From: an uncultured Arenicella sp.
Lineage (GTDB): Bacteria; Pseudomonadota; Gammaproteobacteria; Arenicellales; Arenicellaceae
Length of the DNA: 64,000 nucleotides
NCBI GenBank assembly: GCA_938048185.1
Contig: CALIVT010000009.1
Coordinates: 62,001-126,000 of the forward strand
Reading direction: 5' to 3'
The notes under the pieces are model-generated. The model saw only the letters and a list, made by a program, of their open reading frames with translations, made no database searches and was not told the DNA's origin. Position 1 is the stretch's first letter; the number at the start of each line of letters is the position of its first letter. Below, piece by piece: positions 1-64,000 of the stretch. The position numbers and the translations under genes were made by a program.

Positions 1-487
1 CGTCTTCATAAGCTTTCAACATAGAGGTGATTGCCCCTAGAAGATCGCTTAGGTTTGGCGTGTCGCCATAATGCGATGCTTCTGAAATAACATTACCGCC
101 GGTCCTGCGAAAATACGCTAGGCCTTTTGAACCAATCGTCGCGATATCTAGTTCAACGTCTTTAGCATCCCATTCAGCCATGTCTGTCATGGTCTTGCGG
201 AACACGTTCATGTTTAAACCACCACATAAACCACGATCAGAACTCACCACAATGTAGCCAACACGCTTCACATCACGCTCGATAGTGAAAGGGTGCTTGT
301 ACTCCAAATTCGCTTTAGCGATATGCGCGACAACTGAGCGAATTTTTTGTGCATAGGGCCGAGCGGCCAGCATGCGGTCTTGCGCTTTGCGCATTTTGCT
401 TGCTGCCACCATTTCCATGGCTTTAGTGATTTTCTGCGTACTTTTTACACTTCCAATCTGATCGCGGATTTCTTTACCGACTGCCAT
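1..487 (-). CDS. atpG: ATP synthase gamma subunit, 3' end cut off by window
   Basis: Gamma subunit of the F1 sector, the central rotating stalk that couples proton flow through Fo to catalysis. The reading frame opens with ATG at 487 and runs off the left edge, so about 162 N-terminal residues are visible of the roughly 285-290 usual for the family. The start reads [14 protein letters not shown] and continues with the conserved N-terminal helix motif [17 protein letters not shown], which is diagnostic. The later [11 protein letters not shown] segment is also typical. It lies 91 bp downstream of atpA, as the last visible gene of the atpIBEFHAG operon; atpD and atpC are expected just outside the window. 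Confidence 0.97.
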
Positions 488-578
488 AATCTATCTCTTT
501 ATAGTTTACGTTGACACGAATGAGCCTTCAGCTTGAGCGGCCTAGGCCGCTGTTCGCTTTAGCAAAACTCGTGAATCA

Positions 579-2120
579 CTAGAAGCTGCCGTTCGCTTTG
601 AAGTCTTTTAAAGCTTCATGCATACCCGCTGTAACGTCATCAGTTAGCTTGGGGGTTGCATTGATGCCTTCGATCAAAGATTCGAAGTTTGCTTTTACAT
701 GCGCTTGCATTGCGGCTTCGCACGCGCCAACTTGCTCTTTTTCGACATCGTCGAAATAGCCTTCGTTGGCTGCGAACAATGACAAGGCTACTTGAGCCGT
801 TGACATCGGCGCGTATTGCGCTTGCTTCATCAATTCAGTCACACGCTCACCACGGGCAAGTTGTGCTTGAGTTGCTTCGTCAAGATCGGACGCGAACTGC
901 GAGAACGCAGCTAGCTCACGATATTGAGCGAGAGCCAAACGAATACCACCGCCTAACTTCTTAATGATGTTAGTTTGTGCTGCACCACCTACTCGTGACA
1001 CGGATAGACCCGGGTCTACCGGTGGACGAATACCAGAGTTAAACAAGTCAGTTTCCATAAAAATCTGACCATCGGTGATCGAAATTACGTTAGTAGGTAC
1101 AAACGCTGATACGTCACCAGCTTGAGTTTCAATGATCGGCAACGCCGTCAATGAACCGGTTTTACCTTTAACACCAGTCAAACGCTCTACTTCTGCTTCG
1201 TTGATACGCGATGAACGCTCTAACAAACGCGAGTGAAGATAGAATACGTCACCAGGATACGCTTCACGGCCCGGAGGACGACGCAGCAATAAGGATACTT
1301 CACGATAAGCGACTGCTTGCTTTGACAAATCATCATAAACAATGAGTGCGTCTTCGCCGTTATCGCGAAAATATTCACCCATCGAACAACCCGCATAAGG
1401 AGCAAGATATTGTAGTGCGGCCGAATCAGAAGCGTTTGCAGCGACCACCGTGGTGTACTCTAACGCGCCGTGCTCTTCGAGCTTGCGAACCACAGAAGCA
1501 ACCGAAGATGCTTTTTGGCCTACTGCAACATAGATACACTTAACACCGTTACCTTTTTGGTTGATGATGGCGTCGATCGCTACCGCAGTCTTACCGGTTT
1601 GACGGTCACCAATAATCAACTCACGTTGGCCTCGACCAATCGGCACCATGGCATCGATTGATTTGAAACCGGTCTCAAGCGGTTGGTCTACACCTTGACG
1701 CTCAATTACGCCAGGTGCCACTTTCTCAATCGGAGACGTTTCGGTCGTCTCAATGGCGCCTTTGCCATCGATAGGATTACCAAGTGTATCTACAACACGA
1801 CCAAGCAGGGCTCGGCCCACTGGCACTTCTAAAATTCGGCCAGTACATTTTACAGTGTCGCCTTCAGAAATGTTCTTGTAGTTACCCATGATTACCGCAC
1901 CCACTGAGTCTTGCTCAAGGTTAAGTGCTAAACCAAAGATGTCACCAGGGAATTCCAACATCTCACCTTGCATCGCTTCAGTTAAGCCATGGATGCGGGC
2001 GATGCCGTCGGTCAGGCTTACTACGGTACCTTCGGTACGCGATTCAGCGGATGCTTCAAAATTTTTAATCCGATCTTTAATCAGATTACTGATTTCAGAT
2101 GGGTTCAATTGCGTTGTCAT
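579..2120 (-). CDS. atpA: ATP synthase F1 alpha subunit
   Basis: Alpha subunit of F1, the regulatory nucleotide-binding partner of the beta subunit on the cytoplasmic face of the inner membrane. It has 513 residues, the same length as the E. coli protein. The Walker A motif GDRQTGKT is at residues 171-178, followed by the Walker B region [10 protein letters not shown] and the family signature near [20 protein letters not shown]. The N-terminal beta barrel covers about residues 25-95. It sits in the atp operon, 94 bp downstream of atpH. Nothing unusual is visible. Confidence 0.99.
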
Positions 2121-2214
2121 GACTGCAAGTCCTCAACGGTTAACTATTTATTCGCTACGTGTCTTCAAGTCAATCGACGTGTCGATTCAAGCTGAAGGCT
2201 CACGCAGTTAGACA

Positions 2215-2751
2215 CTAGCGCATGAGCGCCGACGTCAATTTTTCTATTCGGCCTTTGGCCGAGCCATCTATCACCAAGTCTCCCGCTTTGATTACTGCGC
2301 CACCGATCAACTCGGCGTCAACAGTTTCTTGCAACTCAACTTTAAGACCAAGGCGTTTTTCTAGCGCCGCGGCCAATGATGATTTTTGATCGTCTGTTAG
2401 AGGCATCGCGGTTAAAACTTCCGCGTTCACCAAAGCATTCGCTTTCGCAACCAGATCGACATATAAAGCGTTGATATCATTCAACGAGTCAAGTCGGTCA
2501 TTCTGCACTAACAAGTTAACCAAGTTCGCTCCACCGTCTGGCAAGCTACCCTTAGTGAGATCGGTTAATAGCTCAGTAACTTTGCTGTCTGCAACGCGTG
2601 GGTCAGAAACCAGTGCGCCGAAGTCGGCATCGTTACTAATAGCGGCGAGATGTTCTAAGGCAGAAGTCCACGCGTCAAACGCGTTGGTCTCTTGCGCTAG
2701 ATCAAACACCGCTTTGGCGTAAGGTCGAGCAATGGATGCATTGTCTGCCAT
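2215..2751 (-). CDS. atpH: ATP synthase F1 delta subunit
   Basis: Delta subunit (OSCP), part of the peripheral stalk, which holds the alpha3-beta3 head to subunit b. The length of 178 residues is normal for the family. The N-terminus IARPYAKAVFDLAQE is the characteristic start of OSCP/delta proteins, and the C-terminal half contains the usual LGLKVELQETVDAELIGGAV segment with the family signature. It lies between atpF (26 bp upstream) and atpA, the standard operon position. Assignment relies on these two conserved ends and on synteny. Confidence 0.97.
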   Translation of the reverse strand: MADNASIARPYAKAVFDLAQETNAFDAWTSALEHLAAISNDADFGALVSDPRVADSKVTELLTDLTKGSLPDGGANLVNLLVQNDRLDSLNDINALYVDLVAKANALVNAEVLTAMPLTDDQKSSLAAALEKRLGLKVELQETVDAELIGGAVIKAGDLVIDGSAKGRIEKLTSALMR

Positions 2752-2777
2752 TATTCTTACCTGTTTGGTTGCAAGCG

Positions 2778-3257
2778 TTAGCTAGCTTTTAATTGCTTAA
2801 CAAGGTCTTCGATCAAACCCGCGTGAGCGGCCTCGTCGATTTCTTTGTCAGCAATTTTGCTCGCTGCCGCCACCGCAATAGAAGACACCTGAGTACGCAA
2901 TTCTTCGCGCGCAGTATGCACTTCTTGTTCTACTTCAGACAAAGCCGACGCAACAATGCGTTCTTTCTCTGAGGTAGCGGTGGTTTTCGCTTCATCAACA
3001 ACAGCGTTACCGCGCTTTTCGGCACTTGCGATAATTTCGGCAGCCTGTGATTTAGCATTGCTAATCATCTGGGCGGCTTCTTTCTCGGCTACTTCTTGTG
3101 CTTCTTGGCCTTTTTCAGCCGCGGCTAAACCGTCTGCAATTTGGTTCTGGCGATCTTGCATGGCATTCACCATCGGCGGCCATACAAACTTTTTACAAAA
3201 CCAAACAAACAGCAAGAACGAGATGGTTTGCCCAAGAAGGGTTAAATTAATATTCAT
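2778..3257 (-). CDS. atpF: ATP synthase Fo b subunit
   Basis: Subunit b, the dimeric peripheral stalk anchored in the inner membrane. It has 159 residues, close to the 156 of E. coli. The start [20 protein letters not shown] is the family's single N-terminal membrane helix, followed by [20 protein letters not shown] and then a long charged alanine-rich helix of heptad character up to the C-terminus. It is placed between atpE and atpH in the operon. No unusual feature is seen. Confidence 0.98.
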
Positions 3258-3288
3258 CTATCGTTCCTCGTTTAGAAATTTAGCTAAC

Positions 3289-4485
<1,197 letters not shown>

Positions 4486-4654
4486 TTATTCCTAGAGAGG
4501 GGTTTCTCACACTAAAATTTTAAAATTCACTATGGCCTTCATGTCCTTAGTCGCTGCAACCGGCAATCGGGAGCTTTCAAGGGTTGGGCCTGTACTCTGT
4601 CTAACACTAGCGCCATTGCTGAGTTATCGCGCATTGACTCTAGCGTTTCTATAT

Positions 4655-5128
4655 TTAGTCTAACTTGCTCGGCACCAATAGCACCAACAAGTTCATAATC
4701 ACTGCCGCGATAAGATATGAAATTATAAACGGCAAAACCGATGCTTTGATTACGATCAAGCAGATTCCCATCATCAGCAAGGTGAATGCTATCTTTAGCA
4801 TCACACTAATGTAGAACCGAATCAAAATCTCGGTGGCAGCGGCATCGTGTTTAGCGGTAAATAAACGACCGGCGGAATATAAACTACCGATTACCGCAAT
4901 AACACCTCCAAAAGCAGCAGAGAGTGCTTCGCGAGCATCCGTAAAATAATACACGCCTAAGGCGAACGCTAATGTCGAGATGCCTTGTAAAACAGATAAT
5001 TTAAGTAATACGCTCGGCTGAGTTTTGGTCGGCTGCATAGACTTAGTTTTCACTAAGTTTTCGCTGCGCTTCTCAGACTCATTTTGAGTACCGTTATCGG
5101 CACTTAAAGTCGGTGCGGAATCATTCAT
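4655..5128 (-). CDS. atpI: ATP synthase protein I
   Basis: AtpI is a small membrane protein that is thought to help assemble the c ring; it is poorly conserved. This 157-residue protein has a polar N-terminal tail of about 40 residues and then four hydrophobic segments. The second segment, EALSAAFGGVIAVIGSLYSA, followed by GRLF and later by a RFYISVMLKIAF segment, matches the pattern of AtpI proteins. It is the first gene of the atp operon. A strong promoter lies just upstream at 5155-5183. Assignment is by pattern and by operon position. Confidence 0.9.
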   Translation of the reverse strand: MNDSAPTLSADNGTQNESEKRSENLVKTKSMQPTKTQPSVLLKLSVLQGISTLAFALGVYYFTDAREALSAAFGGVIAVIGSLYSAGRLFTAKHDAAATEILIRFYISVMLKIAFTLLMMGICLIVIKASVLPFIISYLIAAVIMNLLVLLVPSKLD

Positions 5129-5459
5129 AAATCGGCCATTTTGACTGCTCGCGGAGTATAAATGCTAGAAGTGTGTTTCGCAATGCCGCAAGGCCTTTTT
5201 GTTGAAGGCATTGTTGATCTCAAAAACGATGTGTTTACATCGCTACTTTGGTAGCTAGGTAGCCGCACCATGGCGGTTCAGACTCGCAAATTCCTTCGCA
5301 TTCAAACGGAACCAGACGAAGCAAGGCAAAATATCAAAACACAGAGCAACATCCAGAGCCTTAACAATTGTACGTATTTAAGTAGCGCTCGACAAACTTG
5401 CGGTATCGTTGGTTTTGGGTAGGGTGGATTAGAACAAAACCCTAAACAAGCACTTTTCT
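5129..5459. other. Divergent intergenic region between atpI and an OmpA-like gene
   Basis: This 331-base stretch has no plausible gene. It holds the atp promoter near its left end. A small perfect hairpin lies at 5227-5242 (CGATGT, four-base loop, ACATCG). I found no clear -35/-10 pair for the rightward gene at 5460. No parS-like or repeated element was recognised, although this is the point where the usual parB-atpI linkage is broken. Confidence 0.6.
5155..5183 (-). promoter_or_regulatory. Sigma-70 type promoter of the atp operon
   Basis: On the minus strand the sequence reads TTGCGA, 17 bases, then TATACT. These are four of six and five of six matches to the -35 and -10 consensus with ideal spacing. 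The predicted start of transcription falls near 5148, about 20 bases before the atpI start codon, so the leader would be very short. This is a sequence match, not measured. Confidence 0.7.
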
Positions 5460-6131
5460 ATGAAAAATTTGATTCTGAGCTTTACCGACTTAAAAACCTC
5501 ACTACTGGTCTCTATTTTATTTCTATCACTCCTCAATATCAGCACTGCACAGATAGACGTGAGCGAAGAAGGTGACGTGCGAATAGGCGATATTCGCGTA
5601 TCTTCCGAAGGAGATGTCAAAATGGGCGGATTAGGAGCGGACTCCGACGGCAATGTAGAACTAGGTGACATTTCGGTAAGCGCCGACGGCTCGGTAATAA
5701 TGACGGGCTTGCGAGTAGAAGCTAACGGCTCGATATCAATGGGCTCAAATTTTAATGGCGACACACTCGGCGATGCTATTGATGACCCGGGCGACGCTGC
5801 GAACCTGATTGTATTTTTCAAATCCGGCTCTTCAGAGCTAAGTGACAGAGGCCGAGAGCAGGTTGAGCAAATAGCTGAAGCCATATCTTATCTTGGCGGT
5901 AATGCGGCGGTAGAAATACAAGGGCATACTGACTCTATTGGTGCTGATGCGGATAATTTAGTGCTTTCTATCGCCAGAGCCGAGCAGGTCGCTATAGAAT
6001 TACGAGACGAGCATGGAGTCACTGCCAAGTTAACAACCGTCGGCAAAGGCGAGGCCGAGCCAGTTGCGGGCAACGATTCAAATCTTGGCAGACAGCTGAA
6101 CCGACGCGTCACTCTGGTAAACCGAAGCTAG
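5460..6131 (+). CDS. OmpA-family protein with five 13-residue repeats
   Basis: A 223-residue exported protein with two parts. A hydrophobic stretch at about residues 13-30 ends in NISTA and looks like a signal peptide with a long N-region. Residues 32-96 are five consecutive repeats of 13 residues with consensus [IL]-x-[VA]-S-x-[ED]-G-[DNS]-V-x-[ILM]-G-[DG]. Residues 115-222 form an OmpA C-terminal domain, which binds peptidoglycan in this family; VEIQGHTDSIG, then LSIARAEQV and NRRV are visible, with Asp158 and Arg173 as the expected ligands for diaminopimelate. There is no eight-strand barrel. The likely role is a periplasmic or outer-membrane protein tied to the cell wall; the function of the repeats is unknown. 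Confidence 0.85.
   Translation: MKNLILSFTDLKTSLLVSILFLSLLNISTAQIDVSEEGDVRIGDIRVSSEGDVKMGGLGADSDGNVELGDISVSADGSVIMTGLRVEANGSISMGSNFNGDTLGDAIDDPGDAANLIVFFKSGSSELSDRGREQVEQIAEAISYLGGNAAVEIQGHTDSIGADADNLVLSIARAEQVAIELRDEHGVTAKLTTVGKGEAEPVAGNDSNLGRQLNRRVTLVNRS
5553..5747 (+). repeat. Coding repeat: five units of 39 bases (13 residues)
   Basis: Within the OmpA-like gene, five units encode residues 32-44, 45-57, 58-70, 71-83 and 84-96. Each has a hydrophobic residue at position 1, glycine at 7, valine or isoleucine at 9 and a hydrophobic residue at 11. The alternation suggests short beta strands separated by an acidic-Gly turn, so a beta-solenoid or a stack of hairpins is possible; this is inference. 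The units have diverged at the DNA level, so this is not a recent expansion. Confidence 0.85.
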
Positions 6132-6264
6132 CGTAAGCTTTGGCAAAGCCAAGCGCTGGTCAGGCGCGCACTCAACTGTTCAAAACCCAGAGAGCTTATC
6201 CATCACTCATTATGCGTTAGTATAGAGGTCTCAATTCGATCTAAGATTATTTAAGACGTCTCTC

Positions 6265-7242
6265 ATGAGTCAAACCGACACCTCGACCACAACAAACGCA
6301 GCCATAAACAACGGCCTGGGCGACCTTACCGGCTTAGGCGCGAATGCCCCAGAATGGCTAGAAGCAACATTATCAGTCGAGCGCGAAGAGGGCTTCATCG
6401 AGGCAAACGGCTGTTTAATTCACTATTTTCGGTGGGGCGACCCGAGTAAGCCAGCGCTATTGATGTTGCATGGTTTTCTTGCACATGCCCGATGCTTTGC
6501 CTTTATCGCCCCTTATCTGGCAAAAGACTTTCATGTTATCGCGTACGATTTCTCCGGTATGGGCGATTCAGGAACAAGGGATGAATACGGAGAACCAACT
6601 CGCGTAGAAGAGTTGATGACTGTCGCAGCTAAAACCGGCGTATTTGATTGCGGCCAGAAACCAACCATCATTGCTCACTCTTACGGAGGTCGAATCGGGC
6701 TAGCAGCCGTCACTCAACACCCCGATCGCTTTGCTGGCTTAGTGATTTGTGACTTAATGATTATTCGCCCGGAAATTCTAATTGCCAACAAAGACCATTT
6801 TAAACGCCCTGGCAACCAAGACCCAAACCGACCAAACCGTGTTTACCCCGACCTTGGAACGGCAAAATCCCGATTTGTTCTCGCACCACCGCAGATGGTT
6901 GAGGTGCCAATATTGCTAGACTACATGGCATATCATTCTCTTAAAGAGGTTGAGGGGGGGTGGACCTGGAAGTTTAGTCCCAGTGTCTACAATGTGGGCC
7001 CTGACGGTATGGAAAAATGGGCAAAAACCGGTCAGTCATTAGTGTCTGCACCGGGCAAAAAAGCTGTGGTATATGGTGCACAAAGCCTTCTATTCAACCA
7101 AGATTCGGCCAACTATGTTCGAGAACTCGGAGGTACGAACTTCCCGATAATAGAAATACCAAACGCACGCCATCACTTAATGCTAGATCAGCCTATCGCC
7201 TTCGCGAGCGTTTTAAAAACTATTTTAGCCAGCTGGGCATAA
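6265..7242 (+). CDS. Alpha/beta hydrolase
   Basis: A 325-residue protein of the alpha/beta hydrolase fold. A low-complexity N-terminal tail (Thr/Asn-rich, about 35 residues) precedes the core. The oxyanion-hole region is LLMLHGFLAHARCF, the nucleophile elbow is IIAHSYGGRIG with Ser139, and the catalytic histidine is probably in NARHHLMLDQP near the C-terminus. No signal peptide is seen, so it is probably cytoplasmic. The substrate cannot be told from the sequence; esterase, epoxide hydrolase and lactonase are all possible. The stop codon is followed after 8 bases by the GTG start of a glycosyltransferase, so the two genes are probably co-transcribed. Confidence 0.85.
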   Translation: MSQTDTSTTTNAAINNGLGDLTGLGANAPEWLEATLSVEREEGFIEANGCLIHYFRWGDPSKPALLMLHGFLAHARCFAFIAPYLAKDFHVIAYDFSGMGDSGTRDEYGEPTRVEELMTVAAKTGVFDCGQKPTIIAHSYGGRIGLAAVTQHPDRFAGLVICDLMIIRPEILIANKDHFKRPGNQDPNRPNRVYPDLGTAKSRFVLAPPQMVEVPILLDYMAYHSLKEVEGGWTWKFSPSVYNVGPDGMEKWAKTGQSLVSAPGKKAVVYGAQSLLFNQDSANYVRELGGTNFPIIEIPNARHHLMLDQPIAFASVLKTILASWA

Positions 7243-7250
7243 TCAACGCA

Positions 7251-8045
7251 GTGTTGAAATCCAGCAAATTAGTTAGCGTGATCATGCCTACCTGTAATTC
7301 CGCAGCATGGGTAAGTGATTCGGTTAAATCGGTTTTAAGTCAAAGCCATACGCAACTCGAACTGATCGTGGTCGACGACGGATCAAGCGATCATACTGTG
7401 GCGCTGCTCAAAAAAATGCGCGAAACAGACGAACGCTTGAACATTATAGAACGTAATAGCTGCTCCGGCGGCCCACCGACGCCACGCAACGACGGCATTG
7501 ACGTGGCTAAAGGTAACTATCTTGCGTTCATTGATTCAGATGATTTATGGCACTCTAGAAAGTTAGCGCTCCAACTAGACTCAATGGAAAAATTCGGCCT
7601 CAACTTTCTATCAACCCAACACATTCCGTTTCACTCGAGTCCGCCAGAAACAACAAATGTTGATGACCCTTATCAAATACGATTTAGAAGCCATTCGAAT
7701 CTGATTAGAAAGAACTGGGTAGTTACCTCAAGTGCACTCATCGAAGCCTCTCTGTTTAAACGTACACGCTTCAACCAACAGCCGGAATATATTGGTGTAG
7801 AAGACTATCTGACCTGGTTGCAGCTGCATCAAAACCCAATTATCAAGAGCGGAGTATTAACCCAGCCATTAGTACTTTACCGCGTGCGACGCGATTCAAT
7901 TTCTGCATCAAAGACACGGATGGCCAAAAAAATTTTCTACTTACTCAGCCGTTACACATACAGGGGCCAGCCGTTGGGCATAAGGAAGCACTTATATTTT
8001 GCTACCTACGTATTCTTCGCATTTAAAGGTAGGCTATTTAGTTAA
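7251..8045 (+). CDS. Family 2 glycosyltransferase
   Basis: A GT-A fold glycosyltransferase of about 264 residues. The N-terminus VSVIMPTCNSAAWVSDSV is the typical nucleotide-binding opening of GT2 enzymes, followed by IVVDDGSSDHT, then GGPPTPRNDGI and the metal-binding FIDSDDLW. The frame is open further upstream, but that part overlaps the hydrolase gene; the GTG at 7251, just after the hydrolase stop, is the best start. No membrane segments are seen, so it probably works on a lipid-linked or nucleotide sugar at the cytoplasmic face. It is convergent with the Gtr-like cassette on the other strand, with only about 15 bases between the stop codons. Confidence 0.85.
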   Translation: MLKSSKLVSVIMPTCNSAAWVSDSVKSVLSQSHTQLELIVVDDGSSDHTVALLKKMRETDERLNIIERNSCSGGPPTPRNDGIDVAKGNYLAFIDSDDLWHSRKLALQLDSMEKFGLNFLSTQHIPFHSSPPETTNVDDPYQIRFRSHSNLIRKNWVVTSSALIEASLFKRTRFNQQPEYIGVEDYLTWLQLHQNPIIKSGVLTQPLVLYRVRRDSISASKTRMAKKIFYLLSRYTYRGQPLGIRKHLYFATYVFFAFKGRLFS

Positions 8046-8060
8046 TTCAATCATAGAAAT

Positions 8061-9236
8061 CTAGTTTTCAGCATCCAAATCAATTAGGGACTCAATCACT
8101 CCCATGGTAAAAGAGTTAATCACCAACAAACCGCCAGCCATAATAGCCGTAGCGCTGGGAATCACTTGACGCAGAATATCTCGTGGGTTCAGGTCTCCAA
8201 ACTTAGTGCTCTGCCATTCACCAACAGACATAAACGAGCCAACCACACCAATCATGATTAGTACACCACCGACAATAAGACCTTTCTCCAAGGTGAATTT
8301 AGTCAACACTGGCAGTTTCTTATGCGGAGTATACAAACGATGGTGAAAAACCTTGGTAAAGCAACCTAAGCTCAACATCTGCAAACCAATAATAAGCGCA
8401 GTAGCAAAGTAGAGCAGGGTGTTTACATCCAGCGTTACACTCCCTATTTCTACTGGTCCACGCATCAAGGCTCCGCCGCCAAAAACACCCAAAACTGTCA
8501 GCAACAATCCAGGGTAAATAAACAACCAATTGGGACTATGGATAAGAAGAAAGCGTAAATGCCGCCAACCATCTCGCCAGCTTCGCAAGTGGGGAGCACG
8601 GTCACGACCATCTGGGTATAATTTAATTGGTGTTTCCACGATATTGAATTCGTGAATTACTGCTTTACACAGCATCTCGCTGGCAAACTCCATGCCAGAA
8701 CATTTCAAATTCAGGCTTAATATCTTCTCTCTATCGAAACCTCGCAAACCACAATGAAAATCTCCGATCTTGGTGTTGTAAAAAATTCGACCTAAAAAAC
8801 TAAGGACTGGATTACCTAAATATCGATGCAAGGGTGGCATAGCGCCAGGTAAAACACCCCCTTTCATACGATTTCCAATAACGATATCGGCGCCTTCGCG
8901 TAGGCCTTTAACAAATTCGCCGATATCGGAAAAATCATAGCTATCATCCGCATCACCCATAACTACGTACTTGCCGCGAGCATTGCGAATACCATTGATT
9001 AGAGCACTTCCATAACCCTTTTTTTCTACACGAACAACGCGACATCCAAGAGATTCGGCGAGTTTGATCGACCCATCGTCTGAGCCGTTGTCTGCCAATA
9101 TTATCTCAATATCTAAGCCATGCTCTATCGCGGACTGACGACACTTTTCAACACATACTTGAATTGTCCTTACTTCGTTAAGGCATGGCAGTACAAACGA
9201 GAATTCCGGATTTGATAAAAGTGTTTCGCTAGACAT
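8061..9236 (-). CDS. Polyprenyl-phosphate glycosyltransferase (GtrB / DPM synthase type)
   Basis: A 391-residue enzyme of the dolichol-phosphate-mannose synthase type, which transfers a sugar from a nucleotide to a polyprenyl phosphate on the cytoplasmic side. The GT2 domain spans about residues 10-230 with FSFVLPCLNE, ILADNGSDDGS, the metal-binding GDADDSYDF (Asp95-Asp98) and the acceptor-loop motif IGNRMKGG. The C-terminal 150 residues contain four hydrophobic segments, an arrangement known from GtrB-like and related synthases. It is the last gene of a minus-strand cassette, 7 bases after the GtrA-like gene, which supports a role in making the lipid-linked sugar donor for the polytopic transferase at 10390-11835. 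The sugar is unknown. Confidence 0.88.
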   Translation of the reverse strand: MSSETLLSNPEFSFVLPCLNEVRTIQVCVEKCRQSAIEHGLDIEIILADNGSDDGSIKLAESLGCRVVRVEKKGYGSALINGIRNARGKYVVMGDADDSYDFSDIGEFVKGLREGADIVIGNRMKGGVLPGAMPPLHRYLGNPVLSFLGRIFYNTKIGDFHCGLRGFDREKILSLNLKCSGMEFASEMLCKAVIHEFNIVETPIKLYPDGRDRAPHLRSWRDGWRHLRFLLIHSPNWLFIYPGLLLTVLGVFGGGALMRGPVEIGSVTLDVNTLLYFATALIIGLQMLSLGCFTKVFHHRLYTPHKKLPVLTKFTLEKGLIVGGVLIMIGVVGSFMSVGEWQSTKFGDLNPRDILRQVIPSATAIMAGGLLVINSFTMGVIESLIDLDAEN

Positions 9237-9243
9237 AGGAAAA

Positions 9244-9651
9244 TTACGAATATTTGAAGATTTTCTTGAAGACGATAAATGTGACAGGACTAATCAATAA
9301 TAACGCTAACGCCGTACTAGCCGCTTCGTTAAACGGATGAAAAAGTGCGGCCAACGTCATATTCGAATAAAGGTAACCGGAAAAAGCAGAGACCAATACC
9401 GCGCTTGATATATTATAGATTAGGAAGCTCTTCCACGGAGAGTTACTTGCATTAAAAACCAACTTCTTTTGCATCAAATAGTTCACGAAAATACCAAGCA
9501 AATAAAACGCAAACGCAACGATAGAATGCGTTAAACCGTCGTCATAGCGCAAAACCATTTGCGCGGCTTCTAAAATAAACAAATAGCTAATTCCGATAAA
9601 TGCACTTACTGAAAAGACACGCAAAAAGAGAATAGCGTTAGATTTCAACAC
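9244..9651 (-). CDS. GtrA-family membrane protein
   Basis: A 135-residue protein with four hydrophobic segments, matching the GtrA family (about 120-150 residues), which is believed to flip polyprenyl-linked sugars across the inner membrane. The conserved signature is the second helix followed by GIFVNYLMQKKLVFN, where GtrA proteins usually have an aromatic/Asn-basic pattern. The start is a GTG at 9651. It sits between a methyltransferase and the GtrB-like synthase, exactly the pairing seen in serotype-converting gtr cassettes. Confidence 0.85.
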   Translation of the reverse strand: MLKSNAILFLRVFSVSAFIGISYLFILEAAQMVLRYDDGLTHSIVAFAFYLLGIFVNYLMQKKLVFNASNSPWKSFLIYNISSAVLVSAFSGYLYSNMTLAALFHPFNEAASTALALLLISPVTFIVFKKIFKYS

Positions 9652-9691
9652 ACTAAGGGTAGCAAGTAGTATTCAGAAAGTTGTTGCACAA

Positions 9692-10288
9692 TTAAGCAAC
9701 CGAAATCTTGGCAATAAAGTGCAGCTCTCGATCAAAAGCCCAACTACACCAAGCGGGATAGATTCCAAGCTTTGTATTCCACTTCTCGACAGTCCAACCT
9801 AGTTTTTCAAAATGTGAGTCCCATTGAGCCTTACTCAAATAATCATAAGGTAGAGCAACCCCGTGGCGTTTATTACCGACGTAATCCATAAACCTCAAAA
9901 TCGGTTCATTTAAAAAGCCATCGGTTAAATGGTCTTTAATCACAACGTGTTTACGCGCTACTCGACCGGCTTCCTCAAGCACCCGAAAAGCATCGTCGGC
10001 ATGGTGTAATACATCCACAAAGGTAACAGTATCAAACGAGTCATCTTTAAACGGAATATTTAAACCGTCATATTGAGAAACGTCGATGCTTGCAATAGAA
10101 CGAGCCATCACATCAATGCCATGAATGCTCGCGCCTTCTACTCCGTTACGTACTAGCTCTGAGATTTGACCGTCACCGCAGCCAATGTCAAGAATTGAAG
10201 AACCTTTATCGATTTGTGACGCCATGTGATCTGACAACACTTGTACACGACGATCATAGGTAAAATTAGAATGAATTGTGTCTAACAT
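9692..10288 (-). CDS. Class I SAM-dependent methyltransferase
   Basis: A 198-residue methyltransferase of the Rossmann type. Motif I is ILDIGCGDGQIS, followed by the acidic motif II in HGIDVMARS and the post-motif SFDTVTFVDVLHHADD. No signal peptide or membrane segment is seen, so it is cytoplasmic. The substrate is unknown. Its position between the polytopic GT-C-like gene and gtrA-like gene suggests that it methylates the sugar donor or the finished glycan; this is inferred from context only. It could alternatively be an unrelated small-molecule methylase. Confidence 0.85.
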   Translation of the reverse strand: MLDTIHSNFTYDRRVQVLSDHMASQIDKGSSILDIGCGDGQISELVRNGVEGASIHGIDVMARSIASIDVSQYDGLNIPFKDDSFDTVTFVDVLHHADDAFRVLEEAGRVARKHVVIKDHLTDGFLNEPILRFMDYVGNKRHGVALPYDYLSKAQWDSHFEKLGWTVEKWNTKLGIYPAWCSWAFDRELHFIAKISVA

Positions 10289-10389
10289 AATAGTCGCTTA
10301 AAAGGCATCTGATGCCATATCGTTGAAGTCGCGAGATTATAACGATGATAAAACGAATAATCACCTTTATATCGACACTAAGATATCGC

Positions 10390-11835
10390 TCAGTAACGCA
10401 TGGTTGTGTGACGGGAAATAGTGTACATCCTTTGACACAGCGTCGATAAGTCAGCTTTAGCAATATACCAAGGCGCCCGATAGATGGTGTTTTCGTCGTT
10501 ACCAATCATATGCAAAGCACTAGGGGGGCGTCGGTCTTGGGGCACTAAATCAAGTTGATTCATAACGATGCTCTTCTGCTTTGATCGCACGCAATCATAC
10601 TTGGCTAACTCATCTGAGAACCCATTATAGCGTCGTGATACCTCTGAGATGCTCAGCGACGAATACTGCTTATAACGATCTATCGATGGCGCAATCAAAA
10701 ACGGCACTAACATTATCATCATCACTTTATACCTAGCAGGAGTTCTTGCTAACTGTTGTGCCGTAAACCCGATAATTAGAAGATAGGCTAGCGGCAGCAT
10801 TGTAGTGACATAACGAGGAACCAGCCCGTGCCCTAGGCGAATCGGCACAATAGAGATTATGAAAAAAGTGGTGCATATGAAAAAACTAATCGTTAGAACC
10901 GATAAAAGTTTATTGGTGTCCCACCGCAAAGGCGACTTACCATGAGTATTAGCGAGGGTGAGTAAACTAAAAACGAAAGCCAAAAAGACGGTAACCGGTG
11001 TCAACCCACTAGAGGTTGCCCAGCGCATCGTAATACCACTATCGAAGTACTGTGTTTGTTGTCCTACGTAGCGCTCGGACTCGGTCATAATCTTAACGTG
11101 TTGACCTCCATCAACAATCATATGGATACGGCCGAACACCGAGACCTCAGAATTGATAGCGAGAAAAAATAATGTTTCAGCCGCGTAGCCCACAGCCATT
11201 ATTCCCAACAAAATACACACATACCGAAAGTTTGAAAAACAGTACAGCAACCAAAGAACCGCCGGCAAGTAGGCAAGATGGGTTTCCTTCGTTCCGTATA
11301 ACCAGAACATGGTTACCGAAATCATGATTAGCGACGGTATCGTTACCTTTTGCACCTCAACGACACGCGCGCACAAAACCAACATAATCGCTACTGGTAA
11401 CAGAGCGGCCCCACTGGGCAATAGCTGAAAGGTCGCACGAAATAACAGTGCGTCATAGTACCAAAAAGTGAGAAAAACTAAGGCGCCAACAAACCCTACA
11501 TAGCGCCAAGCAAAGTGAACAAAAATAACAATCGCGATACTGCTTGGAATAATAGTCGAGAGGTAGTAATAAAAGACCTCGTCTGAAAATAGCTTTATCA
11601 GCAGCGCTGCGAACCCCCAGTTTCCCCAACGCAACTGATGATGGCTGTCGCTTACAAACGTACTGAAATTCAAGTTGCCGAAGTTACGCGCCCAATCCCA
11701 CAAAAAAACATTGTCCCAAATATACTCTGGCGGAGGTGCTAGGTAATTAATTCGATAATATTGGAGAATTAAAAAAAATAAGACCAAACAATAAAATGGA
11801 ATATTGTGAATCAAATATCTTGAAAAATTATTCAT
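10390..11835 (-). CDS. Polytopic membrane protein, probable GT-C glycosyltransferase
   Basis: A 481-residue protein with about ten hydrophobic segments and a soluble tail of roughly 80 residues. The first large loop after the N-terminal helix carries a run of acidic, aromatic and histidine residues (FLWDWARNFG, then SDSHHQLRWGNWG), the place where GT-C enzymes put their catalytic acid. No closer family was recognised. As first gene of the minus-strand cassette with a methyltransferase, GtrA and a GtrB-like synthase, it is the candidate periplasmic transferase (GtrC role) that moves the lipid-linked sugar to an acceptor such as O-antigen. The spacer to the next gene is 101 bases. Confidence 0.7.
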   Translation of the reverse strand: MNNFSRYLIHNIPFYCLVLFFLILQYYRINYLAPPPEYIWDNVFLWDWARNFGNLNFSTFVSDSHHQLRWGNWGFAALLIKLFSDEVFYYYLSTIIPSSIAIVIFVHFAWRYVGFVGALVFLTFWYYDALLFRATFQLLPSGAALLPVAIMLVLCARVVEVQKVTIPSLIMISVTMFWLYGTKETHLAYLPAVLWLLYCFSNFRYVCILLGIMAVGYAAETLFFLAINSEVSVFGRIHMIVDGGQHVKIMTESERYVGQQTQYFDSGITMRWATSSGLTPVTVFLAFVFSLLTLANTHGKSPLRWDTNKLLSVLTISFFICTTFFIISIVPIRLGHGLVPRYVTTMLPLAYLLIIGFTAQQLARTPARYKVMMIMLVPFLIAPSIDRYKQYSSLSISEVSRRYNGFSDELAKYDCVRSKQKSIVMNQLDLVPQDRRPPSALHMIGNDENTIYRAPWYIAKADLSTLCQRMYTISRHTTMRY

Positions 11836-11860
11836 CTACACCTTTTGAAAGCGAAAAAAA

Positions 11861-11887
11861 AACGCACCAACACAATGCTGGTGCGTT
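11861..11887 (-). terminator. Rho-independent terminator after the 207-residue secreted protein
   Basis: A perfect nine-base stem AACGCACCA / TGGTGCGTT encloses a nine-base loop. On the minus strand it is followed by a run of T (complement of the A tract at 11854-11862), and T residues also follow on the plus strand. The nearest minus-strand gene upstream ends at 11926, so it probably ends that transcript and isolates it from the glycan cassette. Confidence 0.85.
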
Positions 11888-11925
11888 TTTCAATTTTAAA
11901 GCTAAATAAATTACGAGTAAAAGTA

Positions 11926-12549
11926 TTACTCAGCAGAATCATCCATTAAGAGGTCTAACACCGGGGTCAGTGGCGGAGCGCCAGCGGTAGTACCCCGAAT
12001 TTCGTCCGCACTAACGGGGCCATCACCTATTCTGTAAAAAGATACGTTGCTTCGCTCGCGGACATTATTTCGAGCTAGACCAGGGCGTGTAATACCAGCG
12101 ACCATAAAACCAACAACATCGCCGTTGCTAGGTTGATATCTAGCCAGAGGAGCGAATCTAAAATGGTTAGGGCCAACAAGCGCTCTGCTCGACTTTACCG
12201 TTTGCCCCCTTCTCATAAACTCCCAAGTACCACCATACCAAATATCTCCAACTTTTATAAAACCCCAAGCATTAGAGTTACAGCAACTTAGATTGCCCCC
12301 GCCCACGCGCCAAACATTAGTCTTGTCACTATTCAAGATCACGTTTTGGCCACCAAATGGATGGTTACCACTGACTTCCGCGATTAAATTGGCGGTGACT
12401 GCCATAGAGCGTACAAACGAGCCAACTCCCGGCTGAATACCTTCTTCGATAAATACAACATCATCCAAATCATCGGGAAACGCTGCGTAGCTGTTAGTGG
12501 TAGCTCCAAACGTTAAGGCTACCAAAACTAGAAATTTTAGTGGATTCAT
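11926..12549 (-). CDS. Secreted protein of unknown function
   Basis: A 207-residue protein with a clear signal peptide (MNPLKFLVLVALTFGATTN, cleavage after SYA). I do not recognise the family. The mature part has many Gly, Asn and Trp, a double-cysteine motif (NLSCCNSN) and no membrane segment, so it is probably beta-rich and exported to the periplasm or beyond. Its last residues TPVLDLLMDDSAE resemble the end of the neighbouring SGNH hydrolase (PAVDLLLLE). It lies 125 bases downstream of that hydrolase and may share its transcript; a strong terminator follows. Confidence 0.6.
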   Translation of the reverse strand: MNPLKFLVLVALTFGATTNSYAAFPDDLDDVVFIEEGIQPGVGSFVRSMAVTANLIAEVSGNHPFGGQNVILNSDKTNVWRVGGGNLSCCNSNAWGFIKVGDIWYGGTWEFMRRGQTVKSSRALVGPNHFRFAPLARYQPSNGDVVGFMVAGITRPGLARNNVRERSNVSFYRIGDGPVSADEIRGTTAGAPPLTPVLDLLMDDSAE

Positions 12550-12674
12550 ATCTCTTTAATTTAAAGGTTAATTAAGTCAAAGGGCAAAGTAGTAGAGATA
12601 GCTTGCAATAGCAATAGTTTGCAAGACAATCTTGCTTATTTTTGTCGTTTGCAAGGTTTGTCAACAAGTCTTAA

Positions 12675-13445
12675 TCACTCCAGCAAGAGCAAATCAACAG
12701 CTGGTATGATAGACATGGGGCTAAAATCAGGGTCAATAATATTTTTTAATCGACTGTTGAACCAATTTTCAGCAACCACAAAGTAACCCTCATCGGTCGG
12801 GTGCAAGCGAACTCCATTATCCAGCTCTATTAATGATTGCCACCCACCCGGTTCATTTACAAACCGCGTATAGTGATCCACCACGAAAGCCCCTCTAGAC
12901 TGCGCTGCAGAAACTATTTGAGCATTGCGCGGCTCTACATTTCGATTCGAAACCGGAAGCAAAGTACCAATAATGGGCTCGTAACCGGCGGCCCTCGCTT
13001 TATCAATCATAATTTTCGTATTAAATTTTGTGGTCGCTCTTGAGATGCCAAATGCAGAATCATTTGTGCCATAGAGAATTAATACGTACTTCGATTCACC
13101 AATGAATACCGAGCTTAGCGAGTCTAGGTTTTGTGTAATCCTATCAACCCCCTGAGAGCTATTACTACCACCTATTCCCCAATTGGACACTATGGCACTA
13201 CGCCGCGGGGAGCCGTCCTTTAGACGTTGGTTTAAATAGATAGTTGGTAAGCCGTGGGTTATCGTGCCATTAGCAAACCTGACCTGTGCATAATTCGCAT
13301 TAAAACCGACGGTAATGCTATCGCCAAAGAGTGCTATCACTGTTGGTACGAGAGTTGCAGCTTTTACCGGCACAACGCTCAGAGCCGCCAGCAAAACAAG
13401 CACTAGCCTGCAATTAATGTTTGCGTTGATTATTTTTGCTCGCAT
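12675..13445 (-). CDS. Secreted SGNH/GDSL hydrolase
   Basis: A 256-residue esterase-type hydrolase of the SGNH fold. A hydrophobic N-terminus (residues 12-30, ending VPVKAA) acts as signal peptide. Block I is IALFGDSITVGF with the nucleophile Ser43, block II has the glycine in NWGIGGSNSS, block III is LYGTNDSAFG with the oxyanion Asn, and block V has the catalytic histidine in VRLHPTDEGY. The substrate cannot be predicted; carbohydrate acetyl esters and lipids are common in the family. It is divergent from the sulfurtransferase gene at 13560. Confidence 0.88.
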   Translation of the reverse strand: MRAKIINANINCRLVLVLLAALSVVPVKAATLVPTVIALFGDSITVGFNANYAQVRFANGTITHGLPTIYLNQRLKDGSPRRSAIVSNWGIGGSNSSQGVDRITQNLDSLSSVFIGESKYVLILYGTNDSAFGISRATTKFNTKIMIDKARAAGYEPIIGTLLPVSNRNVEPRNAQIVSAAQSRGAFVVDHYTRFVNEPGGWQSLIELDNGVRLHPTDEGYFVVAENWFNSRLKNIIDPDFSPMSIIPAVDLLLLE

Positions 13446-13559
13446 AATGGAGGTAAGCGGAATGCGCCAATATCTCGGGGCATGATTACGTGACCGCGAT
13501 TCTAGCGCATTTCATACAACTTTCGAATACATTAGTTTTTAATCTTCATACTATTAAAC

Positions 13560-14411
13560 ATGAACATGTCACAAACATGCAATACCTCGCAACTACAGCC
13601 CTTGATTGGGTGTAATACGACCAAAATCTTAGACTGCTCGTGGTTTTTACCCACTCAAAATAAAGACCCTGAGCGCGAGTTTAGACACGCACATATTGCC
13701 GGCGCACAGTTTTTTGATATCGACAAAATCTGTGATCAAACGACAGACCTTCCGCACATGTTGCCAAGTGAAACGGACTTTACATTGGCTGTGTCCGCGC
13801 TTGGGATAAACAGTACGGACACGGTAATCGCCTACGACTCCGCTGGCTTGTTTTCCGCGGCGCGAGTGTGGTGGATGTTTAAAGTATTCGGTCACGAGTC
13901 GGTACGAGTATTAGAGGGTGGGCTTCCGGCGTGGATAGCCGCGGGTGGCCAAATAAGCAGTGTTTCGGAAACGCCGATAGCTGGAAATTTTACTGCGGCC
14001 TTCCAGCCTGAGCTTGTGGCAACTAAAGCTCAATTAATCAGCAATTGCGAATCACATGAGTACGTGGTTCTGGATGCAAGGTCTTCGGCTCGTTTTTTAG
14101 GGCAAGCGCCCGAGCCTCGCCCAGGCCTGCCATCTGGGCACATGCCAAACGCCATCTCTTTGCCGTTTAACGAATTAGTAGAGGGCGGTAAACTAAAACC
14201 GCGAGAAGAGTTGAGCTTGATCTTTTCAGATCATGGCGTCACCAAATCAAGTCGAGTAGTTACATCTTGCGGCTCGGGTGTGACCGCCGCCATTATCACG
14301 CTGGCAATGGCTGAATGCGGCTTAGGCTTAAAGCGGCTATACGACGGGGCATGGGCGGAATGGGGTTCGGCTCGCGATACGATTATTTTAGACAGATCGC
14401 CACTCGAGTAA
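13560..14411 (+). CDS. sseA: 3-mercaptopyruvate / thiosulfate sulfurtransferase
   Basis: A 283-residue tandem rhodanese. The N-terminal inactive domain covers about residues 10-130 and the C-terminal catalytic domain about 150-280. The active-site loop is CGSGVTA with Cys237, the loop typical of mercaptopyruvate sulfurtransferases rather than of thiosulfate-specific rhodaneses. The linker SGHMPNAISLPFNEL is also conserved. The enzyme moves sulfur from 3-mercaptopyruvate to a thiophilic acceptor such as cyanide or thioredoxin. It is cytoplasmic, stands alone on the plus strand, and converges with parB. Two nearby ATG codons (13560 and 13566) are possible starts. Confidence 0.9.
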   Translation: MNMSQTCNTSQLQPLIGCNTTKILDCSWFLPTQNKDPEREFRHAHIAGAQFFDIDKICDQTTDLPHMLPSETDFTLAVSALGINSTDTVIAYDSAGLFSAARVWWMFKVFGHESVRVLEGGLPAWIAAGGQISSVSETPIAGNFTAAFQPELVATKAQLISNCESHEYVVLDARSSARFLGQAPEPRPGLPSGHMPNAISLPFNELVEGGKLKPREELSLIFSDHGVTKSSRVVTSCGSGVTAAIITLAMAECGLGLKRLYDGAWAEWGSARDTIILDRSPLE

Positions 14412-14468
14412 AAATCTTTGTTTACCAAACCAATAAAGCACCACCAATATAGATAGTTACTTAAATCA

Positions 14469-15344
14469 CTATTTTATGTGCGCGAGAATCCCATCGAGAA
14501 TATCAAGATTCTTATACTCAATCACCAGCTTGCCTTTGCCACCCTTGTCATCGACCATGACCTTTGTCCCCAGTTTCTCAGCCAAGCTTTCTTCTAAGTT
14601 CTTTATATCGCTACTTTTGCTTAGCTTTGGCTTTTTCTTTTTGGGGTTGGCGTAGCTACGTACCAAGGCTTCGGTTTGACGTACCGATAATTTCTTTGAA
14701 TAAACTTCTGCCGCAACAAAGTCTTGTTGCTCTGTAGGCAAACCAAGAATTGCTCTGGCGTGGCCCATCTCTATGCGACCAAATTCGAGTAATTGTTTTG
14801 CGCCATGGCTTAGGCTTAAAAGACGCAAGAGGTTGGTCACCGCAGCGCGAGAACGACCCACACTTTTTGCCATTTCCTCATGAGTCAAGCCAAACTCGTC
14901 CATCAAGCGTCGCAAACCAATGGCTTCTTCAACCGGGTTTAAGTTCTCGCGTTGAATGTTTTCAATTAACGCAACGGCCAATGTTGCTTCATCCGGTATA
15001 TCACGCACCAGCACAGGTACATCCTCGAGCTGCGCAATTTGGGCGGCCCGCCAGCGGCGTTCACCTGCGATAATTTCGTACTTATCGCCCGCAATAGGCC
15101 GTACCAATATTGGCTGGATAATACCTTGTGAGCTAATCGATGCCGCGAGCTCCTGTAAGGACTCGGGGTCCATCTTAGTGCGCGGCTGATACTCACCCGG
15201 CTGCATTTTCTCGATCGGCAGAGTATTGGGTAGCATTGACGCAGCTGATTTTTCGCTATCGTGATTAGTACTAGCAGTATTCTCTGTACTACCTAGTAAG
15301 GCCTCTAAACCTCGCCCTAAGCGCTTTTTCTTTTTAGTCGTCAT
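14469..15344 (-). CDS. parB: Chromosome-partitioning protein ParB
   Basis: A 291-residue CTP-dependent DNA clamp that loads at parS and spreads to form the partition complex. The N-terminus carries KKRLGRGLEALLGS, the peptide that stimulates ParA. The CTP-binding domain shows the motif IIAGERRWRAAQ, and the helix-turn-helix lies around LTHEEMAKSVGRSRAAVTNLLRL. The C-terminal dimerisation domain follows a lysine-rich linker. It is 11 bases downstream of parA. Two parS sites at 32058 and 32114, about 17 kb away, are the likely targets. Confidence 0.98.
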   Translation of the reverse strand: MTTKKKKRLGRGLEALLGSTENTASTNHDSEKSAASMLPNTLPIEKMQPGEYQPRTKMDPESLQELAASISSQGIIQPILVRPIAGDKYEIIAGERRWRAAQIAQLEDVPVLVRDIPDEATLAVALIENIQRENLNPVEEAIGLRRLMDEFGLTHEEMAKSVGRSRAAVTNLLRLLSLSHGAKQLLEFGRIEMGHARAILGLPTEQQDFVAAEVYSKKLSVRQTEALVRSYANPKKKKPKLSKSSDIKNLEESLAEKLGTKVMVDDKGGKGKLVIEYKNLDILDGILAHIK

Positions 15345-15355
15345 ATGATGTTTCT

Positions 15356-16141
15356 CTATGCGCTGACCTGCGCCACTTTTGTTTTGGCGATCGCTAACAT
15401 TTCATCGGCCAAATGCACGTACGCGCGAGCGCCTTTGGAATTGGGCGCGTAGCTAATAGCCGCTTCACCATAACTTGGTGCTTCGGCTAGCCTAACATTA
15501 CGCGGAATAATGGCATCATATACTTTATCGCCAAAGTGGTTTTGCAACTGCTTACTCACTTCACCCGATAGACTATTGCGTCGGTCAAACATCGTGCGCA
15601 ATAGACCTTCAATTTTCAAACTCGGGTTTAGGGTTTCACGGATAGCACGGATCGTCGAAATTAGAGCGCTTAAGCCTTCAAGTGCAAAATACTCACATTG
15701 CATGGGAATCATTACCGAATCAGAGGCAACGAGGGCGTTAATGGTTAAAACATTCAGGGCAGGTGGGCAGTCGATAAATACGTAATCGTAGTCATCTTGT
15801 ACCGATAACAACGCTTTCTTTAAGCGCAACTCGCGACCAATTTCATTCAACAACTCTACTTGCGCACCAGCGAGATCACCGTTGGCGGTCATCACGCTTA
15901 CGCCACTATCAGTACTAACAATGGCCTCTTTAGCGGTGGACTCGTTAAGCAATACATCGTAGATCGTCGCGTCTAACTCTTCTGTATCAACCCCTAATCC
16001 AACACTGGCGTTACCTTGTGGATCCATGTCGAGTAGTAATATCCGTTGACCGCGTTTTACAAGTGCCGCCGACAAATTAATACTGGTGGTGGTTTTACCC
16101 ACCCCCCCTTTTTGATTAGTGACTGATATTACTTTGGCCAT
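15356..16141 (-). CDS. parA: Chromosome-partitioning ATPase ParA (Soj)
   Basis: A 261-residue ParA/MinD-family ATPase that, with ParB, moves sister origins apart. The deviant Walker A motif KGGVGKTTTSINL is at the N-terminus, followed by the A' segment LLDMDPQGNAS and Walker B YVFIDCPPAL. Its short N-terminus without a helix-turn-helix marks it as the chromosomal type that does not repress its own promoter. It is co-transcribed with rsmG upstream (24 bases) and parB downstream. Confidence 0.98.
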   Translation of the reverse strand: MAKVISVTNQKGGVGKTTTSINLSAALVKRGQRILLLDMDPQGNASVGLGVDTEELDATIYDVLLNESTAKEAIVSTDSGVSVMTANGDLAGAQVELLNEIGRELRLKKALLSVQDDYDYVFIDCPPALNVLTINALVASDSVMIPMQCEYFALEGLSALISTIRAIRETLNPSLKIEGLLRTMFDRRNSLSGEVSKQLQNHFGDKVYDAIIPRNVRLAEAPSYGEAAISYAPNSKGARAYVHLADEMLAIAKTKVAQVSA

Positions 16142-16165
16142 GTTCGTACGAGTATCTTCTTATGA

Positions 16166-16819
16166 TTATTTAGGCGGACAGATCACAACAAGGTTTCGTT
16201 GAGCGTCCAACTCAGGAACTTTAAGTGCAAAGGTATCAAATTTTAGGTTCATCTTCTTCAGAACTTTCAACTCGTCTTCAGGCATAAGGCCTTTCATTGC
16301 TAACCAACGACCGTTGCTGGCAATGGTCTGCTTGGACCCATTAACAAAGTCTTCAATGCTAGAGAATGCCCGCGAGGTGACCATTGCAAACTTTTCTTTA
16401 GGCCGAAACTCTTCTATGCGTACATTTTCGACGGTGAAATTTTTAAGCCTAAGCTTATTAGCGGCAAACATTTGAAATTGAGCCTTTTTATTGCGGGCTT
16501 CTACGGAAGTAACTTCCAAAGCCGGCGACAGGATGGCCAATACCATACCGGGCAAACCAGCGCCGCTACCAACATCTAGCAAACTCGCGCCTTTCATATA
16601 AGGCTTGATGCTCGCGCTGTCAAAGATATGAACGCTGAGCATCTCTTCTAAGTCGTCAACCGCGGTTAGGTTATGAGTTTTATTCCATTCTGCTAACAAC
16701 TCCATGTACGCAACAAGCTTATCAATTGCCTCGTCACCATAAGATACATCTAAGGTATCTAAGCCTTGCTTAATGCGCGCGGCTAAGCTTTCTTGGGTCG
16801 CAGTGCTTTTTTCATTCAT
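16166..16819 (-). CDS. rsmG: 16S rRNA (guanine-N7) methyltransferase G
   Basis: RsmG (GidB) methylates the N7 of G527 in 16S rRNA. The frame is open from a GTG at 16855, but the ATG at 16819 gives 217 residues, nearer the E. coli length of 207, and is preferred. The SAM-binding motif is LLDVGSGAGLPGMVLA, followed by EARNKKAQF and TSRAFSSIEDF, all conserved in the family. It is placed between mnmG and parA as in most gammaproteobacteria. No ribosome binding site is obvious for either start. Confidence 0.95.
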   Translation of the reverse strand: MNEKSTATQESLAARIKQGLDTLDVSYGDEAIDKLVAYMELLAEWNKTHNLTAVDDLEEMLSVHIFDSASIKPYMKGASLLDVGSGAGLPGMVLAILSPALEVTSVEARNKKAQFQMFAANKLRLKNFTVENVRIEEFRPKEKFAMVTSRAFSSIEDFVNGSKQTIASNGRWLAMKGLMPEDELKVLKKMNLKFDTFALKVPELDAQRNLVVICPPK

Positions 16820-16916
16820 AGTATTCAGAGTTCGGTGCACATTTTGTGTGAACACCGTAAGTCGTACTCGGCCGATAATTATAGGGTAATCAACTTACGA
16901 AACGAAACGTTAAACC

Positions 16917-16938
16917 ATGGGCTTTTGAAAAAGCCCAT
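16917..16938 (-). terminator. Hairpin between mnmG and rsmG
   Basis: A perfect ten-base inverted repeat (ATGGGCTTTT and AAAAGCCCAT) with two bases between the arms lies just after the mnmG stop codon. Reading in the mnmG direction, only GGTTT follows, so it may be a weak terminator or an RNA-stabilising hairpin. Reading in the opposite direction, six T residues follow, so it would end any rightward transcript. Confidence 0.55.
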
Positions 16939-16951
16939 TTTTTCACCATTT

Positions 16952-18832
16952 CTAAGCCGCCTTACCGTGTTTCTTCAAATAGACAAGTAGTAAGGAGACG
17001 GCGGCCGGAGTCACGCCGGAAATACGAGATGCTTGACCGATAGTGTTGGGCTTATGCTCGTTCAGTTTTTGCGCGACTTCATTCGATAAGCCTTTAACAA
17101 GGCTGTAATTCATATCAACATCGAGCTCCGTAGTCTCGTGGCGCTTTTGTCTTTCTATTTCCGCGTATTGACGCTCAATATAGCCGTGGTACTTGGCTTG
17201 AATTTCCAATTGTTCCGCTACCTGTGGGTCGTTTACAGCATCACCTGTGCCGGGTAAGGTCATGAGGCTGGCGTAACTCACCTCAGGCCGACGTAACAAT
17301 TGCATCAAATTAGTTTCCTTCTTTAAGGTATCACCAATAACGTCATTCGCGAGATCATCGGCTATCGCGTCGGGCCGCAACCATGTGCCATTTAAACGCT
17401 GCTTCTCTGCTTCTATCGCGTCGCGCTTGGTACAAAACGCAGCCCAGCGCCGATCGTCTACCAACGCCAGGTCACGCGCGATTTCGGTTAGACGCAAATC
17501 CGCGTTATCCTCACGCAAAATTAAGCGGTATTCAGCACGCGATGTAAACATTCGGTATGGCTCTTTAGTGCCCATGGTTATCAAGTCATCTACTAGCACC
17601 CCTATATACGCTTGATCGCGCGTCGGGTACCAGCCGTCTTGCTCTCGAGACTGGCGAGCCGCGTTTAAGCCTGCCAATAAGCCCTGGCCACCCGCCTCTT
17701 CATAACCCGTGGTTCCATTGATTTGCCCGGCAAAATAAAGCCCATCAACATATTTGGTCTCTAACGTTGGCTGCAAACCCCGAGGGTCGAAAAAATCGTA
17801 TTCAATCGCGTACCCTGGGCGCACTATCTGAGCGTTTTCAAAACCAACAATTGACCGAATAAAGTCGAACTGTATATCGTAGGGCAGAGAGGTTGAAACT
17901 CCGTTCGGGTAAACTTCGTGAGTTTTTAAGCCTTCAGGCTCGACAAAGATCTGGTGCGAATCTTTATCGGCAAAACGCACAATTTTATCTTCTATCGAGG
18001 GGCAATAACGCGGCCCAACCCCCTCGATCACACCAGCATAAAGCGGCGAGCGATCCAAACCACTGCGAATAATATCGTGGGTTTTTTGATTGGTGTGCGT
18101 GATATAACAATTTACTTGTTGAGGGTGTTGCGCCGCCTCGCCTAAAAACGAGAACACGGGTATTGGTGTATCGCCGGGTTGCGCTTCCATTTTTGAGAAG
18201 TCTAGCGAGCGCGCATCCAAACGCGCAGGCGTTCCTGTTTTTAGACGGTCTACAGTAAACGGCATTTCACGCAAGCGTTTCGCGAGGGTGTTCGATGGCG
18301 GATCGCCGGCACGACCACCTTGATAATTTTCCATGCCGATGTGAATGATGCCGCCTAAAAATGTACCCGTAGTCAGTACCACGGTCTTGGCACGGAATTT
18401 TAAGCCCATTTGCGTTACCACACCGGTAACACGATTATTCTCAATGATTAAATCATCAGCCGATTGTTGAAACAGCTGGAGGTTGTCTTGGTTCTCGACG
18501 ACTTCGCGGACAGCCGCTTTGTACAACACCCGATCGGCCTGCGCGCGCGTTGCTCTTACCGCCGGCCCTTTGCGTGCGTTGAGCGTGCGAAACTGAATGC
18601 CTCCTTTGTCGGCCGCTTCAGCCATTACGCCACCCATAGCGTCGATTTCTTTTACGATATGGCCTTTGCCAATACCGCCTATTGCCGGATTACACGACAT
18701 TTGCCCGATAGTTTCGATGTTGTGGGTCAACAACATTGTTTTGGCACCCGTGCGCGCAGCGGCAAGGGCCGCCTCGGTACCAGCGTGACCGCCGCCAATT
18801 ACAATTACGTCAAAAGTGTCAGTATGAAACAT
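16952..18832 (-). CDS. mnmG: tRNA uridine-34 carboxymethylaminomethyl synthesis enzyme MnmG
   Basis: MnmG (GidA) works with MnmE to place a carboxymethylaminomethyl group on uridine 34 of certain tRNAs. The FAD-binding motif [14 protein letters not shown] begins at residue 9 of the preferred form. The family motifs [22 protein letters not shown] and PEVSYASL region are present in full. The ATG at 18832 gives 626 residues (E. coli 629); a TTG further upstream at 18859 keeps the frame open but adds nothing conserved. The usual neighbour mnmE is here 5.8 kb away because of an inserted cluster. Confidence 0.97.
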
Positions 18833-18922
18833 TAGAAATTTAGGTCTAAGACCAATCAATATTGCCGCGATTCTAACGCTTTGCGCGCGCGCTGACTAAT
18901 TTTTAGGCAAAAATTATCGGTC

Positions 18923-19975
18923 TTACTTTTTTTTCAAATCGAGTAGTTTTGCTCGAGTTTGTTGCTCTGGTGTGCTGAAGTAGCGCGCACGTAGGGCGTT
19001 TATTTTTTGCTCATAATCTGGGCTTTCATGCGACAACGCGGCACGCTCCTGGGCGTATGATTCGTAAATCGTCGAGAAGTGTCGCTGCTGCTGGCGATGC
19101 GAGACTATTTCATCTGCTTTTTCTTGAACATAACCTTCTCGTAAGAGCTGTTCGTGTAGTTGCGCGTCATCTTGATCAGAGGCAATTAGTTGCTCTATTG
19201 ATTGTTGCTGTTGCCGGCCAGTTTCAGTTTCGAGTAAACTGCCGGACAATTCAGGGGGGAGCGCGCGTTGCAGTTCGTCCAGTTTGCTGCGCTTTTCGTC
19301 ATCGCTTATTTGCTCATTGGCAAGTACCTCTAATGAGCTTAATGTGTGTTCAGCATAGATGTCTTCCAACCCGAACAGTGCGGCTTGTTCGTCTTGGGTG
19401 AACAACTTAGATCGCTCGGACCGCATTTGGTTAAAATTTTCTCTTAGCACAACTAACGCATCGGCGTCCGACACCCGCTCTTGGGTTAGTGGCGCTTGCT
19501 GAAGCTCAAACTCGGTTCTCTTATAGCGCAAATAGTTTTCAAAAAGCGACAGTGCTTGTAATCGCGCCTCAGCCGGCAAGTAGGTCTCAATATATCGGGT
19601 CACTTCAGCAATCGCTGCTTCGGCGCCGACCTCATCAGCGGTATTAAGAAAGTAATCGAAAAAATCTCTTACGCCTAAATTTACAATCAGTTGCCCGTCT
19701 GCCCCCACACTCAACGCACCATCAATGTCGGTACCCTGCAAACTTGATGATATAACGCTTTGATCATGTTGCCTCGGCGTTGTGCGGCTAACCCTTTTGT
19801 CGATTACGGCCTCATTTGGTGCTAGTACTGGTTCAAGAACAAGGGGCAATTCTTGCTTCTCGCGTTGCGCTTGGTAAGATGTTACAAGGGCATCAAACCA
19901 CCACAGTAGCGCTAAAAACACAGATGTGGTGGCAATAAAAAGCCCGGCTTTTCTGTTCGCCGCCTTTTTGATCAC
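18923..19975 (-). CDS. Lipase-specific foldase (lipase chaperone)
   Basis: A lipase foldase of the Lif/LipB type: an inner-membrane-anchored periplasmic protein that folds its partner lipase before secretion. The frame opens at a GTG at 20068 inside the lipase gene, but the GTG at 19975 is preferred, since it gives a short basic tail followed directly by the membrane helix GLFIATTSVFLALLWWF. Next come a variable linker, SSLQGTDIDGALSVGADGQL and the family signature VRDFFDYFLNTADEVGAEA, which matches the conserved RxxFDYxLSAxGE pattern. The rest is a long helical arm rich in Gln and Glu. It follows its lipase gene with 29 bases between them, the standard lipA-lipB order. Confidence 0.9.
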   Translation of the reverse strand: MIKKAANRKAGLFIATTSVFLALLWWFDALVTSYQAQREKQELPLVLEPVLAPNEAVIDKRVSRTTPRQHDQSVISSSLQGTDIDGALSVGADGQLIVNLGVRDFFDYFLNTADEVGAEAAIAEVTRYIETYLPAEARLQALSLFENYLRYKRTEFELQQAPLTQERVSDADALVVLRENFNQMRSERSKLFTQDEQAALFGLEDIYAEHTLSSLEVLANEQISDDEKRSKLDELQRALPPELSGSLLETETGRQQQQSIEQLIASDQDDAQLHEQLLREGYVQEKADEIVSHRQQQRHFSTIYESYAQERAALSHESPDYEQKINALRARYFSTPEQQTRAKLLDLKKK

Positions 19976-20004
19976 AATGCTATTTATACTCTCAGGGGGT
20001 TGGC

Positions 20005-20916
20005 TTATAGGTTGGCGTTTTTCAAGCGGTTCGCTTGAGAGCGATACAACGAGACAGGGTTGGTCCACCCACGAACGCCAAATAAGTGGTTGATCGCGTC
20101 GACGTGATTTAAGTTGTAGTTGGTACTAATAACTCGACCTAACCGAGCCGAACAGACATCAACCAGACCGTCGTTCTTCTCAAACCCAAACGCCAGTCCA
20201 GTTGTAGCTAAGAACCCATCCGTTAGATCAAACACATTCGTAACCGGCCTTTTACCACTCCATGAGTACATTTTGATACTGTATCCGTTGATGTTTACAT
20301 TCTCCGACAGTGACTGACAATTTGAACTAATTCCTTTGTTATCCAAAATGCTATTTAGCTGTTGTGAGCCAGCAGTGCTAAGGGTTTGGGCTGCGGCTAA
20401 GGCGTCTTGTTGATTACTAGACCCGGAAAAAAAGTTGATCAAACTGCCGGCTGAGTTGAGAATACCTGCGATCAAGTTTTGACCAACGCCCGGTGGCACC
20501 AAGCCTAAGAGTACGTCAGCCACTTTTGAACCATTATTAACGCCGTTTACAGACGTGACCGACGCCACTTTTTGTGGCACAAGCGCGGCAGCGACACGGG
20601 AAGTTGGAGAACCTTGGCTGTGGCCAATTAGGTTGAACTTGCTTTCAGGCAGGGTCATTAAATAGTTAGCCAATTGCTGACCGCGCGCTTCAGATGAGTT
20701 AAACGCAGAGACCGACGGTACATATACTTTTGCACCTGATCTGCGTAGGTTATACGGAACGGTATGGAAATAACCAATTAGACCGCCAACATTATTAAAC
20801 CCGGAAAAACCGTGGACCAAGACAATTGGGTATTTCGTTTTTGTGTAGTTAGCATGCGCGGCGCTCGATACGCAGGCTAGCCACGAGAGGCTGATTAATA
20901 GTAGTAATTTTTTCAT
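20005..20916 (-). CDS. Secreted triacylglycerol lipase (family I, foldase dependent)
   Basis: A 303-residue lipase that resembles the Pseudomonas/Burkholderia secreted lipases. The signal peptide is MKKLLLLISLSWLACVSSAA, cut after AHA. The oxyanion region is PIVLVHGFSGFN, the nucleophile elbow FNLIGHSQGS has Ser100, and Asp249 in FEKNDGLVDVC and His271 in LNHVDAIN complete the triad with the same spacing as in the P. aeruginosa enzyme. Cys200 and Cys255 match the conserved disulfide. It hydrolyses long-chain triacylglycerols and is probably sent out by a type II system. The foldase gene follows directly, which supports family I.1/I.2. Confidence 0.95.
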   Translation of the reverse strand: MKKLLLLISLSWLACVSSAAHANYTKTKYPIVLVHGFSGFNNVGGLIGYFHTVPYNLRRSGAKVYVPSVSAFNSSEARGQQLANYLMTLPESKFNLIGHSQGSPTSRVAAALVPQKVASVTSVNGVNNGSKVADVLLGLVPPGVGQNLIAGILNSAGSLINFFSGSSNQQDALAAAQTLSTAGSQQLNSILDNKGISSNCQSLSENVNINGYSIKMYSWSGKRPVTNVFDLTDGFLATTGLAFGFEKNDGLVDVCSARLGRVISTNYNLNHVDAINHLFGVRGWTNPVSLYRSQANRLKNANL

Positions 20917-20942
20917 AGCGTTCCCTAACTTATTAATTGGTG

Positions 20943-21281
20943 TTAAAGCTCTTGATAGTTCTGTACGTCAAATCGTGGCGTGCAAATGGCCAGAAAGACT
21001 AAATCGCTTTCGCCTGTGTTTTGTATCTTTTGCGGCTGATCGGGCAAAATCGTCACCACGTCGCCTTCGTTTATCGGCCAGGACTTTTCGGCGACCGTGA
21101 CAATGGCTGTGCCTTCAAGTATCACATAGCGTTCAGTTGTGCTTTTCAGAGCGTGTAGCTTGGTGGTTTCAGATTTTTGGACTCTTACCCGCGCGACTGA
21201 TAGGGGTTCATCATGCACGGAATTATGCCATTCCTCGATGAAACACCCTTCTTTGAAATAGTATTCGTCAGGTCTCGACAT
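20943..21281 (-). CDS. Small cupin-domain protein
   Basis: A single-domain cupin of 112 residues. The double-stranded beta-helix signature is visible as TTERYVILEGTAIVTVAEKS (motif 1 without the usual two histidines) and INEGDVVTILPDQPQKIQNTGESDL (motif 2). It resembles the cupin part of mannose-6-phosphate isomerase-like proteins. The frame stays open to a TTG at 21362, but a perfect palindrome at 21334-21354 lies in that extension, so the ATG at 21281 is taken as start. Metal binding is doubtful. It sits 26 bases upstream of the lipase gene; a role with the lipase is not evident. Confidence 0.7.
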   Translation of the reverse strand: MSRPDEYYFKEGCFIEEWHNSVHDEPLSVARVRVQKSETTKLHALKSTTERYVILEGTAIVTVAEKSWPINEGDVVTILPDQPQKIQNTGESDLVFLAICTPRFDVQNYQEL

Positions 21282-21333
21282 GGTGCTAGTGCAGGGTTGT
21301 AATTGAACCTCATCCGTATTGCGATCAGAGGTC

Positions 21334-21354
21334 GGCCCTCGACATTCGAGGGCC
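21334..21354 (-). terminator. Perfect palindrome after the secreted hydrolase gene
   Basis: Nine-base arms GGCCCTCGA and TCGAGGGCC are separated by CAT. The stem is GC-rich and lies 19 bases beyond the stop codon of the hydrolase at 21373. No T run follows on the minus strand, so it may be a weak terminator, a transcript-end stabiliser, or a protein-binding site ahead of the cupin-lipase-foldase genes. Confidence 0.55.
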
Positions 21355-21372
21355 TCTGTCAAGTAGGGTGGG

Positions 21373-22410
21373 TTAGTTGTTTAGTGTGTCGTATACGTTC
21401 GCCGACATGCTCTTGCGGCTTCCGTTATTTACCAAGCGAACTCTATAACGCCAGCTCCACCATTTGCGTGCAGTGCTGGTGCTGAAATCCAGGCTTAGGC
21501 CTCGGGTTGTGTTATTCGTTACGGTAGTAAAGTCGCCACTTCTATCATTGTTGATGGCCTCGCTATGCGCGGTACTCTCGCCCATCAGTACAGCGTAATG
21601 ATTAAACAAGAGCGAACTTGGCCCATTCGATGACCGGACTTGGCCATTAACACGAACCGAACGGCTGCACGAATCGTAAGAGCCATTCGAGCTCGCACCA
21701 CAGGCACTGTGTAGTGGCACAACGCTGTCATCGCCACCCTTAATAAACAACTTAGTTGCGCCGAGAAACTCGGTGCCTTCACCAACAAAACGCAAACGCG
21801 GATACACATTATTATTGCGCGCTATTTGACGTGCGTTCGCGGGCCGCAAGTCATTCAAAACACCAATACGCGTGGGTGTGGGATCGAAACCTAGAACCGC
21901 CCTAATAGCCGCTTTTTGAACCGCGTTAACGGCGCCACTACCGTTTGCAACGTTAACCGCGATATCAGCGATCTCGGTTCCGCCACCAGCGCCAGCGAAG
22001 TCTAGAACCGCGGTAACTTTAAAATTGTTTTGATTTACTCCCCACTGCCCAAGACGAGTTAACGCATCACGCAACACTAAATCGCCGGTTGAATGCGTAA
22101 CAAAAACGCAGCCGTTAGCACACGTTCTAGCAGACTCTAAACTCTTTATTTGGGTCCGTATCGTGTCTTTTATTCTGCCTGTGACTCGCTCATGCGAGGG
22201 CCAATATAGAGTTCGTTCGGCTCGGTTTCCCCAGTAGTCACTCCAATAGTTGTTGGCGTTGTTTTGTTGTGCACTTGCTCCCGGGCGGTTCTTTAAATCG
22301 TCGGCTTGAAAGCCGTGAACGAGCACGACATTTTTGCCGTTTAGCTTTGCGGATGCAGCGCCGCTACACAACATGGTGGTTAATAGAACCAATATAATTC
22401 GTTTTTTCAT
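21373..22410 (-). CDS. Secreted alpha/beta hydrolase, lipase-like
   Basis: A 345-residue exported hydrolase. The signal peptide ends near SGAASA (residue 21). KNVVLVHGFQADDL gives the oxyanion region, and the nucleophile elbow is VFVTHSTGD with Ser107, a variant where threonine replaces the first glycine of GxSxG. The candidate acid is in IKGGDDSVVPLHSACG and the histidine in LLFNHYAVLMGES. The last 60 residues are Ser/Asn/Arg-rich and probably a small beta domain. The cysteines (96, 101 and a later pair) suggest disulfides in an exported protein. I do not recognise a named family; lipase or esterase is likely. It is separate from the foldase-dependent lipase two genes downstream. Confidence 0.8.
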   Translation of the reverse strand: MKKRIILVLLTTMLCSGAASAKLNGKNVVLVHGFQADDLKNRPGASAQQNNANNYWSDYWGNRAERTLYWPSHERVTGRIKDTIRTQIKSLESARTCANGCVFVTHSTGDLVLRDALTRLGQWGVNQNNFKVTAVLDFAGAGGGTEIADIAVNVANGSGAVNAVQKAAIRAVLGFDPTPTRIGVLNDLRPANARQIARNNNVYPRLRFVGEGTEFLGATKLFIKGGDDSVVPLHSACGASSNGSYDSCSRSVRVNGQVRSSNGPSSLLFNHYAVLMGESTAHSEAINNDRSGDFTTVTNNTTRGLSLDFSTSTARKWWSWRYRVRLVNNGSRKSMSANVYDTLNN

Positions 22411-22545
22411 GGTTTTCCTCTGGTGACTATCTATTGCTGATTTAACTATCTGATCGGCACTCTTTATGGTGCATTAATCGCTTGATGAGGCCTACCAAAA
22501 ACACGGCCCTCTTATTATTTATTGTTTAAACTTGGCTCGTCTCTC

Positions 22546-23691
22546 TTATTGTGTAGGCTCTACGGTTTCTCGGTCTTGCGCGCCGAAGCTTTCCAAAAAC
22601 TCTAATCGTTCAGCCGCTTGATCATCCTGATATGGGATATCGTCGTATTGCTCAAACGGGAAACCGGGAACACTAAAACGTGCTTGCGAGGTCGACGCTG
22701 GCACATCATAAGTTTCACCAACCTCCGCACCTCTGTGTGTTTGCACGCTGCGCAACACATAAGGGCCTTCTGAGCCCATCGCCCGTAGCGCGCTAATGTG
22801 GGCATTGAGTTGTAACGTGCTGTTACCTTGGTTTAGTCTACTTTCGCCCTGTAGTTGTAGCAAAGGCTGGCCGGTTCTGGCGTCTTCTAAAATAGCCCGA
22901 ACGAAATAGTAACCAGCTTGAAATACGCTGTATTGTAGAGTGATTGCCAGGTTATCAGCCTCTTGTCTTGCGTATGGCACAGCGATGAGCTGTGCCGCCG
23001 CCTCTGCATAACGAAACGGCACTGTTGTGAATAATGTCTCATCACCAATTTCTACCTGCAGTTTAAGCATCATCTCATTGCTCAACATGCCACGGGGAGC
23101 AACCCGTGTATCAAAACTACTCGTAAAACTAGTAAGTGTTTCATCATCGGGGTTTAGGGTAGCAGTCAATGGCGTATCGCCTTGCGAACCACTTATCGTG
23201 GCTTTCGCTTGCACAAAAGTGTCAGCAGGTGCACCAACCACATGCAGCCGAGCGGTGATTGAGTCGCCAAGGAAATATTGATAGCGATCAACGGCTGCTA
23301 GTAAACGAATCGGCTGATCTTGGTCTTCCAGTGGAAAGGGGGTGTCGACCTCAGTTTCCTCAAAAGGTTTTGGGTCTCTGGCTAAATCTGGGTTGCGGAT
23401 TGGTTGAGAGGTGTGTGGGTATTTAGAGGCTTCGGCGTATAAATCGGCAACCTGTAATAGTTGGGCGCGTATTGCCTCATTTGCGTACGGGTCTTCGCTT
23501 GGCTCTGAGCCGTCTTCCTTTATCTTCTTTTTCGGTACAACCGTTGACGCTTCCTGTGTTTGCAAGCTCACCGGGGGAGCGACCAATGTTTTGTCGGACG
23601 AAACATCGGCCTCATTACTTTTCGGCCATAAGTAATACACCAATGTCACCACCAGAATGAGGGCCACAAGTAATAGCGTTTTCTTGTTCAC
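22546..23691 (-). CDS. Membrane-anchored periplasmic protein of unknown function
   Basis: The start is the GTG at 23691, since an AGGAG box lies five bases ahead of it; the frame upstream is open but has no such signal. The product has 381 residues. A single N-terminal membrane helix (TLLLVALILVVTLVYYLW) is followed by a polar Ser/Val/Pro linker and a soluble periplasmic part. The part from about residue 130 to 330 alternates hydrophobic and polar residues with many Gly and Thr, suggesting two immunoglobulin-like beta domains. I do not recognise the family. The layout (anchor, linker, periplasmic domain) resembles a lipase foldase, and the gene lies just upstream of the secreted hydrolase at 21373. 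Confidence 0.7.
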   Translation of the reverse strand: MNKKTLLLVALILVVTLVYYLWPKSNEADVSSDKTLVAPPVSLQTQEASTVVPKKKIKEDGSEPSEDPYANEAIRAQLLQVADLYAEASKYPHTSQPIRNPDLARDPKPFEETEVDTPFPLEDQDQPIRLLAAVDRYQYFLGDSITARLHVVGAPADTFVQAKATISGSQGDTPLTATLNPDDETLTSFTSSFDTRVAPRGMLSNEMMLKLQVEIGDETLFTTVPFRYAEAAAQLIAVPYARQEADNLAITLQYSVFQAGYYFVRAILEDARTGQPLLQLQGESRLNQGNSTLQLNAHISALRAMGSEGPYVLRSVQTHRGAEVGETYDVPASTSQARFSVPGFPFEQYDDIPYQDDQAAERLEFLESFGAQDRETVEPTQ

Positions 23692-23950
23692 CGTATCTCC
23701 TGAGTGCGTACGCACAAGATCGACGCTAAGGTTCGACTCGAGCGAATACTCTTCATTTTAGCGGCACTTAGCTTCATTCACCCTCGTCGGCAAAACCGTG
23801 ATTTAGCGTAACTTCTTATGATTCGATAACTGCGTAAGACGTAAACTTGGGAACAACGCGCTTGGTTTTACCAAATACACGCGGAATAAACCAGACCTTT
23901 TGTCTAGTATTATGAAAAATCCTTTATATGTTCGTTATTTGTAACGCTTG

Positions 23951-24610
23951 TTAACGGTTCATCCAACCGTTATTAGGTTTATTTAGGTTTAATTCGAATT
24001 TCTTTAGCGGTGTGCAGTCATTTGCTACGTAGCTTGGCCCAGCAGTAATATCCTGAAAATTTTCTATTTTTCCATAGCAAGTTCGATTGCCATGTTTGTC
24101 TTGCGTCGCGAAATTGCTTGTGCCCCGGATATAAGCACGGGCCTCTCTTGAATCGAGTTCGATCTCCTCTACCTTTTCAACGGTTTTGATAAATGTATTA
24201 CTAAACTGTGAAACTGAAGCTGGGTTTTTCTTTTGGTACCTGCGCGTTTCACTTTGTACGAATTTCTTAAGTAAATCGCCGCTTATTGAGGTTTGTATTC
24301 GCACTTTGGGAGTCTCCAGTGTCGGCTCGGGGCCTTCATCGCCAACCTCAATCTCGGACACAACGTGTGTATCTGCGAACTCCTTTGCCTGCTGCGCCAC
24401 TTGGTCGTCGGCTGAACTCGGCTCTTCTTTCGGTGCACGGTCTTCCTCTTGTTCCTCTTTTAACAAGGTTACCGAGACGGTGTGCGCTGACCGAGTGACC
24501 GGTTTACTTGTCTGAAGAGTCGTCGTAATTAACAACGCATGCGTAAGCACTGCTAATGATCCCGCGAGCAGAAGACGCGATTCTGATTTACCCACTCCCA
24601 ACATCGACAC
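23951..24610 (-). CDS. TonB-like membrane-anchored protein of unknown function
   Basis: A 219-residue protein with one N-terminal membrane helix (LLLAGSLAVLTHALLITTTL) followed by an acidic, Glu/Lys-rich stretch and a soluble C-terminal part with two cysteines (RTCYGK and NDCTPLKKF) that may form a disulfide. The N-terminus, with a short basic tail and helix then a charged linker, resembles TonB or TolA, and the segment SAHTVSVTLLKEEQEE is similar to the region after the TonB helix. The C-terminal energy-transducing domain of TonB is not recognisable. It lies at the 5' end of the inserted cluster, 50 bases downstream of mnmE. Function unknown. Confidence 0.6.
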   Translation of the reverse strand: MSMLGVGKSESRLLLAGSLAVLTHALLITTTLQTSKPVTRSAHTVSVTLLKEEQEEDRAPKEEPSSADDQVAQQAKEFADTHVVSEIEVGDEGPEPTLETPKVRIQTSISGDLLKKFVQSETRRYQKKNPASVSQFSNTFIKTVEKVEEIELDSREARAYIRGTSNFATQDKHGNRTCYGKIENFQDITAGPSYVANDCTPLKKFELNLNKPNNGWMNR

Positions 24611-24660
24611 ATAGTAGGGGTGAAGAGATAAAAGTGGTAAAAAAGTGGTGAAAAGTTAAT

Positions 24661-25977
24661 TTATTTACCGATGCAAAAGCCGCTGAAGATTTCACCAAGC
24701 AGATCATCGGCGGTGAATTCGCCGGTTATTTCGTTTAATGCGTTTTGCGCTTGCAGAAGTTCATCCGCCAATAACTCTCCTGCATTGTGTATTTTTAGTT
24801 GCATTAAGCCTCGGTTAACCGCGTCCTTGGCGTCGCACAACGCGGTTACATGACGACGGCGTGCCGTAAACACCGTTTCATTTTCCTGGGAATAGCCCGC
24901 CAACGTTTTAATTTGCGCTTTCAACTCGTCGATGCCAATACCGAGTGTTGCCGATATAGTTAAGCGTTTAGCATCATCAGGCTCACGAAACAGGTCTACT
25001 TTATTATAAACGACCGTTGTTTTACTCGAATCAAACTCGAAATGGCTGACGTGTTCGGTATCATTAATATCGACAATTAACAGCACGTGGTCAGCTTGAT
25101 CGATCGCGGCTCGGGCCCGTTGAATGCCTATTTTCTCAACCGTGTCGTCAGTATCTCGAAGCCCAGCCGTATCAATAATATGCACGGGTAAGCCATCAAT
25201 ATCGATGGTTTCTGTGACGATGTCGCGAGTGGTACCCGGTATCTCGGTCACTATTGCTGACTCACGGCCAGATAAAACGTTGAGCAGGCTAGACTTTCCC
25301 GCGTTTGGCTTGCCTGCAATAACAAGGTGAAAACCACTTCGTAAAATTGCGCCCTGACCGGCCTGCTTAATCGTGGTGGCTAACTCTGATTGTACGTTTT
25401 CAATACTCTTGACAATCTTTTCATCGGCAAGAAAATCTATTTCTTCTTCAGGAAAGTCGATCGCCGCTTCTACGTACATCCGCAGGTGGATGAGTTCTTT
25501 TAATAAGCGGTGTACTTTATTCGAAAACTCACCTTGCAAGCTGCGCATGGCCCCACGCGCGGCTTGGGCGGTACTGCTATCAATTAGATCGGCTATCGCT
25601 TCAGCTTGAGCCAAATCAATTTTATCATTAAGAAAAGCGCGTTCCGAAAACTCGCCAGCGCGAGCTTGTCGAGCACCAAGCTGTAACAACTCCTTTAACA
25701 GCAAATCTTGAATCACCGGACCACCGTGGCCTTGTAGCTCTAAAACATCTTCTCCGGTAAAGGAGTTTGGGGCCGCGAAATAAATCGCTAAACCTGTATC
25801 GATTACATCACCGTTGGAATCTTGAAATTTTGCATAATGGGCTTGACGGGGAGTTAGCCGGCGGCGACTTATTTGCTCGCCAACACTCTGTGCTAAAGGC
25901 CCGGATAGGCGGATAACGCCTACGCCACCTTTGCCCGGCGGCGTCGCTATCGCCGCTATCGTATCGATAGCAGCCAT
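24661..25977 (-). CDS. mnmE: tRNA modification GTPase MnmE
   Basis: MnmE (TrmE, ThdF) is the GTPase partner of MnmG in modifying uridine 34 of tRNA. It has 438 residues (E. coli 454). The N-terminal folate-binding domain opens with [22 protein letters not shown]. The GTPase domain is embedded in a helical domain: G1 is [10 protein letters not shown] (222-230), then IPGTTRD for the potassium loop, DTAGLRD (G3) and NKVD (G4). The C-terminus ends in FCIGK, with the catalytic cysteine CxGK motif. It is 32 bases downstream of yidC as usual. Confidence 0.98.
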
Positions 25978-26009
25978 ATTGTTGTTGCCGTTTTTCAGAG
26001 CAAACGTCC

Positions 26010-27731
26010 TTACGCGTTCTGTTCTTGCTGGCGGTAGTTAAACCACTGTTGCGCCATGGTCAAAATGTTATTAACGACCCAATACAACACCAAACCTTGT
26101 GGGAACGTCATAAATAGGAACATCAGAGCGAAGGGCATGATCATCATGACTTTCTTTTGGATGTCGTCCATCGGCGCAGGGTTCAGCTTCATCATTAAAA
26201 ACTGCGTTAACCCCATTAATACAGGTAATACGTAATAAGGGTCTGGCGCCGACAAGTCTTGCCACCAAAGCGCAAACGGTGCGTGGCGCATTTCAACACT
26301 TTCAAGCAACACCCAGTACAAGGCAATAAAGACCGGTATTTGAATCAAGATTGGTAGACAACCACCGGCGGGGTTTACCTTTTCCTTTTTATACATTGCC
26401 ATCATTTCAGTTTGAAATTTTTGGCGGTCATCTTTATAGCGTTCCTTTAGCGTTTGCATGCGCGGCTGCAATTTTTTCATCTTACCCATTGAGCGATAGC
26501 TGGCCGCCGACAGAGGGTAGAACAAGGCTTTAATAAGAATGGTCAAAAATATAATCGCCCAGCCCCAGTTTCCGACGATTTTATGAATCCAGCTAAGCGC
26601 AAAAAATAACGGGTCAGCGATAAAAGTTAAAAACCCATAGTCCACAGTAAGATGAACACCGTCTATGCTATCTTCGTTTTCCAAGCGGTTAAGCCGCGCG
26701 GTTTCTTTTGAGCCCAAATAGACCTTAGTGCCGATCGAGTTTGACTGCCCGGGCTCTACTACTAGAAAATCCGACGTGAAACCGGCTCGATAATTTGGAT
26801 TCGCTTTCAAGTTCGAATTAGTAAAGAATTTCTTCTCTCCTTCGGGCGGCAACCATACACCAACAAAGTAATGTTGCATCATCGCAACCCAACCACTACT
26901 GGTAGTTAAGCTATTCTTGGGCACGAGGTCTTGCGCTTTGTTGCGTTTGCGCTCATCAGCATCGCGATCAACAATGTCGTCGAAGTCAATTTTTTGATAT
27001 TTTTCATCGGGCTCGTAAATCGCGGCACCCGTATAGCTTGGTAATTGACCGAAGCCCCCTCCCGAGCTCGTGGGCTCGGTGCGATTAAATTGGCCGTATA
27101 ACTTTCCCTTCCACGCTGAACTGCTGGTGTTATTTACTTGGTAGTTAATATCAACAACGTAGCTATCGCGGGCAAAGGTCAGGGTTTTTACAAACTTAAT
27201 ACCGCTCTCAGAGACCCAGGTTAGTGGGACACTCACAGACCCGTCAGAACCAAGATCGTAGCTCGTTTGATCGTATTGATACGGTTGCAAATGGTTTGGG
27301 GCTTGACCACCGACCGCGGACAAACCGTCTTCCGTAATAAAGGTTTCACCGGGCTCTTTCTTTAACAGTGCGAAGCCAATGTTAGGCTCATCTATGGCTT
27401 CGGGGTGCTGGCGCAACTCTAATCGCTCAATGACGCCACCGATAGGGTTGATCTTGGCGACAACCATATCAGTAGTCACCGTTATTAGCGTACTTGGCTG
27501 ACTCGGCTCTACAGCTTGCGGTACATCGACGTCACCGGCCGAAGGAACACTGGCTTGGTCCACAGTATTGTTTATAACCGGCGCTTGGCTACCAGCATCG
27601 GGGACTTCGGACGCTATCTGAGTGGTGGCTTGAGGTGCATTTTTCAGTGCCGAGAAATCGATCCACTTAAAGTACAAAATTGCACAAATGGCTACCAATG
27701 AAACGGTAAGTAAATTACGTTGGGTTTCCAT
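26010..27731 (-). CDS. yidC: Membrane protein insertase YidC
   Basis: YidC inserts membrane proteins either alone or with SecYEG. The 573 residues match the long gammaproteobacterial type: an N-terminal helix ([20 protein letters not shown]), a large periplasmic beta domain (about 60-350), then five helices. The conserved core segment starts at [20 protein letters not shown], with [13 protein letters not shown] in the cytoplasmic coiled-coil hairpin and the later [20 protein letters not shown]. The short C-terminal tail NYRQQEQNA is polar. It lies between yidD and mnmE as is usual. Confidence 0.98.
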
Positions 27732-27835
27732 AATTAGAAAATAGGTCCAGCTAGTCGTTGGCTTAATTATTAAGGCGTATAAGGGGCGTATTCTAACCTT
27801 AATAGGGGTGTATAAAACAGGGGATAATTTGGCTA

Positions 27836-28081
27836 TTAATCGTGACCTTTTTCGGCGTCACTGTTGTTGCTTGGTATCGGGTCAAACCCATGACCACCCC
27901 ACGGGTGACATCGACACAAACGTTTGGTCGTTAACCAAAGCCCTTTGATGACGCCGTGATGCTCTAATGCCTGATGTGCATACTCCGAACAACTTGGCGC
28001 AAAACGGCAGCGGTTACCCAGTAATGGGCTTAGAACCCAGTAGTAAACCTTGAAAACGTTTTGTAGTATCCGAACAAACAT
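27836..28081 (-). CDS. yidD: Membrane protein insertion efficiency factor YidD
   Basis: An 81-residue protein of the YidD family, a peripheral inner-membrane protein that aids YidC-dependent insertion. The signature [26 protein letters not shown], with its paired cysteines, and [13 protein letters not shown] near the end are nearly universal in the family. It starts 12 bases after the rnpA stop and precedes yidC, as in most bacteria. Confidence 0.97.
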
Positions 28082-28093
28082 TAGGTATTTACG

Positions 28094-28531
28094 TCAGTTT
28101 TTTTGAGGGCAGGGCGGTGACGTTTGGGCTTGACGCTGGTGCCAACGCTGCCACTTGAGGACCTTGATCCATAGCTCATTTAAACTTTTTAATCGCTCGT
28201 CATCACCGGCTTTTTTACAGCTTGGCTTCGCTGTTATAACTAACTTGGCAGCAAGCAGTTCGCCTTGGTGGTGACGGTAAAACTCTTTAATTTGACGCTT
28301 TATCCGGTTTCTATCAACCGCTAGTTTCGATACTTTCTTAGACACCGTGACGCCGAGTTGGCTTTTGCCACAACACGCTAACACATTGAATGTGTAGTGT
28401 TGGCTGCCACCCCACTGCTTACTTTTATAAACGTCTTGATATTCGGCGGGCGTTTTTAATCGCGTTTCAGCGGGGAAACTAAAACCTGAAATACTAAGAT
28501 CAGAAGAACCTTGATTGACAGGAGAGGCCAA
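28094..28531 (-). CDS. rnpA: Ribonuclease P protein component
   Basis: RnpA binds the RNase P RNA and helps to process the 5' ends of tRNA precursors. The RNA-binding signature VDRNRIKRQIKEFYR lies in the centre, and the N-terminal TRLKTPAEYQDVY is typical. The length is 145 residues, a little longer than the 119 of E. coli, with an extra C-terminal tail rich in Gln, Pro and Lys. The only in-frame start codon near the expected N-terminus is a TTG at 28531 without a clear ribosome binding site. A hairpin lies just upstream, between rpmH and this gene. Confidence 0.95.
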   Translation of the reverse strand: MASPVNQGSSDLSISGFSFPAETRLKTPAEYQDVYKSKQWGGSQHYTFNVLACCGKSQLGVTVSKKVSKLAVDRNRIKRQIKEFYRHHQGELLAAKLVITAKPSCKKAGDDERLKSLNELWIKVLKWQRWHQRQAQTSPPCPQKN

Positions 28532-28558
28532 TAGACGGGAATAGCTAAATAAGAATTA

Positions 28559-28590
28559 TTCAGTCCAGCTCTACTAAGAGCCAGACTGAA
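28559..28590 (-). terminator. Hairpin (attenuator or terminator) between rpmH and rnpA
   Basis: On the minus strand TTCAGTCTGGCTCT and AGAGCTGGACTGAA form a 14-base stem with two G-U pairs and a TAGT loop, followed by AATTCTTATT. It lies 12 bases past the rpmH stop. A partial terminator here would make far more L34 mRNA than rnpA mRNA, as known from other bacteria; its strength is inferred only. Confidence 0.75.
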
Positions 28591-28601
28591 TCAATCAAAG
28601 C

Positions 28602-28736
28602 TTACGCTGTTAATACCGCGCGGCCCTTGGCACGACGAGCATTAATGATAGCGCGACCGCTTTTAGTGCGCATACGAGCACGGAAGCCGTGAGTACGCTT
28701 ACGCTTAATCTGGCTGGGTTGAAAAGTACGTTTCAT
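28602..28736 (-). CDS. rpmH: 50S ribosomal protein L34
   Basis: A 44-residue ribosomal protein. The translation begins [17 protein letters not shown] and continues with [18 protein letters not shown] and ends in GRAVLTA, which is almost identical to L34 of other gammaproteobacteria. The gene is on the minus strand, from the ATG at 28736 to the TAA at 28602. It is the first gene of the rpmH-rnpA-yidD-yidC-mnmE run, divergent from dnaA. Confidence 0.99.
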
Positions 28737-28811
28737 TTTAAATAACCTTATATAAGTACCAGCCCAATAATGAGGCTGGGGTTGCTAACTAGTTACCGCG
28801 AAGCTGACGGT

Positions 28812-28840
28812 TTGATAGCGTTTAACGAATCACGTATCAA
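28812..28840 (-). promoter_or_regulatory. Candidate rpmH promoter
   Basis: On the minus strand TTGATA, 17 bases, TATCAA: five and four matches to the -35 and -10 consensus. The two hexamers are reverse complements of each other, so the same pattern reads equally well rightwards, toward dnaA. The distance to the rpmH start would be about 70 bases. Weak evidence only. Confidence 0.3.
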
Positions 28841-29141
28841 GCAGTTATCTATTTATTTACCAGTCACAAGCAATATACACGGGATATATAGCCATAAACA
28901 ACGAGATAAACCAAATAGAGATATCAACGTAGAGTTAAGCGTTACCAAATCTAAACAGGTAATTAAGCTGTTTCAGCGCCGAGCTTCAAGCGGGTTGCAA
29001 AGGTACTGATATTGTTGTTCAGAGTCAATATGATATGGCAATTCTTTCAGTTATTTTGTCACTTACTTGCAGAGCAAAGCTTAAGACTAACTTCGTGAAA
29101 TAGTTATAGCGAATTACCTTGAAATAAAAGCGCCAAACCAT

Positions 29142-29171
29142 TTGTAAAGTTTAGCCCACGAGCGGTATATT
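29142..29171 (+). promoter_or_regulatory. Candidate dnaA promoter
   Basis: TTGTAA at 29142-29147 and TATATT at 29166-29171 with an 18-base spacer give four and five matches to the sigma-70 consensus. The dnaA start codon is about 100 bases further on. No DnaA box overlaps it, so I see no sign of the usual autorepression at this site. Confidence 0.4.
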
Positions 29172-29279
29172 AATCGGCCGCTTAGCGAGTTGGGGAGCGC
29201 GGACTTAGAGTGAGATTTTAGCCACTCTACTTGCTCGCCCAACACTTAACATCATCAGATTTTACGCCGGTTAGTCAAC

Positions 29280-30629
29280 ATGCAAAATGTCGTCCTGTGG
29301 GACAAGTGTCTTTCAAAATTAGAAGACCAAATGGAAGAACGGGAATTTCACACCTGGGTTCGGCCTTTGCGGGCTGACGATTCGGATGCTGAATTTATTC
29401 TCTACGCGCCAAATCGATTTATTAAAGATTGGTTGGACGATAACCTGCTTGAACACTTAAACACCGCAGCGCAACACTTTGCCGGCGAAGGCAAGCAAGT
29501 GGTAATCGCACTAGATGCACCAAAACCAAGTGAAACAATAGCGGTGAAAACCAACACCGCTGCTGCTGAATTATTAGATGATCAGAGCAATACAAGCACG
29601 CCCTTTGGTACGAATGTGCTCAACGCGACATTCATTTTCGAAAACCACATCGAGGGAAAATCGAACCAAATTGCACGCGCGGCAACCAAACAGGTTAGCG
29701 AAAACCCAGGTACTGCATATAACCCGCTGTTTATATATGGAGGGGTCGGCTTGGGTAAAACGCACCTTATGCATGCCGCCGGGAATTTAATAAAGCAAAA
29801 CAGTAAGAGCGCCCACGTGGCCTACGTGCACTCAGAGCGGTTTGTATCCGATATGGTTAAATCCATTGAGACAAACACCATGAACAAATTTAAAAACTAT
29901 TATCGGTCTTTAGATGCTCTGCTAATCGATGATATCCAATTCTTCGCTGACAAAGACAAATCGCAAGAAGAGTTCTTTCACACCTTCAACACATTACTTG
30001 AAACTGGGGCTCAAATAATTCTAACAAGCGACAAATTCCCCAAAGAAATCAACAATTTACAAGAAAGACTAACCTCTCGATTTGAAAGTGGGCTGACCGT
30101 CAGAATTGATCCACCCGAGCTGGAAACCCGCGTCGCCATATTAAAAAATAAAGCCCGCAAAAACAAAATTGACCTTGCCGACGACGTCGCTTTTTTAGTC
30201 GCAAAGAAAATTCGTTCCAACGTGCGAGAGCTCGAAGGGGCACTGCATCGTTTAGTTGCTAGTTCACGGTTCTCTAACAGAGAGATTGATATTGATTTGG
30301 CTAAAGATACCTTGCAAGACCTGACCTTGTTTCAAGAGCGAAAAATATCCATAGAAAATATCCAAAAAACGGTAACCGATTTTTACGGAATCCGGGTGGC
30401 AGACTTAAAGTCGAAAAGGCGTAATCGACAAATAGCAAGACCACGACAAATAGCGATGGCTCTTGCCAAAGAACTAACCAGCATGAGCTTGCCGGATATA
30501 GGTGATGCATTTGGTGGCAGGGACCACACAACGGTCATCCACGCCTGTAAAAAAGTAAATGAATTAACTAGAACCGACTCGAAGATTAAAGAGGACTACG
30601 CGAGTTTGCAGAAAATTCTGTCCGTTTAA
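29280..30629 (+). CDS. dnaA: Chromosomal replication initiator DnaA
   Basis: DnaA binds DnaA boxes and opens the origin in its ATP form. It has 449 residues. Domain I begins LWDKCLSKLEDQMEEREFHTWV; a short variable linker (about 80-110) is domain II; the AAA+ domain has Walker A YGGVGLGKTH (154-162) and Walker B ALLIDDIQFF; domain IV ends with the signature IGDAFGGRDHTTVIHAC. The gene starts the plus-strand side of the origin region and is followed by a spacer with DnaA boxes and then dnaN. Confidence 0.99.
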   Translation: MQNVVLWDKCLSKLEDQMEEREFHTWVRPLRADDSDAEFILYAPNRFIKDWLDDNLLEHLNTAAQHFAGEGKQVVIALDAPKPSETIAVKTNTAAAELLDDQSNTSTPFGTNVLNATFIFENHIEGKSNQIARAATKQVSENPGTAYNPLFIYGGVGLGKTHLMHAAGNLIKQNSKSAHVAYVHSERFVSDMVKSIETNTMNKFKNYYRSLDALLIDDIQFFADKDKSQEEFFHTFNTLLETGAQIILTSDKFPKEINNLQERLTSRFESGLTVRIDPPELETRVAILKNKARKNKIDLADDVAFLVAKKIRSNVRELEGALHRLVASSRFSNREIDIDLAKDTLQDLTLFQERKISIENIQKTVTDFYGIRVADLKSKRRNRQIARPRQIAMALAKELTSMSLPDIGDAFGGRDHTTVIHACKKVNELTRTDSKIKEDYASLQKILSV

Positions 30630-30874
30630 TATATGAACTTTTCCCAATAATACGACGGCTGTTAATAGCCTGTGGATAACTTCGGTATAAATGCTGTATT
30701 ATCGTTGGGTAACTTTTATCCACAATTCATCCACAGCTTTTCAAGACTTATCATATACAGTTATCAACAAGCCATTAAAGTGATATCTTATTGATAAATA
30801 ACGATGTTTTAAGCTTATTCGAGTTATCAACGACCCTAATAGTAAGAGTAATAGAAAGATCTAAATAAGACACC
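30630..30874. other. Probable oriC in the dnaA-dnaN spacer
   Basis: This 245-base spacer holds two perfect DnaA boxes, one in each orientation: the complement of TTATCCACA at 30671-30679 and TTATCCACA itself at 30716-30724. A one-mismatch box TCATCCACA follows directly at 30727-30735, and TTATCAACA at 30761-30769 and TTATCAACG at 30824-30832 are weaker relatives. The right half (30740-30860) is AT-rich and could be the unwinding element. Only one GATC is present, so Dam/SeqA control like that in E. coli is unlikely. Origin function is inferred from box density and position. Confidence 0.75.
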
Positions 30875-31981
30875 ATGAATATAAATATACAAAAAGAAGT
30901 GATAGAGAAACCTCTTTCTCAAATAATCGGCGTGGTAGAAAAAAGACAAACTCTGCCTATATTAGGAAATGTTTACTTAGAACTCGAAAACTCAACTCTT
31001 ACCTTGATAGGCTCAGATCTAGAAACCGAAATAACGACTCGGGTTGAGGGTGTAGAAGGGTCTAATGGCAAAACGACAGTATCCGCTAGGAAGCTTTATG
31101 ATATATGTCGATCCTTACCCAATGAATCGCTACTTACAATGATTGTTGAGCAAGACAACAAGATGGTGGTAAAGGCTGGTAAAAGTCGGTTCACACTCCA
31201 AACACTGGGTGCTGATGACTACCCTCGGTTAGAAGAGACGCAATGGAAACACGAGTTCGATCTTACTCAAACTCAATTAAATGGCTTGTTAACTCAAACA
31301 TCTTTTTCCATGGCGCAACAAGATGTGCGCTATTTTCTAAATGGCTTATTGTTAGAAATCCACGACAATCATATTTTATCTGTCGCAACTGACGGCCACC
31401 GTCTCGCTAAGACACAGGTAATGATTGATTCCTTGGGAATAGACCTTGTTCAAAGTATTATTCCTCGTAAAGCTGTAATAGAAATAGGGAAGTTTTTAGA
31501 TGCGGGAAGCGATGACCTTGTAAACGTCAAGTTAAATGCGAGCCACATATCAATTCAATCTGGCCACTTTATGTTTATTTCAAAGCTTATTGATGGGCGT
31601 TTTCCTGATTATGAAAAAGTCATTCCTGCTAACTTAGACAAGCACGTCATTATTCACCGCGAGAACTTAATTAATATCTTAAGCCGTGCCGCGATATTGA
31701 GTAACGAGAAATTTCGAGGTGTGTCTCTTAGTGTTGGAAATAACCTGCTTGAGGTACGGTCCCACAATCCAGACCAAGAACATGCGAAAGATGAGATGGA
31801 AGTTACTTACGATGGTGAGGCACTGGAAATTGGCTTTAATGTAAATTATTTGCTGGAAGCGTTAAAAGCCTGTGAGTCGGAATATATAGATTTAGGCTTA
31901 TTGGACCCGAACACTAGTTGTACATTTCATGCCCAAGACTCTGATGAAACCCTGTATTTAATTATGCCGATGCGCCTCTAA
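30875..31981 (+). CDS. dnaN: DNA polymerase III beta sliding clamp
   Basis: The beta clamp, a dimeric ring that holds the polymerase on DNA. It has 368 residues (E. coli 366) in three similar subdomains. Conserved stretches include PLSQIIGVVEKRQTLPILGN near the N-terminus, VRYFLNGLLLEI, VATDGHRLA in the middle and the C-terminal LYLIMPMRL that shapes the ligand-binding pocket. It lies between dnaA and gyrB, with a strong terminator after it and no recF behind it. Confidence 0.99.
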   Translation: MNINIQKEVIEKPLSQIIGVVEKRQTLPILGNVYLELENSTLTLIGSDLETEITTRVEGVEGSNGKTTVSARKLYDICRSLPNESLLTMIVEQDNKMVVKAGKSRFTLQTLGADDYPRLEETQWKHEFDLTQTQLNGLLTQTSFSMAQQDVRYFLNGLLLEIHDNHILSVATDGHRLAKTQVMIDSLGIDLVQSIIPRKAVIEIGKFLDAGSDDLVNVKLNASHISIQSGHFMFISKLIDGRFPDYEKVIPANLDKHVIIHRENLINILSRAAILSNEKFRGVSLSVGNNLLEVRSHNPDQEHAKDEMEVTYDGEALEIGFNVNYLLEALKACESEYIDLGLLDPNTSCTFHAQDSDETLYLIMPMRL

Positions 31982-32006
31982 TTAGTTAGTCAGACTCTAT
32001 TTATTC

Positions 32007-32044
32007 AAAAGCCGCTGCCTGATAAAGGCAGCGGCTTTTTTTCT
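32007..32044 (+). terminator. Rho-independent terminator after dnaN
   Basis: Ten-base arms GCCGCTGCCT and AGGCAGCGGC with a five-base loop are followed by seven T residues, and four A residues precede the stem. It ends the dnaA-dnaN transcript and cuts it off from gyrB, which has its own promoter. Confidence 0.95.
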
Positions 32045-32057
32045 TTTAGCGTAAGAG

Positions 32058-32073
32058 TGTTTCACGTGGAACA
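32058..32073 (+). promoter_or_regulatory. parS site 1
   Basis: TGTTTCACGTGGAACA matches the widely conserved 16-base parS consensus TGTTNCACGTGNAACA. It would be the loading site for the ParB encoded at 14469-15344. It lies between the dnaN terminator and the gyrB promoter. A second copy lies 56 bases further on in inverted orientation. Confidence 0.95.
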
Positions 32074-32113
32074 TTCTTTAACTTACGGTCCTTTTTAAAT
32101 CAAATCGACCTTA

Positions 32114-32129
32114 TGTTCCACGTGAAACA
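32114..32129 (-). promoter_or_regulatory. parS site 2
   Basis: TGTTCCACGTGAAACA is the exact reverse complement of the first parS site, so both sites have the same two variable bases in opposite orientation. The centre-to-centre distance is 56 bases. No third copy was found in the window by eye. Confidence 0.95.
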
Positions 32130-32208
32130 TATTTGAACGCAAGCATAATTATTCTGTGTTTTTGAGCTTAAAGTGAGTGCAAGACTTGCTGTGTTGAGGT
32201 TGAATATT

Positions 32209-34634
<2,426 letters not shown>

Positions 34635-34729
34635 TTTCCTTTTTATAATCAATAAGTTGCGAATGATAAACAGTAAAAAACTAAATTTTTAATCGCGCTC
34701 ACGTAAATCTTTTTCTAAGACATGGGATA

Positions 34730-34765
34730 AGCCTCGTTTAATCATCTAAAACGGGGCTATTTTAA
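34730..34765 (+). terminator. Rho-independent terminator after gyrB
   Basis: AGCCTCGTTT and AAACGGGGCT pair over ten bases with one G-U pair; a nine-base loop lies between, and ATTTTAAA follows. It lies about 95 bases past the gyrB stop, ahead of the convergent apaG. Confidence 0.7.
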
Positions 34766-34815
34766 ACACTGTTTTTGCCTAAAAATTAATCAATTACCCG
34801 AGATTAAAAAAATAT

Positions 34816-35220
34816 CTAATGCAAGGTTCTCGGAACACTTAGAATAAATTTGGGTATCGCTATTTCAAAGTCAATGGACTCATTATCGATTGATTTTTGT
34901 AGCATAAAATACCGGCCTTCCATTGTGCCCATTTCGGTTTCTAATACAGCGCCGCTGGTATATTGATATTTTTCTCCGGGTTGAATATGGGGTTGCTCTC
35001 CAATAACCCCTTCTCCGTAAACTTCTTCTATTTTTCTATTCGCATCCTGGATTACCCAGTGTCGAGAGATTAGCTGAACCGATGAATTAGACTTGTTATG
35101 GATAGTTACTTCGTAGAAGAACACATACCTATTCGCTTTGGCATCTGATTGCTGTGGTACGAAGCCTGTTTTAGTAGAAACCACTATTTGGTCACTTAAG
35201 TCGGTTACAAATTTAGTCAT
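34816..35220 (-). CDS. apaG: ApaG domain protein
   Basis: ApaG is a small beta-sandwich protein found next to apaH; its exact role is not settled. The 134 residues include the family motif FFYEVTIHNKSNSSVQLISRHW and the later GVIGEQPHIQPGEKYQYTSG followed by GTMEGRYFM. The start ATG at 35220 overlaps the end of apaH by eight bases, so the two are translationally coupled. It is the last gene of a short minus-strand run. Confidence 0.96.
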   Translation of the reverse strand: MTKFVTDLSDQIVVSTKTGFVPQQSDAKANRYVFFYEVTIHNKSNSSVQLISRHWVIQDANRKIEEVYGEGVIGEQPHIQPGEKYQYTSGAVLETEMGTMEGRYFMLQKSIDNESIDFEIAIPKFILSVPRTLH

Positions 35221-36037
35221 GTGGTTGAGTGTATAGTGTTATTTTCTTATTTGCTTGCTTTGGTATTTTCGCCAATGTCATCTCTCGCCCCCAAACATAC
35301 CCCGTATCTAAACCAAGAAATTGCGGAGTATTGACTAAACCGGCGGCAGACCAATGACCAAATATCACTCGGTACTCACTAAGGCTATCGTTCTCGATAT
35401 TGAACCAGGGGATACGATTTTTATTAGATTTACCGATAAAACCGCTTTCTGTTAGGTTTAGCTCACCTTTTGGGCTACAAAAACGCATACGTGTAAACGC
35501 GTTAATAATAAACCTTTTACGCTCAACCTTAGCTAACTTATCCGACCAGCGACTAGGGTGGTTGCTGTAAATTTTACCTAATAGTTTGATGCACTTTTCT
35601 TCGTTTCTAAAAATGCGCTCCACTGATTTTGCGTGCTTTCTCGCTTGGTCTAGAGTCCACCACGGATAAATACCGGCATGGCACAGCGCGTAACGTCGTA
35701 CCTCATTGACGACCAGAAGAGGCCTCTCTCGCAGCCAGTCAGCGAGCTCGTGCGCGTCGTGCGCGTTGATTATCTTGTTAAGAGAGTCGTGTGAGCGCGG
35801 CTGCCGCACACCATAGATCATTGAAAGTAAATGGATATCGTGATTACCGAGAACGCTAACACATTGATTTTCAAGTGATTTCAATAATCGAAGAGTCTTA
35901 AGAGACTTTGGTCCCCGGTTTACTAAATCACCCACACACAGTAAAGTGTCCTTACTAGTGTCAAAGTTAACTCGCTCGAGCAATCGGGCAAGCGGGTCAT
36001 AGCAACCCTGGATATCGCCAACCGCGTAATAGGCCAT
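35213..36037 (-). CDS. apaH: Bis(5'-nucleosyl)-tetraphosphatase, symmetrical
   Basis: ApaH splits Ap4A into two ADP and can remove Np4 caps from RNA. It has 274 residues (E. coli 280). The metallophosphoesterase motifs are all present: AVGDIQGCYDPL, CVGDLVNRGPKS and LGNHDIHLL, then the histidine in ALCHAGIYPWW and the late VIFGHWSA, followed by GLDTGYVWGREMT. It overlaps apaG by eight bases. The usual ksgA partner is not next to it. Confidence 0.97.
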   Translation of the reverse strand: MAYYAVGDIQGCYDPLARLLERVNFDTSKDTLLCVGDLVNRGPKSLKTLRLLKSLENQCVSVLGNHDIHLLSMIYGVRQPRSHDSLNKIINAHDAHELADWLRERPLLVVNEVRRYALCHAGIYPWWTLDQARKHAKSVERIFRNEEKCIKLLGKIYSNHPSRWSDKLAKVERKRFIINAFTRMRFCSPKGELNLTESGFIGKSNKNRIPWFNIENDSLSEYRVIFGHWSAAGLVNTPQFLGLDTGYVWGREMTLAKIPKQANKKITLYTQPHD

Positions 36038-36068
36038 ACCGCCTTACCTTATTTGAAAAGACGGAATT

Positions 36069-36815
36069 TTAGAACTCTAAATCATCGTCATTTTGTTTTG
36101 GCGGTGACCCGTCGTAAACGGCGTTAAGGCGGTTATTGTCATACGCATTCTTTAGAAACAAGTACGGGTCTAGTTGGTTATCTAAGGTGCTGTCTAAGCC
36201 CAATAGCCCTGCACGTGTATCGACAATGTTAAGTATCGTTAGGCCTAATCGACCTTGGTTAGAGTCGGTTATTTCTTCGTTAGGAAACAGTATTGCCGTA
36301 TCAACGAATCGACCAGCACCATCTCGTAAGGTGCTGGGGCCGAGAAACGGAATCATTATATACGGACCAGGCTTGACGCCCCACGCGGCCATAGTTTGAC
36401 CAAAGTCTTCAGGCTTGGCCTCGACCTTGTAACCTTTAGCGACATCAAAAAAGCCTAAGATACCAACCGTACTATTAACCGCAAAACGATACGTAGAGTT
36501 TAGTGCGCCATCAACTTTCCCTTGTAATAGGTTGTTGAGTATATTTAAAGGCTCGCCTAAGTTATTGAAAAAATTACCAACACTGTTTTCCACAGGGTCC
36601 GGTAAAACTGCATGATAGGCCTTGGCAACAGGCCTTAAAACGGCTTTATCCGCCGCATTATTGAATGCATAGACGCCTCGATTAAAGCCCTCCAGAGGAT
36701 CAGAGCTAATCTGTCGGGTTGGGTCGTCACTCGGTCGCAAGGTTGTGCATGCCGTAGAAGCAAGCAACACCAGCAACAAAGCAGAAACGCGAGCGCAAGA
36801 AGTGAGTTTTTTCAT
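36069..36815 (-). CDS. mlaA: Outer-membrane phospholipid-transport lipoprotein MlaA
   Basis: MlaA (VacJ) removes phospholipids from the outer leaflet of the outer membrane and passes them to the Mla pathway. The lipobox LLASTAC puts the lipidated cysteine at residue 23. The family segment DPLEGFNRGVYAFNNAADK and the later DFGQTMAAWGVKPGPYIMIP and GPSTLRDGAGRFVD are clear. The length of 248 residues is normal. The rest of the Mla system (mlaFEDCB) is not in this window, as is usual for this gene. Confidence 0.96.
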   Translation of the reverse strand: MKKLTSCARVSALLLVLLASTACTTLRPSDDPTRQISSDPLEGFNRGVYAFNNAADKAVLRPVAKAYHAVLPDPVENSVGNFFNNLGEPLNILNNLLQGKVDGALNSTYRFAVNSTVGILGFFDVAKGYKVEAKPEDFGQTMAAWGVKPGPYIMIPFLGPSTLRDGAGRFVDTAILFPNEEITDSNQGRLGLTILNIVDTRAGLLGLDSTLDNQLDPYLFLKNAYDNNRLNAVYDGSPPKQNDDDLEF

Positions 36816-36977
36816 AGCCTAATTCTTATTGTCCTTTCCCCCAATTATAACCGTATGGAATTAAAAACCTAGTAACCTTTTATGACGGCTGATTAACGAA
36901 AGCGGTTAAAAATACGCCTGGAATACACACCGGCGATTGATAAGCTGCTCGGTTATCAATTTGGGTGTTGCCAGCGG

Positions 36978-37457
36978 CTATTGAGTGGGTGTATCGCTTG
37001 ATGGTTGTTCAGCTTTTGCCTGCTGTGCTAGCTTTTGCTGGTATAAGCCTTCGAAGTTTATCGGCGATAACAATAATTGCGGAAAACCGGCTTTACCAAC
37101 TAAATCTGACACGGCTTCACGAGCAAAGGGCAGCAAGATATTCGGACAGGCTATTTCAAGGGCTAGTGGCAGATCGGCTTCTGGTAAGCCTAAGATATGA
37201 AACACGCCGGCTTGTTGGACTTCAACTAAAAAAGCCGTTTCATCACCAATTTTAGACGTGATAGTCATGCCCAACACAACTTCATAGAAGTCATCTTGCT
37301 CTAATTTAGTTGCACGGATACTTGCATCTACACCGACTTCTGGCGCACCAGGGTCTTTTAAAAATATTCCTGGAGCATTCGGGGATTCGACAGAAATGTC
37401 TTTTACGTAGACTTTGCGAATATCAAAGGTATTTTGTTGGGCGTGTTCTTCAGCCAT
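36978..37457 (-). CDS. secB: Protein-export chaperone SecB
   Basis: SecB is a cytosolic tetrameric chaperone that keeps preproteins unfolded and hands them to SecA. The 159 residues match the family length. FDIRKVYVKDISVESPNAP at the N-terminus and the later LGLPEADLPLALEIACPNILLPFAREAV are the diagnostic segments. It is the second gene of a probable pair with the rhodanese upstream (73 bases), an arrangement also seen in E. coli (yibN-grxC-secB), here without grxC. Confidence 0.97.
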   Translation of the reverse strand: MAEEHAQQNTFDIRKVYVKDISVESPNAPGIFLKDPGAPEVGVDASIRATKLEQDDFYEVVLGMTITSKIGDETAFLVEVQQAGVFHILGLPEADLPLALEIACPNILLPFAREAVSDLVGKAGFPQLLLSPINFEGLYQQKLAQQAKAEQPSSDTPTQ

Positions 37458-37530
37458 ATCGATCTCAGTATTAAATGTTCTAAATAAAATTAATAGGTTT
37501 CGTTAAAGGAAACGAATCAGCGGGCGTTAA

Positions 37531-38061
37531 TCAAGCCGCTGATTTTAGTGGTAAATTCTCTTTTGACCAAGCAACTAAACCGCCACGCAGTATATTTATA
37601 TTGGTAAACCCGAGCGCCATTAGCGCTTTTGCGGCTTTGGCGCTGCGCGCCCCGGTCTGGCAGGTGACAATTACTGTCTTGTCTTTATGCTTAAGCAAAG
37701 CTTTGTTTTCGGCATTAATGTCTTCAAGTGCGAAATTGACAGCATTTGGAATGTGGGATCGAGCAAACTCGTCGGCCTTGTTTGTATCAAGAATGATCGA
37801 CTTACCCTTGCGTTGTAGGGCAGGCATTTCCAGTGCAGACACCATATTTGCGCCTTGAACGACACCTTGAAATAAAGACCATATAAGCAGGTTAAACACG
37901 ACTGCTAAAATTACAAACAACCAAAGATTTGCGTTAACGAACTCTAAAAACATGCTTAGTTTAATATTCGGGCTATAATCAAAATAGTTGCGAAGTATAC
38001 AACACCAAACGCACAAAACCGCCACAAAAATGGCTAAATAATAAGCGGACTCTTTCTTCAT
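37531..38061 (-). CDS. Membrane-anchored single-domain rhodanese (YibN-like)
   Basis: A 176-residue protein with two N-terminal hydrophobic segments (about residues 7-25 and 45-65) and a C-terminal rhodanese domain. The catalytic cysteine is Cys134 in VIVTCQTGARSAKAAK, and the fold markers RSHIPNAVNFALED and NILRGGLVAW flank it. This resembles YibN of E. coli, also next to secB. It probably handles persulfide sulfur at the inner membrane. Its start codon lies only three bases from that of the divergent envC gene. Confidence 0.9.
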   Translation of the reverse strand: MKKESAYYLAIFVAVLCVWCCILRNYFDYSPNIKLSMFLEFVNANLWLFVILAVVFNLLIWSLFQGVVQGANMVSALEMPALQRKGKSIILDTNKADEFARSHIPNAVNFALEDINAENKALLKHKDKTVIVTCQTGARSAKAAKALMALGFTNINILRGGLVAWSKENLPLKSAA

Positions 38062-38064
38062 TTA

Positions 38065-39333
38065 ATGCAAGGCTCACCCTCACAAAACGATTCATCAGCG
38101 TGCTCATTTGGGCCTCTTATACTATTGATCTTGTTGCACTTAGCTGTGCGCGAGCCTGTTGCGCACGCTCAGAACAGTGCACCCGCAAGCGAAAAAACAT
38201 ACCAGCAGTCAATAGGCGCCATTGGTAAGCAAATAAAATCCATCAGCCGAAACCTGAATGCTAATAAAGCGCTGCTAAAATCAGAACGCGATCAATTGTT
38301 TAAGACGGAGAGAGAAATCGCTAAATTGAATAAAAGCATCGAAGAAACCAATTACCAGTTAGCGAAAAATGAGCATGAATTAGACGCCGTAAACATACGA
38401 ATACAACGACTGTCTGAGGCACAGGAAAGCAACCGACTAGCGCTGAGAAAGCTACTTGTAGTGCGTTACCAAAACGGTAAACCCGATTATCTGAAAAGTT
38501 TGTTAAACCAAGAGAACCCCTATGCGGTCGGCCGTTTAGTGAATTATCACAACTATTTTTCCTCAGCATTAAAGGCAAAATATACAGAGCTTAGCCGTTT
38601 AGCCAGTGAAGCGGAAAGTTTACAACGTCGTCAACGGGTTGCAATCGCTGCGTTAAGTGAAGATAAACAAAAACAAAAAGCGTTGAGAGCAAAACAAGAG
38701 GCAAGCAAAAAAAAACGCGCGGCGACCATTGCTAAACTCGATAAAAAAGTGGCAAGTAATACGCAGCAATTAGATCGACTTAACAAAGATCGCGCACGAC
38801 TGCGGTCGCTAGTCAAGCAGCTAGAGAAACAAGCAGCAGAGTTAAAGCGTATTGAAGAAAAACGCGCAAAAGACCGGGCTCGTGAGCTCGCAAAGCAAAA
38901 CAAGCCAAGCCCCGCGCCAGTGCGAAAACTAGTCAAAGGCGGATTTACAAAGCAAAAGGGCCGTTTGCAATTTCCAGTGCGTGGCGTGGCGAAGCGCAAA
39001 TTTGGTGGTCGCTTGCCGGAGTCGGGCATGCGCGCTGAAGGCCATTTTTTTGCAACTAATGGCTCGGTAGCCGTGAAATCGATCTTCAGAGGTCGTGTAC
39101 TGTTCGCAGACTTTCTAAAGGGCTATGGACAATTAATAATTATCGATCATGGTGATGACCACATCAGCCTATATGGTCATAATGACCGTGTACTGAAGCG
39201 TGTTGGGGAAATGGTCGAGACTAATGAGATTATCGCTAAGTCTGGCGTGACAGGTGGTTTGAAGTCGCCCGGTCTATATTTTGAGATACGCAAAAATGCC
39301 ACCCCAGTGGACCCCGCTAAATGGTGTCAATAG
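38065..39333 (+). CDS. envC: Murein hydrolase activator EnvC
   Basis: EnvC recruits and activates the amidases that split septal peptidoglycan. The 422 residues include a hydrophobic export signal (about residues 17-35, ending AHA), a long coiled coil rich in Lys, Arg, Gln and Glu (about 40-280) and a C-terminal LytM domain (about 305-420). The LytM domain lacks most zinc ligands: LYFEIRKN has no histidine where active M23 peptidases have HLHFE. It is therefore an activator, not an enzyme. ctpA follows 31 bases downstream. No clear ribosome binding site is seen. Confidence 0.95.
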   Translation: MQGSPSQNDSSACSFGPLILLILLHLAVREPVAHAQNSAPASEKTYQQSIGAIGKQIKSISRNLNANKALLKSERDQLFKTEREIAKLNKSIEETNYQLAKNEHELDAVNIRIQRLSEAQESNRLALRKLLVVRYQNGKPDYLKSLLNQENPYAVGRLVNYHNYFSSALKAKYTELSRLASEAESLQRRQRVAIAALSEDKQKQKALRAKQEASKKKRAATIAKLDKKVASNTQQLDRLNKDRARLRSLVKQLEKQAAELKRIEEKRAKDRARELAKQNKPSPAPVRKLVKGGFTKQKGRLQFPVRGVAKRKFGGRLPESGMRAEGHFFATNGSVAVKSIFRGRVLFADFLKGYGQLIIIDHGDDHISLYGHNDRVLKRVGEMVETNEIIAKSGVTGGLKSPGLYFEIRKNATPVDPAKWCQ

Positions 39334-39364
39334 ACACATAAAAAACAGCCTTTAAAATTATATT

Positions 39365-40726
39365 ATGAGCTTAACCCGAAAATCACTTTTTTCTAAAACC
39401 GTAGCTAGCGCATCATTTGTAATGCTGCATATCGCAATATTAACGAGTTCGGGGGCTTACGCTCAAGAAGGCGAAAAAGAGCCGAGTGTAGAGCTTGAAT
39501 CAACGCTTGAAGAAAACGTCAAAACACCGCTACCCCTTGAGCAAATACGCAGTTTCGCGGATATCTTTACCCGCATCAAACTTAATTACGTCGAAGAAGT
39601 GAGTGACGAGCAGTTGCTCGAGTATGCGGTTGAGGGCATGCTCAGTGGCCTTGATCCACACTCTGTCTACCTCAAAGAAGAACGGTTTGAGCAATTAAAC
39701 GAGGGTACTACGGGCGCGTTTAGCGGCTTAGGTATGGAGGTAGTCATGGAAGAGGGCTTTGTTAAAGTCGTTGCGCCAATCGATGATACGCCCGCCGCTA
39801 AAGCCGGCATCAAGACGGGTGACTTAATTATTCGAATGGATGGCAAAACGGTCAGCGGCTTGAACCTTAACGAAGCAACCGAAGTTATGCGCGGGGCGCC
39901 GGGCACCAGCATTACTTTAACCATTTTACGTGAGTCTGAGCCAGAACCGTTTGATGTTGTTTTGACCCGAGCTCTGGTGCGCTTAAGTTCCGTTAAGCGT
40001 AAGCGCTTGAGCGATGAAATCGGCTATCTGCGGATCACGCAATTCCAAATCGCAACCGCTGAGAACTTCCGTAAAGAACTAAAAATGCTACGAGACAGTG
40101 AGGGCTTTGAAGGTTTAATTGTAGATTTGCGTAATAACCCTGGCGGGTTGCTTACTTCTGCGGTTTCGATCGCGGATGCCTTTATTCAAGACGGTGTGAT
40201 TGTCTCTACCAAGGGTCGCTATCGCGCGAACGATCAAGAGTATAAGGCTTCTCCGAGTGACTTATTAGAAGGAAAACCAGTCGTGGTGCTCATTAATGGC
40301 GGGTCAGCGAGCGCATCGGAAATCGTAGCCGGAGCCTTGCAAGATAATAAGAGAGCGTTGCTTTTGGGTACCGATACTTTTGGCAAAGGATCAGTGCAAA
40401 CCGTGGTTAATATCGCTGATGACGAAGCGATAAAGCTGACCACTGCACGCTACTACACACCGAATGGCAAATCGATCCAAGCGGCAGGTATTACCCCTGA
40501 TGTGGTGGTGGAGTATCGAGAATTTAAAGAACGCGAGAAGGGGTATGATCGAATTAAAGAAAACGATTTACCTGGGCGTCTAGACAACGATAACGTAGAT
40601 AGTAAGAAGTCAAAGTCCAAAAAAGCGAAAAAGGACGATGAGATAAACGAGCTTTTGGCGCGAGACTACCAGCTCAATGAGGCCTTCAATTTGCTTAACG
40701 GTTTGATCCTCTTTCAACAAAAGTAG
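39365..40726 (+). CDS. ctpA: Carboxy-terminal processing protease, S41 family
   Basis: An exported serine protease of the CtpA/Prc type with 453 residues. The signal peptide ends near GAYAQ (residue 34). A PDZ domain covers about residues 115-195 (GLGMEVVMEEGFVKVV, then GIKTGDLIIRMDGK). The catalytic domain has Ser316 in NGGSASASEIVAGALQD and Lys341 in DTFGKGSVQT, 25 residues apart as in Prc. The C-terminal tail is Lys/Asp-rich. It follows envC, an arrangement common in gammaproteobacteria, and may trim or turn over cell-wall hydrolases or their activators. Confidence 0.95.
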   Translation: MSLTRKSLFSKTVASASFVMLHIAILTSSGAYAQEGEKEPSVELESTLEENVKTPLPLEQIRSFADIFTRIKLNYVEEVSDEQLLEYAVEGMLSGLDPHSVYLKEERFEQLNEGTTGAFSGLGMEVVMEEGFVKVVAPIDDTPAAKAGIKTGDLIIRMDGKTVSGLNLNEATEVMRGAPGTSITLTILRESEPEPFDVVLTRALVRLSSVKRKRLSDEIGYLRITQFQIATAENFRKELKMLRDSEGFEGLIVDLRNNPGGLLTSAVSIADAFIQDGVIVSTKGRYRANDQEYKASPSDLLEGKPVVVLINGGSASASEIVAGALQDNKRALLLGTDTFGKGSVQTVVNIADDEAIKLTTARYYTPNGKSIQAAGITPDVVVEYREFKEREKGYDRIKENDLPGRLDNDNVDSKKSKSKKAKKDDEINELLARDYQLNEAFNLLNGLILFQQK

Positions 40727-40956
40727 TTTGTTGCGTTAGACTCTTTGTCCGAATAAAACGTTGTTTAAGCTAATCAGCGAGAAAGACTTCGTTGCTGCAC
40801 CTTGCCTGTTGCACCTTTTAATTCGGGTGATGTTATCTAATACCCGATAGGGCGTCAGTACACTCAGCTGCAAGGCGCGGCCATGAAAACGTTGTGACCA
40901 CCCTGTTGGCTTATCTGGACTCAACTAGGAGAAACGCAATTTACATACAGAAGAGT

Positions 40957-42285
40957 CTACTTTTTACCCATCAATTCCATCATTGCTAAAACGGTGGCCT
41001 CTACCCCACTGCGGACCGCAGGTTCGGGTGTGATTTTGAATAATGGGCTGTGGTGACTTGGTATCGGGGCGCCTCCTTTAGCCGCTGCTTCGAAGTCCGT
41101 CTCAGGCGTTCCGCCAATGGCAAAGTACACACTCGGAATATAAGGGTCCGTGGTGAAAAAGGGGTAGTCTTCAGCACCCATCCCTTTGTTTGGTTTTTCG
41201 CTTAGAATTTCTTTGCCCATTTTATCCGACCACACTGCGCGTAAACGTTGAGCGAGGGGCGCGTCGTTGATGGTTGGCGGCACACTTTCTTCAGAAACAA
41301 CGACTTCGGGCAGCTTGTCATCGGGTAGTCCGGCGACACGGCCCATGTTCTCGGCGATCCTCTTGATCCCATCCAACAGAGTCTTGCGCGTTTCTAGGCT
41401 GGTATTTCGGACCGTCAATTGCAGCACCGCCTTATCGGAAATAATGTTGTGTTTGGTGCCGGAGTGAAATGAGCCCACGGTAACCACACCGGGGTCTCGG
41501 GGCGGCAGTTCACGCGCTACCAAGGTTTGCAACGCCATTACGATTTGTGCGCCCAATACAATTGGGTCTTTACCCGCATGTGGGCTGGCGCCATGCGCAC
41601 CAACGCCGTGAATCGTAATATCCACAGTGTCTGCGCCAGCGAAAGGGCTGCCGTCGGTAACGCCGATTTTACCCGCCTCAATACCGCTTGAAACATGAAA
41701 GGTTAAACCGAAGTCGGGTGTGCCAAAGCGTTTGTACAACCCGTCTTCCATCATCGCTTTTGCTCCAAGCACACGTTCTTCCGCGGGCTGAACAATCAAC
41801 ATCAGCGTGCCCGACCATTGGTCTTTCATGGCTTGCATACGTCGAGCTGTGCCCACTAAGCTGGTGATATGGACATCGTGGCCACAGGCGTGCATTACAT
41901 ATACTTCGTTGCCGGTAATCGGGTCAACTTGCTTGGCGGTAGATGCGTAGTCCAAGCCTGATTTTTCTTCTACTGGTAAGCCGTCCATATCCGCACGCAT
42001 ACTGACTAGTGGGCCATCACCGTTTTTCATAATGGCGACTACGCCTGTACCACCGACGCCTGTGGTAACCTCAAAACCGGCGCTTGCGAGCTCTTTTGCC
42101 ATGCGCGCAGCGGTTTTATTTTCAACTGTGCTGAGCTCGGGGTTCGCGTGAAAGTGTTTGAATAAGGGGCCTAAGTGGTTTTGGTAATCGCGTTTAATAT
42201 CACGAGTCAGTGACGTATCGGCCAACGTCGTCGCACTGAAAGCAATTGAGGAGCTTATAACAAGGGCAAGAAGAGTGTGTCGCAT
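40957..42285 (-). CDS. Exported M20D amidohydrolase
   Basis: A 442-residue metallo-amidohydrolase of the M20D family, related to hippurate hydrolase and aminoacylase. The N-terminal signal peptide ends in TTLADT. The metal-binding segments are VSMRADMDGLPVEE, VMHACGHDVHITSLVG with the conserved CGHDxH, and LIVQPAEERVLGAKAM. The dimerisation domain begins GVGAHGASPHAGKDP. HHSPLFKI near the end is the last metal ligand region. Being exported, it probably cleaves N-acyl amino acids or peptides outside the cytoplasm. It converges with ctpA, with 230 bases between them. Confidence 0.92.
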   Translation of the reverse strand: MRHTLLALVISSSIAFSATTLADTSLTRDIKRDYQNHLGPLFKHFHANPELSTVENKTAARMAKELASAGFEVTTGVGGTGVVAIMKNGDGPLVSMRADMDGLPVEEKSGLDYASTAKQVDPITGNEVYVMHACGHDVHITSLVGTARRMQAMKDQWSGTLMLIVQPAEERVLGAKAMMEDGLYKRFGTPDFGLTFHVSSGIEAGKIGVTDGSPFAGADTVDITIHGVGAHGASPHAGKDPIVLGAQIVMALQTLVARELPPRDPGVVTVGSFHSGTKHNIISDKAVLQLTVRNTSLETRKTLLDGIKRIAENMGRVAGLPDDKLPEVVVSEESVPPTINDAPLAQRLRAVWSDKMGKEILSEKPNKGMGAEDYPFFTTDPYIPSVYFAIGGTPETDFEAAAKGGAPIPSHHSPLFKITPEPAVRSGVEATVLAMMELMGKK

Positions 42286-42347
42286 GGGGTCTACCTCAGT
42301 GTTGTTGGTTTGGGTGATGGCTTAGAAAGCACTTTATCTTGGTTTAA

Positions 42348-42560
42348 TTACGCATGCAGGTCTGGAATGAGATCGCTTTCAAGTCGTGCAATAGCGTCTT
42401 TAAGCATCAGCTTTTGTCGTTTCAGGCGCCCAATTTCGAGTTGATTCGCGTGCACTTTTTCAGCCATTTCATGAATAGCAATGTCTAGCTCTCGGTGTTC
42501 TTGTTTGAGCTCTGCTACGGCTTGCAGCAACTGCTGTTTCTCTGATCTATTAATCTTCAT
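42348..42560 (-). CDS. Small coiled-coil protein, DUF465 (YdcH-like)
   Basis: A 70-residue protein that is helical throughout, with the DUF465 pattern: EHRELDIAIHEMAEK followed by EIGRLKRQKLMLKDAIARLE. The function of the family is not known. It stands 62 bases downstream of the M20D gene start on the same strand and is divergent from thpR. Confidence 0.88.
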   Translation of the reverse strand: MKINRSEKQQLLQAVAELKQEHRELDIAIHEMAEKVHANQLEIGRLKRQKLMLKDAIARLESDLIPDLHA

Positions 42561-42713
42561 GTCATCACCAAAAGTTATTCTAACTGATAAACTTTAGCAA
42601 TTGAAAAGAATCTATCTGGTACCCAACAACTCGTGTGGAAAGAGCGTTAAAATTCTCTAACGTGGACGTTTGACGGTGGTATTCTTGAGCTGAATAGACA
42701 AGGGGTGAATTTA

Positions 42714-43361
42714 ATGACAATTCGAAGTTTTATTGCTCTACCCATACCCAAAGCGACCGCCAACGAGCTTGGCGACGTGTCGGCCAAGATGTCGTATCAG
42801 GACAAAAGTAGCGCGGTGCGTTGGGTAGACCAAGAAAATTATCATATCACTCTAGCTTTTCTTGGTGAGCAAGGTGAGTCGGTGCTTGAGTCGCTCGCCG
42901 AGCAGCTTGATTATCAAATAGTGCAACAAGAGTTCCAAATGGTGCTAAGTCATCTAAGCCCATTTCCAGAAACGCGACCTAAGTTGGTGGCGGCCATGGC
43001 GCAGAAGAGTAACGATTTAACCTTATTGCATCAGCAAGTTATTTCGGCAATTAATTCGACTGACATACTCATCGATAAGCGAAAGTTTATCCCCCATGTC
43101 ACTCTGGGGCGTTATCGACACAGCCGCAACGCCTATGCGGGGACAATCCCAATGAACGTGTCGTTTGCGACCATCATCGACGAAGTTGTGTTGTACGAAA
43201 GCGTCTTGACCGCATCTGGCGCTGAATACGAACCTATCTATCGGTTCCCGTTAGACGAATTCAATGACTATGACGCTTCGGACTACTTAGCTGGTGACAA
43301 TCGAGAAGAACTTAACGAACCGCCGTTTCAAGGCAATGAGCGCCGATTAGATGAAGGTTGA
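42714..43361 (+). CDS. thpR: RNA 2',3'-cyclic phosphodiesterase ThpR
   Basis: A 215-residue enzyme of the 2H phosphoesterase fold (LigT), which opens 2',3'-cyclic phosphates in RNA. The two catalytic histidine motifs are ENYHITLAFLGE and FIPHVTLGRY. The frame is open from a GTG at 42705, but AGGGGTG lies 6 bases ahead of the ATG at 42714, which is taken as start. The C-terminal 40 residues are acidic and lie outside the fold. It overlaps the PHP gene by 11 bases, so the two are co-translated. Confidence 0.92.
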   Translation: MTIRSFIALPIPKATANELGDVSAKMSYQDKSSAVRWVDQENYHITLAFLGEQGESVLESLAEQLDYQIVQQEFQMVLSHLSPFPETRPKLVAAMAQKSNDLTLLHQQVISAINSTDILIDKRKFIPHVTLGRYRHSRNAYAGTIPMNVSFATIIDEVVLYESVLTASGAEYEPIYRFPLDEFNDYDASDYLAGDNREELNEPPFQGNERRLDEG

Positions 43362-44202
43362 TTTACATTGTCATTCGTATTTTTCTGATGGCTCTCTCAG
43401 CCCAACTGAACTGGTTCGAACTGCCCATGAACACGGTATAACCCACCTTGCATTGACCGATCATGATACCGTGGATGGTCTAGCTGAAGCCCGTAAAGCA
43501 GCTAACGACGTCGGTCTATGTTTGATTAATGGGGTGGAGTTTTCATGTACATGGGAGAAACAATTATTGCATGTTGTTGGTTTAGACATCGATCCGACGA
43601 ATAATGCTTTGCGTGCGGGCGTCACGATTAATAAACAGTTTCGGGCCGACCGCGCTGAGGCTATGTTTGAAGACTTAGAACAACACAATATCGACATCCG
43701 TGAATCCGTCTTGGCTCAACTGTGCGACCGAGGCGTACCAACTCGGCCGCATTTCGCGCAAGCGCTGGTCGAGCACGGCTATGCAAAAGATAAAAAACAG
43801 GCGTTTAAGCGTTATCTGGTGCGCGGCAAACCCGGATACATTCCAATGGAGTGGCCTAGCTTAGAAGACGTGGGGGGCTGGATTACGCAAGCTGGCGGTG
43901 TTGCGGTCTTGGCGCACCCCAATCGATATAAGTTTACGCGCACGAAATTGTCGCGGTTAATAGTCGAGATGGTTCCCGCTGGGGTTTGCGGTATAGAGGT
44001 CTCGACCTCAACCACCGACAAACAACAAACAGCGATGTTGGGTCAGCTGAGCCTACAGTTTGGTCTATTGGCCTCTATTGGTTCTGATTTCCACTCTCCT
44101 GACCAGCCGTGGGCGCGCCTTGGTAGTGCCGAGGACCTATCCAAAGAACTTAAGCCGGTGTGGGCTAACTTTATTAATTCGGACGAAAAACCAGCATGTT
44201 AG
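43351..44202 (+). CDS. PHP-domain phosphoesterase / 5'-3' exonuclease (RNase AM, YciV type)
   Basis: A 283-residue PHP-family enzyme. The metal-binding motifs are VDLHCHSYFSDGSLSP, HLALTDHDTVDGL, then GVEFSCTW, PTRPHFAQALV, AVLAHPNRYKF and the final GSDFHSPDQPW. This set matches YciV/RnmA, which trims 5' ends of rRNA and acts on nucleoside 3',5'-bisphosphates. Start overlaps thpR by 11 bases, and its end overlaps the pepN start by 7, giving a tight three-gene run of which two are RNA-processing enzymes. Confidence 0.92.
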   Translation: MKVDLHCHSYFSDGSLSPTELVRTAHEHGITHLALTDHDTVDGLAEARKAANDVGLCLINGVEFSCTWEKQLLHVVGLDIDPTNNALRAGVTINKQFRADRAEAMFEDLEQHNIDIRESVLAQLCDRGVPTRPHFAQALVEHGYAKDKKQAFKRYLVRGKPGYIPMEWPSLEDVGGWITQAGGVAVLAHPNRYKFTRTKLSRLIVEMVPAGVCGIEVSTSTTDKQQTAMLGQLSLQFGLLASIGSDFHSPDQPWARLGSAEDLSKELKPVWANFINSDEKPAC

Positions 44203-46847
44203 AAAACGAACTAGCGCCGAGCGTCAGCAATAACACGGTCTATTTAAAAGACTACCAAGCGCCTGCATTTTTGGTGCCGACTATTTCAATCGAGGCGAAT
44301 TTAGGACAGGAAAAAACGCTTATCACGGCGACATTAGCGCTAAAAAGAAACAGTGATGATAGCGAGTTGCCGTTGATTTTAGATGGCGAAAAAATGCGAT
44401 TGATCTCGTTGAAGCTTGACGGCCAAGCGTTGAGCAACAGCGATTACACGTTAACCAAAGTTGCGCTGATCATAAACAAAGTGCCAGATGAATTTGAACT
44501 GGAAATTCAAACCGAATTAGTACCTCATTTGAATACTGAGTTGTCGGGCTTGTATCAATCGAGTGGAAATTTTTGCACACAGTGTGAGGCAGAAGGGTTT
44601 CGACGAATCACGTATTTTCCAGATCGGCCTGACGTATTAAGTGTTTATGATGTGCGCATTATTGCAAACCGCAAGAATTGCCCCGTATTGTTGTCCAATG
44701 GTGATTTGCAATCCGCCGGCGAAGGGTGTTTTTCGTCGAATTCGGGCGCGCGAACCTCAAACGAGGAGAGTGGCGAAATGCATTGGGCGCATTGGTTTGA
44801 CCCCCACCCTAAGCCCAGTTATTTATTTGCCTTAGTGGCTGGTGATCTTAAGCACATCAGTGGTCACTATACGACCGTCTCGGGTAAGTCAGTGGATTTA
44901 AACATCTACACCCAAGCGCACAATATTGATAAGTGCCAGCATGCTATGCAGTCGCTTAAAGCATCAATGAAATGGGATGAAGAGGTTTATGGTCGTGAGT
45001 ACGATCTAAGCGTTTATAACATTGTTGCGGTTGATGACTTCAATATGGGGGCGATGGAAAACAAGGGGTTGAATGTGTTTAACTCAAAGTACGTATTGGC
45101 TGATCAACAATCTGCAACCGATACCGACTATGAGGGTATAGAGAGCGTAATTGGCCACGAGTACTTCCATAATTGGTCTGGTAACCGCGTCACTTGCCGT
45201 GACTGGTTTCAGCTAAGTTTAAAAGAGGGGTTTACCGTCTTTCGAGATCAGGAATTTAGCGCTGATATGGGCTCTCGTTCGGTAAAGCGTATTCGCGACG
45301 TACAGCTTTTGCGCGCCTACCAATTCAAGGAAGATGCTGGGCCTATGTCGCACCCCGTTAGACCGGACTCTTACCAAGAGATCAACAATTTCTATACCGC
45401 AACGGTCTACAATAAGGGCGCCGAAGTAATTCGCATGATGCACAGTTTGGTGGGTGCTGAGGGTTTTCGCAAAGGCACCGACCTGTACTTTGATACTTTC
45501 GATGGCCAAGCCGTTACCACAGAAGATTTTGTCAAATCGATAGAGAAAGCGAATGGCGCAGACTTAGGTCAGTTTCGTCTATGGTATACGCAGTCTGGTA
45601 CGCCTGAAGTAAGTGTAAAACAACACTATAGTGGTGGCAAATTGCGACTAGAGTTTAGTCAAACCTGCTTACCTACGCCCGGTCAGACGACGAAGAAACC
45701 TTTTCAAATTCCACTGTCGATTGCCTTGTTTGCGAGTGATGGAAGCAAGTTGGCGGAGCATATGTTGGTACTCGACCAGGCTAGCCAAAGCTTTGAGTTT
45801 AGCCACTTTTCTGAGCAACCTCTTGTCTCGTTTCTGCGTGATTTTTCAGCCCCGGTTAAGCTGAGTGTCGAATACTCCAATAACGAATTAGCGCGGTTAG
45901 TGGCGATTGACGATAACGGTTTTTCTCGTTGGGAAGCGATGCAGCGCTTAAGCTTAAACGTTATTTTACCTGCAATTGACGACGGTCAACTTGATGACGC
46001 AGCATATCAAATTTTATTAGGTGCGATGCAAGCACTCGTCGTTTCTAACCCGAGCGATAAGGCCGTTTTTGCGGAGATGCTCACCCTGCCATCGTCGGCG
46101 TATATAGCTGAGTTGTGTTCGCCGATACGGCCGATTCAAATCGCTAAAGTACGAGAGCGGTGCGTCACCCGCCTGGCTCGTGATATGGAGTCTCAATTTC
46201 ACGCCATCTACGTGAGTAATAATCAGCGTAAAGAGTTTTCCTTAGATGCACACGCGGTGGCCGAGCGCGCGTTAAAAAATCGGGCGCTTAGTTACTTGGT
46301 TGCCACAGAGCAAGCAGCGTATCACGCCTTAGCCAGTCATCAATATCATGTAGCAAATAACATGACTGATAGACTTGCCGCTTTTGGGGCATTGATTATG
46401 TCGGATTACCCAGAACGAGCGGTATTAGTCGATGACTTTTACACACAGTGGCAAGGCGACAGTTTGGTTCTTGATAAGTGGTTTGCGCTGCAAGCATTGA
46501 CGCCGAAAGCGACCACATTGAACGTGGTTCAAAAATTAACGGCGCATCAATCGTTCTCTATGAATAACCCCAATAAAGTTCGGGCGTTGATTGGCGCGTT
46601 TACGGGTAATTTATTCGCCTTTCATAGTGAGGATGGTTTGGGGTACGAGTTTTTGGCCGACAAAGTCATTGAGCTAAACCACATAAATCCTCAGGTCGCA
46701 TCAAGGTTAGTCAGCGTATTTAACAATTGGAAAACGTTGGTTGAACCAAATGGTTCACTGATGAAGGCACAATTGGAACGGGTGAAATCAAGTGACAATT
46801 TAGCAAAAGATGTGACAGAAATTGTCACCAAAGCCCTACAAAGCTAG
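44196..46847 (+). CDS. pepN: Aminopeptidase N
   Basis: A large M1 zinc aminopeptidase of 883 residues (E. coli 870), cytoplasmic, which releases N-terminal amino acids from peptides. The substrate-anchoring motif GAMEN is at 285-289 and the zinc site is HEYFHNW (321-327) with Glu344 in LKEGFTVFRD. The N-terminal beta domain, catalytic domain, a beta sandwich and the long C-terminal helical domain are all present. The start overlaps the end of the PHP gene. A short hairpin with a following T-rich stretch lies about 75 bases after the stop. Confidence 0.97.
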   Translation: MLENELAPSVSNNTVYLKDYQAPAFLVPTISIEANLGQEKTLITATLALKRNSDDSELPLILDGEKMRLISLKLDGQALSNSDYTLTKVALIINKVPDEFELEIQTELVPHLNTELSGLYQSSGNFCTQCEAEGFRRITYFPDRPDVLSVYDVRIIANRKNCPVLLSNGDLQSAGEGCFSSNSGARTSNEESGEMHWAHWFDPHPKPSYLFALVAGDLKHISGHYTTVSGKSVDLNIYTQAHNIDKCQHAMQSLKASMKWDEEVYGREYDLSVYNIVAVDDFNMGAMENKGLNVFNSKYVLADQQSATDTDYEGIESVIGHEYFHNWSGNRVTCRDWFQLSLKEGFTVFRDQEFSADMGSRSVKRIRDVQLLRAYQFKEDAGPMSHPVRPDSYQEINNFYTATVYNKGAEVIRMMHSLVGAEGFRKGTDLYFDTFDGQAVTTEDFVKSIEKANGADLGQFRLWYTQSGTPEVSVKQHYSGGKLRLEFSQTCLPTPGQTTKKPFQIPLSIALFASDGSKLAEHMLVLDQASQSFEFSHFSEQPLVSFLRDFSAPVKLSVEYSNNELARLVAIDDNGFSRWEAMQRLSLNVILPAIDDGQLDDAAYQILLGAMQALVVSNPSDKAVFAEMLTLPSSAYIAELCSPIRPIQIAKVRERCVTRLARDMESQFHAIYVSNNQRKEFSLDAHAVAERALKNRALSYLVATEQAAYHALASHQYHVANNMTDRLAAFGALIMSDYPERAVLVDDFYTQWQGDSLVLDKWFALQALTPKATTLNVVQKLTAHQSFSMNNPNKVRALIGAFTGNLFAFHSEDGLGYEFLADKVIELNHINPQVASRLVSVFNNWKTLVEPNGSLMKAQLERVKSSDNLAKDVTEIVTKALQS

Positions 46848-46920
46848 GCTTTTGGCGCATAAAGCCAGTGTTTAAGCGGTTTTTAGGTAAACTATTTTTA
46901 ATTCGAAAGTTTTATAGCAG

Positions 46921-46941
46921 TAGCCTATAGTCCCTAGGCTA
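46921..46941 (+). terminator. Probable terminator after pepN
   Basis: TAGCCTA and TAGGCTA form a seven-base stem with a seven-base loop; TTATTTATT follows. The stem is short, so the signal is moderate. It probably ends the thpR-PHP-pepN transcript. Confidence 0.55.
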
Positions 46942-47057
46942 TTATTTATTGGGTTATTAGTGTGTCGTAATAAGCGGGTAGGGCTCGCAAACAGATCTGC
47001 ACGTCGTTGTTCCAGCGATTCGCACCTCTGTTTTCACTAAAAAAAACAAAATAATAA

Positions 47058-49511
47058 TTGGTACTGCTGATGGTAGCATCTCTGAACAGGGTGAGACGAT
47101 ATGCGTTTCTCTCCCCTCCATATTGCTTAAAGAATAAGGTCGCATCTAAGCTAATCATTTTAATGTTGGCAATGTTTTTCGCGTTGCCAGGCGCTGCTGC
47201 GCCTACAGACAAGGAAAAAATGGCGGCTGTCATGGTTGTGATAAACCTCCTCTTGTCCGAACCGGAACCCACGTCGGTTGAACTGTCGTTGAACCAGTTC
47301 GTCAATCGTCAATATTTAGTGCGCGAGAATTTTGATGTAGAGTTTGAATCGCAAGGTCGGGATGTTGAGGTGTGTTTTGTACTTTCATCTTCCCAGATTC
47401 AAGTTTCAATAAACGGGCAACTTCAAACGGGTAACAATGCGGCCCGGGCTGGGGAAAATTGCTATACCGTGCCGAGTTCGCAGCAGGGCGCTGAAAATGC
47501 TATTAGCTTTTCGGTAGCGAACGGCCAGACCGTAAGGTTAAGTGCGATCAGTATCGACACAACTGCGCCGCGAAGGCTTACCTTGAACAGCTTGACTCGC
47601 GTTGGGTGGGACAATGATGCTGTGCGCAAGGTGCTGAAAATATTTGCGTTCGGCGGTCACGCGACTGATTCACAAATCAACACTTGGGCAAATATGCCGC
47701 CCAGGTTTGCGATTAATGAAATGCTGAACTTTCAGCAACATAATCCTAAGTTATCACCATTAGCGGCCGGTGAGCGCTATCGACAGACAGCTTCGCGATA
47801 TGGCACCTTGCGAGAATTCGCAGAGTTTTTATCCAGCCCGAATTCAAATTTGCCCATACCGGAAAACCGCCGAGAGCAATATCGTGTAGATCGATATAAC
47901 TTTGATGACACCTTCGTGCGCTTTGTTACGACTCGTGGTCTTAACCCGTTTCGCCAACGGATCGGTTTTTGGGAGACCAATTATCATCTTGCGGTTAACC
48001 TAGATACTGACGTCACTCGTGAGCAAATTGCGGTTTATTATGATGAGATTATGGCGGCTCACGAAGCCGGCCTTCCGTATCATCAAGTAATCGGTGTTGC
48101 CGCGAAGTCTGCTGCCGCGGCGATGCAGTATGGTCATCGACGCAATGAGTGGGTGTTTGATAGGCGCGAACAAGAATTTGTTTTGCGTGGTAATTTTGAC
48201 TTCGCACGCGAGATCAGCCAACTGTACTACGGCATTTTCGGCGTCAATGACCCTAATCATGAAAATGGCACCATAATTGAAACCGGTAAGATGCTGACCG
48301 ATATGCGTGTGCCGTACATCAACAATGTTGGTTTTCAAACCTTTGTTAGCTTTGAAACGGACCAACATCATACTGGCGATCTGACCATTTTAGGTCGAAC
48401 GATCTCGGGCGTTGACGCTAGTCAGAAAATAGACAACCTAATGCCTATTTCGATTAACCACCCCGAGTCCTTGGCTAACCTACCGTCGATGATTATTGGC
48501 ACGTTAGCGGATGACAATCTAACGCCGGCTAAGGTAACGCAAATCAATGCGGCTTGGGCGTCAATGGGCTACAGCAATAAGAATCTGCTTACCTTTCTAC
48601 GCGCCTACGCGATTTCTGATCTATTTCACAGTCCAGATCAACGCAAGTACTTAACCTCACACGAACGTAGCCTGTACTTAGCGAATAAATTTAACTTGGA
48701 CAACTTGGAATCATTTTTTGGTGGAAACTCGTACTCTGGCCGAGCTGGACGCCAAGTGGACAACATTATCAACGACAACGCGGCTGGCGACATCTTTCGT
48801 CCCTTGCACAACGTGTTTGGTGGCCAAACGTCACAAGAAGCCGCTGATTCGGCGGTAAGTTTTGAGCAGAACTATAATATGCATACGCTACACGAGTATG
48901 AAATTCGCGATACCGCGCAATGTGATAGCTGCGATCAAGGTGATGCTTGGTGGAAAAAATGGCCCAGTGTATTACCACGCAGAGCCGATGGTAAATATTA
49001 CGTGGCTGATGTGGCGCCATGGTTATGGCGGCATGCCGTTGGGCGCATGGACGAATATACTGAATTAGAGCGCGCTCATTTATACACCTTACTTGGGGCG
49101 TATCGCCGCGACATTCGTAACAACGGTGATATTGGTAATGGTGATCAAGATCGAACTTTCGATCTAAATTTATTGATGTGTATCGCCACGGATTATCAAC
49201 GCCGAGAGGGCGCTAACGCAGATATCTCCTTGGCGAATTTAACGTCCAACGGTAACGCGTGGTATAACTCATGCACGCCAGAGGACGACGGTGGCAGCTA
49301 TTCTCCATCAGAGCGAGCCTTGCTTAATCAGGCGTATACAAGCCAGGACATAGCGGGTAACCCTGTGATTCAATCATTGCTCACTCAGATGGGTCAACGA
49401 ACCTTAGACTTTGATGGTAATGATCGAGTCAGAGAACATTCATTAGAGCGAGTTAACGTAGCCCTCGGGTTTATCTTTACGACACCATTTGTTTTCGCGG
49501 AGGGCCAATAA
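47058..49511 (+). CDS. Exported DUF1800 protein
   Basis: A large protein (up to 817 residues) of the DUF1800 family, whose function is not known. The signal peptide is KLIILMLAMFFALPGAAA. A beta domain of about 110 residues (47-160) precedes the DUF1800 region, which begins near DNDAVRKVLKIFAFGGHAT and extends almost to the C-terminus with many conserved Trp, Asn and His (MQYGHRRNEWVFD, ETGKMLTDMR). The start is uncertain: TTG 47058, ATG 47070 and GTG 47091 are all in frame and none has a good ribosome binding site. The stop is one base from the next start region; DUF1501 follows, the usual partner. Confidence 0.85.
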   Translation: MVLLMVASLNRVRRYAFLSPPYCLKNKVASKLIILMLAMFFALPGAAAPTDKEKMAAVMVVINLLLSEPEPTSVELSLNQFVNRQYLVRENFDVEFESQGRDVEVCFVLSSSQIQVSINGQLQTGNNAARAGENCYTVPSSQQGAENAISFSVANGQTVRLSAISIDTTAPRRLTLNSLTRVGWDNDAVRKVLKIFAFGGHATDSQINTWANMPPRFAINEMLNFQQHNPKLSPLAAGERYRQTASRYGTLREFAEFLSSPNSNLPIPENRREQYRVDRYNFDDTFVRFVTTRGLNPFRQRIGFWETNYHLAVNLDTDVTREQIAVYYDEIMAAHEAGLPYHQVIGVAAKSAAAAMQYGHRRNEWVFDRREQEFVLRGNFDFAREISQLYYGIFGVNDPNHENGTIIETGKMLTDMRVPYINNVGFQTFVSFETDQHHTGDLTILGRTISGVDASQKIDNLMPISINHPESLANLPSMIIGTLADDNLTPAKVTQINAAWASMGYSNKNLLTFLRAYAISDLFHSPDQRKYLTSHERSLYLANKFNLDNLESFFGGNSYSGRAGRQVDNIINDNAAGDIFRPLHNVFGGQTSQEAADSAVSFEQNYNMHTLHEYEIRDTAQCDSCDQGDAWWKKWPSVLPRRADGKYYVADVAPWLWRHAVGRMDEYTELERAHLYTLLGAYRRDIRNNGDIGNGDQDRTFDLNLLMCIATDYQRREGANADISLANLTSNGNAWYNSCTPEDDGGSYSPSERALLNQAYTSQDIAGNPVIQSLLTQMGQRTLDFDGNDRVREHSLERVNVALGFIFTTPFVFAEGQ

Positions 49512-49512
49512 C

Positions 49513-51174
49513 ATGAGCACGAACAATTTTGATCGACGTCAATTTTTGCAATCGGCATTATGCAGCGGTCTACTTTATGGCGCTGGTTCACTGCCTGGCT
49601 TTATGTCCTCTGCGCAGGCGGCACCGGCCCCCCTAAACCAGCGAATTATCGCTAATTTATTTTTCGATGGTGGTGTTGATTTTAGACACTTAATCGTCCC
49701 CGCTTATGACCCAGCGCCGGACAGCTTTGGCAATAAGTATTGGAAGCACCGTTGGCGCGCGCACCGGGTCAGTGAAACCAACCAAGCGACATGGCAAGCG
49801 CGTTTTGAAGACGATTATTACCCAATCACCGTGGGTGGTTCCGGGTGGAACGGCGGCTTGGTGGACGTTGGCGGGCTTAACAGCGGCACGACATTCGGTA
49901 TTTGGCGAGAAGCTGGCTGGCTAATTGATATGTTTCGAGCTGGCAATGTAGCGCTGGTTTTCAACGCGGTGGGCGGCACCAACCGAGCGCATGATTTATC
50001 GTCCTTGATGCTGAATCAGGGTAACCTCTTATCGTCATTAAACCAACAAGATCGTTCCGGCTGGGGCGGGCGTCTAGCTCGTTCTGCGGGTGGTAATTCG
50101 ATATCACTAATTAGTTCGCCCACACCTTTTAGTTTTGGGCCGTTTGGTAATTCACCCAACTACAACCCAAATAGAATCGATAATCGTGAGCTCATTTCAA
50201 TACAAAATTCACGAGAAATTGGTTTGTTTGATTTCAATTTTAATGATCACCAAGTGAATCATCGAAATCAGCGTCGAGCCAGAACCTCTAAAAGTTACTA
50301 CGCGGCTTTGCGCCAAGAGACGATTCCCGAGGTCTATGAAAAATTTATGGATCACGAAAGTAAGGTCCGAGAGTTTGGTAATCTAATAAAAGCGCGCTTA
50401 GAGTCGGTGCCTATACCGATATATATTCAAGCGTTGATGCGCGGCGTTAATGGCCCCAACGGTCAACCTATAAACCCAGAGCCAAACCCTAACTCCGAGA
50501 ACTTTGGTGACCCGCGTCGCGTGTTGCGTAATAGTTATTCGTTTGGCCGCCAAATTCAAAATTTCTACGACGTCGTGGCCGCGAACCCTGAGTTGAATCC
50601 GCGCGTTTTGTCTATGCGCTACGGTGGTTGGGACAGTCATAACAATCAACGCGTCATTCCGAACGTGCTAGCGAGCGACCCGAACACCACCGAGAGTCGC
50701 GGGATTGAAAGTGGTTTTCGAGATATTTTCGGCGGCAAGTTTGGTTCAGGACAAAGTAGCCCGAACGCGTTACACGGTGGGTTCTCTGCCCTTTGGGCGA
50801 GTCTTCCTAATCAATCGGATCGAAATAATATTTTGCTTACTATGGCCGGGGAGTTTGGTCGCCAAATCCGTGATAACGGCGACGCCGGAACTGATCATGG
50901 TAAAGGTAACCTAATGTTGGTGATTGGTGAGCGATGCCGTGGTGGAGTTTACGGTGAAATGTTCCCAGACAGTGAAGTTGATAAATACGACAATACTCAG
51001 CTGAACACGCCTGATATCGATGCGCGCACTGAGATAGATCACTTGTTTGCTTCGGTGTGTAACTGGGTGTCGCCAAATTCGGGCCAATTTGTGTTTCCGC
51101 GTACGCGAAGCGGGTATTCAGGTACTGCGCCCATCATCGAGCGCGCAGGAATGTTTAACGCCTTATTTACCTAG
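49513..51174 (+). CDS. DUF1501 protein with Tat-type signal
   Basis: A 553-residue protein of the DUF1501 family, which belongs to the alkaline-phosphatase-like fold but has no agreed function. The ATG at 49513 follows a GGAGGG box. The N-terminus NFDRRQFLQSALCSGLLYG is a twin-arginine signal, so it is probably exported folded. Recognisable segments include NAVGGTNRAHDLSSLML, MRYGGWDSHNNQ and the later MAGEFGRQIRDNGDAGTDHGKGN, which has the metal-binding look of the family. It follows the DUF1800 gene by one base, and such pairs are common in marine bacteria. I infer that the two proteins act together. Confidence 0.88.
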   Translation: MSTNNFDRRQFLQSALCSGLLYGAGSLPGFMSSAQAAPAPLNQRIIANLFFDGGVDFRHLIVPAYDPAPDSFGNKYWKHRWRAHRVSETNQATWQARFEDDYYPITVGGSGWNGGLVDVGGLNSGTTFGIWREAGWLIDMFRAGNVALVFNAVGGTNRAHDLSSLMLNQGNLLSSLNQQDRSGWGGRLARSAGGNSISLISSPTPFSFGPFGNSPNYNPNRIDNRELISIQNSREIGLFDFNFNDHQVNHRNQRRARTSKSYYAALRQETIPEVYEKFMDHESKVREFGNLIKARLESVPIPIYIQALMRGVNGPNGQPINPEPNPNSENFGDPRRVLRNSYSFGRQIQNFYDVVAANPELNPRVLSMRYGGWDSHNNQRVIPNVLASDPNTTESRGIESGFRDIFGGKFGSGQSSPNALHGGFSALWASLPNQSDRNNILLTMAGEFGRQIRDNGDAGTDHGKGNLMLVIGERCRGGVYGEMFPDSEVDKYDNTQLNTPDIDARTEIDHLFASVCNWVSPNSGQFVFPRTRSGYSGTAPIIERAGMFNALFT

Positions 51175-51189
51175 TAGACGCTGGGAGCG

Positions 51190-51219
51190 TTGCCCGTTCA
51201 TTGTTAATGTTACGGGCAA
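51190..51219 (+). promoter_or_regulatory. Intergenic hairpin before the sugar dehydrogenase
   Basis: TTGCCCGT and ACGGGCAA form an eight-base stem, and inside its loop CATT and AATG add a second short stem around GTT. No T run follows, so it is not a typical terminator. It lies between the DUF1501 stop and the dehydrogenase start and may set relative expression. Confidence 0.5.
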
Positions 51220-51259
51220 GCACCTTTGAATCACGACCCAAACCCTACGGCATCCCTCC

Positions 51260-53053
51260 ATGCGTTTAGTAAAGTCTACCGTCTTTCTCGTTCTTATCGC
51301 GGTTACCGCGCCAGCTGCGGCGTTGCCTGAATTTTTAGATGAATGGCGTGCAGTCTACCCAACGTCGACTGCTGATGATTTTGCTTGCCAGCTTTGTCAC
51401 CAAAGGCCCAGCGGGGGAAGCCCTTGGAACGCCTATGGCTGGAACCTTCGAGAAGCGTATCGCGACCCGCTTAATAACCAAACCGACTTTGGTTTGGCGG
51501 TGCTACAGGTTGAAAATACCGATCAGGATGGAGATCCGTTGGGCGCAACTGCCGTTCAAGAAATTGAAATTGGTGCGCAACCGGGGTGGCGTGAAGGCTC
51601 ATTTAATACCTTTTTTTCATCCAACGGAGATCGGCTGACCAACCAGCCACCACCGGCGGGGCTTCCGAACAGCACAATCTTAGATTTTCCGACTGCGATA
51701 CAAGATCCAATCTCGTCCCCAATTTCCACGGGTTTGGGTGTTGGTCTTCAGGAAGTTGCGGGCGGTTTCAATTCACCGGTTAAAGCGGTGGCTGCGCCCG
51801 GGCTTAGCGACAAGATATTTGTGGTTGAACAAACTGGAAAAATTATATGTGTTGACTTAGCCAGTGGTGACAAAACCACCTTCTACGATGTAAGTTCGCG
51901 TCTTGTTGATATTAATCCTGACTACGATGAGCGCGGGCTATTGGGGCTAGCATTCCACCCAGATTATCAAAATAATGGGCTATTCTACACGTACCAGTCT
52001 GAGCCGGTGCGCTCGAGTGATACCGAGTTTGTGGACTTTTCGACTCAACCCAATAGCGAGGCGTCGAACCATCGCTCGTTTGTGGTAGAAAATTTTGCCA
52101 GTGGCAATGGGTGTGCGGTTAGTGCGCAAGCGCTCAACAACGTATTGATAATCGATCAACCACAAAGTAACCACAACGGTGGTGATTTGGCTTTCGATAG
52201 CAGCAATAACCTGTATATCTCGCTGGGCGATGGTGGCGGTCGAAACGACCAAGGTGTTGGTCACGGGTTGAATGGTAACGGGCGCAATAATGAAAATGTG
52301 CTGGGTACAATATTGCGTATTAACCCGCTCGGAAGCATGCCTGAGAATGACAACTACAGCGTTCCGTCAACCAATCCATTTGTTGGCGGACTGCCGGGTG
52401 TAGAAGAAATTTTCGCTTATGGTTTTCGTAACCCGTATCGCATGTCGTTCGACGCGCAAACGGGTGACTTATACACCGGCGATGTAGGCCAAGGAGACAT
52501 CGAAGAAATCGATAAAGTCATTGCCGGAGGCAACTACGGTTGGAACTGGAAAGAGGGTAACTTCTTTTTTTATAACCCCAGCAGTGGCAGCTATATAAGC
52601 GGTGTCGCGCCACCGAATTTGCCGGCCGACCTAATTGATCCCGTCGGTGAATACGATCATGACGAAGGAATTTCAATAACCGGCGGTTATGTTTACCGCG
52701 GTACAAACATTCCGAGTTTGGTCGGTAAGTACGTATTTGGAGATTTCGCCGGTACCGATTTTAACGCCGCTTCTGGCCGACTTTTTTACCTTGATCTACA
52801 AACCCAAGTCATAAGAGAGTTTGCCGTTTGTCCGTCAGTACCTGGTTATGTCATCGGTTTCGGTCAAGATGCAAACAATGAGTTGTATGTGTTGACCAAC
52901 GATACAATTAACCCTGCAGGTGTGCAGGGCAAGCTGCTTAAGATTGTTGAGCCGACGAGTGACGTTGATTTACCGCCACAATGCCAAGTGTCTGACGAGC
53001 TCTGCGTGCCAATCAGATCCGCTGGCGGCGCGGTTGCTGTGATTTGCCTATAG
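51260..53053 (+). CDS. PQQ-type sugar dehydrogenase with N-terminal haem c motif
   Basis: A 597-residue exported protein. The signal peptide ends near AAALPE (residue 22). A short N-terminal domain carries Cys43-x-x-Cys46-His47 (FACQLCHQRP), a covalent haem c site. A six-bladed propeller of the glucose/sorbosone dehydrogenase family covers about 165-560: NSPVKAVAAPG, DERGLLGLAFHPDY, QSNHNGGDLAFD, LYISLGDGGGRNDQG, FAYGFRNPYRMSFD and GNYGWNWKEG are typical. The His and Arg residues that bind PQQ appear to be kept. The last 25 residues have three cysteines. Together the domains would let the enzyme pass electrons to its own haem. It is third in the DUF1800-DUF1501 run. Confidence 0.88.
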   Translation: MRLVKSTVFLVLIAVTAPAAALPEFLDEWRAVYPTSTADDFACQLCHQRPSGGSPWNAYGWNLREAYRDPLNNQTDFGLAVLQVENTDQDGDPLGATAVQEIEIGAQPGWREGSFNTFFSSNGDRLTNQPPPAGLPNSTILDFPTAIQDPISSPISTGLGVGLQEVAGGFNSPVKAVAAPGLSDKIFVVEQTGKIICVDLASGDKTTFYDVSSRLVDINPDYDERGLLGLAFHPDYQNNGLFYTYQSEPVRSSDTEFVDFSTQPNSEASNHRSFVVENFASGNGCAVSAQALNNVLIIDQPQSNHNGGDLAFDSSNNLYISLGDGGGRNDQGVGHGLNGNGRNNENVLGTILRINPLGSMPENDNYSVPSTNPFVGGLPGVEEIFAYGFRNPYRMSFDAQTGDLYTGDVGQGDIEEIDKVIAGGNYGWNWKEGNFFFYNPSSGSYISGVAPPNLPADLIDPVGEYDHDEGISITGGYVYRGTNIPSLVGKYVFGDFAGTDFNAASGRLFYLDLQTQVIREFAVCPSVPGYVIGFGQDANNELYVLTNDTINPAGVQGKLLKIVEPTSDVDLPPQCQVSDELCVPIRSAGGAVAVICL

Positions 53054-53125
53054 CGTAAAATATTGGCCTAAGAAATCAACATCGATTATAGTTTCTCGCC
53101 TTGAAATAGAAACTATTTAAAACTC

Positions 53126-53893
53126 ATGAAACTACGAACTGCTTTGATTACCGGTGCGTCTGCAGGACTTGGTCGCGCTGCAGCGGTAGCGCTGAGTTCC
53201 CTAGGCTACCGTTTAATACTAGTTGCTCGGCGCGAAGAAAAATTGCGGGAGCTTGAGCAAGCGTTAGACACGCCTTGCCACTTGCTTGCCTGCGATGTTA
53301 CCGACTACGAAAATTTGGCGAGAAAATTATCAACACGGCCTGAAGATTTCTATGATATCGACGTATTGATTAATAACGCGGGATTAGCCTTAGGGCTCGC
53401 GACCGCTGATAAAGTTGAGTGGCAGGACTGGCAAACCATGATCGAGACTAATTGCTTAGCACTGGCGTTTTTAACCCGGCAGGTTTTACCGGCTATGGTA
53501 GAGCGCAATCACGGTTTGATTATTAATCTTGGCTCGACGGCGGGTAATTATGCGTACAAAGGAGGTAATGTTTATGGTGCGAGTAAGGCGTTTGTAGATC
53601 ATTTCAGTATGAATTTACGGGCGGATTTAATCGGTACGAAGGTTCGCGTTACGAACCTAGTTCCCGGGTTAATCGGCGAAACCGAATTTTCTAAGGTTCG
53701 GTTTCAAGGTGACATGGATGCCGTTGACGCGGTCTATGCAAATTGCGAGGCACTTACACCACAAGACATTGCTAACACGATTGAGTGGGTTGTGAGTCAG
53801 CCCCAACACGTTAATATTAATCGCTTGGAGATTATGCCCACGTGTCAAGCGCCTGCTGGTTTGGCAGTACACAAAACCAGCGATACTCCGTAA
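53126..53893 (+). CDS. Short-chain dehydrogenase/reductase (YdfG-like)
   Basis: A 255-residue classical SDR. The cofactor motif is ALITGASAGLGRAAAVAL; VARREEKLREL with its arginines suggests preference for NADP. NNAG (83-86) and the catalytic Ser137, Tyr150 and Lys154 (VYGASKAF) are all present. The segment TNLVPGLIGETEFSKVRF matches NADP-dependent 3-hydroxy acid dehydrogenases such as YdfG, which also act on serine and malonic semialdehyde. It is the last gene of the plus-strand group and is convergent with the sulfite reductase operon. Confidence 0.9.
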   Translation: MKLRTALITGASAGLGRAAAVALSSLGYRLILVARREEKLRELEQALDTPCHLLACDVTDYENLARKLSTRPEDFYDIDVLINNAGLALGLATADKVEWQDWQTMIETNCLALAFLTRQVLPAMVERNHGLIINLGSTAGNYAYKGGNVYGASKAFVDHFSMNLRADLIGTKVRVTNLVPGLIGETEFSKVRFQGDMDAVDAVYANCEALTPQDIANTIEWVVSQPQHVNINRLEIMPTCQAPAGLAVHKTSDTP

Positions 53894-53940
53894 GGCTTAG
53901 TAAGCTTGTTTGCACACCTAAAGTAGGTTTCTAGCGCTTG

Positions 53941-54042
53941 TTAATTGTCTTTGTTGGAACGAATTAGCAGATAAACCAAATACACCGGTAGCGCGAACAC
54001 GAAGATCACGATAGCTATTTTTAGCAGTAGCGCCCAGCTCAT
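53941..54042 (-). CDS. Small single-span membrane protein, 33 residues
   Basis: A short open frame that starts with ATG at 54042, three bases after the stop of the thioredoxin-like gene, and ends with TAA at 53941. The product is a basic-tailed single membrane helix: MSWALLLKIAIVIFV continues with FALPVYLVYLLIRSNKDN. No family was recognised. The close spacing suggests translational coupling to the gene upstream. The hydrophobic pattern and basic C-terminal end are what a true small membrane protein would show, but a chance frame cannot be excluded. Confidence 0.55.
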   Translation of the reverse strand: MSWALLLKIAIVIFVFALPVYLVYLLIRSNKDN

Positions 54043-54045
54043 AGT

Positions 54046-54345
54046 TTATATGGCGACGGGCTCAATTGTGCCAACTGTATTATCACGAATAAATTTTTTG
54101 AATTTGAAGTACACGTCAAACGCTTCGATAGTGCCGCTTTGGTCGACCAAAAAAAAGGGGGCCCTTTCTACTTGATATTGCTTCGCTAAGCGCATGCCTT
54201 CAGACTCAGCATCGCGCTCGTCAGCAATGGCAATATGATTAATCAATTCGATAAGGCCTTCGCTGTCTAAACGATCACTCACTTCGCGACATTTCTTACA
54301 CAGTTCGCCGTTGGCTAGTATCTTCTTTACAAAGGTAATATGCAT
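54046..54345 (-). CDS. Small thioredoxin-like protein with CxxC
   Basis: A 99-residue protein with Cys16-Lys-Lys-Cys19 after the first beta strand (MHITFVKKILANGELCKKC). The later VERAPFFLVDQSGTIEAFD has the cis-proline-like position and the beta hairpin of a thioredoxin fold. The family is not one of the classical thioredoxins or glutaredoxins. It is cytoplasmic. It lies 19 bases downstream of DUF934 in the sulfite reductase operon, so a role as reductant or persulfide carrier in sulfur assimilation is plausible but inferred. Confidence 0.7.
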   Translation of the reverse strand: MHITFVKKILANGELCKKCREVSDRLDSEGLIELINHIAIADERDAESEGMRLAKQYQVERAPFFLVDQSGTIEAFDVYFKFKKFIRDNTVGTIEPVAI

Positions 54346-54364
54346 AGCATCACGTTATTTGCTT

Positions 54365-54955
54365 TTAATGGACGGTGCGGCGACGAGAAAAAATTAAGCG
54401 GCCGTCGTCTGTCGACGGTTGGTATACATCGCTCATCTCAGTGAACGCATTCAAGGCAACCTCTAGGTCCTCACTCTCAGGTAACTCAAAGGCGTTACAG
54501 CCGGTTCGAGTTAAGAACCCCAATTGGTCATACTTAACGTCGCCAATAGCGCGAATTTCTCCTTTAAACTCAAATTGTTTGCGCAGCTTATACGCATGTG
54601 AATATGAGCGGCCATCAACGTGTGTGACCATTGGCAATACAATGCGATTTATCTCAGATAGCTCACTGACCAAATCGTCGGGAAACTCATCCGCTGCGAT
54701 CTGTACTGACACATGGCCGTCGCGCGCTTGTAATTCCGATTTGTGGTCAAGCCACATATTCATCGGCACGCTAATATCACCGCTTGGTAGGTCAGCAACA
54801 CTCAAGTCTTCGGTCTCTGCTACGTGATGAATATCACTGTCTACGATTTCTTGGTTAACAATCGCTTTTATGTTCTTAATATCGCTTTGTATTCGGTCTG
54901 GCGTCGCTTTAGCGCGCGCCTTAATGCTGCGATTGGCCTGTGTTTTCGTCGTCAT
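54365..54955 (-). CDS. DUF934 family protein
   Basis: A 196-residue protein of DUF934, a family almost always next to siroheme sulfite or nitrite reductases in proteobacteria. The family core is present: VDGRSYSHAYKLRKQFEFKG, then EIRAIGDVKYDQLGFLTRTGCNAFELP. The N-terminal 50 residues are variable. The ATG overlaps the reductase stop by one base, so the two are translationally coupled. Its biochemical role is not established; a helper in siroheme reductase function or in sulfate reduction is generally assumed. Confidence 0.9.
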   Translation of the reverse strand: MTTKTQANRSIKARAKATPDRIQSDIKNIKAIVNQEIVDSDIHHVAETEDLSVADLPSGDISVPMNMWLDHKSELQARDGHVSVQIAADEFPDDLVSELSEINRIVLPMVTHVDGRSYSHAYKLRKQFEFKGEIRAIGDVKYDQLGFLTRTGCNAFELPESEDLEVALNAFTEMSDVYQPSTDDGRLIFSRRRTVH

Positions 54956-56613
54956 TACGCGTCCTCAGCATAGACTTTTTCTTTAAAGGGCTCGATGCCC
55001 ACTCGGCGAAAGGTATCTAATAGGCGCTCATCGTCACTGCGATTAGCCTGATAGACCTCAAGAATATTGCGTACCGCGCCACCGACCTCATCTTTGGCAA
55101 TAGCTTTGCCTAGGTGGGTGCCCAAGGCGGCTTGGTTAGAGGCATCGCCACCAACGGTTAGCTGGTACCATTCTTCGCCTTTTTTATCGACCCCAAGAAT
55201 ACCGATATGGCCAACGTGATGGTGACCGCAGGCGTTCATGCAGCCCGACATTTTTAACTTCACCTCACCGATATCATACAACTCATCAAAATCGTTAAAC
55301 TCTTCATTAATCTGTTTTGCAACTGAGATAGAGCTCGCGTTTGCGAGTGAGCAAAAATCTAAGCCAGGACAACAAATCATATCGTTAACTGAGCCGATAT
55401 TTGCCGTGGCTAAGCGTTGCGCGTCAAGGGCTTTCCAAACCTCGAGTAAATCTTTGTAGCGCACATCGGCCAACACTAGGTTTTGCTCATGCGTTACACG
55501 AATTTCGCCAAACGAGTATTGCTCGGCGATGTCGGCAATCGCGTCCATTTGGGCGTCGGTCGCGTCGCCTGGCGCGACGCCATGCTCTTTAAGCGAGATA
55601 TTAACGATTCGATAGCCAGTTTCGATGTGCGCTTCGGTATTATTGTCAAACCACGCCTTAAAGCGACTGTCTAGACCACGCCATTGCTGTACACGCTCAT
55701 CACCGGCGTCTAGTTCTTCGTAGTCTGGCTTGGGAAAGAAGCTCTGCATGGTGTTGAAATCATCGTCATGCAGTTTCAATTCGCCGTCTTTAAAGTGAGC
55801 CCACTCGGCTTCGACCTCATCACGAAACCCGTCGATGCCCATGGCGTTAACCAGAATTTTTATTCGTGCCTTGTATTTATTATCGCGGCGCCCGTGTAAA
55901 TTGTAGACGCGCAATATGGCCTCGCAGTACGACAAGATGTCGGCGCGTGGTAGGAATTCTTTTATCACCTTACCAATTACAGGGGTGCGACCCAGGCCGC
56001 CACCGACATAGACGCGAAAGCCTATTTCTTGTGTGTCGTTGTGTACCACTTCTAGGCCGATATCGTGAAATTGCACCGCCGCGCGATCGTTTGTGGCGCC
56101 CGTCACTGCGATCTTAAACTTACGTGGTAACCAATAGAATTCAGGGTGTAAGGTCGACCATTGGCGAATGATCTCGCAATAAGGCCGAGGGTCGATGATT
56201 TCGTCAGTTGCTACGCCCGCGTAGTGGTCTGATGAGATATTGCGAATGCAGTTGCCGCTTGTTTGGATGGCGTGCATTTCAACATTCGACAAATCTTTAA
56301 GAATGTCAGGGACATCAGCAAGTGCCGGCCAGTTAAATTGAATATTCTGGCGAGTAGTAAAGTGACCATAGCCTTTGTCGTATTGTCGCGAAACCTGAGC
56401 CAGCGCGCGCATTTGCTCCGAGTTTAGTAGTCCGTAAGGGATCGAGACGCGCAACATGTGAGCGTGAATCTGCATATACAAACCGTTTCGCAGGCGCAGC
56501 GGCGCGAGGTCTGCAGCACTTAATTTCCCAGCGAGGTGTCGTTGGACTTGGCCGCGAAACTGCTCGACCCTATCAGAAACTATGGCCTTGTCGACCCCGT
56601 CATACTTATACAT
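54955..56613 (-). CDS. Siroheme-iron-sulfur nitrite/sulfite reductase
   Basis: A 552-residue reductase with siroheme and a 4Fe-4S cluster, which reduces sulfite to sulfide or nitrite to ammonia by six electrons. The two half-repeats begin with LRNGLYMQIHAHMLRVSIPYG and FGEIRVTHEQNLVLADV. The cluster ligands are Cys415 and Cys421 (CCPGLDFC) and Cys458 and Cys462 (SGCMNACGHHHVGH). The operon with DUF934 makes assimilatory sulfite reduction more likely than nitrite reduction. No flavoprotein partner is in the window. Confidence 0.93.
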   Translation of the reverse strand: MYKYDGVDKAIVSDRVEQFRGQVQRHLAGKLSAADLAPLRLRNGLYMQIHAHMLRVSIPYGLLNSEQMRALAQVSRQYDKGYGHFTTRQNIQFNWPALADVPDILKDLSNVEMHAIQTSGNCIRNISSDHYAGVATDEIIDPRPYCEIIRQWSTLHPEFYWLPRKFKIAVTGATNDRAAVQFHDIGLEVVHNDTQEIGFRVYVGGGLGRTPVIGKVIKEFLPRADILSYCEAILRVYNLHGRRDNKYKARIKILVNAMGIDGFRDEVEAEWAHFKDGELKLHDDDFNTMQSFFPKPDYEELDAGDERVQQWRGLDSRFKAWFDNNTEAHIETGYRIVNISLKEHGVAPGDATDAQMDAIADIAEQYSFGEIRVTHEQNLVLADVRYKDLLEVWKALDAQRLATANIGSVNDMICCPGLDFCSLANASSISVAKQINEEFNDFDELYDIGEVKLKMSGCMNACGHHHVGHIGILGVDKKGEEWYQLTVGGDASNQAALGTHLGKAIAKDEVGGAVRNILEVYQANRSDDERLLDTFRRVGIEPFKEKVYAEDA

Positions 56614-56866
56614 AGAAAACCTTGTTATGGCATAGAACTACAGACTAATTTAGGGCGCATCTCCCCTATTTGCTCGCGCGACTATACCGCTTGCAACAAG
56701 CAACCGAAAGTAATTAGCACTTATATTTATATAAAACAGGGTGCTAACACCTGCGAGCTAATGCTAATAAAAAATGCCAATTTCGCTCTAAATACGGTCA
56801 CAGACTTTTCAGTCATCAGCCGCTACGCTAGTAACTCATCGCAAATACTTTCTGGCCTTAAAAAAC

Positions 56867-57937
56867 GTGAACTCCCTATCAACTGAATTTGCTCCGCGAC
56901 CTGTATTAGATTACCCATTTAACATGCGCTGGAGCCCAGAGCCTGGTGAACCCTTTAAGGTGGTTGATGGCGTATATTGGTTACGAGTACCGCTGCCTAT
57001 CGCGCTTGATCACATTAATCTATGGCTGCTCGAAGATGACGATGGGTGGGTTATTGTCGACTCGGGATTCGATGCCCCGATGTGCAGAGACGTTTGGAGT
57101 ACCGTGTTTGCGACTGTCATTAAAACAATGCCTGTCAATAAAATTATTATTACACACTTTCACCCAGATCATATTGGTTTGGCATCTTGGCTGGCTTTGC
57201 GGTGTAACTGCCCGGTGTTCATCACAAAAGGCGAATTCTATCACTATCAAAGCATTGTTAACCGCGATGCCGAGACGTATCGAGAACAAGCGAATGCGTT
57301 TATCACAGAAATGGGTTACCCGCCCGAAATGAGTGAGAAGTTTGTCGAGTTTATGCAGAATGACGACAAACCCGCCGACGCGCGCGTGCAAGAGGCAATG
57401 TGCGAATTTATTCAAGACAACGATGAAATCGTAATTAATCAACGTATTTGGAAAGTGGTGTCGGGCAACGGCCACTCGCCAGAGCATGCATGCCTTTATT
57501 GTCCGACGTTATCGACAATGATTTCGGGTGATCAGGCCATACCGAGAATCTCGTCAAACGTCAGTGTGTATCCTTCGAACCGTCAAACAGACCCGCTTGG
57601 TGATTGGCTTAGTTCTTGTGAAAAACTGCGCGACACGATTCCTGATACAACTTTAATTTTACCGTCTCATCAAGAACCTTTTCGTGGCATTGTCGCGCGT
57701 ATGCAGCAGCTTCTAGACGACCATTATGCGCAGCTTAATCGTTTGCGGTTGTCGATTGACGCGCCGATTTCGCCGGTCGAAGCCCGCGCTGTCTTGTTCG
57801 ATCGAGAGCTTAATACCATCGAAACTCTACTGGCAACGGGTGAGACCTTAGCGCACCTAAACTATCTTTTGCATAGGGACGAGATATCAATGCGATACGA
57901 TGACGACGGAGTTGCACGCTATCAGAAAAACCGCTGA
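56867..57937 (+). CDS. MBL-fold metallohydrolase
   Basis: A 356-residue metallo-beta-lactamase-fold enzyme. The metal site is THFHPDHIGLA (His97, His99, Asp101, His102), with further ligands in GNGHSPEHAC, MISGDQAIP and LPSHQEPF. The C-terminal 90 residues are a helical tail typical of glyoxalase-II-like hydrolases, here in a form I cannot place more precisely. The start is a GTG at 56867; no ATG lies closer to the domain edge than residue 20. It diverges from the sulfite reductase operon with 253 bases between. Substrate unknown; thioesters or lactones are common. Confidence 0.85.
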   Translation: MNSLSTEFAPRPVLDYPFNMRWSPEPGEPFKVVDGVYWLRVPLPIALDHINLWLLEDDDGWVIVDSGFDAPMCRDVWSTVFATVIKTMPVNKIIITHFHPDHIGLASWLALRCNCPVFITKGEFYHYQSIVNRDAETYREQANAFITEMGYPPEMSEKFVEFMQNDDKPADARVQEAMCEFIQDNDEIVINQRIWKVVSGNGHSPEHACLYCPTLSTMISGDQAIPRISSNVSVYPSNRQTDPLGDWLSSCEKLRDTIPDTTLILPSHQEPFRGIVARMQQLLDDHYAQLNRLRLSIDAPISPVEARAVLFDRELNTIETLLATGETLAHLNYLLHRDEISMRYDDDGVARYQKNR

Positions 57938-57964
57938 CCACAGGTTTCTTAGAACGAAACAGTC

Positions 57965-59221
57965 TTAAAAACTCCCTCTTAGGCCACGATACACTTGGAT
58001 GTCAACCTCCTGTTGACTGTTTCGCCGATCTCGCTGTGTATTCTTTTCATCCGCGTAAGCTTTAGCGCGTGCCACCACCATATCGGCTTTGTGCGCGTAG
58101 CGGCCCTTTTGTAACGAATTTTGAGTTAATAAATAGGCTTTGTGCAAATCTTTGAGGGCCGCGACATAATTGTTTTTTAGTTGGCGAATGCGGCTTCTAA
58201 GTTCGTAGAATTTTGGATCAGCGTCATGCAGCCTAATCGCGCGTTTGATGGCTTTATTGGCGATACGATATTCGCGGTCATCAAATGCTTTTTGCGCTAA
58301 GCGATATTGCATATAAGGGTTTCTAAGGCGCGCTCCGAGTGCGCGTTTTCCGAAATAATTGGCCCTAGAAACGTTCCCTCTATTTCGGTAAATTCGCTCT
58401 AAATTACTCGACGCCAAACTGTTTTGATCGCTAATTGAATAAGCGTTTAGGTAAATTTTTTCTGCCATTTCTATGTTACCGACACGTTTGAATGCAGCCC
58501 CTAAATTGATCCACATATCTGCATTTTCGGGGAACATCGATACTGATAGCTTGAGGTAATGAAACGCGGCACTCATGTTGCCCGCTTGCAGTTCTTGTAC
58601 ACCGATATTACTGAACAGCAATGCGACGCCATGTTCTTTGTTGATAATTCGTTGTGGAAAGCCTGGGCGATATTCTTCCAGCGCTAAATCAAATATTTGA
58701 GTATGTCTTGGTGTCTTATAGACCACATTAACGTGCCGATAAAATACCAAATCTTCGAGCTCGTCCTCGCCCCAAATGTCGGGTAGGTCAACCTGGTTTA
58801 GCTCTAGCTCAATATCGAGCTCGGCAGCGAGTTCTATTAGCAACAACGAGAAGCTTAGACAGTTTGCTCGACCTTCGGAAAAGGCTTGTGAGGGTGTAAG
58901 GTTTGCCTCGATATCATACTGCATGTTATGACCATCTGGGCGCATTAGCCAGCGAGCCAGCTTGCTGGCCGATCGATGCTTACTCGACGACTTGAAGTTG
59001 GCGCGCACCATATTACGAACATTGTCCCCCAAATAAAATATCGAGTCAGCCCTATGACTGTGTTCGTCTGGCAAGGACAATTTATAGTTAACGATAGACG
59101 CAAAATCTTTATCAGTATGGTCCAATTTTGGCGTGCTGGTGCAGCCGGTAACTAAGGCGCCGCCGCTGATCGCGATTGTCAGCAGTGCGAGCGTCTGCAG
59201 AGTTCTTAAAATGCTACGCAT
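57965..59221 (-). CDS. Lipoprotein with transglutaminase-like and TPR domains
   Basis: The ATG at 59221 has a near-perfect AAGGAGG box and is preferred to the open frame upstream. The 418-residue product has a lipobox (GALVTGC, Cys27). Residues about 100-190 look like a transglutaminase-like cysteine-protease core: Cys121 in EGRANCLSFSLLL, His163 in FYRHVNVVY and Asp178 in QIFDLALEEY. Then come about six tetratricopeptide-type repeats (for example MWINLGAAFKRVGNIEMAEKIY). It is therefore a membrane-attached protein, probably in the periplasm. The family is known in many gammaproteobacteria without a firm function. Confidence 0.85.
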   Translation of the reverse strand: MRSILRTLQTLALLTIAISGGALVTGCTSTPKLDHTDKDFASIVNYKLSLPDEHSHRADSIFYLGDNVRNMVRANFKSSSKHRSASKLARWLMRPDGHNMQYDIEANLTPSQAFSEGRANCLSFSLLLIELAAELDIELELNQVDLPDIWGEDELEDLVFYRHVNVVYKTPRHTQIFDLALEEYRPGFPQRIINKEHGVALLFSNIGVQELQAGNMSAAFHYLKLSVSMFPENADMWINLGAAFKRVGNIEMAEKIYLNAYSISDQNSLASSNLERIYRNRGNVSRANYFGKRALGARLRNPYMQYRLAQKAFDDREYRIANKAIKRAIRLHDADPKFYELRSRIRQLKNNYVAALKDLHKAYLLTQNSLQKGRYAHKADMVVARAKAYADEKNTQRDRRNSQQEVDIQVYRGLRGSF

Positions 59222-59308
59222 AACAACCTCCTTCACACTAGAGCACCACCTTACTATAGATATTGCCCTGCGGGGAGTCGTTTTAACCGATAAAATCAAG
59301 GCGAAAAA

Positions 59309-59334
59309 AAGGCCAAGGGCGAACCCTTGGCCTT
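59309..59334 (-). terminator. Strong terminator after the subtilase gene
   Basis: On the minus strand an 11-base perfect stem AAGGCCAAGGG / CCCTTGGCCTT closes a TTCG tetraloop and is followed by five further T residues. It ends the subtilase transcript before the TPR gene. Confidence 0.95.
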
Positions 59335-59360
59335 GCTACTACTAACTAGATCGAGTCAGA

Positions 59361-62300
59361 TTACTGCGTATTTACGTCTAGAATCGTTCTATCAATTTCA
59401 CCTTCATCGTCTTGATGCGAAATAATTCCAAGGTATCGACTGCCCGCGTTTAAGCCTTGATAGTCTAGAGTGATATTAGTAGAAACACCTAAACTGGCTG
59501 AACCTGGAGCACCCACCGTGGTATTACCGTTATCACCGGCAACTAAACTTAACCACAATGTATAGCTAACCGTGTTGTCAGCCGAGCCAGCAGCAAAGAA
59601 ATCGACGACAAACACATAGCCACCTGCAGCCGGGTTCTCTAAATCGATGGTTTCGTTGCTTGTTGGGCCACCGCTTGAGGCGATTTGCGTAATCTCACCG
59701 AAGCTCTCGCAATCAGTCACGCTGAAGACGCGCATATCAAGGTCGTCTTGACCTGGAGTCGATGTGTCTTCATCGAACAATGCCATGCGAATATGGTCGG
59801 ACGCCGGTAAGTCAAAGCAAACCAAGTTGAGCTGGTTTTCCGTGTCTACGGAAATTGTATCAGCAATGGCAGCCGACTCGGAAAGACCTGCAAAGCCCGC
59901 GTTATAGACTCCTTCGTAACCGAAAGCAACGGGTACGGTAATGTTGCCACTCGCCGTTGATGTACCGTCTGGAGACTCAATAATTACCGCTTGACTATCA
60001 ATTTCACTCTCAGTCGCTAGAGCAACGGGGCGCACCGCGATGGGGCTGCGAACTTCCTTAGCCATCCGGTTTTTACGGTGATGCCTGTTTCTATAGCCAT
60101 GTCGATAACCGTAAGCAAAGCTATAACGATGACCGTAATAGTCTTGGTCGGCTAAATAGCGATAACCACCGTTATAACCGCGGCCGTAGCCGTAATAGTA
60201 ATCACCATAAACGTAATACCCTACGTAGTAGAGGTAGCGATAAAAGCTACGACGTTTCTTCCCTCTCTCAACCCAGGTTACCGAACCGAACGCAAATTCA
60301 TTTAAGTTCGCGTCATCTTGCGCCGCAAACGAAATCGTGTAGTCGGCGGACTCGCCGGGGCGCAAACTCAAACGCCGTGGGCTTACTGTAACGTCTATCC
60401 CTTCTGGTGCGTCAACCACTGCTTTATAACGAGTAGCAGATTGACGACGGCGATAAGGGTTTTCCTCCGCGACACTTGTTACCGTTCTGGTAACAGTTTG
60501 AGTGCCGACCAATTCGCCAACACCAATCGATGGTAAATTAAGTTCACTGCCGTCAAACGAACGGCCTTCAAGTGCGAGGAAATCACACACCGCGTCGTCG
60601 ACTACTTGTACATTATTGCCGCATGAAAACGCAGCGTAGTCGCCCAAACTCGCGTCATACACCAAACCGGGTTCAAACGTGTCGTTGGGTACAACATGAC
60701 CGGCACCAATTTCAAATGGCGTGGCTGGCGCAGTGCTAAATTGAGCGGTTAGATCTTGACGTGCGGTGGTCATCATCGCCGAGCGAGCCATGGCAGGCGT
60801 CCAGGTCGGATGCGCTTGTTTGATAAGCGCTAAAACGCCTGCAACGTGTGGGCTTGAAAACGATGTACCACTGATAAATTGTTGCGAGTTAACACCGCTT
60901 GATCCGCGTGCCTCGTCCGCATTTTCGGTCGTGGTTTCGGCACTTAGAATATTGACACCGGGAGCAACAACGTCGGGCTTAATGATATCTAAGGCGCCGC
61001 CGTTAGGGCCGCGTGATGAAAAATCGACTACTTGATTTACCAAGGTAACTTGATTTTCACTGTCAAGCGTTACCGCTGCGCCCGTCACGTTAGCAAGCGC
61101 ATCACCGTCTTCGAAGCCAATCATTACACCGGCTATCGCACGCTCGGGAGCCAAGCCGCCCATTACAAATGGGTTTTGGCGATCTGGGGCGGTGCCATCG
61201 TTATACACAACTATCGCGGTTGCGCCAGCGGCTTCTGCATTCGCGTATTTATCGTCGAATCCGCAAGCACCGCGGATTACCAGCGCGATATTGCCGGCTA
61301 TTGCGTCAGCATTAGTAAGCGCTTCACAGCCATTGGCTGGCTCGGCAATCGCTACGCTACCTGAGATTGGGTCAATGTCGTTGAGTAATATTGGGCCTGC
61401 ACCTTCAACTGCAGTAACGGAGCCTGCTACAGATGCGGGCGCGTCAACTTGCAAGCCGAGTGCAAAATTTTGGTCGTCGTTAACCGCACCTACTGACGTG
61501 ATCCATGGCACTACTGCTGGAGAGCCAACAGTTTGAAGATCAGGACCAGAGTTACCGGCAGAGGTGGCAACGTGTACACCTGCATTCGCCGCAAACAAGA
61601 ATGCGATTGCATCTAAGCTACCGAAAGACGTTGATGATCCGCCAATTGAGAAGTTGATAACGTCAACGCCGTCAGCCACTGCTTGGTCAATCGCAGCCAT
61701 TGAGTCGGCATTGGCACAACCATCGTCTTCTTCATTGGCAGGGGTTGCTGGGTCATCCACTGCTGGGCCGTCCCAACACACCTTATAGGCGGCGATGCGT
61801 GCGCGTGGAGCAACGCCAGACATAACGTCTTCGCCAACTTCTTCGCCGTCAATAATTGCCTGCACGCCATAGTTTCCGGCCGCGTTCGAGGCGGCAGCTG
61901 AACCATGACCGTTGTCATCTCTAGCTGAGAGTGAAGAGCCTGCGGCAAGTGCTACCGCTGGATCGGCGCCGCGTAAAAAAGCGGCAGAAAAGCTGCGTGC
62001 GCCAAGAATTTTGTTGTTACACGTAAACGGCACGTCCAACGGGTTGAACGCGGTATTACCAAAGTCGCAGGTGTCTCCGCTCCAGCCTGAAGGCGGCGCG
62101 CCAAACGGGATCTTGCGACCACGGTCACCACGTTTTGGCGTTGGCACATCAGCAAAGCTTGGGTTTTCAGGGTCGATACCGGAGTCTAAAATACCGACAA
62201 TTACGTCTTCTCCGGTGTAGCCTTGGCGCCAAGATGAGAACCGGCCTCTATTCAGCTCGAGAAACTTGCGAGTGCTGTCGGTGTCCATTTGTTGCAACTC

Positions 62301-62768
62301 GTCTCGCGTGACTCGTAATACGTTTGGCTCGTTACGCATCAGCTCGGCTTCGGCTGCCGACATTGTTACTGCCATGCCGTTAAACGCAAGTGTGTATTCG
62401 TAGATCTTATTGCTTTTATCCACGCCACAGTTTTCGAGCGACTGATCGTGCATGTTGCCAAGAAATGCGCGATAACTCTGTACCGCGGAACTTTGCATAT
62501 TGATTTTCTGGCCGCTCTCGGGCTTAGTCGCAACAAGGGCGTTAGAGCCAGAAAAATTAAGTGCGGGCTGATCTTTGAATTGAACAATATAGACGTCGGC
62601 TTTACGTTTGACGGCAGTGGCCGCAGGGATCGAGCTGGCATTGTTGCTACTTGCGGCGCGACCTTGTTCGAGCACTGAGTTAGCGGCAAATGTGTTGCCT
62701 GCGGCAAGGGACACTAAGGCGCAAAAGCCGATGGTCGATACCTTGATTGATGAGATTATATTTCTCAT
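59361..62768 (-). CDS. Exported subtilisin-like protease (S8) with a tyrosine-rich insertion
   Basis: A 1135-residue subtilase. A signal peptide (to about residue 29) is followed by an I9 propeptide (about 57-155). The catalytic residues are Asp195 (GILDSGIDPENP), His288 (DDNGHGSAAAS) and Ser636 (ISGTSFSSPHVAG). A protease-associated domain (about 446-570) interrupts the catalytic domain. A fibronectin-like domain (from about 780) is split by residues 836-905, which contain 20 tyrosines in 50 positions. A beta-sandwich domain, like those of secreted proteases, fills the last 200 residues. It probably degrades proteins outside the cell. Two direct repeats lie upstream. Confidence 0.93.
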   Translation of the reverse strand: MRNIISSIKVSTIGFCALVSLAAGNTFAANSVLEQGRAASSNNASSIPAATAVKRKADVYIVQFKDQPALNFSGSNALVATKPESGQKINMQSSAVQSYRAFLGNMHDQSLENCGVDKSNKIYEYTLAFNGMAVTMSAAEAELMRNEPNVLRVTRDELQQMDTDSTRKFLELNRGRFSSWRQGYTGEDVIVGILDSGIDPENPSFADVPTPKRGDRGRKIPFGAPPSGWSGDTCDFGNTAFNPLDVPFTCNNKILGARSFSAAFLRGADPAVALAAGSSLSARDDNGHGSAAASNAAGNYGVQAIIDGEEVGEDVMSGVAPRARIAAYKVCWDGPAVDDPATPANEEDDGCANADSMAAIDQAVADGVDVINFSIGGSSTSFGSLDAIAFLFAANAGVHVATSAGNSGPDLQTVGSPAVVPWITSVGAVNDDQNFALGLQVDAPASVAGSVTAVEGAGPILLNDIDPISGSVAIAEPANGCEALTNADAIAGNIALVIRGACGFDDKYANAEAAGATAIVVYNDGTAPDRQNPFVMGGLAPERAIAGVMIGFEDGDALANVTGAAVTLDSENQVTLVNQVVDFSSRGPNGGALDIIKPDVVAPGVNILSAETTTENADEARGSSGVNSQQFISGTSFSSPHVAGVLALIKQAHPTWTPAMARSAMMTTARQDLTAQFSTAPATPFEIGAGHVVPNDTFEPGLVYDASLGDYAAFSCGNNVQVVDDAVCDFLALEGRSFDGSELNLPSIGVGELVGTQTVTRTVTSVAEENPYRRRQSATRYKAVVDAPEGIDVTVSPRRLSLRPGESADYTISFAAQDDANLNEFAFGSVTWVERGKKRRSFYRYLYYVGYYVYGDYYYGYGRGYNGGYRYLADQDYYGHRYSFAYGYRHGYRNRHHRKNRMAKEVRSPIAVRPVALATESEIDSQAVIIESPDGTSTASGNITVPVAFGYEGVYNAGFAGLSESAAIADTISVDTENQLNLVCFDLPASDHIRMALFDEDTSTPGQDDLDMRVFSVTDCESFGEITQIASSGGPTSNETIDLENPAAGGYVFVVDFFAAGSADNTVSYTLWLSLVAGDNGNTTVGAPGSASLGVSTNITLDYQGLNAGSRYLGIISHQDDEGEIDRTILDVNTQ
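60093..60242 (-). other. Tyrosine/glycine/arginine-rich coding insert
   Basis: Codes for residues 843-892 of the subtilase. Twenty of fifty residues are tyrosine, the rest mostly Gly, Arg, His and Asp, with YYVGYYVYGDYYYGYGRGY as its core. Flanking sequence reads GSVTWVERGKKRR on one side and KEVRSPIAV on the other, which together look like one strand-turn-strand of the fibronectin-like domain in related proteases. Confidence 0.85.
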
Positions 62769-63249
62769 AGTTTTGGTTCTCCGTTTAAATATGGTTAGTT
62801 GAACAGCACAACCAAAATTAATAGGGCGGTTGATCGTTCAAAGTTGTGAGCTTGGAGAAAGCGCTTTAAAACGCATCACGAAAGGCTTTCAGAAAAACTA
62901 ATGGCAATAGCGTTTGCAACTAATGGCAATAGTGTTTCTAAAAGAATTATCGAATAAAGGTATAGAGGAAGGTAAACAGTGAATCGTAGATACCAAAAAA
63001 AGTTGCGTGGAATGGCACGCGTTGGGTAGCAAAAATCACACACCAGAACGCTCAGAACAAGAAAACACTTGTTTCGAGCCTAACTGATACTTGTTTACTT
63101 TCCCCTACCCAATCTTCTCTAAACACTGCGGGGAGCGGCGTTTAGAGCTTTTACGTTCTTTCAAGAACAAATTCACTGTAGACATGTTACTGCTTGTTAG
63201 GCGATACGGCAAGTATATAATTGACCGAAATTAACGATTGGAGAGAGTC
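62769..63249. other. Divergent intergenic region with a 20-base direct repeat
   Basis: A 481-base noncoding stretch between the divergent subtilase and VOC genes. It holds a nearly perfect direct repeat (62896-62915 and 62918-62937). A GGAGAGAG ribosome binding site precedes the VOC start. I see no clear promoter consensus and no frame of interest. Confidence 0.6.
62896..62937. repeat. Two 20-base direct repeats, period 22
   Basis: AACTAATGGCAATAGCGTTT and AACTAATGGCAATAGTGTTT differ at one base. The period of 22 bases is about two helical turns, so a protein could bind both on one face. They lie 128 bases upstream of the subtilase start. Confidence 0.8.
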
Positions 63250-63606
63250 ATGAACCAACATGAAAAATTAAATTATTTGGAATACGCCGCCAAAGATTTA
63301 AGTGCCACCAAAACGTTTTTTGAAACTGTATTTGCTTGGCAATTTACCGATTATGGGCCTGAGTACACGTCCTTCGACGACCAAGGGTTAGTGGGCGGTT
63401 TTTATAAAGCGAACCTATGCAGTAATAGCGACCTCGGTAGTGCATTGACTATTTTTTACAGTAAAGATATCGAGGCAACCCTGGCGAAGGTGGAGGCAGC
63501 GGGCGGGATCATCGTGAAGCCAACGTTTGATTTTCCTGGTGGCCGCCGGTTTCACTTTACCGAACCATCGGGCAACGAGTTTGCGGTATGGGCTGATCCG
63601 GCCTAG
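63250..63606 (+). CDS. VOC-superfamily (glyoxalase-like) protein
   Basis: A 118-residue single-domain protein of the glyoxalase/bleomycin-resistance superfamily. The ATG at 63250 is preceded by GGAGAGAG. LNYLEYAAKDLSATKTFFETVFAW opens the fold and FPGGRRFHFTEPSGNEFAVWAD closes it; the last glutamate and histidine are typical metal or substrate positions, but not all metal ligands can be assigned. The function cannot be told; these proteins range from lyases to antibiotic-binding proteins. Confidence 0.85.
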   Translation: MNQHEKLNYLEYAAKDLSATKTFFETVFAWQFTDYGPEYTSFDDQGLVGGFYKANLCSNSDLGSALTIFYSKDIEATLAKVEAAGGIIVKPTFDFPGGRRFHFTEPSGNEFAVWADPA

Positions 63607-63620
63607 CGAGTAGTGCTTAT

Positions 63621-63680
63621 CTTAGGTTTAACGAATGACTGTTTTCTTAGATTTAACGAATGACTGTTTTCTTAGATTTA
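63621..63680. repeat. 25-base tandem repeat, 2.4 copies
   Basis: Units at 63621-63645 and 63646-63670 differ by one base (CTTAGGTTTAACG and CTTAGATTTAACG at their starts), and ten bases of a third copy follow. The array covers the end of the MipA gene and its stop codon. It is too short and has no spacers, so it is not a CRISPR. Confidence 0.85.
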
Positions 63681-64000
63681 AATAGATACTTACTGAAGAT
63701 CAAACCAACTGACACGCCATCACTTGTTTCAACAAGCGGTGAGTCTTCAAAACTTGCCCCGCTAATATTTTCATAGCGAATAAACCAAACCCATAGTCGG
63801 TCCTTATCATTCGAGCGTAGACTGAGTAATAGTCGTGAGCCTGAGTAGCCGCTGTCAGCCTCGTAGGCTGGGCGGCTCTCGGTTGCGAATTCCGGGGCTA
63901 CGCCATAATACAAATTTTGATAGTCGCTGGTACCAAACTGTGGCCCGAATGCCATGCCCGCTCGCCATTTTTTTTTGCCCCAATCAAAATCGCGAAAGTA
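63653..64000 (-). CDS. MipA/OmpV family outer-membrane protein, 5' part outside window
   Basis: The frame is open to the right edge, so only the C-terminal 115 or so residues are visible. The segment QNLYYGVAPEFATESRPAYEADSGYSGSRLLLSLRS and the later GASFEDSPLVET are typical of MipA/OmpV proteins, twelve-stranded barrels that scaffold murein enzymes or form small channels. The C-terminus KYLFKSKKTVIR lacks the usual terminal aromatic residue, perhaps because a 25-base tandem repeat has altered the end of the gene. Confidence 0.85.
   Translation of the reverse strand, partial: YFRDFDWGKKKWRAGMAFGPQFGTSDYQNLYYGVAPEFATESRPAYEADSGYSGSRLLLSLRSNDKDRLWVWFIRYENISGASFEDSPLVETSDGVSVGLIFSKYLFKSKKTVIR

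Follow-up and report, generated by a model that had tools for sequence, protein, structure and literature searches.

A tyrosine-rich FG-loop insert in the Fn3 domain of a predicted secreted subtilase from an uncultured Arenicella species is probably a sticky anchor and not a sequencing error

The stretch analysed here (the window) comprises 64,000 nucleotides of contig CALIVT010000009.1 from an uncultured Arenicella sp., and carries on its minus strand the gene of a subtilase whose features are collected in Table 1. From its sequence, the enzyme belongs to an ordinary protease family: it is a cucumisin-type subtilase, predicted to be secreted and proteolytic. The catalytic Asp, His and Ser and the oxyanion Asn are all present (D195, H288, S636 and N406), of which H288, N406 and S636 are invariant in alignment A1, while D195 is present in the window protein. 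An Inhibitor_I9 propeptide, a PA domain inside the S8 domain and an fn3_6 domain after it complete the architecture, with all Pfam matches above their cut-offs, and the N-terminus, judged by eye, reads as a putative Sec signal peptide. By profile and fold, the closest solved structures are 7eox, SBT3 (3i6s and 3i74) and cucumisin (3vta and 4yn3). These plant cucumisin-type subtilases (SBT3, cucumisin and the Euphorbia protease 7eox) share the same S8, PA and fn3_6 architecture, whereas the bacterial enzyme has about 200 additional C-terminal residues. The alignments to 7eox and 3i6s stop at the TW strand, and because just 12 and 18 residues of chain remain beyond it, there is no comparable insert in either. 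Directly downstream of the subtilase (window 57965–59227, minus strand) lies a putative lipoprotein whose TPR matches fall short of the Pfam cut-offs. A search of window positions 59300–63000 gave no RNA element at gathering score under the insert.

Table 1. Features of the subtilase gene, in window coordinates
Feature	Position	Strand	Basis
Predicted secreted subtilase, 1135 aa, intact	59361..62768	(-)	Single open frame (62768-59361)
Inhibitor_I9 propeptide, residues ~58-155	62304..62597	(-)	Pfam PF05922
Peptidase_S8 catalytic domain, residues 186-674	60747..62213	(-)	Pfam PF00082, 161.4 bits
PA domain within S8, residues 470-558	61095-61361	(-)	Pfam PF02225
fn3_6 domain, profile match 742-838	60255..60545	(-)	Pfam PF17766, 72.3 bits; strands from AlphaFold
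Lengthened BC loop AEENPYRRRQSATR, residues 767-780	60429..60470	(-)	Alignment of fn3_6 domains
Tyr/Arg/Gly-rich FG-loop insert, residues 833-905, 73 aa	60054..60272	(-)	Alignment and AlphaFold
Strand G, VRSPIAVRPV, where Fn3 resumes past the insert	60024..60053	(-)	Alignment and AlphaFold

The fn3_6 profile match ends just within a tyrosine-rich insert that lies between FGSVTW and VRSPI. A sequence-only reading had placed a tyrosine-rich insertion in this fibronectin-like domain at 60051–60262; the insertion itself is borne out, and its bounds prove slightly larger (Table 1). In the insert there are 20 Tyr, 12 Arg, 11 Gly, 4 Lys and 4 His, and K/R outnumber D/E by 11. A single run of 50 residues takes in exactly 20 Tyr, as many as are spread over the other 1062 residues of the subtilase. 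With the tyrosine frequency of the rest of the protein, the binomial probability is 9e-22 per 50-residue stretch and 9e-19 over 1086 stretches, and when the insert DNA was shuffled 20,000 times by mononucleotide, the mean was 2.7 Tyr and the maximum 10. When Y, W, H, R, K and G were counted per 30 residues, the insert reached 24, and the runner-up among 53 window ORFs of at least 120 aa reached 17. Control ORFs of at least 150 aa came from the same genome (236 in 320 kb) and from the sister species G015 (319 in 400 kb); their maxima were 19 such residues per 30 and, for Tyr, 9 in 50, as compared with 24 and 20 in the insert. The composition of the insert is thus far outside chance. Tyrosine is encoded by 11 TAT and 9 TAC codons, all six Arg codons are used, and the motifs GRGY, GYR and HGY occur.

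Several artefactual and mobile origins were considered. The possibility that a pair of frameshifts had created the insert, raised beforehand as the outcome that would undo the observation, is contradicted by the two other minus-strand frames, interrupted by 3 and 8 stops in the region of about 60040–60280, and by the in-frame inserts of two syntenic orthologs (G006 and G015), whose ends VERGK and YRHGY are shared. No other ORF of at least 80 aa covers the insert on either strand in the ORF list of the window. Mobile elements can enter genes in frame, Rickettsia palindromic elements being an example. Within its own genome the insert DNA is found in full only once, the next match there being 20 bases long (E 0.09), and its best match in 17 congeners has an E of 0.0996; because of this single full copy and the weak matches elsewhere, the insert is not regarded as mobile. 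No head-to-tail DNA array was found at score 30, only short diverged repeats, and old, decayed duplications may be the origin of the insert. Since there is no tandem array, TAT and TAC are mixed and all six Arg codons are used, the sequence makes a fresh slippage product unlikely. Pfam gave no match on the insert, and the viral contigs searched contained no relative. A protein search of the 18 genomes of the genus set gave, beyond the window gene, nine matches with E values from 0.05 to 6.3, one of which is the loop of the G015 ortholog itself (E 6.3). As carriers of the insert, L070–L073, L075 and L076 were rejected on reading as sigma-factor-like ORFs or unrelated-looking frames; L074 and L077 are both interrupted by stops. 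The Tyr-rich core was found in none of the other genomes searched, and a full-text literature search, with most subscription journals outside its coverage, returned no report of such a loop.

The orthologs in G006 and G015 are syntenic with the window gene, the gene neighbours having been judged by reading ORFs, and by eye a protein resembling the TPR-like lipoprotein adjoins the subtilase in both. At the place of the insert, both carry a 33-residue loop, VERGKRKG(R/H)KHR(N/S)WWDWYRHGY(A/S)YGHDKKNARQ, which in G006 reads VERGKRKGRKHRNWWDWYRHGYAYGHDKKNARQ. The alignment of the window insert with the G006 loop scores 64.8, against 19.2 ± 7.8 in 2000 shuffles, none of which scored as high, and the resemblance lies at both ends. 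Because both ends match, the window loop would correspond to the 33-residue loop plus a Tyr-rich middle; it looks like an ancestral basic and aromatic loop whose middle has expanded into the Tyr-rich core. G001 of the same genus has a 32-residue FG loop with KGS repeats and is not syntenic with these three, while G009, which lacks the synteny and lies apart from them in the tree, has a short turn without an insert.

The G006 and G015 proteins are 91% identical, with a pS of 0.71 across the gene, which is near synonymous saturation. In the 33-codon FG loop, 14 synonymous differences over 18.3 sites stand against 3 nonsynonymous differences over 80.7 sites, giving a dN of 0.038; dN is 0.056 for residues 181–600 (the catalytic and PA region), 0.052 for the rest of the Fn3 region and 0.084 for the portion after Fn3. 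Since its dN is comparable to that of the catalytic region at near-saturated synonymous sites, the FG loop is both translated and constrained in these genomes. The codon counts show the 33-residue loop to be under purifying selection in two sister species, a test that covers this loop with few synonymous sites, the Tyr-rich core having no close ortholog. The neighbouring BC loop (14 codons), with a dN of 0.169 and a pS of 0.333 on nine sites, is by the same codon counts evolving faster than the FG loop.

The AlphaFold model of the window protein (47 sequences) has a pLDDT of 80.5, with residues 842–900 below 50 and the flanking strands 826–834 and 905–914 kept. The insert is therefore predicted to be a disordered loop on an intact Fn3 domain, in agreement with the earlier suggestion that the domain can fold around it. 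For G015 (40 sequences; pLDDT 78.4), the loop is likewise weakly predicted, apart from a short helix at residues 843–848, approximately WWDWYR. The two long loops are named BC and FG because the predicted strand order fits Fn3. In the Fn3 fold, the BC and FG loops share one pole. Among the 90 aligned regions, only L058 has Cys in BC and FG, a single one in each loop; this suggests that the two loops touch, possibly through a natural disulfide staple across the pole. We infer the adjacency of BC and FG in the window protein from the Fn3 topology together with this one Cys pair.

To place the loops among relatives, fn3_6 domains were collected more widely; they were found in 8 of the 18 genus genomes, in 10 of 369 genomes of a class sample, and in 138 of 296 genomes of the order of G226, where the domains sampled are parts of S8 proteases. 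Two further orders, that of G186 (1 genome) and that of G359 (24 genomes), gave no new relative. Ninety regions were aligned by HMM and alignment, and the sample is non-random because it consists of loci laid out by the search, mostly the best-scoring, and of 40 fetched matches that are mostly lower-scoring or of odd length. Removal of 12 rows (duplicates, other domains and cut regions, L008 included) left 78, of which 10 lack the Trp strand end, so that 68 domains were compared. The FG loop has 6 residues in 53 of the 68, which upholds the earlier remark that relatives have a short turn at this spot, and the BC loop has 4–6 residues in 54. FG loops of at least 10 residues occur in eight domains: the window protein (73), G006, G015 and L058 (33 each), G001 (32), L109 (29), L055 (14) and L116 (10). 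All eight have a BC loop of at least 8 residues, a length reached in 14 of the 68; six domains combine a long BC with a shorter FG, and in 54 neither is long. The BC and FG loops thus lengthen together (Fisher 4e-7 for 68 domains, a value that ignores relatedness and beneath which lie about three independent events). Bacterial fn3_6 subtilases share the same Fn3 family, and those with a long BC or FG are a minority, unlike most.

In a tree of 47 proteins, built from columns at least 70% filled and thereby excluding the inserts, the eight long-FG proteins fall in three separate parts: the window protein with G006, G015, G001 and L055; L109 with L116; and L058. Proteins with FG loops of 6 to 8 residues are found in the first two parts as well (L033 and L147 in the first; L110, L111, L115 and L117 in the second), and for this reason gains and losses of a long FG are indistinguishable there. 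Uniqueness, which the sequence-only reading had proposed to check among S8 proteases, holds for the Tyr-rich core among the genomes searched and fails for the insertion site, where sister species and other lineages carry shorter loops. That reading had noted neither the likely origin of the insert from a shorter, conserved loop of sister species, nor the second lengthened loop in the same domain, nor the longer form of the same loop in other lineages.

The long loops, 439 residues in all, contain 26% K/R, 13.9% F/W/Y and 4.6% His, as compared with 6.9%, 7.2% and 1.1% across the regions as a whole; leaving out the window protein changes the loop values to 26.7%, 10.8% and 4.5%. By sequence, they are basic on average and some are aromatic, the exceptions being the KGS repeats of G001, the DS repeats of L109 between Arg/Lys ends, the acidic start of L058 and the mixed BC loop of L117. 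In a second subtilase subfamily of the genus, the FG loop is basic with Trp and Tyr in G017, Gly/His/Arg-rich in G005, and short in G008 and G001. L011, a subtilase of another subfamily from G008, has a Lys/His-rich run, KHHKHKKAKHSHKGKHGKKDKKIKLKLKK, elsewhere in Fn3, before the GQSA strand. L112, L113, L114 and L120 have an extra insert in another fn3_6 loop (for example ARRSDYF...LPDF), before the F strand. The FG loop of L055 from G186, KHHGRYSVNRGRYS(V), resembles a small internal hairpin duplication in which GRYSV occurs twice, and possibly such a duplication is a first step of loop lengthening.

The insert is a real and unusual loop on a known protease family, and it is probably a sticky anchor. 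On this reading, the FG loop of Fn3 would be disordered and exposed at the surface and, with the neighbouring basic BC loop, would form a sticky pole acting as an exosite. By charge, cation–pi and stacking contacts, such a pole could retain the subtilase on a polyanion or on insoluble matter, be it nucleic acid, particulate protein, or polysaccharide of the cell surface or the extracellular space, and anchoring would concentrate cutting at the bound material. As modelled, a disordered Tyr/Arg tentacle beside a basic loop would be well suited to such a task. That the two loops form an anchoring exosite at the Fn3 pole is held tentatively, with slightly less than even confidence; the role and the class of ligand are both inferred. 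Of the functions suggested earlier, a surface-adhesion or substrate-binding loop is favoured here too, with a putative ligand, whereas dityrosine cross-linking and metal binding agree with the composition and gain no support past it. Against the anchor, loop contents vary (KGS, DS, acidic), the BC loop is less constrained than FG, in six of the 68 domains a long BC is paired with a short FG, short-FG proteins occur in the same clades, and G009 of the same genus does without an insert, though it is distant and non-syntenic. A broader proposal, which seems unlikely as a whole, is that the genus and its relatives have more than once rebuilt BC and FG with Arg, Tyr, Trp and His as a diversifying docking surface, a counterpart of the engineered Fn3 binder, the window species having a 73-residue Tyr/Arg "sticker" tentacle through which the protease could become concentrated or condensed on polyanionic matrices.

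The same diversity of contents (KGS, DS, Y/R/G and an acidic start) would be expected if the FG turn were a permissive site that tolerates any hydrophilic insert, the Tyr-rich one being neutral or nearly neutral and without a binding role. The predicted disorder, the short turns of relatives such as L033 and G009, and the lack of an ortholog of the Tyr-rich core in the genomes searched all fit this explanation, which is nevertheless considered somewhat unlikely: the 33-residue loop of G006 and G015 matches the catalytic region in conservation even though synonymous divergence is near saturation, recent slippage is unlikely given the missing tandem array and the mixed Tyr and Arg codons, and the basic bias recurs across separate lineages. 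In FUS-like proteins, Tyr and Arg act as stickers. With 73 residues that include 20 Tyr, 12 Arg and 11 Gly, and with its GRGY, GYR and HGY motifs, the insert could promote self-association into extracellular condensates, fibres or dityrosine-cross-linked coats, but the support for this is compositional, the sister-species loops are Trp/Lys-rich and far shorter, and Pfam found no oxidase or peroxidase among the three neighbouring proteins scanned, so that this seems distinctly improbable. With its 16 K/R and predicted disorder, the loop could instead be a processing or autolysis site of the secreted enzyme; this would not obviously account for the conservation between G006 and G015, and a cut should release nothing because both hairpin strands stay in the domain, making it a very unlikely role. 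The window loop has four His and 20 Tyr, and the G015 and G006 loops have four and three His; such numbers would suit a metal- or haem-binding loop, yet only two of the four window His pair with G006 His in the alignment and the KGS and DS loops have none, which leaves metal or haem binding highly improbable.

Non-catalytic anchoring domains are documented for other marine proteases: the PKD domain of deseasin MCP-01 and the PPC domain of VhaC are C-terminal collagen-binding domains, and aromatic and charged residues are held important for binding insoluble substrate (PMC8799719, PMC10821302). They differ from the present case in belonging to other domain families and in using surface residues and not a disordered loop (PMC8799719, PMC10821302). 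Engineered FN3 domains whose loops, including BC and FG, carry Arg and aromatic motifs are reported to enter cells (PMC13390933). These membrane translocation domains combine aromatic residues and Arg in BC/FG like the window protein, but they are designed and derived from human fibronectin domain 10 (PMC13390933). The likeness would be an analogy of layout only, and nothing here speaks for membrane crossing.

The interest of the finding rests on the conservation of the shorter loop and on the fact that BC and FG have lengthened together more than once. Fn3 domains of secreted bacterial enzymes are often regarded as spacers. If the anchor reading is true, this pole, which lengthens repeatedly, tends to be basic and partly aromatic and is conserved where testable, would be a natural parallel to the FN3-loop work of engineers, and it would point to where docking exosites in marine proteases could be sought.
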